DNA of 35,136 bases from Rhodopseudomonas palustris. GTDB lineage: Bacteria; Pseudomonadota; Alphaproteobacteria; Rhizobiales; Xanthobacteraceae. Both the position numbers and the translations under genes were made by a program. The notes beneath the pieces are model-generated. The model saw only the letters and a list, made by a program, of their open reading frames with translations, was not told where the DNA came from and ran no database searches. This document shows positions 1-35,136 of this stretch, one piece after another. Numbering within the stretch: the stretch's first letter is position 1; each line of letters begins with the position of its first letter. The DNA lies in the NCBI GenBank assembly GCA_016215605.1, contig JACRJB010000042.1:1-35136 (forward strand), read 5' to 3'.

Positions 1-43
1 CCAGCTTCGTCGAACTATCACCCGGCTGGTTGCCCAGCCGCAT
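1..43 (-). CDS. Possible 5' end of an unidentified gene running off the left edge
   Basis: Reading the minus strand from an ATG at 43, the 14 complete codons to the window edge are open (peptide MRLGNQPGDSSTKL). A near-consensus minus-strand promoter lies about 60 bases upstream (101-128), which supports a transcript reading this way. The ribosome-binding site is weak (GGGAC about 5 bases before the ATG). Too little is visible to name a product. Confidence 0.35.
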   Translation of the reverse strand, partial: MRLGNQPGDSSTKL

Positions 44-100
44 GATCTGTCCCGCTATCCGACGCCTCGCGAAGCGCCCCTCACGGACAGGACGACGCGG

Positions 101-128
101 ATTATAATCATAATAGGAATTCTGTCAA
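101..128 (-). promoter_or_regulatory. Near-consensus sigma-70 promoter reading left
   Basis: On the minus strand TTGACA (128-123) and TATAAT (106-101) are separated by 16 bases. Both hexamers match consensus exactly, which is rare in DNA this GC-rich. It would drive the partial gene at 43-1. The rest of the 44-532 gap holds only palindromic repeats. Confidence 0.55.
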
Positions 129-165
129 GGGGCGGCTTGTGTTCTCTCAAGCGCGCTTCGCGCGC

Positions 166-197
166 GATGGATGCGCGGGTCAAGCCCGCGCATGACG
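166..197. repeat. Dispersed palindromic repeat, family D, single arm
   Basis: This is one arm of the family whose full copies lie at 22540-22611 and, inside dnaE2, at 31831-31918. The arm has the pattern GGATGCGCGGGTCAAGCCCG then CGCATGACGG and is itself internally palindromic (GCGCGGG / CCCGCGC). It sits between the left-edge promoter and the pobA 3' end. Confidence 0.7.
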
Positions 198-216
198 GAT
201 GGGGATTCTCTCGTTC

Positions 217-362
217 GTCATTCCGGGGCGCCGCGCAGCGGCGAGCTCGGAATCCATACTTGCCGCGCTCAGCCTGGAGGCACGGCGGTTGCGCCGCTGC
301 GCACGATCGCGACTCCAGGGGCTATAGATTCCGGGTTCGCGCTGCGCGCGCCCCGGAATGAC
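217..362. repeat. Dispersed palindromic repeat, family A, copy 1
   Basis: The element opens with GTCATTCCGGGGCG and closes with CGCCCCGGAATGAC, with inner GGAATCCATA and TAGATTCCGGG segments also facing each other. Sister copies are at 2938-3051 and 8722-8819. It is noncoding; any open frames across it are incidental. Confidence 0.75.
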
Positions 363-416
363 AAACGGGAGGCAAGGGTGCGCACGCTCGCGCTTTGGAA
401 TGAGGAGCTTCTGGCC

Positions 417-494
417 GTCATTGCGAGGAGCGAAGCGACGAAGCAATCCAGCTCCGTGCTCTGCGCTGGATTGCTTCGCTTCGCTCGCAATGAC
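417..494. repeat. Dispersed palindromic repeat, family B, copy 1
   Basis: A hairpin-forming element that starts GTCATTGCGAGGAGCGAAGC and ends CTTCGCTCGCAATGAC, with AAGCAATCCAG and CTGGATTGCTT as inner arms. Near-identical copies lie at 5005-5083 and 27572-27652. Its position just beyond the pobA stop could let it act as an RNA 3' end structure, which is an inference. Confidence 0.8.
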
Positions 495-532
495 GAGGCT
501 AGACTCCGGGCCTAGCCGGGAATTGCCAATGC

Positions 533-1838
<1,306 letters not shown>

Positions 1839-1888
1839 AATGCAACCAAAGGGCCGATTGAAGCCCATCCAACAGGGAGAGACAGTCG

Positions 1889-2926
1889 ATGAGGAAGACC
1901 TTGCTCGCGCTCGTGCTCGCAGCCGGCGTGACGCCCGTCGTGGCACCGTTCCTGGCGCAGCCCGCCTCGGCGCAGGACAAGACCGTCAACTGGAAGGTCT
2001 CGTTGTGGGTGCCGCCGGCGCATCCGCTGGTGCCGGCGACCAAGGCCTGGGCCGAGGACATCGAGAAGGCGTCGGGCGGCTCGATCAAGATGGCGGTGTT
2101 CCCCTCCGAACAGCTCGGCAAGGCGTTCGACCATTACGACATGGCGCGCGACGGCATCGCCGACGTCACCTACGTCAATCCCGGCTATCAGCCCGGCCGC
2201 TTCCCGATCGTCTCGGCGGGCCAGCTCCCGTTCGTGTTCAAGGACGGCAAGAAGGGGACGCTGGCGCTCAACGAGTGGTACCAGAAATACGCGCCGACCG
2301 AGATGAAGGACACCAAGCTGTGCTTCGCCTTCATCCACGATCCGGGCGCGCTGCACGGCAAGAAGAAGGTGGTGGTGCCGGCCGACATGAAGGGCCTCAA
2401 GGTGCGCCCGGCGCAGTCGACCATCGGCGAGATGGTGAAGCTGTTCGGCGGCACCAACGTCCAGGCCTCGGCGCCGGAATCGCGCGACGCGCTGGAGCGC
2501 GGCGTCGCCGACGAGATCACCTTCCCCTGGGGCTCGATCTTCCTGTTCGGCATCGACAAGGTGGTCAAGTATCACATGGACGTGCCGCTCTACACCACGG
2601 TGTTCACCTACAACATCGGCATGAAGGCCTACAACGCGCTGTCGCCGGGCCAGAAGAAGATCATCGACGATCATTGCACGCCGGAATGGGCCTCCAAGGT
2701 CACCGACCCGTGGACCGACTTCGAGGCCAACGGCCGCACCAAGATGAAGGCGCTGGAAGGCCACGAGGTCTATGCGCTGACGGCCGATCAGCTCGCCGAA
2801 TGGAAGAAGGCGACGCAGCCGCTCAACGATTCCTGGGCCGAAGGCGTCAAGAAAGCCGGCGGCGACGCCGCGGCGATCGACGCCGAGCTGAAGGCCGCCC
2901 TGAAGAAGTACGACGCGGGATTGTAA
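1889..2926 (+). CDS. tarP: TRAP transporter solute-binding protein (DctP family), aromatic acid type
   Basis: Periplasmic binding protein that hands an organic acid to the TarQM membrane unit. It has 345 residues, with a signal peptide (residues 1-28, charged MRK then a hydrophobic stretch, cleavage after ASA). The DctP fold follows, including the conserved arginine in KVRPAQS (Arg173) that grips the ligand carboxylate in this family. The ATG at 1889 follows an AGGGAGAG ribosome-binding site. In R. palustris the TRAP system at this position is known as TarPQM and binds cinnamate-type acids; the assignment of substrate here rests on gene order and on the shared operator-like dyad with couA. 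A family A repeat begins 12 bases after its stop and separates it from tarQ. Confidence 0.9.
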   Translation: MRKTLLALVLAAGVTPVVAPFLAQPASAQDKTVNWKVSLWVPPAHPLVPATKAWAEDIEKASGGSIKMAVFPSEQLGKAFDHYDMARDGIADVTYVNPGYQPGRFPIVSAGQLPFVFKDGKKGTLALNEWYQKYAPTEMKDTKLCFAFIHDPGALHGKKKVVVPADMKGLKVRPAQSTIGEMVKLFGGTNVQASAPESRDALERGVADEITFPWGSIFLFGIDKVVKYHMDVPLYTTVFTYNIGMKAYNALSPGQKKIIDDHCTPEWASKVTDPWTDFEANGRTKMKALEGHEVYALTADQLAEWKKATQPLNDSWAEGVKKAGGDAAAIDAELKAALKKYDAGL

Positions 2927-2937
2927 GCGATGTCTTC

Positions 2938-3051
2938 GTCATTCCGGGATGCGCCCCGGCGGGCTCTGCCCGACGGGGCGCAGGCCCGGAATCCATACTC
3001 CCTGCAGGGGTTATGGATTCCGGGCTCGCGCTGCGCGCGCCCCGGAATGAC
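2938..3051. repeat. Dispersed palindromic repeat, family A, copy 2, between tarP and tarQ
   Basis: Outer arms GTCATTCCGGG and CCCGGAATGAC enclose inner arms GGAATCCATA and TATGGATTCC plus a small GCCCCGGC/GACGGGGC hairpin. It lies inside an otherwise compact transport operon. In RNA it would form a long stem. Confidence 0.8.
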
Positions 3052-3092
3052 GCCGCGTTTGTGGTGACCCCAGTGCCAACCATCAAAACCCC

Positions 3093-3662
3093 ATGACCTC
3101 CGACCTCGACAAGCTGGCCGACCGATTGCCCGGTGCGCTGGAGACCAAGCGAGTCTCGAAGAATCGCATGGACCGCTTCATCGACGTGATCGAATGGATC
3201 GCGGCGTTCTTCGTCGGCATCGTCGCGCTCAACACGTTCCTCGCCGTGTTCATGCGAAAATTCTTCGCGGTGACGATCCCGGACTACTACGATTTCGGCC
3301 AGTTCATGCTCGGCGTGCTGATCTTCTGGGGGATCGCGGCGACCAGCTATCGCGGCTCCCACATCACCGTCGACCTGGTGTGGGCGGCGGCGTCGCCGCG
3401 CTGGCAGCGCTTCATCGACATCTTCGCGACGCTGGTGCTGCTGTTCGTCGTCTCGGTGCAGACCTACACGCTGTTCGACAAGGTGGTGACGACCCGGGCC
3501 GACCACATCGTCACCATGGACCTGCAGGTGCCGATCTGGCCGTTCTATCTGGTGTCGTGGATCGGCGACGTCTCCGCCGTGCTGTTGATTGCAATCCGAA
3601 CCTTCCGGCTGATTTTCCATCCGGAGCAGATGCGCGAAGCGCGTCTCAAGCCGGTGGAGTAA
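3093..3662 (+). CDS. tarQ: TRAP transporter small membrane subunit (DctQ family)
   Basis: The small integral-membrane component of the TRAP system has 189 residues and four hydrophobic segments: about 33-54 (IEWIAAFFVGIVALNTFLAV), 69-87, 109-129 and 149-168. A charged N-terminal tail of about 25 residues precedes them. The ATG at 3093 has no clear ribosome-binding site, and a palindromic repeat separates it from tarP, so translation may be weak relative to the binding protein. An ATG at 3168 would remove the charged tail and is a possible alternative start. The stop is 6 bases before tarM, indicating tight coupling. Confidence 0.9.
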   Translation: MTSDLDKLADRLPGALETKRVSKNRMDRFIDVIEWIAAFFVGIVALNTFLAVFMRKFFAVTIPDYYDFGQFMLGVLIFWGIAATSYRGSHITVDLVWAAASPRWQRFIDIFATLVLLFVVSVQTYTLFDKVVTTRADHIVTMDLQVPIWPFYLVSWIGDVSAVLLIAIRTFRLIFHPEQMREARLKPVE

Positions 3663-3668
3663 GCGGGC

Positions 3669-4973
3669 ATGTCCAACGAAACAGTGGCGCTGATCGGCTT
3701 CGTCAGCCTGTTCGTGCTGATGCTGCTGCGGGTGCCGGTCGGCATGGCGATGGGCCTCGTCGGCGCCACCGGCTTCGGCTATCTCACCGGCCTCGAGCCG
3801 GCGCTGAAGCTGGTCGGCCAGACCACGATGCGCACCGTCACCGACTATTCGTTCGGCGTGATCCCGATGTTCCTGCTGATGGGCGCGTTCGTGTCGGCGT
3901 CGGGCATCAGCCGCGAGCTGTTCCGCGCCGGCAACACGCTGGTCGGGCACTGGAAGGGCGGGCTCGGCATCGCCACCATCGCCGCCTGCGGCGGCTTCGC
4001 GGCGATCTCCGGCTCGTCGGTGGCGACCGCGGCGACGTTCTCGGCGGTGGCCTATCCGGAGATGCGGCGGTTCGGCTATCCGCAGTCGTTCTCGACCGGC
4101 GTGATCGCGGTCGGCGGCACGCTCGGCGCGATGCTGCCGCCGTCGACGGTGCTGGCGGTGTACGGCATCATCACCCAGCAGGACATCGGCAAATTGTTCA
4201 TCGCCGGCATCGTGCCGGGCCTCTTGGCGATCGTGATGCACATGATCACGATCTGGATCATCGGCGTGACGCGGCCGGGCTTCCTGCCGGCGGGGCCGAA
4301 GAGCTCGTGGGGCGACCGGCTCGCCGCGTTCCGCGACGTGTGGTCGCCGCTGCTGCTGTTCCTGTTCGTGATCGGCGGGCTGTATGGCGGGTTCTTCATT
4401 CCGACCGAGGCGGGCGCGGTCGGCGCGGTCGGCGCCTTCCTGATCGGCATCCTGCGCGGCAAGCTCAGCCGCGACGGCATCCTGCAATCGCTGCTGCAGG
4501 CGACCCGCACCGCGGCGGCGGTGTTCACCGTGCTGATCGGCGCGCTGTGCTTCGGCTACTTCCTCACCATCACCCAGACTCCGCAGCACGTCACCGAATT
4601 CCTCACTGGGCTCGGCATCGGGCCGTACGGCGTGCTGGCGCTGATCCTGCTGATGTATCTGGTGCTCGGCTGCCTGATGGACGCGATGGCGATGGTGATC
4701 CTCACCGTGCCGATCGTGTTTCCGGTGGTGATGGCGCTCGGCTTCGATCCGATCTGGTTCGGCATCATCATCGTGATGACGGTCGAACTCGGGCTGATCC
4801 ACCCGCCGGTCGGCATGAACGTGTTCGTGATCAAGAGCGTGATCAAGGACGTCAGCATGTCGACGATCTTCAAAGGCGTGCTGCCGTTCGTCGCCACTGA
4901 CCTGATCCGCCTCGCCATCCTGGTCGCGTTCCCGGTGATCGCCACCTGGCTGCCGATGCGGATGATCGGGTAA
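3669..4973 (+). CDS. tarM: TRAP transporter large permease (DctM family)
   Basis: The ion-coupled permease of the TRAP system has 434 residues and about 12 hydrophobic segments spread over the full length, matching the family. Typical DctM signatures are visible, such as RVPVGMAMGLVG near the N terminus, GGTLGAMLPPSTVLAVYG near residue 155 and the HPPVGMNVFV segment near residue 378. The ATG at 3669 uses a GGAG located over the tarQ stop. With TarP and TarQ it forms a complete secondary transporter. No terminator is evident; a family B repeat follows at 5005. Confidence 0.95.
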   Translation: MSNETVALIGFVSLFVLMLLRVPVGMAMGLVGATGFGYLTGLEPALKLVGQTTMRTVTDYSFGVIPMFLLMGAFVSASGISRELFRAGNTLVGHWKGGLGIATIAACGGFAAISGSSVATAATFSAVAYPEMRRFGYPQSFSTGVIAVGGTLGAMLPPSTVLAVYGIITQQDIGKLFIAGIVPGLLAIVMHMITIWIIGVTRPGFLPAGPKSSWGDRLAAFRDVWSPLLLFLFVIGGLYGGFFIPTEAGAVGAVGAFLIGILRGKLSRDGILQSLLQATRTAAAVFTVLIGALCFGYFLTITQTPQHVTEFLTGLGIGPYGVLALILLMYLVLGCLMDAMAMVILTVPIVFPVVMALGFDPIWFGIIIVMTVELGLIHPPVGMNVFVIKSVIKDVSMSTIFKGVLPFVATDLIRLAILVAFPVIATWLPMRMIG

Positions 4974-5004
4974 GGACGGGGAGACCTTCACAATCAACCT
5001 CACC

Positions 5005-5083
5005 GTCATTGCGAGGAGCGAAGCGACGAAGCAATCCAGCGCCGTGCACTGCTTCTGGATTGCTTCGCTTCGCTCGCAATGAC
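5005..5083. repeat. Dispersed palindromic repeat, family B, copy 2
   Basis: Near-identical to the copy at 417-494 (GTCATTGCGAGGAGCGAAGC at the start, CTTCGCTCGCAATGAC at the end). It sits in the 131-base gap between tarM and the DUF3237 gene and ends 21 bases before the latter's start codon. Confidence 0.8.
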
Positions 5084-5104
5084 GGATAACGCAGGAGCCC
5101 ACCG

Positions 5105-5566
5105 ATGACACCCACACTCGAAACTCGCTACGTCTTCACCATCACGGCGCGGATCGGCGAGGTGATCTCGGCCGGGGACACCGGCGCCGGGGTGCGGCGG
5201 GTGATTCCGGTGATCGGCGGCACCGTGAAAGGCGAGGGCGTCAGCGGCCGCATCCTGCCGTCCGGTGCCGACTTCCAGATCATCCGGCCGAACGAACTGA
5301 TCGAGCTGGAGGCCAAATACGCGTTCGAGACCGATGATGGCGCGGTGGTCTATGTCGAGAATGTCGGCATCCGGTTCGGGCCGGTCGAATTGCTGCAGAA
5401 GCTGAAGCGCGGCGAGCCGGTCGATCCCAAGCTGATCTACTTCCGCACCCGCCCGCGGTTCGAGACCGGGCATCCGAACTATCAGTGGCTGACCCAGCAT
5501 CTGTTCATCGGCTCCGCCGCCCGGCACCAAGACCGCGTCGTCGTCGACGTACATCAGGTGCTGTGA
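5105..5566 (+). CDS. DUF3237 / UPF0311 family protein
   Basis: A 153-residue soluble protein without signal peptide or membrane segments. The conserved DUF3237 elements are visible: an N-terminal strand pair around YVFTITARIGEVISAGDTG, the GGTVKGEGVSGRILPSGADF segment (residues 39-58) and the C-terminal NYQWLTQHLFIGSAAR (residues 124-139). The ATG has a good AGGAG site seven bases upstream. The biochemical role of the family is not established. Its placement between the aromatic-acid TRAP genes and couAB suggests a role in hydroxycinnamate or related aromatic metabolism, but that is inference. Confidence 0.88.
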   Translation: MTPTLETRYVFTITARIGEVISAGDTGAGVRRVIPVIGGTVKGEGVSGRILPSGADFQIIRPNELIELEAKYAFETDDGAVVYVENVGIRFGPVELLQKLKRGEPVDPKLIYFRTRPRFETGHPNYQWLTQHLFIGSAARHQDRVVVDVHQVL

Positions 5567-5568
5567 GC

Positions 5569-5912
5569 CTCACCTCTCCCCGCTCTTTGCGGGGAGAGGT
5601 CGGCGCGTTTTGCGCGCCGGGTGAGGGGCATGACACGGCGTCACTACGACCGCAGCATTCGCGGATGGCTCGCCCCTCACCCCAGCCCTCTCCCCGCAAG
5701 AGCGGGGCGAGGGAGCGCGCTTTGCTCGCGGGGATGCAATCGTTTTGAGCCTTGCTCTCCGCGAGGGCAGCCCAACCCTCTCCCCTCGTGGGAGAGGGTG
5801 GCTTCGCGCAGCGAAGCCGGGTGAGGGGGCGGCGGGCACGGCGTTCGCCGCTCCCCCTCATCCGGCACGGACTGCGTCCGCGCCACCTTCTCCCACGAGG
5901 GGAGAAGGGAAG
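5569..5912. repeat. Cluster of family C palindromic repeats
   Basis: At least three consecutive hairpin units of the CTCTCCCC / GGGGAGAG type occur here (about 5569-5630, 5670-5720 and 5768-5912), linked by GGTGAGGGG and CCCCTCAT segments. The block fills most of the 425-base gap before couA. Short frames on both strands across it are not believable genes. Related copies are at 24001-24168 and 25788-25833. Confidence 0.8.
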
Positions 5913-5936
5913 AAGTTTGCCGCCGTGCCACGCCCA

Positions 5937-5969
5937 TTGACTCCCGCGTCATTCGTTATAGTCTATAAC
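5937..5969 (+). promoter_or_regulatory. couAB promoter region with putative CouR operator
   Basis: GTTATA-GTC-TATAAC (5955-5969) is a perfect 6-3-6 dyad, with half-sites identical to those before tarP. A TTGACT at 5937-5942 is a plausible -35, and the right half-site region (TCTATA or TATAAC) could serve as the -10 at a slightly long spacing. A protein bound here would block the promoter. The couA start codon is 22 bases downstream. A MarR repressor that responds to p-coumaroyl-CoA is known to control couAB in R. palustris. Confidence 0.75.
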
Positions 5970-5991
5970 TATTCTGCACAGGACGTAATAA

Positions 5992-6798
5992 GTGCTCACA
6001 GGAAACGCCTCTGCCGCGACGCTCGCGGACACTTCGACGCTCGTCGTCGACACCGTCGGCTCGGTGCTGACGATCGGCCTCAATCGCGCCAAGAAGCGCA
6101 ATGCGCTCAACGACGGCCTGATGGCCGCGCTGAAGGATTGCTTCACCAGCCTCCCGGACGAGATTCGCGCCGTGGTGATCCACGGCATCGGCGATCACTT
6201 CTCCGCCGGCCTCGATCTGTCCGAGCTGCGCGAACGCGACGCCACCGAAGGGCTGGTGCATTCCCAGACCTGGCATCGGGTGTTCGACCGGATCCAGTAT
6301 TGCCGGGTGCCGGTGATCGCGGCGCTGAAGGGCGCGGTGATCGGCGGCGGGCTGGAGCTGGCCTGCGCCGCGCATATCCGCGTCGCCGAGCCGTCGGCCT
6401 ACTACGCGCTGCCGGAAGGCAGCCGCGGCATCTTCGTGGGCGGCGGCGGCTCGGTGCGGCTGCCGCGGCTGATCGGCGTGGCGCGGATGGCCGACATGAT
6501 GCTGACCGGCCGGGTGTACTCCGCGGCGGACGGCGTGGTGCACGGCTTCTCGCAATATCTCACCGACGGCGGCTCCGCCTACGACAAGGCGCTCGAACTC
6601 GCCGGCCGCGTCGCCCAGAACGCGCCGCTGACCAATTTCGCCGTGCTGCAGGCGCTGCCGATGATCGCGGAGGCCAATCCGCAGACCGGCCTGCTGATGG
6701 AGTCGCTGATGGCGACCGTCGCGCAGAGCGACCAGGAAGCCAAGAGCCGGATACGCGCGTTCCTGGATCACAAGACCGCAAAGGTTAAACCGACCTGA
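5992..6798 (+). CDS. couA: p-Hydroxycinnamoyl-CoA hydratase/lyase (crotonase family)
   Basis: Hydrates p-coumaroyl-CoA and cleaves the adduct to 4-hydroxybenzaldehyde and acetyl-CoA, removing the side chain without beta-oxidation. At 268 residues it has crotonase length. The oxyanion-hole segments are at 70-79 (FSAGLDLSEL) and 113-124 (KGAVIGGGLELA). Glu122 and Glu142 correspond in spacing to the two catalytic glutamates of enoyl-CoA hydratase. The GTG at 5992 is chosen because AGGACG lies eight bases upstream and the operator-like dyad immediately precedes it. It is followed by couB after a single base. A plain enoyl-CoA hydratase is the alternative; the pairing with a feruloyl-CoA synthetase homologue and the operator favour CouA. 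Confidence 0.9.
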   Translation: MLTGNASAATLADTSTLVVDTVGSVLTIGLNRAKKRNALNDGLMAALKDCFTSLPDEIRAVVIHGIGDHFSAGLDLSELRERDATEGLVHSQTWHRVFDRIQYCRVPVIAALKGAVIGGGLELACAAHIRVAEPSAYYALPEGSRGIFVGGGGSVRLPRLIGVARMADMMLTGRVYSAADGVVHGFSQYLTDGGSAYDKALELAGRVAQNAPLTNFAVLQALPMIAEANPQTGLLMESLMATVAQSDQEAKSRIRAFLDHKTAKVKPT

Positions 6799-6799
6799 G

Positions 6800-8695
6800 A
6801 TGGATGCCATGACCAACCCGACTGCACTCGCCGGCACTGCCGTTGGGCAAGCCGAGTCTCATCCGTTGCGGGACATTTCGTTCGGCGAGATCGGCATCGC
6901 CACCGATCGCCGCCCCGACGGCACCATCTACGTCCGCTCGACGACGTCGCTGTCCGACTATCCGGTGCGGATCACCGACCGGCTGCTGCACTGGGCCGAG
7001 CAGGCGCCCGACCGGGTGTTCATGGCCGAGCGCGACGGCAGCGGCGGCTGGCGCAAGATCACCTATGCGCAGATGCTCAGCGCGGCGCAGAAGATCGCCT
7101 CGGCGCTGCTGGCGCGCGGGCTCTCGGCCGAGCGGCCGGTGATGATCCTGTCCGGCAATTCGATCGACCACGCGATGATGATGTTCGGCGCGCTGTATGC
7201 CGGCGTCGCGATGTGTCCGGTGTCGCCGCCATATTCGCTGGTGTCGAAGGATTTCGGCAAGCTGCGCTACATCGTCGGGCTGCTGACGCCCGGCCTGATC
7301 TACGCCGAGGACGTCACGCCGTTCGCGCCGGCGATCCTCGCCACCGTTCCGGCCGACGTCGAGATTGCGGCGACGCGCGGCGCGGTCGACGGCCGCAAGG
7401 TGACGCCGCTGGCGGAGCTGCTGAACACGCCGGAGCACCCGGAGCTGGCGGCGAAGCACGACGCGATCGGCCACGACACCATCGCGAAATTCCTGCTGAC
7501 CTCGGGCTCGACCGGCAATCCGAAGGCGGTGATCAACACCCAGCGGATGATCTGCGCCAATCAGGTGATGATCCGCGAGGCGATGGCCTTCCTCAAGGAC
7601 GAGCCGCCCGTGATCGTCGACTGGCTGCCGTGGAATCACACCTTCGGCGGCAACCACAATATCGGCCTGACGCTGTTCAACGGCGGCTCGATGTATATCG
7701 ACGACGGCAAGCCGACGCCGGCCGGGATTGCGGCGACGATCCGCAATCTGCGCGAGGTCGCCCCGACCGTGTATTTCAACGTTCCCAAAGGTTACGAGTC
7801 GCTGCTGCCGGTGTTGCGCGAGGACGCACAGCTGCGCAAACTGTTCTTCAGCCGGCTGCACGCGATGTTCTTCTCCGGCGCCAGTCTCGCCGCGCACGTC
7901 TGGAAGGGCCTCGACGAGGTCGGGGCGCAGGAGACCGGCGCGCGCGTACCGATGCTTACCGGACTCGGGGCCACCGAGACCGCGCCGTTCTTCATGTCGG
8001 TGACGCCGCAGACTTCTCGTTCAGGCCATGTCGGCCTGCCGGTGCCGGGCAACGAGGCCAAGCTGGTGCCGAACAACGGCAAGCTCGAGGTCCGCGCCAA
8101 GGGCCCGAACATCACGCCGGGCTATTGGCGCGCGCCGGAGCTGACCGCCAAGGCGTTCGACGAGGAGGGCTACTACAAGCTCAACGACGCGCTGAAGCCG
8201 GTCGACCCCAACGACCTCACCGCCGGATTCGACTTCGACGGCCGCATCTCCGAGGACTTCAAGCTGGCGTCGGGCACCTGGGTCAGCGTCGGCCCGCTGC
8301 GCGCCAAGTTCATCGCCGCCTGCGCGCCGCTGGTGCGCGACGTGGTGATCGCCGGGCTCGACCACGACACGGTGTCGGCGGTGGTGATCCTCGACGCCGA
8401 CGGCTGCAAGCTGATCAATCCGAAGCTCGCGCTCGACGATCTCGCCGGCATGGCGGCGGACGCGACGATCCGCGCCGCGTTCCGCGAGCGGTTCGCGCGG
8501 CTGCTGACACAGGCGACCGGATCGTCGACCCGGATCACCCGCGCGGTGCTGCTCGGCGAGCCGCTGTCGATCGACAATGGCGAAGTCACCGACAAGGGCT
8601 CGGTCAATCAGCGCGCGGTGCTGGAGCATCGCGCCGCGCTGATCGCCGATCTCTATGCAGAGCCGCCGCCCGCGCATGTGATCGCGGTGGATTAG
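6800..8695 (+). CDS. couB: p-Coumaroyl/feruloyl-CoA synthetase (AMP-forming)
   Basis: Activates hydroxycinnamates with ATP and CoA; its product is both the CouA substrate and, by analogy, the CouR effector. It has 631 residues, typical of feruloyl-CoA synthase and longer than ordinary acyl-CoA synthetases. The AMP-binding loop LLTSGSTGNPKAV is at 232-244, the A5-type motif GLGATET at 388-394, and the catalytic lysine in the C-terminal domain is probably Lys599 (TDKGSVNQ). The ATG at 6800 is one base past the couA stop, so translation is probably coupled; ATG 6809 is an alternative start. A family A repeat follows 26 bases after the stop. Confidence 0.93.
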   Translation: MDAMTNPTALAGTAVGQAESHPLRDISFGEIGIATDRRPDGTIYVRSTTSLSDYPVRITDRLLHWAEQAPDRVFMAERDGSGGWRKITYAQMLSAAQKIASALLARGLSAERPVMILSGNSIDHAMMMFGALYAGVAMCPVSPPYSLVSKDFGKLRYIVGLLTPGLIYAEDVTPFAPAILATVPADVEIAATRGAVDGRKVTPLAELLNTPEHPELAAKHDAIGHDTIAKFLLTSGSTGNPKAVINTQRMICANQVMIREAMAFLKDEPPVIVDWLPWNHTFGGNHNIGLTLFNGGSMYIDDGKPTPAGIAATIRNLREVAPTVYFNVPKGYESLLPVLREDAQLRKLFFSRLHAMFFSGASLAAHVWKGLDEVGAQETGARVPMLTGLGATETAPFFMSVTPQTSRSGHVGLPVPGNEAKLVPNNGKLEVRAKGPNITPGYWRAPELTAKAFDEEGYYKLNDALKPVDPNDLTAGFDFDGRISEDFKLASGTWVSVGPLRAKFIAACAPLVRDVVIAGLDHDTVSAVVILDADGCKLINPKLALDDLAGMAADATIRAAFRERFARLLTQATGSSTRITRAVLLGEPLSIDNGEVTDKGSVNQRAVLEHRAALIADLYAEPPPAHVIAVD

Positions 8696-8721
8696 GAGCG
8701 GACTGCATTGCCTCAGTGGTT

Positions 8722-8819
8722 GTCATTCCGGGGCGCGCGAAGCGCGAGCCCGGAATCCATAACCACCGTCAGGGAATATGGATTCCGGGCCCGCGCCAAG
8801 GGGCGCGTCCCGGAATGAC
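8722..8819. repeat. Dispersed palindromic repeat, family A, copy 3
   Basis: Outer arms GTCATTCCGGGGCGCG and CGCGTCCCGGAATGAC enclose GGAATCCATA and ATATGGATTCC. It occupies the gap between couB and the thioesterase gene and may separate their transcripts or stabilise the couAB message (inference). Confidence 0.8.
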
Positions 8820-8863
8820 GAACTTATAGTTTTCGCTGTGATTTGAGCCGGGTGCCGATAGTG

Positions 8864-9283
8864 ATGTTCACCAACCGCCGCGACGTGCAGATCCAGTGGG
8901 GCGATTGCGACCCGGCGAACATCGTTTACTACCCGCGCTATTTCGCGATGTTCGACGACTCGACCTCGGTGCTGTTCGAAGCCGCCGGCTGCTCGAAGCA
9001 GGATCTCGTGCGCGTCTACGGGCTGGTCGGAATTCCGATGGTCGACACCCGCGCCAAGTTCTACATCCCCTCGACCTACGGCGACTGGATCACGATCGAG
9101 AGCCGGATCGAGAAATTCAACCGCTCGAGCTTCGAGGTGGTGCACAACGTCCGCAAGGGCGAGGCGCTGGCGATCGAGGCGTTCGAGACACGGGTGCTGG
9201 TCGGCCGCGACCCCAATGATCCGGGCAAGCTGAAATCGGCGGCGGTGCCGTCGAGCATCATCGAGAAGTTCATGCGGGGCTGA
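8864..9283 (+). CDS. 4-Hydroxybenzoyl-CoA thioesterase-like protein (hotdog fold)
   Basis: Hydrolyses an aryl-CoA, most likely 4-hydroxybenzoyl-CoA to 4-hydroxybenzoate. From ATG 8864 it has 139 residues, matching the 141-residue Pseudomonas CBS3 enzyme. The family signature WGDCDPANIVYYPRYF is at residues 12-27, with Asp16 in the place of catalytic Asp17. The frame is open upstream to a TTG at 8843, with GTG codons at 8852 and 8861, but ATG 8864 gives the family N terminus; no strong ribosome-binding site decides between them. In this cluster it would connect CoA-bound aromatic intermediates to the free 4-hydroxybenzoate used by PobA. The true substrate could be another aryl-CoA. Confidence 0.88.
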   Translation: MFTNRRDVQIQWGDCDPANIVYYPRYFAMFDDSTSVLFEAAGCSKQDLVRVYGLVGIPMVDTRAKFYIPSTYGDWITIESRIEKFNRSSFEVVHNVRKGEALAIEAFETRVLVGRDPNDPGKLKSAAVPSSIIEKFMRG

Positions 9284-9363
9284 CTTGCCGCCCGGTATGC
9301 CGTAAAGAAGACGCCACAAGATCAGGCCGAAGGGCCAGCTACAACAAGAGGGAGGAGGAGCAC

Positions 9364-10521
9364 ATGACCAAGTTCAAGCTTTCCGTCGCTGCGTTCGCCG
9401 TCGCGATCGCATTGCCGGCGATGTCCGGCGCGGCACTCGCCGAAACCAACGAAATCACGGTGGGAATCAGCGTCACCACCACCGGCCCGGCGGCCGCGCT
9501 CGGCATTCCGGAGCGCAACGCGCTGGAATTCGTCGCCAAGGAAATCGGCGGCCATCCGATCAAGGTGATCGTGCTCGACGATGGCGGCGACCCGACCGCG
9601 GCCACCACCAATGCGCGGCGTTTCGTCACGGAGTCGAAGGCCGACGTGATCATGGGCTCGTCGGTGACGCCGCCGAGCGTGGCGATCTCCAACGTCGCCA
9701 ACGAGGCGCAGGTGCCGCATTTCGCACTGTCGCCGCTGCCGATCACGCCGGAGCGCGCCAAGTGGTCGGTGGTGATGCCGCAGCCGGTGCCGATCATGGG
9801 CAAGGTGCTGTACGAGCACATGAAGAAGAACAACATCAAGACCGTCGGCTACATCGGCTACTCCGACAGCTACGGCGACCTGTGGTTCAACGATCTCAAG
9901 AAGCAGGGCGAGGCGATGGGCCTCAAGATCGTCGCCGAGGAACGCTTCGCGCGTCCCGACACGTCGGTCGCGGGGCAGGTGCTGAAGCTGGTCGCCGCCA
10001 ATCCCGATGCGATCCTGGTCGGTGCCTCGGGCACCGCCGCGGCGCTGCCGCAGACGAGCTTGCGCGAGCGCGGCTATGCCGGGCTGATCTATCAGACCCA
10101 CGGCGCCGCCTCGATGGACTTCATCCGCATCGCCGGCAAGTCGGCCGAGGGCGTGCTGATGGCGTCGGGTCCGGTGATGGATCCGGAAGGCCAGGACGAC
10201 AGCGCGCTGACCAAGAAGCCCGGCCTCGCGCTCAACACCGCCTACGAGGGCAAGTACGGTCCGAACAGCCGCAGCCAGTTCGCCGGCCATTCCTACGACG
10301 CCTTCAAGGTGCTGGAGCGCGTCGTTCCGGTGGCGCTGAAGACCGCCAAGCCCGGCACGCAGGAATTCCGCGAGGCGATCCGCAAGGCGCTGCTGAGCGA
10401 GAAGGACATCGCCGCCAGCCAGGGCGTCTACAGCTTCACCGAGACCGACCGCTACGGCCTCGACGACCGCTCGCGCATCCTGCTGACGGTCAAGGGCGGC
10501 AAGTACGTCACCGTCAAGTAA
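9364..10521 (+). CDS. couP: ABC transporter solute-binding protein for hydroxycinnamates (Leu/Ile/Val-binding fold)
   Basis: Periplasmic binding protein of a HAAT-type (branched-chain amino acid-like) ABC importer. It has 385 residues with a signal peptide ending about residue 26 (ALA/ET) and a Peripla_BP_6 fold; GYIGYSDSYGDLWFNDLKKQ is the typical hinge and second-domain entry. A strong AGGAGGAG site precedes the ATG. The matching permeases and ATPases are encoded convergently at 11640-15171, separated by a diguanylate cyclase gene. In R. palustris the protein at this position, CouP, binds p-coumarate; the ligand here is assigned by context. A hairpin terminator candidate follows. Confidence 0.9.
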   Translation: MTKFKLSVAAFAVAIALPAMSGAALAETNEITVGISVTTTGPAAALGIPERNALEFVAKEIGGHPIKVIVLDDGGDPTAATTNARRFVTESKADVIMGSSVTPPSVAISNVANEAQVPHFALSPLPITPERAKWSVVMPQPVPIMGKVLYEHMKKNNIKTVGYIGYSDSYGDLWFNDLKKQGEAMGLKIVAEERFARPDTSVAGQVLKLVAANPDAILVGASGTAAALPQTSLRERGYAGLIYQTHGAASMDFIRIAGKSAEGVLMASGPVMDPEGQDDSALTKKPGLALNTAYEGKYGPNSRSQFAGHSYDAFKVLERVVPVALKTAKPGTQEFREAIRKALLSEKDIAASQGVYSFTETDRYGLDDRSRILLTVKGGKYVTVK

Positions 10522-10560
10522 GCGCCCCGGCGGCGACGCCGCCGACTGCACACCGATCGA

Positions 10561-10590
10561 GCCGGCCTCTTCGCGGAGGCCGGCTTCTTC
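10561..10590 (+). terminator. Rho-independent terminator candidate after couP
   Basis: GCCGGCCTC (10561-10569) and GAGGCCGGC (10576-10584) form a perfect 9-bp stem with a six-base loop, followed by TTCTTC. The U-tract is poor, so efficiency is uncertain. It separates couP from the GGDEF gene. The remainder of the 305-base gap shows no gene. Confidence 0.65.
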
Positions 10591-10708
10591 GTGCGCATTT
10601 GCGCCGTGCGATGGCGCGCGGCGTCACCGCCGCTCCGCGTTTATGTTAGCGATGCGTTAAGCCTGAGCGATCGAATTGCCGGGATTTAATGTGTCCGCGA
10701 AAAGCCGT

Positions 10709-10724
10709 CTGGTAAGAATACCAG
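10709..10724. promoter_or_regulatory. Short palindrome upstream of the GGDEF gene
   Basis: CTGGTA-AGAA-TACCAG is a perfect 6-4-6 inverted repeat about 100 bases before the GGDEF start. It could be an operator or a leader hairpin; no known regulator is recognised from it. Confidence 0.3.
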
Positions 10725-10826
10725 GCACGTCGCGTGCACGCAGGACACCGCGTTCGATTTGGTGGGTGAGGGCCAGGATCCCAGCGGAGTTTCGGGGTCT
10801 GTCGTGTCCCCGTTGACGGTGAAGAC

Positions 10827-11612
10827 ATGCCGAAGCAGATCGTCACGCATCGCGATGCGATCATCTATACGGCCGGGCGGATCGCGCTCGCGGGCGGCCT
10901 GACCGCGGTCGTGACGTTCCTGTTCCTCGTCTCCGATCTCGGCGCCGATGCGACCGCGCTGGTGCCGGTCGGCCAGGTGACGCATGCCTCGATGGCGATC
11001 GCGGTCGGCGTCTCGACCCTGCTGTCGGGCGCCTTGAGCTATCGCTCGGCGCGGCTGCTGCGGCAGTTGACGCTGACGCGCGCCGAACTGGCGCGGATGT
11101 CGCGCACCGATCCGCTCACCGGGCTGCTCAACCGGCGCGGCTTCGACGACGCCGCGGCGCCGATGCTGGCGGACGCCATCGCGGCGGGCCGGCGGGTGGT
11201 GGCGCTGATGTGCGACATCGACCGCTTCAAGGCGATCAACGACCACTACGGGCACGCCACCGGCGATCGCGTGCTGGCGCGGATCGGCGGCATCCTGCGC
11301 GACTTCGCCGCCGCCAACGATCTGCTGATCGCTCGCCACGGCGGCGAGGAATTCGCCGGCCTGATGATCGGCGTCAGCGACGACGACGCGATCCGCTGCG
11401 CGCAGGCGCTGTGCCGGCTGTGCTCGGCCCAGGTCGCCGGCAACGACGTCGCGGCGCCGGTGACGATGAGCTTCGGCCTCGCCGCGCATGCGCCGGGCGG
11501 CGATCTTGCGTCGCTGATGCGGCGGGCGGATCAGGCGCTGTATCGGGCCAAGGATCTCGGCCGCAATTGCGTCGTGCAGATCGACGAGATGGAAGCGGTC
11601 GCGCTCTGCTGA
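10827..11612 (+). CDS. Membrane-bound diguanylate cyclase (GGDEF)
   Basis: Makes cyclic di-GMP from two GTP. The 261-residue protein has two hydrophobic segments (about 11-35 and 55-72) with a short loop between, then a GGDEF domain starting at RTDPLTGLLNRRGF (93-106). The active-site motif is GGEEF at 172-176. The usual inhibitory RxxD site five residues before it is absent (Ala163 and Leu166 occupy the key places), so product inhibition through that site is not expected. There is no recognisable ligand-binding sensor domain. The gene lies between couP and the convergent cou permease operon, meeting the latter with only 27 bases between stops. Whether it responds to aromatic substrate is unknown. 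Confidence 0.93.
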   Translation: MPKQIVTHRDAIIYTAGRIALAGGLTAVVTFLFLVSDLGADATALVPVGQVTHASMAIAVGVSTLLSGALSYRSARLLRQLTLTRAELARMSRTDPLTGLLNRRGFDDAAAPMLADAIAAGRRVVALMCDIDRFKAINDHYGHATGDRVLARIGGILRDFAAANDLLIARHGGEEFAGLMIGVSDDDAIRCAQALCRLCSAQVAGNDVAAPVTMSFGLAAHAPGGDLASLMRRADQALYRAKDLGRNCVVQIDEMEAVALC

Positions 11613-11639
11613 GCCGCCGGCGCCGTCGCGCCGCCACGA

Positions 11640-12355
<716 letters not shown>

Positions 12356-12359
<4 letters not shown>

Positions 12360-14125
12360 GCCAGCGCTCCGAGATAGGCCTTGATCACTTCGGGATTGGT
12401 CTTGATCGCGTCGGGCGTGCCCTCGGCGATCCGCGTGCCGAAATCCAGCACCACGATGCGGTCGGCGAGATCCATCACGAAGCCCATGTCGTGCTCGACC
12501 AGCAGCACCGACATGCCGCCGTCGCGCAATTGCCGCAGCAGCGCGGCGAGGCGCTGCTTCTCCATGTGGCGCAGGCCGGCGGCCGGCTCGTCGAGCAGCA
12601 GCAGCATCGGATCGGCGCACAGCGCGCGCGCGATCTCGACGATGCGCTGCTGGCCGAGCGACAGGCTGCCTGCGAGCTGATCGATCTCGCCGGACAGGCC
12701 GACGCGCTCGATCTGCCGCGTCGCCTCGGCGAGCAGCTTCTTCTCGTCGGCGCGGTCGAGCCGCAGCATGCTGGTCAGCGGCCCGGCATGGCCGCGCAGA
12801 TGCGCGCCGATCGCGACGTTCTCCAGCACGGTCATGTCGGGCACCAGCTTGACGTGCTGGAAGGTGCGGGCGATGCCGAGCTGCACCACGTCCTGCGGCG
12901 GGGCGTTGTCGATCGGCTTGCCGTGGAGTTCGATCCGGCCGCCGGTGGTGGTGAGGATGCCGGTGATCAGGTTGAAGGTGGTCGATTTGCCGGCGCCGTT
13001 CGGCCCGATCAGCGCGACGATCTCCTTCGCGTCGACCTCGAACGAGACGTCGTGGACCGCGATCACGCCGCCGCACTGTTTTCGCGCGCGTTCGACCTTC
13101 AGCAGCGGGCCTTTCCCGGCCGCGGTGCGTGGGCGCGGCGCCAGCGCGGCGCCGGGATCGACGCGCGGGCGCCGGATCTTGATCGGGATCAGACTGCTGA
13201 GCCACGGCCAGACGCCGCCCGGCGCCAGCTGCAGCAGGATCACCAGCAGGATGCCGAACACGATGATCTCGAGCTGGCCCTGGCCGCCGAACAGCAGCGG
13301 CAGATAGCTCTGCAGCACTTCCTTGAGGATGATCACGATCGCGGCGCCGAGCACGCCGCCCCAGACATAGCCGGCGCCGCCGACCACGGCGATGAACAGA
13401 TATTCGATGCCGGCCTGCGGACCGAACGGCGTCGGATTGACGTTGCGCTGGAAGTGCGCGTAGAGCCAGCCCGACAGGCCGGCGAGCACCGCCGCGTAGA
13501 TGAACACCAGGAGCTTCGCCCGCGCGGTCTGCACGCCGAACGCTTCGGCCGCGATGTGGCCGCGGCGCAGCGCGCGGATGGCGCGGCCGGTACGGCTGTC
13601 GAGCAGGTTCATCGTCAGCAGCGCGCTGATCAGCACCATGCCCCAGATCACGAAATAGATCGTCTCCGGCGCCCACATTTCGAGCGAGCCGATCGACAGC
13701 GGCGGCACCCGCGAGATGCCGTCGTTGCGGCCGAGGAAGTCGAGCTTGCTGAACAAATAGTACAGCGAGATGCCCCAGGCGATGGTGCCGAGCGGCAGGT
13801 AGTGGCCGGAGAGCCGCACCGTCATCAGCCCGAGCAGCACCGCGGCGCCGCCGGCGACCAGCAGCGACAGCGGCAGCGTCAGCCACGGCGAGAGGCCGTA
13901 CACCGTGGTGATGTAGGCGGTGGTGTAGGCGCCGAAGCCGCAGAACGCGGCCTGGCCGAACGAGGTGAGGCCGCCGACGCCGGTCAGCAGCACCAGGCCC
14001 ATCGCCACCAGAGCGGCGAGGCCGATATTGTCGAGCAGCACGATCCAGAACGGCGGCATGCCGGGGATCAGCGGCAGCGCCGCCATCACGACGGCGAACA
14101 CGAGAATGGGCAGCCAACGCGGCAT
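12356..14125 (-). CDS. Fused ABC permease and ATP-binding protein (LivM-LivG)
   Basis: A single 589-residue polypeptide joins the LivM permease (about residues 1-312, many hydrophobic segments, with GLNx-like [13 protein letters not shown] at 55-67) to the LivG ATPase (about 340-589) through a basic, Pro/Ala-rich linker (317-337). In the ATPase part Walker A GPNGAGKS is at 374-381, signature LSLGQQR at 488-494 and Walker B LLLLDEP at 508-514. Such fusions are known in HAAT transporters. The ATG at 14125 lies five bases beyond the livH stop. It would pair with LivH in the membrane and with LivF as second ATPase. No frameshift or break is seen at the junction. Confidence 0.92.
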
Positions 14126-14130
14126 CGCGC

Positions 14131-15171
14131 TCAATCCTTCTCTTCTTCGACCGCGGGGGCGGCGAGCGAGCGCAGCACCAGCACCGGCAGGATCAGCGTG
14201 AAGACGATGACCTCCTTGTAGTTCGAGGCGTAGAACGAGGAGAACGCCTCGACCACGCCGACCACGATCGCCGCGAAGGCGGTGAGCGGATAGCTGACCA
14301 GCCCGCCGATGATCGCGGCGACGAAACCCTTCAGGCCGATCAGGAAGCCGGTGTCGTAATAGAGCGTGGTGATCGGGACGATCAGGATGCCGGAGATCGC
14401 GCCGATCACCGAGGCGAGCAGAAACGCGAGCTGGCCGCTCAGCGAGGTGCGGATGCCGACCAGCCGGGCGCCGAGCCGGTTGACCGCGGTGGCGCGCAGC
14501 GCCTTGCCCATGCGGGTGTAGCCGAAGAACAGCCACAGCCCGGCCATCACCACGATGGTGATGCTGTAGACCGCGATGCTCTGGCCGGTGAAGCGCAGCG
14601 GCCCGAGGGTGACGGCGGCGTCGGACAAGGGCGGTCCGCGCAGGCCCTCGGCGCCGAAGAACACCAGGCCGAAGCCCTGCAGGGCGAGGTGGGTGCCGAC
14701 CGAGGCGATCAGCAGCACCAGCACCGAGGTGTGCGCCAGCGGCTGGAAGGCGATGCGATACAGGAACAGCCCGATCGCGGCGACGATCGCCAGCGACAGC
14801 GCGATGTTGACGGCGACGCCGGGGCGGGTCGCCGGCAGCAGCGTCGCCAGAGCGAGCACGACCGCCGGAAACACCAGATAGATCGCGGCGGCGCGCAGCA
14901 CCTTGGCGGCGCGCAGCGACTTCCGCGTGCTGAACAGTTCGAAGCCGAACGCGACGATGCCCATCACCATCGCGAGGCTGGCGGTGCCCGGCACGCCGCC
15001 GGCGGACAGCGTCGCATAGGTCAGGGCGCCGAACGTGATGAATTCGCCCTGCGGGATCAGGATCACGCGCGTGACGGCGAAGACCAGCACCAGCGCCAGC
15101 CCGAGCAACGCGTAGATCGCACCGTTGGTGATGCCGTCCTGCAGCAGGAACAGCAGTATAGTGGTGTTCAA
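14131..15171 (-). CDS. livH: ABC transporter permease, LivH type
   Basis: Inner-membrane permease of the HAAT importer. From the TTG at 15171 it has 346 residues and begins [23 protein letters not shown] after the initiator, as LivH proteins do. I prefer this start because GAGGGG lies about nine bases before it; a GTG at 15192 would add seven residues but lacks a site. Residues about 60-150 carry an extended hydrophobic region, making the protein longer than the roughly 300-residue norm. It is first in a livH, livM-livG, livF operon transcribed away from couR, with a degenerate CouR-like dyad in the shared promoter region. Confidence 0.9.
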
Positions 15172-15249
15172 GCGGACGCCCCCCTCACGCACGAGCGGCG
15201 GTCGCGCCGCCTCTCGCCAGCCGGCAGTTGAATTCTGCGCGGGCTATTT

Positions 15250-15264
15250 GATATAGTTCATAAC
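15250..15264. promoter_or_regulatory. Degenerate CouR-like operator between livH and couR
   Basis: GATATA-GTT-CATAAC matches the perfect sites at 1824 and 5955 in 10 of 12 half-site positions with the same three-base spacer. It sits in the 165-base divergent region, 78 bases before livH and 72 before couR, suited to autoregulation and control of the transporter operon. The lower match suggests weaker binding. Confidence 0.5.
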
Positions 15265-15336
15265 AATTATCGATTATAAGCTCAAGGCCCGTCCGTCGGC
15301 GGGCGCTCCGAAATCGAAACAACCGCGAGCCAGGCG

Positions 15337-15855
15337 ATGACCGCTCCCAAATCCGCCGCCGTCGCCAAGCCGCCCCGCGGCGGCCGCAAGGAGCCCGCCG
15401 CCGAGCCGGCGCCCGAAGCCGGCGACATGATGATGGGCGAGCTCGCCGAGCTGCTCGGCTACGCGCTGAAGCGGGCGCAGCTTCGGGTGTTCGAAGACTT
15501 CCTGCAATGCGTCGCGCCGGTACAGCTCACGCCGGCGCAGTTCTCGGTGCTGCTGCTGCTCGACGTCAATCCCGGCCGCAACCAGACCGAGATCGCCACC
15601 ACGCTCGGCATCCTGCGGCCGAACTTCGTCGCGATGCTGGACGCGCTGGAGAGCCGCGGGCTGTGCCAGCGCACGCGCTCGCCGAGCGATCGCCGCTCGC
15701 ACATCCTGATGCTGACCGACAAGGGCCGCGCCACGCTGGCACGCGCCAAGAAACTGGTGGCGACCCGGCACGAGGCGCGGCTCAGCGAACTGCTCGGCGA
15801 AGACAACCGCATCGCACTGCTGGCGATGCTCGGCAAGATTGCACGCGAGTTCTGA
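15337..15855 (+). CDS. couR: MarR-family transcriptional repressor of p-coumarate genes
   Basis: A 172-residue winged-helix regulator. A Pro/Ala-rich, probably disordered tail (1-29) precedes a MarR core. Helix-turn-helix and recognition helix fall near NQTEIATTLGILRPNFVAMLDALESRGL (about 82-109), and the wing near RTRSPSDRRSHILMLTDKG (112-130) contains the DRR motif typical of MarR. In R. palustris CouR represses couAB and is released by p-coumaroyl-CoA; position and the repeated dyads in this window agree. The ATG at 15337 has GAGCCAGG upstream. It diverges from livH. The following 174 bases hold no gene except a 12-base direct repeat. Confidence 0.9.
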   Translation: MTAPKSAAVAKPPRGGRKEPAAEPAPEAGDMMMGELAELLGYALKRAQLRVFEDFLQCVAPVQLTPAQFSVLLLLDVNPGRNQTEIATTLGILRPNFVAMLDALESRGLCQRTRSPSDRRSHILMLTDKGRATLARAKKLVATRHEARLSELLGEDNRIALLAMLGKIAREF

Positions 15856-15907
15856 GGCCGCTCCCAGATAGCGCGTCCGCACGGAACCGATGATTGCAGC
15901 GCGCCAT

Positions 15908-15952
15908 CGGCGGGTTCCACTTCACGACATGGTAACGCTGCGGCGGGTTCCA
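15908..15952. repeat. 12-base direct repeat upstream of the MHYT gene
   Basis: CGGCGGGTTCCA occurs at 15908-15919 and 15941-15952, start to start 33 bases (about three helical turns). This spacing would place two protein sites on the same DNA face. No binder is recognised. Confidence 0.35.
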
Positions 15953-16029
15953 ACAGCGGCGCAGCAACTCGTTAAGTGATGCGTAGTCCATCACCATTAG
16001 CTCGATTGTCGTTAGTCAACGGATGATCG

Positions 16030-18426
16030 ATGCTCAAAGTCTGGACCTGTCTGCAAACACAACACGACTGGCGATTGGTGCTGGTGGCCGGACTGGTGTG
16101 TTTCCTCACCTGCCTCGCCGCGGTCAATCTGCATCAGCGCGCGCGTGCGGTCGGCACGCGGCCGAGCGTCGGCTGGCTGCTGGCCGCAGGCGCGGTCACC
16201 GGCGGCGGAATCTGGGCGACGCATTTCATCGCGATGCTGGCCTATGTCCCCGGTTTCGACTTCGACTTCGATCTGACGATGACGGTCGCGTCGCTGATCG
16301 TCGCGGCGACGATGACCACGCTCGGCCTCTCCGTCGCGGCCTGCCTGCCGGGGAGCCGCGGCACGGTGATCGGCGGCGGACTGATCGGCGCCGGCATCGG
16401 CTGCATGCACTACATGGGTATGGCGTCGCTGAACTTCGTCATCCTCTGGGATTGGCCGATCGTCGCCGTCTCGCTGCTGTGCGCCCTGGTGGGCTCGATC
16501 GGCGCGGTGGCGCTGGCGCAACGCGGCGAGACGCTGCCGGCACTGACCGGCGCCGCCGGCCTGTTGGCGCTGGCGATCCTGTCGCATCATTTCATCGCCA
16601 TGGGCGCCATGGACGCGCTGCCTCCGGTGACGGCGGACCACGCCGCGGACCGGATCGAGCCGCTCGCGCTGTGCCTGGCGATCGCCGCCGCGACCGGCGC
16701 GATCATCGTCGCCAGCCTGTTCGTCGCCCTGATCGACCGCAGCACGCATCGGCGGATCACCGAGCGCAATCTGCAGCTCGACGTCGCGCTCAACAACATG
16801 GGGCGGGGCCTGTGCATGTTCGACGCGAGCGGCCGCGTGCAGCTGTGCAATTCGGAATATCTCGACATGTACCATCTGCGCGGCCACGATCTTCAGGCCG
16901 GCGTGGACTACAGGCATCTGTTGCAACTGAAGGCGCAGGTCGGAACCAGCCCGATCGATGCGGGGACGCATTGCGCCCGCCTGGCCGAGGCGATCGCCGA
17001 GCGCCGTCCGATGGAATGGATGACCTCGCTGGCCGACGGTCGGCAGATCCACGTCTCGTACCGGCCGGTCGCGCACGGCGGCTGGGTGATCACCCACGAG
17101 GACTACACCGAGCGGATGCAGAACCGCTCCCGGATCGAGTTTCTGGCGCATCACGACGGGCTGACGCAGCTGCCGAACCGGAGCGCGTTCGACAAGCAGT
17201 TCGACGAGGCGATCATCCGCGCCAACAAGGCGCGGTCGAACTTCGCCACGATCTGCATCGACCTGGACCGCTTCAAGGAGATCAACGACGTCTACGGCCA
17301 CGGCGTCGGCGATGCCTTCCTGTGCGAAGTGGCGCGGCGGCTGAGCGCGGCCTCCGAAGACGCGTTCGTCGCCCGGATCGGCGGCGACGAGTTCGTCATC
17401 ATCGCGGAGGGAAGCGAGCAGCCGGCGGCGGCGGCGGAGCTGTGCGAGCGCATCCTGCGCGCGTTCGACGCCGAATTCCTGCTGAAGGGCTGCGCCATCA
17501 AGGGCAACTGCTCGATCGGCGTCGCGATCTATCCCGACAACGGCCGGGCCGCCGAGGAACTGCTCGCCAATGCCGACGCCGCCTTGTACCGCGTCAAGGC
17601 CGATCAGCGCGGCTCGTACCGGTTCTTCGAGACGGCGCTGGACGCCAGCCTTCGCGAAAAGCGGATGCTGCAGATGGAACTGGCCGAGGCGGTCGAGGCG
17701 GGGCAGTTCGAACCGCACTACCAGCCGCAGGTCAACGCCGCGGGCGAGGTCGTCGGCTTCGAAGTGCTGGGGCGCTGGCGGCATCCGGAGCGCGGACTGG
17801 TCGCGCCTGCGCTGTTCATCGGGCTGGCGGAAGAGACCGGACTGATCGGCGGCATCGACGAACAGATCCTGCGCGCGGCGTGCCGCGAAGCGGCGTCGTG
17901 GGAAAAGCCGCTGCCGATCGCCGTCAATCTGTCGCCGATCGATTTTCGCCGCGGCGACGTGCCGTCGATGATCCTGTCGATCCTGTTCGAGACCGGGCTC
18001 AGCCCCGGCCGCCTGCACATCGAGATCACCGAGGGGGTGCTGATGCAGGACGACGGCCGCGTCATGAGTCAGCTGCGCCGCATCAAGAGCCTCGGCGCGC
18101 ATCTGGCGCTCGACGATTTCGGCACCGGCTACTCGTCGTTGTCCTACCTGCAGGCGTTTCCGTTCGACAAGCTCAAGATCGACAGGGCGTTCGTGGCGCA
18201 GCTCGACAGCAACCCGCAGTCGCGCGCGATCGTGAGGGCGATCATCGGGCTCGGGCACACGCTCGGCCTGTCGGTGATCGCCGAGGGGGTCGAGACCGAC
18301 GATCAACTCGATGTTCTGACCGGGCTCGGCTGCGACGAATTCCAGGGCTATCTGACCGGCCGGCCGCAGCCGTTCAGACTGTATCGTCACCTGACCCGCT
18401 CGGCGCCGGCCTCGATCGCGGTCTGA
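16030..18426 (+). CDS. MHYT-PAS-GGDEF-EAL cyclic di-GMP signalling protein
   Basis: A 798-residue membrane protein with both synthesis and hydrolysis domains for cyclic di-GMP. The N-terminal MHYT sensor (about 13-235) shows three motif repeats: THFIAML (64-70), MHYMGM (126-131) and HHFIAMGAM (186-194), thought in this family to bind copper or a small gas. A PAS-like domain follows (about 250-360), then GGDEF with an intact GGDEF motif at 451-455 but no RxxD inhibitory site (Ser442, Ala445). The EAL domain has EVL in place of EAL (578-580) but keeps AVNLSP, the ITE glutamate, DDFGTGYSS, KIDR, EGVE and FQGY, so phosphodiesterase activity is expected. The start ATG has a weak site. It ends 13 bases before the convergent antiporter gene. 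Confidence 0.95.
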   Translation: MLKVWTCLQTQHDWRLVLVAGLVCFLTCLAAVNLHQRARAVGTRPSVGWLLAAGAVTGGGIWATHFIAMLAYVPGFDFDFDLTMTVASLIVAATMTTLGLSVAACLPGSRGTVIGGGLIGAGIGCMHYMGMASLNFVILWDWPIVAVSLLCALVGSIGAVALAQRGETLPALTGAAGLLALAILSHHFIAMGAMDALPPVTADHAADRIEPLALCLAIAAATGAIIVASLFVALIDRSTHRRITERNLQLDVALNNMGRGLCMFDASGRVQLCNSEYLDMYHLRGHDLQAGVDYRHLLQLKAQVGTSPIDAGTHCARLAEAIAERRPMEWMTSLADGRQIHVSYRPVAHGGWVITHEDYTERMQNRSRIEFLAHHDGLTQLPNRSAFDKQFDEAIIRANKARSNFATICIDLDRFKEINDVYGHGVGDAFLCEVARRLSAASEDAFVARIGGDEFVIIAEGSEQPAAAAELCERILRAFDAEFLLKGCAIKGNCSIGVAIYPDNGRAAEELLANADAALYRVKADQRGSYRFFETALDASLREKRMLQMELAEAVEAGQFEPHYQPQVNAAGEVVGFEVLGRWRHPERGLVAPALFIGLAEETGLIGGIDEQILRAACREAASWEKPLPIAVNLSPIDFRRGDVPSMILSILFETGLSPGRLHIEITEGVLMQDDGRVMSQLRRIKSLGAHLALDDFGTGYSSLSYLQAFPFDKLKIDRAFVAQLDSNPQSRAIVRAIIGLGHTLGLSVIAEGVETDDQLDVLTGLGCDEFQGYLTGRPQPFRLYRHLTRSAPASIAV

Positions 18427-18439
18427 GCGCGGCTGCCCG

Positions 18440-20164
18440 CTACGGCAGCACTTCGCGGCGCTCGCTGAGCCGGGCGTCCAGCTCCGCGCGCTTGTCCTGC
18501 AGCAGGCCGTTGTCGGCGGCCTCGATCACGTCGAACAATTCGTTGGCGTCGCTGAGCCGGGTCACGGTGACGTAGTCGGCGCCGGCCGCGTACAGCGCTT
18601 CGACGTCCACCAGCAGATCCGCGGTGGCGACGATCTGTGCGGTCGGGGCGAGCGCACGGACGTGGCGCACCAGGCGCTCGTTGTTGGCGCCCTTCAGCAG
18701 CGAGTCCGGGACGCTGAGGATGATCATCTCGGCCTTGCCGACGCCGGCATGCAGCAGCGTGTCGACATTGCTGATGTCGCCGTAGACGACGTGCATGCCG
18801 CGCTCGGTGAGGGTGCGATACACCATCGGATTGAAGTCGATCACGCTGATCTGCTTGAGCAGCTCCGGATTCTGCCGCTCGATCTCGCTGATCAGCGCGC
18901 TGGCGGCGCGGAAGAAGCCGAGGATCACGATCCGCCGCACCGCGCCGTGGCCGGCGTCCTCCTCGGAGTCCTCGGCCTTGTGGTCGAGGTCGCGCAGGCC
19001 GATCGCCTTCAGCAGCCGGATCGTGGCCCGGGTGATCGGATCGCTGCGCACCATCACGAAGGTCGACAGCACCGCCAGCAGCACGAAGGCGAACGAGGCG
19101 GCGCTCGCGGTCTCCTTGCCGATATGGCCGGCGACGATGCCGGTCTGGATCACCACCAGCGAGAATTCGCTGATCTGCGCCAGATTCAGCGCCGGCAGCA
19201 GGCTGGCGCGCAGCCCCTGCCGCATCAGATACAGCGGCACGAAGGTGGTGACGACGCGGCTGACCACCGTGAACGCGGCGATCGCCAGCGCCAGCACGAT
19301 CACCGAGCCGTTCGGGATCGGGATCGTCATGCCGAGCGCGACGAAGAACAGCGTGATGAAGAAGTCCCGCAGCGTCGTCACCTTGGCGGTGACGTCGAGC
19401 GCATAGGGGAACGTCGACAGCGACACGCCGGCGACCAGCGACCCCATCTCGCGCGACAGATGCAGCCGCTCGGCGATCTCGCCGATCAGGAAGCACCACG
19501 CCAGCGCGCCGAGCAGCACCAGCTCGGGGGTGCGCGCGATACGGTGAAACAGCCAGGGCAGCACGTAGCGCGACAGCACCAAAGCGGTCGCGACCAGTAC
19601 GCCGACGCGACCGATCGACAGCAGCAGCACGCTGATCTGCAGATCGGCGAGGCTCGGCTGCACCGCGAGGAACAGGATCGCGAAGATGTCCTGCAGCACC
19701 AGCACGCCGAGCGTGAGGCGGCCGGGCAGGGTGTCGAGCTCGCGCTTCTCGTACAGCACCTTGACGATGATCACGGTGGAGGACAGCGCGCAGGCGACGG
19801 TGAGATAGACCGCGTCGAACTGGCCGCCGGCGAACGACAGGCCGATCGCGACGAAGAAGGCGAGGCCGAGCAGGCAGCCGCCGATCAACTGGCCGCCGGC
19901 CGCGATCAGAATCACGCTGCCGGCGCGCACCACCTTCTTCAGGTCGATCTCCAGCCCGATCATGAACAGCATGAAGATCAGGCCGAGCTCGGAGATCACC
20001 GAGATCGATTCCTGCGACTGCACCAGACCGAGGCCGAATGGACCGATCACGAAGCCGGCGATAAGATAGGCGAGGATCAGCGGCTGACGGAAGAAATGGG
20101 CTGACAGACCGAGCATCCAGGCGAACAGGATGCTCAGCGTGATGTCGCGAATCAGTTCGTGCAT
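18440..20164 (-). CDS. Kef-type monovalent cation/proton antiporter (CPA2) with C-terminal TrkA-N-like domain
   Basis: A 574-residue membrane protein with about 12 hydrophobic segments over residues 5-375 and a soluble C-terminal domain from about 410. The Kef hallmark pair Gln-Asp is present in LVLQDI (158-159), consistent with potassium or sodium efflux in exchange for protons. The C-terminal domain resembles TrkA-N, but its first loop reads ILGFFRAAS, without the GxGxxG glycines usual for NAD(H) binding, so nucleotide gating may be altered or lost. The ATG at 20164 gives MHELIRDITLSILFAW. It diverges from the DUF3124 gene with only 47 bases between starts. It could equally be called YbaL or RosB-like; substrate is not predictable. 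Confidence 0.9.
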   Translation of the reverse strand: MHELIRDITLSILFAWMLGLSAHFFRQPLILAYLIAGFVIGPFGLGLVQSQESISVISELGLIFMLFMIGLEIDLKKVVRAGSVILIAAGGQLIGGCLLGLAFFVAIGLSFAGGQFDAVYLTVACALSSTVIIVKVLYEKRELDTLPGRLTLGVLVLQDIFAILFLAVQPSLADLQISVLLLSIGRVGVLVATALVLSRYVLPWLFHRIARTPELVLLGALAWCFLIGEIAERLHLSREMGSLVAGVSLSTFPYALDVTAKVTTLRDFFITLFFVALGMTIPIPNGSVIVLALAIAAFTVVSRVVTTFVPLYLMRQGLRASLLPALNLAQISEFSLVVIQTGIVAGHIGKETASAASFAFVLLAVLSTFVMVRSDPITRATIRLLKAIGLRDLDHKAEDSEEDAGHGAVRRIVILGFFRAASALISEIERQNPELLKQISVIDFNPMVYRTLTERGMHVVYGDISNVDTLLHAGVGKAEMIILSVPDSLLKGANNERLVRHVRALAPTAQIVATADLLVDVEALYAAGADYVTVTRLSDANELFDVIEAADNGLLQDKRAELDARLSERREVLP

Positions 20165-20211
20165 ACAATCGGCCGCCGTTGAATTGCAGGCCGCACATTA
20201 AAGGTAATGCC

Positions 20212-20799
20212 ATGCGTCCGAAAGACATTACTCGAAGCTCTTGGTCGATCAGCCGGATCGGCGCCGGCGGGCGGATCGCGGCGGCCGCGATCGGGCTGAT
20301 TCTGCTGTCGGCCGGTCCCGGGCTGGCGCAGGGGCGAGCCGCGGGGCAGGGGATCGAGCAGACCTTCGCGACCTCGCTGACCGCGCTGCCGGCCGAGCCG
20401 CTGGGCACCAGCGGGTCGTTCTATGTGCCGGCCTATTCCAGCGTCTGGATCAGCCAGGGCAAGGTGCGCGCCGATTTTTCGGTGACGCTCAGCATCCACA
20501 ACGCGTCCGAGACCAAGCCGCTGGTGATCCGCCGGGTCGCCTATTTCGACGGCTCCGGCAAAATGGTCGAAAGCTATCTCAAGGGGCCGGTGGCGCTGAA
20601 GCCGTTCGCCACGATCGAGGCGTTCGTGCCCAACATCGACGTCCGCGGCGGCACCGGCGCCAATTTCGTCGTCGACTGGGCGGCGTCCGGCGAGATCGCC
20701 GAGCCGGTGATGGAAGCGCTGATGCTCGGCAGCTTCGCCAGCGGGCATTATGCCTTCATTTCGCAGGGCCGCCCGATCCGGGTCAGCGGCAAGGACTGA
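20212..20799 (+). CDS. DUF3124 family exported protein
   Basis: From ATG 20212, chosen for its AAGG site seven bases upstream, the protein has 195 residues. The frame is open to a TTG at 20179, but that start lacks a site and adds no family sequence. An N-terminal basic stretch and hydrophobic segment (about 20-38, ending GLAQG) looks like a signal peptide. The DUF3124 core runs from SFYVPAYSSVW (about 67-77) to NFVVDWAA (about 153-160). Function of the family is unknown. It diverges from the antiporter gene; a weak hairpin (CCCGC-TCG-GCGGG at 20801-20813) follows its stop. Confidence 0.85.
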   Translation: MRPKDITRSSWSISRIGAGGRIAAAAIGLILLSAGPGLAQGRAAGQGIEQTFATSLTALPAEPLGTSGSFYVPAYSSVWISQGKVRADFSVTLSIHNASETKPLVIRRVAYFDGSGKMVESYLKGPVALKPFATIEAFVPNIDVRGGTGANFVVDWAASGEIAEPVMEALMLGSFASGHYAFISQGRPIRVSGKD

Positions 20800-20937
20800 G
20801 CCCGCTCGGCGGGTTCCCGCGCGCGGCTTTCGTCTCTCGGCATGATGAGACAAGTGCGGGTAGCCCTGCACCGGTGACGCTTCTCATCGTCGTCGGCGCA
20901 CGTTAATGGAGTCCACCGGAACAAGGGTGGGCAGCGG

Positions 20938-22515
20938 GTGCAGAACGACGAGGACAAAGCCGAGACCCTGCGCTGGCGCGGCGTGCTGACCGGCTGCCTG
21001 ATTGTGCTGCTGCTGCTGGCGCTGCCGGTCGCGGTGTGGCTCGATCTCACCCATCTCGCGGATGCCGCGTTGCGTCGCCAGGCCTCCGATCTCAATTCGG
21101 TGATCAAGAGCGTCCGCCACTACTACGCCGCCAATGTGGTCGGCCGGATCCTGGCGCATCCCGGCCAGGTCCAGGTGATCCACGACTACGAAACCGTTCC
21201 GGGGGCGATCCCGATTCCCGCCACGCTGTCGCTCGAACTCGGCAAGGTGATCGGCGAGCAGCAGAGCAACATCACCTATCGCTTCGTCTCCGACTATCCG
21301 TTCGCCAACCGCGCGCCGCATCAGCTCGATGCGTTCGAGCGCGACGCGCTGGCGGCGCTGCGCAAGGACGCCAGCGAGAACATCGTGTCCAGCTCTGCCG
21401 GGCTGTTCAGCGACAGCGTCCGGCTGGTGTCGCCGGTGACGATGGCGCCGGCCTGCGTCGCCTGCCACAACGTGCATCCGGAGAGTCCCAAGCAGGACTG
21501 GAAGGTCGGCGACGTCCGCGGCATCCAGGAGGTGATGATCACCCAGCCGATCGCCGCCAATCTGTTCTCGTTCAAGTTCCTGCTGGCCTATTTCGCGCTC
21601 GCCGCGGTGTGCGGCGTGTCGTTCCTGGCGATGCAGCGGCGGCAGTCCGCCAGGATCGTGGCGATCAACGAGGAACTGGAAACCAACAACGACTTCCTCG
21701 CCACGCTGTCGATGAAGATCTCGCGCTACATCCCGCCGCAGATCTACAAGAGCATCTTCTCCGGCCAGAAGGACGTCGTCATCCACACCGAGCGCAAGAA
21801 GCTGACGATCTTCTTCTCGGACATCCAGAACTTCACCGCGACCACCGAGCGGCTGCAGCCGGAGCTGATCACCCAGCTGCTCAACGAGTATTTCACCGAA
21901 ATGTCCGAGATCGCGCATCGCCACGGCGGCACGATCGACAAATTCATCGGCGACGCGATGCTGATCTTCTTCGGCGATCCGGAGACCAAGGGCGACCGCG
22001 CCGACGCGCAGGCCTGCCTGCGGATGGCGTGGGCGATGCAGCGCCGGCTCGCCGAGCTCAACAGCAAATGGCGGGCGGCCGGCATCGAGCAGCCGTTCCG
22101 GGCGCGGATCGGGATCAATTCCGGCTATTGCAATGTCGGCAATTTCGGCAGCGCCGACCGGATGGACTACACCATCATCGGCGCCGAGGCGAACCTCGCG
22201 GCGCGGCTGCAGGCGATCGCCGAGCCCGGCGGCATCGTCATCAGCTACGAGACCTACGCGCTGGTCAGCGAGATCGTCGCCGCCCACACGCTGCCGTCGA
22301 TCACCATGAAGGGCATCAGCCGTGACGTGGTGCCCTACGCGGTCGACCATCTGCGCGACGGCACCGAGGCGTCGGAGGTGGTGATCGAGAGGATGCCGGG
22401 GCTCGATTTCTATCTCGACGCCGCCGCGGTGGCGCCCGCCGACAGCGAGAAAGTCCGCGCCGTGCTGCGCCAGGCGCTGTCGTCGCTGGAGCGGCGGGAG
22501 ACTGCGGCGGAGTAG
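20938..22515 (+). CDS. Membrane adenylate cyclase (class III) with c-type heme sensor domain (DUF3365)
   Basis: Converts ATP to cyclic AMP. The 525-residue protein has a membrane segment at about 17-37, a periplasmic domain (about 38-210), a second membrane segment (about 213-232) and a cytoplasmic class III cyclase domain (about 280-465). The periplasmic part resembles DUF3365 (Tll0287-like) and has one CxxCH heme-attachment motif, CVACH at 173-177. In the cyclase, metal-binding aspartates are Asp295 (FFSDIQ) and Asp339 (FIGDA), the adenine-selecting lysine is Lys335, and Asn419 and Arg423 complete the active site, so it should be active and ATP-specific. The GTG at 20938 has AGGG nine bases before it. 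A heme- or redox-controlled cyclase is the natural reading. The 138 bases before it show no other gene. Confidence 0.92.
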   Translation: MQNDEDKAETLRWRGVLTGCLIVLLLLALPVAVWLDLTHLADAALRRQASDLNSVIKSVRHYYAANVVGRILAHPGQVQVIHDYETVPGAIPIPATLSLELGKVIGEQQSNITYRFVSDYPFANRAPHQLDAFERDALAALRKDASENIVSSSAGLFSDSVRLVSPVTMAPACVACHNVHPESPKQDWKVGDVRGIQEVMITQPIAANLFSFKFLLAYFALAAVCGVSFLAMQRRQSARIVAINEELETNNDFLATLSMKISRYIPPQIYKSIFSGQKDVVIHTERKKLTIFFSDIQNFTATTERLQPELITQLLNEYFTEMSEIAHRHGGTIDKFIGDAMLIFFGDPETKGDRADAQACLRMAWAMQRRLAELNSKWRAAGIEQPFRARIGINSGYCNVGNFGSADRMDYTIIGAEANLAARLQAIAEPGGIVISYETYALVSEIVAAHTLPSITMKGISRDVVPYAVDHLRDGTEASEVVIERMPGLDFYLDAAAVAPADSEKVRAVLRQALSSLERRETAAE

Positions 22516-22539
22516 CAGGATCGATCCACGACAAAGGCC

Positions 22540-22611
22540 GTCATGCGCGGGCTTGACCCGCGCATCCATCCTTCGAAGAAGATGGATCGCCGGATCAAGT
22601 CCGGCGATGAC
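22540..22611. repeat. Dispersed palindromic repeat, family D, full copy
   Basis: Arms GTCATGCGCGGGCTTGACCC and GGATCAAGTCCGGCGATGAC face each other around CCATCCTTCGAAGAAGATGG. The element lies between the convergent cyclase and glycerate kinase genes and could act as a two-way transcript end. Two copies of GTATGTGTAG follow at 22616-22640. Confidence 0.75.
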
Positions 22612-22660
22612 GGCTGTATGTGTAGCTACCGTATGTGTAGTGACGTCGACGCAGAACGCA

Positions 22661-23941
22661 TCAGATCAGGATCACCCGGACATCGTTGACGTTGGTCAGC
22701 GTCGGGCCGGTGAGTAGCAGGTCGCCGGTTTGTTCGAACAGCGTCGTGGCGTCGTTGTCCGCGAGCGTCGCGGCCGGGTCGAGTTGCAGGTCGGCGATCT
22801 GCGCGAAGGTGCGGGCGTCGATGATCGCGCCGGCGGGGTCGGTGGCGTTGCCGGCGCCGCCGTCGGCGCCGTCGGTGTCGGCGGCGAGCGCGGCGATGCC
22901 CGGCAGGTCGCGCAGATGCTGCGCCAGCGCCAGCGCGTATTCCTGGTTCGGGCCGCCGCGGCCCTGGCCGCGCACCGTGACGGTGAGTTCGCCGCCGGAG
23001 ACGATCGCGAGCTTGCGGCCGGCCGCGCGGGCCTCGCGGGCCAGCTGCGCATGCGCGGCGGCGACGTCGCGGGCTTCGCCCTCGAGATCGGCGCCGAGAT
23101 CCATCACCTCGTAGCCGGCGTCGCGCGCGACCTTGATCGCGGCGTCGAGCGACTGCCGCGGCGTCGCGATGATGGCGAAGCGCGCGCGGGCGAACGCGGC
23201 GTCGCCGGCCTTGACGCTCTCGTTGCGTGCATCGCCCAGCGCGGCGCGGACGGCGTCGTCGATGTCGAGCCGATAGCGCGCCACCAGCGCGCGGGCATCG
23301 GCCAGCGTGGTCGGATCCGGCACCGTCGGCCCCGACGCAATGGCAGAAGGCTCGTCGCGCGGCACGTCGGAAATCGCCAGCGTGACGATCCCGGCGGCAT
23401 TGTTGCCGGCGCGGGCGAGCCGGCCGCCTTTGATCCGCGACAGATGCTTGCGCACGGTGTTGACCTCGCCGATCGGCGCGCCGGAGCGCAGCAGCGCGCG
23501 TGTCGTCGCCTGCTTCTGCGCCAGGGTGAGGCCGTCGGCCGGCAGGATCCAGTTCGCCGAGCCGCCGCCCGACAGCAGCACCAGCAGCAGATCGTCGGCG
23601 GTCGCGCCGGCGGCGAGCGCGAGGCTGGCTTCGGCGCCGCGCAGGCCTTCGGCATCCGGCATCGGATGGCCGGCCTCGATCACCTCGATGACGCGCGTCG
23701 GCACGCGGTGGCCGTGGCGGGTGGTGGCGATGCCGGTGAGGCGCGCGGGATCGAGCTTCAGCGTGTCGAGATAGTGCCGCTCGGCGGCGGCGGCCATCGC
23801 GGCGGCGCCCTTGCCGGCGGCGAGGCAGATGATCTTCCCGCGCGGCACCGGCGGCAGCTGCGCGGCGAGGATGCTGTCGGGATGCGCCGCCGCGACGGCG
23901 GCGTCGAAGATCGCGCGGAGCAGGGAGCGGTGATCGGTCAT
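22661..23941 (-). CDS. Glycerate 2-kinase, MOFRL family (hydroxypyruvate reductase-annotated type)
   Basis: Phosphorylates D-glycerate to 2-phosphoglycerate in glyoxylate or serine-cycle carbon metabolism. From ATG 23941 the protein has 426 residues, the family size. The DUF4147 N-terminal domain is marked by KIICLAAGKGAAAMAAAAE (about 36-54) and the LLVLLSGGGSANW segment (about 120-132). The C-terminal MOFRL domain is marked by LAIVSGGELTVTVRGQGRGGPNQEY and ALAADTDGADG (about 312-366), both typical ligand loops. A GTG at 23989 would extend the frame by 16 residues not typical of the family. Family members have often been annotated as TtuD or hydroxypyruvate reductase. No neighbour shares its pathway. 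Confidence 0.9.
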   Translation of the reverse strand: MTDHRSLLRAIFDAAVAAAHPDSILAAQLPPVPRGKIICLAAGKGAAAMAAAAERHYLDTLKLDPARLTGIATTRHGHRVPTRVIEVIEAGHPMPDAEGLRGAEASLALAAGATADDLLLVLLSGGGSANWILPADGLTLAQKQATTRALLRSGAPIGEVNTVRKHLSRIKGGRLARAGNNAAGIVTLAISDVPRDEPSAIASGPTVPDPTTLADARALVARYRLDIDDAVRAALGDARNESVKAGDAAFARARFAIIATPRQSLDAAIKVARDAGYEVMDLGADLEGEARDVAAAHAQLAREARAAGRKLAIVSGGELTVTVRGQGRGGPNQEYALALAQHLRDLPGIAALAADTDGADGGAGNATDPAGAIIDARTFAQIADLQLDPAATLADNDATTLFEQTGDLLLTGPTLTNVNDVRVILI

Positions 23942-24000
23942 GGCGCCGTTGTCGCAGGCCGCGCGCGGGGCGGCAAGGGTGTGAGGCACGGCGCCGCCTC

Positions 24001-24168
24001 GACCCTCTCCCCTTGTGGGAGAGGGTGCCGTCGCGCAAGCGACGGGGGGTGAGGGGGCGCGACGGAGCGCAGCGTCTCGTTGCGCGCGCGGTGCCGCGTC
24101 AGCGGCGCTGCCCCCTCATCCGGCGCGGACTGCGTCCACGCCACCTTCTCCCACCAGGGGAGAAGGAA
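24001..24168. repeat. Family C palindromic repeats before the glycerate kinase gene
   Basis: CCCTCTCCCC/GGGAGAGGGT and CCACCTTCTCCC/GGGGAGAAGG units bracket a GTGAGGGGGCGC...GCCCCCTCATCCG pair. The structure matches the block at 5569-5912. It fills the gap between the glycerate kinase start and the terminator of the binding-protein gene. Confidence 0.8.
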
Positions 24169-24186
24169 GAAGAGCAGCCGTCGGTC

Positions 24187-24219
24187 AAAGAAAAAGCCCC
24201 CCGCTTGCGCGGAGGGCTT
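24187..24219 (-). terminator. Rho-independent terminator of the orphan binding-protein gene
   Basis: On the minus strand AAGCCCTCCGC and GCGGGGGGCTT form an 11-bp stem with one mismatch and a GCAA loop, followed by a T-rich tract (TTTTTCTTT). It begins 31 bases past the stop of the gene at 24250-25485. This is the best terminator in the window. Confidence 0.85.
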
Positions 24220-24249
24220 GGTCGTTGGCGTTTCGACGAGGCTTGCGAA

Positions 24250-25485
24250 CTAGCCGCCGGTCGGGGCGGAGACTTCGCCTTCGATGACGTCGCCGAACAG
24301 CTTCCAGTTCTCGCCTTCGAACCGCATCAGCTGCAGCTGTTCGATCGGCGCGAAGTCGGTGGCGCTGGTCTGGAGCTTGATGCCCGGCAGCAGGCCGCCG
24401 AGCTGGACGTCCTTGAGGCTGGCCGCCTGCTTCATGACGTTGTCGCGGGACAGGTCGTCGCCGCACTGCTTGATCAGCACCGCGACGGTCTCGGCGATGT
24501 TGTAGCCGGTCATGAACGAAGAGTCGGCGCGGCTGGCCTGCGGCGCGTACTTCTCCATGAACTCGTAATACGCCTTCATGCCGGGGTCGTTTTCCCACTG
24601 CTTGTCGGTGGCGTCCTTGGCGTAGGAGGCCGAGACGATGCCCTGGGCGTTCTCGAAGCCGGCGGGCTTCATCACGCTGCCGGTCGAGGCCGAGACGTTC
24701 GGCACGATCATCATCGGCTTCCACGCCAGCTCGGCGACCTTCTTGATGGTCTGCGCCGCGAATTTCGGCGTGGCGAAGATCACCAGCACGTCCGGCGACT
24801 TGGCCTTGATGTTGACGATGTGGGAATCGACCGTCGGCTCGGTCAGCTCGTAGCTGTCCTCGATCACGATCTGCGAGGCCTTGTCGCCGAGGCCGTCCTT
24901 GAGGCCCTTGAGATAGTCCTTACCGAAATCGTCGCCCTGATACAGCACGGCGATCTTGGCGCCCGGCTTCTCCTTCAAGAGATACTTCGCGTAGATCCGG
25001 CCTTCGCTCTGGTAGCTCGGCAGCCAGCCCATGGTCCACGGGAAGTGCTTCGGATCGTTCCACTTGGTCGCGCCCGACGCCAGGAACAGGTGCGGCACCT
25101 TCTTGGCGTTGAGATATTTCTGGATCGCGGTGTTCGACGGCGTACCGAGCGGGCTGAACATGAACAGCACCTCGTCGCTCTCGACCAGCTTGCGGGTCTG
25201 CTCGACCGACTTCGGCGGCGAATAGGCGTCGTCGTAGGAGATGTAGACGATCTTGCGGCCGTTGATGCCGCCCTTGTCGTTGATCATCTTGAAATAGGCT
25301 TCTTGCGCCTTGCCGACGCTGCCATAGGCCGACGCCGGGCCGCTGTAGGGCACGATGTTGCCGATCTTGACTTCGGTGTCGCTGGCGCCGGGGCCGTATT
25401 TCTTCTGCGCCATTGCTTGTCCGCCGGCTGCGGACAACAGGGCGGCGGCCGCCAGGGTGGCGATCGATCGGGAGAGGGCCGACAT
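24250..25485 (-). CDS. ABC transporter solute-binding protein (Leu/Ile/Val-binding fold), orphan
   Basis: A 411-residue periplasmic protein with a signal peptide (about 1-26, cleavage after AMA) and a Peripla_BP_6 fold: EVKIGNIVPYSGPASAYG opens the first domain (about 38-55), KIAVLYQGDDFGKDYLKG the second (about 177-194). GAGG lies seven bases before the ATG at 25485. It resembles HAAT-type binding proteins for amino acids, amides or aromatic acids, but the ligand cannot be told. No permease or ATPase is nearby, so it must share a transporter encoded elsewhere (possibly the cou-cluster one, which is speculation). It has its own terminator and appears monocistronic. Confidence 0.9.
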   Translation of the reverse strand: MSALSRSIATLAAAALLSAAGGQAMAQKKYGPGASDTEVKIGNIVPYSGPASAYGSVGKAQEAYFKMINDKGGINGRKIVYISYDDAYSPPKSVEQTRKLVESDEVLFMFSPLGTPSNTAIQKYLNAKKVPHLFLASGATKWNDPKHFPWTMGWLPSYQSEGRIYAKYLLKEKPGAKIAVLYQGDDFGKDYLKGLKDGLGDKASQIVIEDSYELTEPTVDSHIVNIKAKSPDVLVIFATPKFAAQTIKKVAELAWKPMMIVPNVSASTGSVMKPAGFENAQGIVSASYAKDATDKQWENDPGMKAYYEFMEKYAPQASRADSSFMTGYNIAETVAVLIKQCGDDLSRDNVMKQAASLKDVQLGGLLPGIKLQTSATDFAPIEQLQLMRFEGENWKLFGDVIEGEVSAPTGG

Positions 25486-25787
25486 TCAGAATCCTCGTTT
25501 GTTTTTGTTGGTCTTGCTGCAGGCGCTGCTCTGCAGTGCAGCAGTGCGCCGCAGGGTTAGCCGGTTCGGCGTCCCGGCTCAACCCGCTGCGGTTGCGACG
25601 GTTACCGAAATTCGCCGGGTTTCCGTCGAATGTCGAAAGACTCGGCGGCGCTGCGGTGAATTGTCGCTGAGCTGCGCGGTGTCCTGGGTGCGGTGGCGTG
25701 CGGCGCTCGCGAGACGAGGTCGAAGCAGCGCGACGCGATGATCCAGGCGATTGTTCCCGCGCCGGCGAGCGCTGCGACTTGCCGCTG

Positions 25788-25833
25788 CCTCACCCCACCC
25801 CTCTCCCCGCGACAAGCGGGGCGAGGGAGCGGG
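25788..25833. repeat. Family C palindromic repeat, short copy
   Basis: CCTCTCCCCGC and GCGGGGCGAGG form a hairpin in the 408-base gap 25486-25893. The rest of that gap shows no believable gene or RNA; short frames there lack ribosome-binding sites and recognisable sequence. Confidence 0.65.
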
Positions 25834-25893
25834 CTGTGCTTGGGATGGAGTTCTTGTCCATCATGCGTCGCGCATTGGTCCTGTCGGCAGCTG

Positions 25894-27372
25894 CTACGCG
25901 GCTGCGTGCGCCTTCTTCAGATGCGCGGCGACGAGTTTCAGGTCGTCGACGAAGCGGGCGTATTCGCGGACCTTGGCATCTTCGTCGGGCAGCCGCAGCA
26001 GGTAGGACGGGTGGACGGTCACCAGCACCGGCGGGCCGCCGTCGCGGTCGATCAGGTGGCCGCGATTGGCGTTGACCGGCGTCGCCTTGCCGAGCACGCT
26101 GTGCGCCGCGGTGGCGCCCATCGCCACTACCAGCAGCGGCTTGATGGTCGCGAGCTCGCGCTCGTACCATGGCCGGCACGCCTTGATCTCCGGCGTGTTC
26201 GGCTTCTGGTGCAGGCGGATCTTGCCGCGCGGCACGAATTTGAAGTGCTTCACTGCGTTGGTGACGTAGGTCTTGCTGCGATCGACGCCGGCCTCAAGCA
26301 GCGCGCGGTCGAGCATCTGTCCGGCCGGACCGACGAACGGCTTGCCGGCGAGGTCTTCCTTGTCGCCGGGCTGCTCGCCGACCAGCATCACGGTCGCATG
26401 CTGTGGGCCTTCGCCGAACACGGTCTGGGTCGCCGGCTTCCACAGATCGCAGGCGCGGCAGCCCTGCGCGGCCTCGCGCAACGCGTCCAGCGTATCGGCG
26501 CCGTGCTTCGCTTTGGTCATCGCCGGCTCCTGTCGCTGCGGCTTCTTCGGCGCAGTGGCCTCGGCCGCGACCATCGCGCTCGCCTTGCGCTCGGCCTCTG
26601 CGATCAGCGACTTGATCAGCGTGGCCTCGGGCAGATTGCGCCAGTATTTCTTCGGCATCTCGGCCTGCATCGCCTTGGTCTTCAGCCGCGCCGGATTGAA
26701 GATGCTGGCGTAGTAAGTGAGCCAGGTTTCCTCCAGCCGATCGTCCGACGGCGCCATCGACTTGGCGACGCCGGGCGAGAACGCGACCGCGTGGCCATCC
26801 CAATGTGCGCACAAATCCGGCGTCAGGATCGACCACGCCATGTCGGCGAAGCGGCGGGCGAAGAACGGCGCGGCGAGTTCGACGATATGATGCTCGGGCT
26901 CGAACCACGCCACATAGCGCGACTTCGGCTCGCGGCCAATCTCGCGAAAGCGCACGAAGGCGTGCATCTTGTGCTCGTCCCGCCGCACCGCCTTGACCAT
27001 CGCCTGCAGGCGAGCAACGTCGGAATCGGTGGCGATCGACATCAGCTCGGGATTGGTTCGGAGTCGCCACAGCAGTTGATACAAATAAGCGAAGCGCTGC
27101 GGATCGCGGTGCAGGATCGCGGCCTTGGCGAGCCCGACGAAGCGGGCGGGGACGTTGAAGGTGCGGTTGGGCGAGGCGGCCTGCTGCGTGAACGGCGTTC
27201 CGGTTTCTGCAAACGATCCAGGCGCCAGCCCCGACGTATCGAACAACTCCGGCTCGTCCCCCGCCACCGTCCAGGTCACATCCGCCGGGGCCACATCCGC
27301 CAACACCAACCCCCGCGCCGCCTTGCGCCAGGCGTCGAAGTCGGTGTCGCTGTCGAGCCGGATGTAGTGCAT
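25894..27372 (-). CDS. udgX: DUF4130 - UdgX-type uracil-DNA glycosylase fusion
   Basis: The N-terminal part (about 1-265) is the DUF4130 domain that travels with a radical-SAM partner. After a Lys/Ala/Pro linker (265-290) comes a family-4-like uracil-DNA glycosylase of the UdgX type (about 292-490). Motif GEQPGDKEDLAG (332-343) and the R-loop KIRLH (384-388) match UdgX; His388 corresponds to the histidine that in mycobacterial UdgX becomes covalently joined to DNA at the uracil site. Iron-sulfur ligands appear to be Cys305, Cys308 and Cys399, with His376 where ordinary family 4 enzymes have the remaining cysteine. The HPSYLLR segment (454-460) is the second catalytic motif. At 492 residues it is the standard fusion length. 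The partner radical-SAM gene is immediately upstream, separated by two palindromic repeats. Confidence 0.93.
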   Translation of the reverse strand: MHYIRLDSDTDFDAWRKAARGLVLADVAPADVTWTVAGDEPELFDTSGLAPGSFAETGTPFTQQAASPNRTFNVPARFVGLAKAAILHRDPQRFAYLYQLLWRLRTNPELMSIATDSDVARLQAMVKAVRRDEHKMHAFVRFREIGREPKSRYVAWFEPEHHIVELAAPFFARRFADMAWSILTPDLCAHWDGHAVAFSPGVAKSMAPSDDRLEETWLTYYASIFNPARLKTKAMQAEMPKKYWRNLPEATLIKSLIAEAERKASAMVAAEATAPKKPQRQEPAMTKAKHGADTLDALREAAQGCRACDLWKPATQTVFGEGPQHATVMLVGEQPGDKEDLAGKPFVGPAGQMLDRALLEAGVDRSKTYVTNAVKHFKFVPRGKIRLHQKPNTPEIKACRPWYERELATIKPLLVVAMGATAAHSVLGKATPVNANRGHLIDRDGGPPVLVTVHPSYLLRLPDEDAKVREYARFVDDLKLVAAHLKKAHAAA

Positions 27373-27382
27373 TGGTCCTTTC

Positions 27383-27398
27383 GAACTCGTTCCGAGTT
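27383..27398. promoter_or_regulatory. Palindrome just upstream of the UdgX start
   Basis: AACTCG-TTC-CGAGTT (27384-27398) is a perfect 6-3-6 dyad 11 bases before the start codon. Read as GAAC-N7-GAGT it is a 6-of-8 match to the alphaproteobacterial LexA site. It may be an operator or a leader hairpin. Confidence 0.35.
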
Positions 27399-27433
27399 GT
27401 TAGTTGCTTCAGACCGTGAGCGACATGCACTGC

Positions 27434-27539
27434 CCTCATCCTGAGGAGCCCCGGCGACGCCGGGGCGTCTCGAAGGATGGCCACGGGCGTGTGACCGCAT
27501 CCTTCGAGACGGCTGCTGCGCAGCCTCCTCAGGATGAGG
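27434..27539. repeat. Dispersed palindromic repeat, family E
   Basis: CCTCATCCTGAGGAGCC and GGCTGCTGCGCAGCCTCC with TCAGGATGAGG form the outer arms, and GTCTCGAAGGATG and CATCCTTCGAGAC the inner arms. It lies between the radical-SAM and UdgX genes. A fragment of the same family appears at 34997-35008. Confidence 0.75.
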
Positions 27540-27571
27540 CTGTGCTCGTATCAAGACCTCTCCATCCGCCC

Positions 27572-27652
27572 GTCATTGCGAGCGAAGCGAAGCAATCCAG
27601 AAGCGCGGTGCACGGCGCTGGATTGCTTCGTCGCTTCGCTCCTCGCAATGAC
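27572..27652. repeat. Dispersed palindromic repeat, family B, copy 3
   Basis: GTCATTGCGAGCGAAGCGAA at one end and CGCTCCTCGCAATGAC at the other, with AAGCAATCCAG and CTGGATTGCTT inside; inverted in orientation relative to the copies at 417 and 5005. It ends 8 bases before the radical-SAM stop codon. Confidence 0.8.
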
Positions 27653-27660
27653 GTTGATGA

Positions 27661-28911
27661 TCAAAACCCAAATCCCAATTGCTGCGCCTTCGGGCGAAAC
27701 CGCTCCGCCAGCCGCGCGCCGTCGAGCTGGTAGCTCGGCGGGCGGTGGTCGGGGAGAACGATGAAGGGCAGCGCCTTGTTCCTGGGGATGTGGAGTTTTG
27801 CCAGATCCGCGCTGCGGATCGCGCTGTGGCGCCGTGTATCGATGATGCGGTCGACCGCCTTGCGGCCGAAGCCGGGGACGCGCAGCAGGTCCTCGCGGCT
27901 GGCGCGGTTGACGTCGAGTGGGAAGCGGTCGCGGTGGCGCAGCGCCCAGGCGAGCTTCGGGTCCATCTCCAGCGACAGCATGCCGATCGAGGGATCGATG
28001 ATCTCCTGCGCGCCGAAGCCGTAGAACCGCATCAGCCAGTCGGCCTGATACAGCCGATGCTCGCGCACCAGCGGCGGCGCCTGCAGCGGCAGCGCGCGGC
28101 TGGCATCCGGGATCGGGCTGAACGCCGAGTAGTACACGCGCTTCAGATTATACGAGCCGTACAAATTGGCGCTGGTGTCCAGAATGGTCTGGTCGGTGGC
28201 GCTGTCGGCGCCGACGATCATCTGCGTACTTTGTCCCGCCGGCGCGAAGCGCGGCGGTTTGGCGCGGCTCGGCTGTTTGCGCGCCTGCGCCTTTGCCTCG
28301 GTCGCTTCATCCAGCCGCAACCGCAGCCGCCCCATGGTGCGGCGGATGGCGCGGACGTTTTTCTCCGGCGCCAGCGCCGCCAAACTCTGTTCCTCCGGCA
28401 CTTCGATGTTGATGCTGAGCCGGTCGGCGTAGCGGCCCGCCTTGGCGATCAGCGCGTCGTCGGCTTCCGGAATGGTCTTGAGGTGGATGTAGCCGCGGAA
28501 CTGATGCTCCTCCCGCAGCCGCCGCGCGACTTCTACGACCTGCTCCATCGTGTAGTCGGCGCTGCGGATGATGCCCGAGGACAGGAACAGCCCCTCGATG
28601 TAGTTGCGGCGATAGAAGTCGAGCGTCAGCTGCACCACCTCGTCGACGGTGAAGCGCGCCCGCGGCACGTTCGACGACGCGCGGTTGACGCAGTACAGGC
28701 AATCGTAATTGCAGGCATTGGTCAGCAGCACCTTCAAGAGCGAGATGCAGCGACCGTCCGGCGCGTAGGAATGGCAGATGCCCATGCCGGGCGCGGTCGA
28801 GCCCAGCCCACGGCCGTCCCGGCTGTCGCGTTTCTCCGTGCCGCTCGAGGCGCAGGAGGCGTCGTATTTCGCCGCATCCGCCAGGATGGCCAGCTTGCGC
28901 TGCACGTCCAT
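27661..28911 (-). CDS. Radical-SAM DNA repair/modification-associated protein with helix-hairpin-helix end (UdgX partner)
   Basis: A 416-residue radical S-adenosylmethionine protein. The [4Fe-4S] motif CNYDCLYC gives Cys67, Cys71 and Cys74 (CxxxCxxC). The C-terminal region has a helix-hairpin-helix, DVNRASREDLLRVPGFGRKA (about 334-353), typical of DNA-binding proteins. This matches the family of putative DNA modification or repair radical-SAM proteins linked to DUF4130-UDG fusions; its reaction is unknown. AAGGAG eight bases before the ATG at 28911 supports the start. It diverges from imuA, sharing 168 bases that contain the LexA box, so SOS control of this side is possible but not shown. Confidence 0.92.
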   Translation of the reverse strand: MDVQRKLAILADAAKYDASCASSGTEKRDSRDGRGLGSTAPGMGICHSYAPDGRCISLLKVLLTNACNYDCLYCVNRASSNVPRARFTVDEVVQLTLDFYRRNYIEGLFLSSGIIRSADYTMEQVVEVARRLREEHQFRGYIHLKTIPEADDALIAKAGRYADRLSINIEVPEEQSLAALAPEKNVRAIRRTMGRLRLRLDEATEAKAQARKQPSRAKPPRFAPAGQSTQMIVGADSATDQTILDTSANLYGSYNLKRVYYSAFSPIPDASRALPLQAPPLVREHRLYQADWLMRFYGFGAQEIIDPSIGMLSLEMDPKLAWALRHRDRFPLDVNRASREDLLRVPGFGRKAVDRIIDTRRHSAIRSADLAKLHIPRNKALPFIVLPDHRPPSYQLDGARLAERFRPKAQQLGFGF

Positions 28912-28974
28912 GCTTGGAATCTCCTTGATTCAACTCGTGAAAAAATTTGCCGCCGGACCTCGTGGCAATCCCGA

Positions 28975-29019
28975 TTGACTCCCCAGCACGCTAGGGCTTT
29001 ATTAGAACATATCATGAAC
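28975..29019 (+). promoter_or_regulatory. SOS promoter of imuA-imuB-dnaE2 with LexA box
   Basis: GAAC (29005-29008), seven bases, GAAC (29016-29019) is an exact match to the alphaproteobacterial LexA operator. A TTGACT (28975-28980) with TTTATT 17 bases on (28998-29003) forms the promoter, so the LexA site covers the start point. The box ends 60 bases before imuA and begins 93 bases upstream of the divergent radical-SAM gene. Confidence 0.88.
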
Positions 29020-29079
29020 AAATGAGCCGGCAACGGGTTCACTGAATCTCGAAAACGGCAACCGAAAAGGAGCGGCGCC

Positions 29080-29865
29080 ATGACCAGCGCGCGCCTCGAC
29101 ACGCTTGCGCGCCTGCAGGGCGCCATCGACCGGCTCGAAAGCGGGACGGCCGAGACGCTGCGCCGCGTGCCGCTCGGCCATGCCGAGGCCGACTCCGTGC
29201 TGCACGGCGGGCTGGTGCAGGGGGCGCTGCATGAAGTGTTTTGCGACGGCCATCACAGCGCGGCGGCGACCGGCTTCGCCGCCGGCGTGGCGCGGCTGCT
29301 GGCCGATCAGCGCTACCTGCTGTGGATCCGCCAGGATTTTTCCGCGCGCGAGAACGGCGAGCTGGCGATGGAAGGTTTTGCCGAGCTCGGGCTCGATCCG
29401 CGCCGCCTGGTGATGGTGTGCGCCCACGACGCCGACAGCGCGCTGCGCGCCGCCGCCGATGCGCTCGGCTGTAACGGCCTCGGCGCGGTGATCACCGAGC
29501 TGTGGGGCGAGACCCGCAGCTTCGATCAGGTCGCGTCGCGAAAACTGACGCTGGCGGCGCAGGACAGCGGCGTCACCGCGTTGATGCTGCGCATCGCCGC
29601 GGCGCCGCAGGCCTCGACCGCGGAGACGCGCTGGATGGTGCGCGCGGCGCATTCGCCGCCGAGCGAGGACTGGGGCGCGCCGGTGCTCGAGACGTCGCTC
29701 ATCCGCAATCGTCACGGCCAGACCGGCCGTTGGATCATGGAATGGAATTGTGATGCGTGCCAGTTCCGTGAACCGCAGACGCATTCTCGGCCTGTGGCTG
29801 CCGAGGTTGCCGACCGATCGGTTCGAACGTCAGGCATCAGCGCCGAACGCCTGCTCGCCGGCTGA
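29080..29865 (+). CDS. imuA: ImuA, RecA-like mutasome protein
   Basis: First gene of the SOS mutagenesis cassette; 261 residues. It resembles RecA-type folds but lacks a Walker A loop: the equivalent segment reads EVFCDGHHSAAATGFAAGVA (about 52-71), with no GKT/GKS. In this family ImuA supports ImuB and DnaE2 in damage-induced error-prone synthesis. The ATG at 29080 follows AAGGAG at eight bases. Its 3' end overlaps imuB by more than 100 bases in another frame, so the C-terminal 38 residues are read from DNA that also encodes the ImuB start. Confidence 0.92.
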   Translation: MTSARLDTLARLQGAIDRLESGTAETLRRVPLGHAEADSVLHGGLVQGALHEVFCDGHHSAAATGFAAGVARLLADQRYLLWIRQDFSARENGELAMEGFAELGLDPRRLVMVCAHDADSALRAAADALGCNGLGAVITELWGETRSFDQVASRKLTLAAQDSGVTALMLRIAAAPQASTAETRWMVRAAHSPPSEDWGAPVLETSLIRNRHGQTGRWIMEWNCDACQFREPQTHSRPVAAEVADRSVRTSGISAERLLAG

Positions 29866-31351
29866 GGCGCCGCGCCCGCCACGCGTGGTCGCCGCCAAGC
29901 GCGACAATGCGCTGGTGGTGGTCGCCTGCGACGCGCGCGCCAGCCGGGGCGGCGTGCTGCCCGGCATGCCGCTCGCCACCGTGCGGGCGATGCATCCGGC
30001 GGTCGACGTCATCGACCACGATCCGCACGCCGACAGCGTGCTGCTGAATGCGATCGCCGATTGGTGCGACCGCTTCACCCCGCTGGTGGCGCTCGACGGC
30101 GCCGACGGGTTGTTGCTCGATATCACCGGCTGCGCGCATCTGTTCGGCGACGAGGCGCGCCTACTCGATACGCTGATCGCCGCGCTGACACGCCAGGGTT
30201 TCGAGGTGAGCGCGGCGATCGCCGGCACAGCGGTGGCGGCGCGAGCACTCACCCGCGGTGCGCCGCGCAGCATCGTCGCGCCGGGCGAGGAGGCGAGGGC
30301 GGTGGCGCCGCTGCACGTGGCGGCGCTCGGCGTCGATGAGGCGATCGTGCGCGGCCTGCGCCGCGCCGGGCTCAAGACCATCGGCGAGGTGCTGGCGCGG
30401 CAATCGGCCGAACTCGCCGCGCGGTTCGGCGAAGGCTTCGTCGCGGTGCTGCGCCAGGCCACCGGCGACGACGATGCGCCGATCTCGCCGCGGCGGCCGG
30501 CACCGGACTATTTGATCGACAAGCGCTTCCCCGAGCCGATCGCCACCCTTGAGGTGATCCTGCCGACGCTGCTGGGCCTGGCCAAGCTGCTGATCGCCGC
30601 GATGGAGCGGAGCGGCAAGGGCGCACGGCAACTCGTCGCCAGCTTCTTCCGCAGCGACGGCGCGGTGCGCCGCATCAGCGTCGAAACCGGGCAGCCGGTG
30701 ACGCGCGTCGACGTGGTGCAGCGGCTGTTCGCCGAGAAGCTGGGTGCGCTCGCCGATCCGCTCGATCCCGGCTTCGGCTACGATCTGATCCGGCTCGCCG
30801 CCAGCGTCAGCGTGCCCACCAGCGAGGCGCAGCGCGGCTTCGACACCAATGCGCATCAGGCCGAGGACGTCGCCTTGCTGGCCGATACGCTGGCGGCTCG
30901 GCTCGGTGCGCGGCGCGTCGTGCGCTATCTGCCGCAGGACACGCATATTCCCGAGCGCGTCGCGTTGGCCGTGCCGGTGCAGCATTGTCCGCCGGACGCC
31001 GGCGATGCGCCGTGGCCGGCGCGCGCCGACATCCCGCCGCTGCGGCCGTTGCGATTGCTGCAACAGCCCGAGCCGATCGAGGTGCTGGCCGGCGTGCCGG
31101 ACGGCCCGCCGGCGCAGTTCGTCTGGCGCCGCGTCACCCACCGCGTCGCCCGCGCCGAAGGCCCGGAACGCATCGCGGCCGAATGGTGGCGCGCCGCCGA
31201 GCCCGGCCTGACCCGCGATTACTTCCGCATCGAGGACGAGTCCGGCGCGCGGTTCTGGTTGTACCGCGACGGGCTGTACAACGTCGAGGTGACGCCGCAG
31301 CCCGACGGCAGCGACCCGCTGCGTTGGTACATGCATGGGCTGTTCGCTTAG
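29753..31351 (+). CDS. imuB: ImuB, catalytically inactive Y-family polymerase-like protein
   Basis: Adaptor of the mutasome that in Caulobacter and mycobacteria links DnaE2 to the sliding clamp. From ATG 29753 it has 532 residues; a GTG three bases earlier is possible, but GGA six bases before the ATG favours the latter. Homology to Y-family polymerases is clear (for example CDARASRGGVLPGMPLATVRA near 60-80 and LDGADGLLLDITGCAHLFGD near 113-132). The N-terminal acidic residues of active enzymes are replaced (LGLWLPRLPTDRFER), so it should not polymerise. It overlaps imuA at its start and lies 9 bases before dnaE2, one coupled operon. Confidence 0.92.
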   Translation: MRASSVNRRRILGLWLPRLPTDRFERQASAPNACSPAEAPRPPRVVAAKRDNALVVVACDARASRGGVLPGMPLATVRAMHPAVDVIDHDPHADSVLLNAIADWCDRFTPLVALDGADGLLLDITGCAHLFGDEARLLDTLIAALTRQGFEVSAAIAGTAVAARALTRGAPRSIVAPGEEARAVAPLHVAALGVDEAIVRGLRRAGLKTIGEVLARQSAELAARFGEGFVAVLRQATGDDDAPISPRRPAPDYLIDKRFPEPIATLEVILPTLLGLAKLLIAAMERSGKGARQLVASFFRSDGAVRRISVETGQPVTRVDVVQRLFAEKLGALADPLDPGFGYDLIRLAASVSVPTSEAQRGFDTNAHQAEDVALLADTLAARLGARRVVRYLPQDTHIPERVALAVPVQHCPPDAGDAPWPARADIPPLRPLRLLQQPEPIEVLAGVPDGPPAQFVWRRVTHRVARAEGPERIAAEWWRAAEPGLTRDYFRIEDESGARFWLYRDGLYNVEVTPQPDGSDPLRWYMHGLFA

Positions 31352-31360
31352 GAGCGTAGG

Positions 31361-34300
31361 ATGAGCATCCCGCGCTACGCCGAGATCGGCGTCACCACCA
31401 ATTTCTCGTTTCTCGAAGGCGGCTCGCATCCGCAGGACTATGTGCGCCAGGCCGGCGCCCTCGGCCTCGATGCGATCGGCATCGCCGACCGCAATACGCT
31501 GGCCGGCGTGGTCCGGGCCTATGTCGAACTCGACAACAAGGAGCTGATCCACAAGCCCAAGCTGCTGATCGGCACGCGGCTGTGCTTTGTCGACGGCACG
31601 CCGGATCTGCTCGCCTATCCGACCGACCGCGCCGCCTACGGCCGCCTCTGCCGCCTGCTCAGCACCGGCAAGCTACGCGCCGAGAAGGGCGAGTGTCATC
31701 TGACGTTGGCGGATTTGGAAGCGTTCATCGACGAAGCGCCGACGATCATCGATCGGCCTTCGGCGACTATCCACCAGCTTTCTACTTCCACCCTTCAGCC
31801 TTCCGCCTCCATCCACCACCTCCCCACGCCGTCATGGCCGGGCTTGACCCGGGCATCCACGCCCACAAGCAAGGCCGTGCTGGTGTCCGTGGATGCCCGG
31901 GTCAAGCCCGGGCATGACGAGGGGAAACGTAAGGACAGCAATTCGCAAATCCTATTAGTCCTGATGCCGTCCTATCGCTTCCAGACCAAGACGATCGCAA
32001 CCGCACTGGCCCGTCTCACCGCCCTCAACGCCGGCGCCGTCTGGCTCGGCCTCGCGCCCTATTATCGCGGTGACGACAAGCGCCGTCTCGATCGGTTGCG
32101 CGGCGTCGCCGCGGCAGCGCGCGTGCCATGTATCGCCACCAACGACGTGCTGTATCACCATCCGGCGCGGCGGGCGTTGCAGGACGTGCTGACTTGCGTG
32201 CGCGAGAAGACCACGATCGACAAGATCGGGCGCCGGCTCGAAGCCAATGCCGAGCGTCATCTCAAGCCCGCGGCCGAGATGGAGCGGCTGTTCCGCGCCG
32301 ATCCCGACGCCATCGCCGAGACGCTGCGCTTCGCGTCAAAGATCGAGTTTTCACTCGATCAGCTCAAGTATCAATATCCCGACGAGCCGGTGCCGCCCGG
32401 CAAGACGGCGCAGCGTCATCTCGAGGACCTGACCTGGGCCGGCGCACATAAATGCTTCCCGAAGGGGATTGCGCCGCGCACCAGGAAGGTGCTGCACAAG
32501 GAGCTGCGGCTGATCCGCAAGCTACGCTACGCGCATTATTTCCTCACCGTGCACGACATCGTGCAGTTCGCGCGGTCGCAGAACATCCTGTGCCAGGGCC
32601 GCGGCTCGGCGGCGAACTCGGCGGTGTGCTACGTGCTCGGCGTCACCGCGGTGAATCCGACCGAGGTCGACCTGTTGTTCGAGCGCTTCATCTCCAAGGA
32701 GCGGCTGGAGCCGCCGGACATCGACGTCGATTTCGAGCACATCCGGCGCGAGGAGGTGATGCAATATGTCTATCGCCGCTACGGCCGCCACCGCGCCGCG
32801 ATCGTCGCCACCGTCATTCACTATCGGCCGCGCTCGGCGATCCGCGACGTCGGCAAGGCGCTCGGGCTGACCGAGGACGTCACCGCGGCGCTCGCCGATA
32901 CGGTGTGGGGCAGCTGGGGCAAGGGCCTCAACGAGATGCAGGTCAAGCAGGCCGGGCTCGATCCGGCCAATCCGATGATCGCGCTGGCGGTCGAACTCGC
33001 CACCGAACTGATCGAGTTTCCGCGGCATCTGTCACAGCATGTCGGCGGCTACGTGCTGACGCAGGATCGGCTCGACAGCTACGTGCCGGTCGGCAACGCC
33101 GCGATGGTGGACCGTACCTTCATCGAATGGGACAAGGACGATATCGACGCGTTGAAGATGATGAAGGTCGACGTGCTGGCGCTCGGCATGCTGACCTGCA
33201 TCCGCAAATGCTTCGACCTGATCGACGCGCACAAGGCCGAGCGCTGGACGCTCGCCAGCCTGCCGCGCGAGGTGCCCGAAGTCTACGACATGCTGTGCCG
33301 CGGCGAGTCGCTCGGCGTGTTCCAGGTTGAAAGCCGCGCGCAGATGAACATGCTGCCGCGGCTGAAGCCGCGACGGTTCTACGATCTCGTCATCGAGGTC
33401 GCGATCGTGCGCCCCGGCCCGATCCAGGGCGACATGGTGCATCCCTATCTGCGCCGTCGCAACAGGCAGGAGCGGGTCGCCTATCCGTCGCCGTCGCCGC
33501 AACACGGCGACAAGGACGAACTCCGCAAGGTGCTGCACAAGACGCTCGGCGTGCCGCTGTTTCAGGAGCAGGCGATGCGCATCGCCATCGAGGCGGCGAA
33601 GTTCACGCCAGAGCAGGCCAACGGCCTGCGCCGCGCCATGGCGACGTTTCGCAATGTCGGCACCATCGGCAAGTTTGAATCCATGATGGTCGAGAACATG
33701 GTGGCGCGCGGCTATGAGCGCGCCTTCGCGCAAAACTGCTTCGAGCAGATCAAGGGCTTCGGCTCCTACGGCTTTCCCGAAAGCCACGCCGCGAGCTTCG
33801 CGCAGCTGGTCTATGCGTCGTCATGGCTCAAGCACGTCCATCCCGACGCGTTCTGCTGCGCGCTGCTCAACTCACAGCCGATGGGCTTCTACGCGCCGGC
33901 GCAGATCGTCGGCGATGCGCGCACCAACAAGGTCGAGGTGCGGCCGGTCGACGTCTCGTTCAGCGCGGGCCAGTGCACGCTGGAGGAGCGTTGCGGCGCA
34001 TATCACGCGGTGCGGCTCGGCTTCCGCATGATCGACGGTTTTCGCTGGGCCGATCCGGACGAGGAGCGGGTGCGGCGCGAGGCCGGCGAGCCGCCGAGCG
34101 ACGATTGGGCGGCGCGCATCGTCGCGGCGCGGGCGAGGGGGGCTTTCACCTCGCTGGAGCAGTTCGCCCGCATCACCGCGCTGCCGAAGCGCGCGCTGAT
34201 CCTGCTCGCCGATGCCGACGCCTTCCGCTCGCTCGGGCTCGATCGCCGCGCCGCGCTGTGGGCAGTGCGACGCTTGCCCGACGACGTGCCGTTGCCGCTG

Positions 34301-34942
34301 TTCGAAGCGGCGCGCGCGCAAGAGCAGCAGGACGAACACGCCGCGCCGTTGCCTGTGATGCCGATGGCCGAGCACGTCGTCGCCGATTATCAGACGGTGC
34401 GGCTGTCGCTGAAGGGCCACCCGATGGAGTTTCTGCGCGCGCTGTTCGCGGCCGAGCGGGTGGTGACGTGTCGCAGCGTCTCGGAAACACGAAGTAACAA
34501 TCGCCATGCGCGCTGTGCCGGCGTCGTGCTGGTGCGGCAACGGCCGGGCAGCGCCAAGGGCGTGATCTTCATGACCATCGAGGACGAGACCGGCATCGCC
34601 AACATCGTGGTGTGGCCGGCGGTGATGGAGAAGTTTCGGAAAGAGGTGATGGGCGCCCGCCTGGTGCTGGTCGAGGGCAAGGTCCAGGCGAGCCCGGAAG
34701 GCGTCGTGCATCTCGTCGCCGAGCGGCTGATCGATCGCAGCCATGAGATGAGCCGCCTCGCCGACGGCCTGGTCCGCCCCGCGCTGCCGGACGGCGCCGA
34801 CCTCTACGAGCCGCTGACCTCCGAGAAGCCCGGCTACGAAGCCCTCAACGGCGACCGCCGTGACACCCCCGACGCCCCCGCTCAGCGCCATCGCCACCCC
34901 CGCGACGTCCGCATCCTGCCGCCGTCAAGGGATTTTCACTAG
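31361..34942 (+). CDS. dnaE2: Error-prone DNA polymerase III alpha subunit DnaE2, with in-frame insertion
   Basis: The translesion polymerase of the SOS mutasome; 1193 residues, longer than the roughly 1050-1100 usual. The N-terminal PHP domain opens with TTNFSFLEGGSHPQDYV (12-28). The catalytic aspartates are in PDIDVDFEH (Asp453, Asp455, Asp457 region) and the VDVLALGML segment that follows. The C terminus has the OB domain (VEGKVQASPEGVVHLVAERL) and the typical end HPRDVRILPPSRDFH. AGGAG seven bases before ATG 31361 is clear. Residues about 131-196 are foreign-looking: Ser/Thr/Pro-rich, different codon use, and encoding the family D palindrome, yet the frame stays open. The insert lies in the PHP domain, away from the polymerase site, so the enzyme may still work. 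Confidence 0.94.
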   Translation: MSIPRYAEIGVTTNFSFLEGGSHPQDYVRQAGALGLDAIGIADRNTLAGVVRAYVELDNKELIHKPKLLIGTRLCFVDGTPDLLAYPTDRAAYGRLCRLLSTGKLRAEKGECHLTLADLEAFIDEAPTIIDRPSATIHQLSTSTLQPSASIHHLPTPSWPGLTRASTPTSKAVLVSVDARVKPGHDEGKRKDSNSQILLVLMPSYRFQTKTIATALARLTALNAGAVWLGLAPYYRGDDKRRLDRLRGVAAAARVPCIATNDVLYHHPARRALQDVLTCVREKTTIDKIGRRLEANAERHLKPAAEMERLFRADPDAIAETLRFASKIEFSLDQLKYQYPDEPVPPGKTAQRHLEDLTWAGAHKCFPKGIAPRTRKVLHKELRLIRKLRYAHYFLTVHDIVQFARSQNILCQGRGSAANSAVCYVLGVTAVNPTEVDLLFERFISKERLEPPDIDVDFEHIRREEVMQYVYRRYGRHRAAIVATVIHYRPRSAIRDVGKALGLTEDVTAALADTVWGSWGKGLNEMQVKQAGLDPANPMIALAVELATELIEFPRHLSQHVGGYVLTQDRLDSYVPVGNAAMVDRTFIEWDKDDIDALKMMKVDVLALGMLTCIRKCFDLIDAHKAERWTLASLPREVPEVYDMLCRGESLGVFQVESRAQMNMLPRLKPRRFYDLVIEVAIVRPGPIQGDMVHPYLRRRNRQERVAYPSPSPQHGDKDELRKVLHKTLGVPLFQEQAMRIAIEAAKFTPEQANGLRRAMATFRNVGTIGKFESMMVENMVARGYERAFAQNCFEQIKGFGSYGFPESHAASFAQLVYASSWLKHVHPDAFCCALLNSQPMGFYAPAQIVGDARTNKVEVRPVDVSFSAGQCTLEERCGAYHAVRLGFRMIDGFRWADPDEERVRREAGEPPSDDWAARIVAARARGAFTSLEQFARITALPKRALILLADADAFRSLGLDRRAALWAVRRLPDDVPLPLFEAARAQEQQDEHAAPLPVMPMAEHVVADYQTVRLSLKGHPMEFLRALFAAERVVTCRSVSETRSNNRHARCAGVVLVRQRPGSAKGVIFMTIEDETGIANIVVWPAVMEKFRKEVMGARLVLVEGKVQASPEGVVHLVAERLIDRSHEMSRLADGLVRPALPDGADLYEPLTSEKPGYEALNGDRRDTPDAPAQRHRHPRDVRILPPSRDFH
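31831..31918. repeat. Family D palindromic repeat inside dnaE2
   Basis: Two 30-base arms (31831-31860 and 31889-31918) are reverse complements at 29 of 30 positions, separated by 28 bases. Key core CCCGGGTCAAGCCCGGGCAT. The same family is intergenic at 166-197 and 22540-22611. Here it is translated, giving PSWPGLTRAS and DARVKPGHDE. Confidence 0.85.
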
Positions 34943-34996
34943 AGGAGCGCTTGATCGATTGATTGAAGCGATACGGCCTTCCCAGAGGCACTGTCT

Positions 34997-35008
34997 CCTC
35001 ATCCTGAG
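34997..35008. repeat. Fragment of family E repeat next to a sequence discontinuity
   Basis: CCTCATCCTGAG matches the start of the element at 27434, then the match stops and AGCCTGTGAATCTTCTG begins, with AT-richer sequence following. This may be where a mobile element entered. The 34943-35084 gap otherwise holds no gene. Confidence 0.4.
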
Positions 35009-35084
35009 AGCCTGTGAATCTTCTGTTTTTCGCCGCGATTTGCAGTGACGCTTGTCGGATGGTGATTCTTGGCGAGAGGCACGC

Positions 35085-35136
35085 ATGGGCGCTGATGATC
35101 TGTTCGGAGACCTGCCGGAAGTGGCCATGCCGGGCG
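35085..35136 (+). CDS. 5' end of an unidentified gene running off the right edge
   Basis: ATG 35085 has GAGAGG seven bases upstream and opens a frame to the window edge (MGADDLFGDLPEVAMPG). I do not recognise it. The possible insertion junction upstream at about 35009 hints at a transposase, but seventeen residues cannot establish that. Confidence 0.5.
   Translation, partial: MGADDLFGDLPEVAMPG

Follow-up and report, generated by a model that had tools for sequence, protein, structure and literature searches.

REP-like palindromes within the reading frame of DnaE2, an error-prone DNA polymerase, in Rhodopseudomonas and related genera

Palindromic repeats within coding sequences

The closest described relatives of the element considered here are the CGTC REPs, among which the CGTC-3 family is found in Rhodopseudomonas palustris and Bradyrhizobium, and a 9-bp stem starting with AT together with a 5-nt loop is common to families 3 and 4 (Di Nocera et al., 2013, PMC3733652). 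CGTC elements apparently have no dedicated transposase. REPs have already been reported inside DnaE2 genes, and palindromes are also listed in DNA repair genes of other species; genes of the same category harbor their REPs at different sites, except for recB of two Xanthomonas (PMC3733652). A coding REP in DnaE2 is of a known kind according to this source, the main text of which (figure and supplement aside) names no species for the DnaE2 REPs. Among the texts retrieved by a literature search for DnaE2 with palindromes or REPs, it is the only one found to treat REPs in DnaE2.

The Rickettsia palindromes RPE-4 and RPE-6 have been placed in the same CGTC superfamily (PMC3733652), so that the parallel with Rickettsia proteins drawn in the initial annotation of the present locus is apt. 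Whether one ancient insertion or repeated hits on hot spots account for such coding palindromes is a question left open for Rickettsia in the text of PMC3767692. The ten genera reviewed below offer replicate cases of unrelated palindromes in one gene.

The insertion in the PHP domain and its inheritance

The window, i.e., the whole stretch of 35,136 nt of R. palustris DNA that was analysed, contains an imu cassette in which imuB and a probable imuA are followed by dnaE2 (Table 1). The DnaE2 protein scores 1569.5 bits against the NCBIfam profile NF004225 (error-prone DNA polymerase; cut-off 939) and exhibits the Pfam domains PHP, DNA_pol3_alpha, DNA_pol3_finger, HHH_6, and OB. As noted at the outset, the frame is uninterrupted over its 1193 codons, insert included. 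The inserted 71 codons lie in the PHP domain, between a helix (residues 116-123) and a strand (residues 197-202), and encode a Pro/Ser/His-rich part followed by the 90-bp palindrome. Its start is slightly ahead of the position 31750 given in the initial annotation. A near-perfect inverted repeat, an imperfect direct repeat before it and a composition unlike that of the surrounding gene had also been described, and all three are real: the outer 32 nt pair at 31/32 positions, the two direct-repeat units agree at 16 of 20 by reading, and the GC3 of the insert is 0.76 against 0.87 for the remaining gene, a value as low being found in only 0.9% of 213-nt blocks. The Pro/Ser/His-rich stretch (31757-31829; units like PSASIHQ) differs in length among species, including L012 and L150.

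Table 1. Features of the window related to the dnaE2 insertion
Feature	Position	Strand	Basis
Related REP half	168..197	+	93% over 30 nt
Related REP half	22539..22568	-	93% over 30 nt
Probable imuA	29080..29865	+	NCBIfam ImuA_translesion, 48 bits, under its cut-off of 150
imuB, same cassette as dnaE2	29750..31351	+	Pfam IMS, 39.5 bits (gathering 23.2)
dnaE2, error-prone DNA polymerase, 1193 aa	31361..34942	+	Open frame, NCBIfam and Pfam profiles
In-frame insertion, 71 codons, residues 124-194	31730..31942	+	Alignment against insert-free G005
First unit of imperfect Pro/Ser/His-rich direct repeat	31757..31776	+	Sequence reading
Second unit of imperfect Pro/Ser/His-rich direct repeat	31799..31818	+	16/20 identical to first
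90-bp palindrome, inverted dimer of CGTC-type REPs	31830..31919	+	Arms, genome copies, fold
Left REP: CGTC tag, 9-bp stem (1 mismatch), CTTGA loop, CCA tail	31830..31861	+	Sequence reading against PMC3733652
Right REP, inverted	31888..31919	-	Sequence reading

The two arms of the palindrome (31830-31874 and 31875-31919, 45 nt each) are 89% complementary. An unpaired terminal CGTC tag is present at both outer ends, so that the element reads as an inverted dimer with its tags outward. The left REP stem, ATGGCCGGG-CTTGA-CCCGGGCAT, is 9 bp long, begins with AT, encloses a 5-nt loop and forms eight of its nine pairs, whereas all nine are formed in its counterpart in L016; a CCA tail directly follows the stem. 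The GTAG tag of RAYT-mobilised REPs is absent. From these sequence features, the dnaE2 palindrome is identified as a CGTC-type REP dimer, its placement in CGTC family 3 relying on the listing for R. palustris in PMC3733652. The 201-nt segment has 80 matches in its own genome (both strands and itself counted), and a subset of all copies comprises 27 distinct dimers, the dnaE2 copy included. For the latter alone, the frame is open and the third positions are coding-like to the left and right of the copy; judged by eye, several others in long open frames are in the wrong frame or 5' of the start codon. Genome copies and open frame together bear out the proposal that a palindrome of a dispersed family sits within a coding frame. 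Regarding the relatives initially noticed elsewhere in the window, two were found, each matching over a 30-nt half (Table 1).

At the identical site, the insertion is found in 13 of 16 Rhodopseudomonas genomes, of which 11 are intact by scan, one (G007) lies near a contig end and one (G011) is split over two contigs. Two further genomes (G009 and G014) display shortened remnants and one (G005) has no insert. In a tree of the gene part 3' of the insert, G005 clusters with the two remnant bearers with a support of 100/99 and, since it is nested in the genus beside them, its empty site represents a loss. The aligned relatives outside the genus, called for in the initial annotation, lack an insert at position 123; a second loop of variable length occurs about 10 residues downstream of the insertion site in other genera. 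As the aligned genera have no homologous sequence at this place, a loop native to alphaproteobacteria is rejected, and so is a recent private insertion, given the 13 carriers, the remnants and the nested loss. By this sequence evidence, the REP dimer appears to have entered the PHP domain before the sampled Rhodopseudomonas species diverged.

All 11 palindromes measured in the genus are exactly 90 nt long and in one phase. By eye, they fall into four types according to spacer and arms. These types need four changes on the gene tree, where the minimum for four states is three, and the excess change concerns type II, the type of two genomes (G010 and G002) from separate supported clades. The type II palindromes (L011 and L015) are identical at 89 of 90 positions, against 83.5% over the 3'-terminal 2700 nt of the genes; at that level the chance of 90/90 identity is about 1e-7, the observed 89 being slightly less extreme. 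The sister genes L010 and L011 are 92.9% alike with palindromes at 73%, and the sisters L013 and L015 are 95.5% alike with palindromes at 70%. In windows of 60 nt, which gave usable identities for four of six pairs (without L009/L012 and L012/L016), L010 and L011 share 62-72% at the palindrome and 80-98% elsewhere, and L013 and L015 share 60-63% in the palindrome and 65-83% in the stretch before. These comparisons show that, within Rhodopseudomonas, the palindrome residing at this site has been exchanged for another. Among the further copies that were scored, the closest reach 92% in G002 and 90% in G010; with own-genome copies no closer than this, allelic exchange is likelier than copying from within the genome. 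Such an exchange would most simply result from alleles of related species recombining locally, without a change of length or frame.

Recurrence in other genera and in control proteins

In a blind scan, inverted repeats with a score of at least 17 were found in 30/110 DnaE2 ORFs against 0/110 of their synonymous shuffles (a single shuffle for each gene). Six genomes (G018, G020, G021, G028, G031, and G034) contribute two of these ORFs each, none of them with a repeat. The family sample consists of 105 genes taken from 104 of 122 genomes with a match. Repeats are present in 24 of the 105, or internally in 23 once L214, whose repeat lies ahead of the aligned start, is left out. Outside Rhodopseudomonas, long in-frame palindromes are harbored by 18 of 99 DnaE2 genes, with 26 repeats at reference positions 132-138 (seven), 556 (four), 806-810 (five), 839-840 (nine), and 857 (one), i.e., in the PHP domain, at the junction of palm and fingers and close to the HhH domain. 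The palindromes form six sequence clusters and extend over nine further genera, ten with Rhodopseudomonas. When position 123 is counted, site, cluster and genus combine in 21 different ways; some of the repeats at site 840 may share common descent. About 20 of the 99 genes were picked because their match was split at the PHP loop, and the PHP-site count is therefore inflated.

Among 24 loci fetched for such split matches, 20 from other genera were usable, and the loop DNA of seven of these 20 folds with z < -2.5; the insert alignment of the split-match loci left out L137 and L146, which were not alignable, and has an empty row for L012. For the seven PHP-site inserts, to which the own-genome check was restricted, near-full-length further copies are found in G075, G091, G113, G127, and G136, and copies of parts only in G071 and G085, all copy numbers being at least the figures obtained since 40 candidates were scored per genome. 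One gene of G127, L241, harbors three copies of one palindrome (aa 154-187, 615-648, and 983-1016), the second and third being 98% and 90% like the first. No palindrome was detected in a further set of 19 DnaE2 genes (0/19). Of 80 named DnaE2 loci, 11 have one, including those of Bradyrhizobium cajani, B. huanghuaihaiense, and B. hereditatis; three of the 11 (L269, L270, and L299) correspond to genomes G006, G015, and G163, and one of the two repeats of L311 extends to a contig end. By alignment, by these scans and by the predicted model described below, DnaE2 carries REP-like in-frame palindromes repeatedly, at few loops, in this bacterial family. This wider recurrence is more notable than the insert itself and could not be seen from the window alone. 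At reference position 64, 46 aligned sequences display at least 12 extra residues (up to 150), with no scanned palindrome there.

In an AlphaFold2 model of DnaE2 (37 sequences in the alignment), the closest solved structures of which are DnaE-type polymerases, the mean pLDDT is 79. Insert residues 128-192 are below 50, as is partly expected because the alignment had few or no other rows with the insert, while the other parts of the PHP domain are mostly at 79-96 (blocks of ten). The palindrome sites, which correspond to residues 123-124, 203-209, 627, 876-880, 909-910, and 927, are predicted to lie within loops or turns or at their edges. The PHP active sites of DnaE2 are described as inactivated, with few exceptions (PMC12926913), which fits a tolerance of inserts in this domain.

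Control proteins were scanned in matched frames in 30 genomes chosen for a repeat-bearing DnaE2 (in G115, the repeat lies only before the aligned start), some of the control genes being partial. None of the paralogue DnaE1, CarB, UvrA, or AddA has a palindrome (0/30 each). In CobN, which we assume to be a probably dispensable control, a palindrome is present in 3/25 genes; the 25 represent 19 genomes and include six second copies. All three are from Rhodopseudomonas and concern one region of the cobaltochelatase, with an in-frame palindrome different from that of DnaE2: L469 (G000, the genome of the window; aa ~798-850), L471, and L474. By Fisher's test, DnaE2 differs from each of the four empty controls with p = 0.0017 and from CobN with p = 0.21, values to be read in the light of shared ancestry and selected genomes; the pooled p = 3e-7 is too small, as the genes are phylogenetically non-independent. 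Palindromes in DnaE2 thus exceed those in its paralogue DnaE1 and in CarB, UvrA, and AddA, whereas CobN differs less (p = 0.21). As the 3/25 of CobN is not significantly below DnaE2, the contrast may in part be due to dispensability. A general enrichment in DNA repair genes is unsupported, UvrA and AddA being empty (0/30 each).

Palindromes were also found in ImuB ORFs, at 7/105, 0/19, and 3/79 in three sets, against 1/105 in shuffles. They are located either at residues up to 225 or at aa 430-490 (L189, L192, L214, L220, L226, L237, and L245; L272, L293, and L306). ImuB was scanned as stop-to-stop frames, and some of these repeats may precede the true start codon.

Explanations and comparison with known systems

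It is likely that disordered loops of a dispensable mutator polymerase, being tolerant, have captured REPs again and again. The REP dimer would have entered the PHP domain before the species split and stayed in the open frame, where the palindrome would be translated as a loop predicted to be disordered. Insertions would land widely and persist only where the peptide can protrude from the fold of this dispensable polymerase of the SOS type; the hot spots would accordingly be survivors and not targeted sites. This reading requires no change in polymerase activity. Neutral tolerance alone, however, fails to explain the empty AddA, UvrA, and CarB.

Alternatively, palindrome loops could be kept because they alter the docking of DnaE2 with ImuB and hence induced mutagenesis, an adaptive tuning of the mutasome that we consider unlikely. 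The main DnaE2-ImuB contacts are predicted in the PHP and (HhH)2 regions (PMC12926913); hot spots 123-138 lie in the former, and hot spots 840-857, i.e., residues 910-927, are beside Pfam HHH_6 (915-964). The presence of palindromes in the ImuB ORFs of two of the three sets would also fit, and a role in mutators was speculated upon by Di Nocera et al. (PMC3733652). However, an interface position is indicated for the PHP and HhH sites and not for 556 and 806-810, the peptides come from unrelated clusters, one species has lost the insert, and the uncertain start codons weaken the ImuB counts. We know of no phenotype of DnaE2 palindromes. A bolder extension, rated as quite unlikely, is that DnaE2 and ImuB form a preferred, evolving landing platform, in which unrelated mobile palindromes would repeatedly enter the two mutasome-docking domains and be renewed by allele swaps, thereby diversifying the mutator machine and the rate of evolution.

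A function at the level of nucleic acid, in which a hairpin formed by dnaE2 mRNA or DNA would serve as a brake or as a site of processing, the peptide being incidental, seems distinctly improbable. The RNA of 31811-31940 (130 nt) does fold into a very stable hairpin (-89.4 kcal/mol, z = -9.5, 0/200 shuffles equally stable), and repeats with a score of at least 17 persist in 11 Rhodopseudomonas genes despite their differing types. Yet the frame is open in the two species with decayed palindromes and in the one without, the arms of L010 and L011 are poorly matched (scores of 21 and 17; the palindrome of the window scores 30), and the element starts about 470 nt inside the gene.

That one ancient insertion diverged into the different palindromes, or that this is simply a native variable loop, is very improbable. 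While such loops vary in length also without palindromes, and similar sites of Rickettsia orthologues are occupied by RPEs of different groups (PMC3767692), the DnaE2 palindromes form six unlinked clusters at several sites, the inserts tested match copies in their own genomes, and the scan shows no internal palindrome in 81 of the 99 genes from other genera. An assembly or annotation artefact hardly deserves credit: the draft assemblies of G007 (L149) and G011 (L150) break at or near the palindrome, but the insert is present in the single-contig genomes G001, G002, G003, G010, and G012, as are palindromes at other sites in G063, G094, G157, and G172.

Capture by tolerant loops remains the reading that we prefer. 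The dnaE2 element resembles the RAYT-mobilised GTAG REPs (PMC3733652) as a small dispersed palindrome occurring in dimers, with a different tag. Its likeness to the CGTC-3 REPs comprises the terminal CGTC, the 9-bp stem, the 5-nt loop, the CCA tail, the inverted dimers and the intragenic location (PMC3733652). Unlike the text of that paper, the present analysis brings together recurrent sites in DnaE2, palindromes of unrelated families at a single site, a control with the paralogue and swaps in place. In the texts searched on palindromes of DnaE2, Rickettsia, and Bradyrhizobium, recurrent loops, unrelated families, a paralogue control and turnover in place were not found described. Since DnaE2 is error-prone, its orthologues constitute a natural set of loop variants for asking if a mutator enzyme is altered by repeat DNA within its gene.

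The Rickettsia RPE-4, RPE-6, and RPE-7 are likewise in-frame palindromes that are common to orthologues, with different groups at like sites and one case in DNA polymerase III alpha (PMC3767692). As in Rickettsia, the DnaE2 insertion is in frame and leaves the ORF intact. RPEs lie in solvent-exposed regions (PMC3767692), and the DnaE2 insert is a predicted loop with a pLDDT below 50. In Rickettsia, many genes of one genus are concerned, and a common origin was favored with hot spots not excluded (PMC3767692), whereas here one gene is concerned in many genera; together with the unrelated clusters and the insert-free relatives, this favors hot spots.
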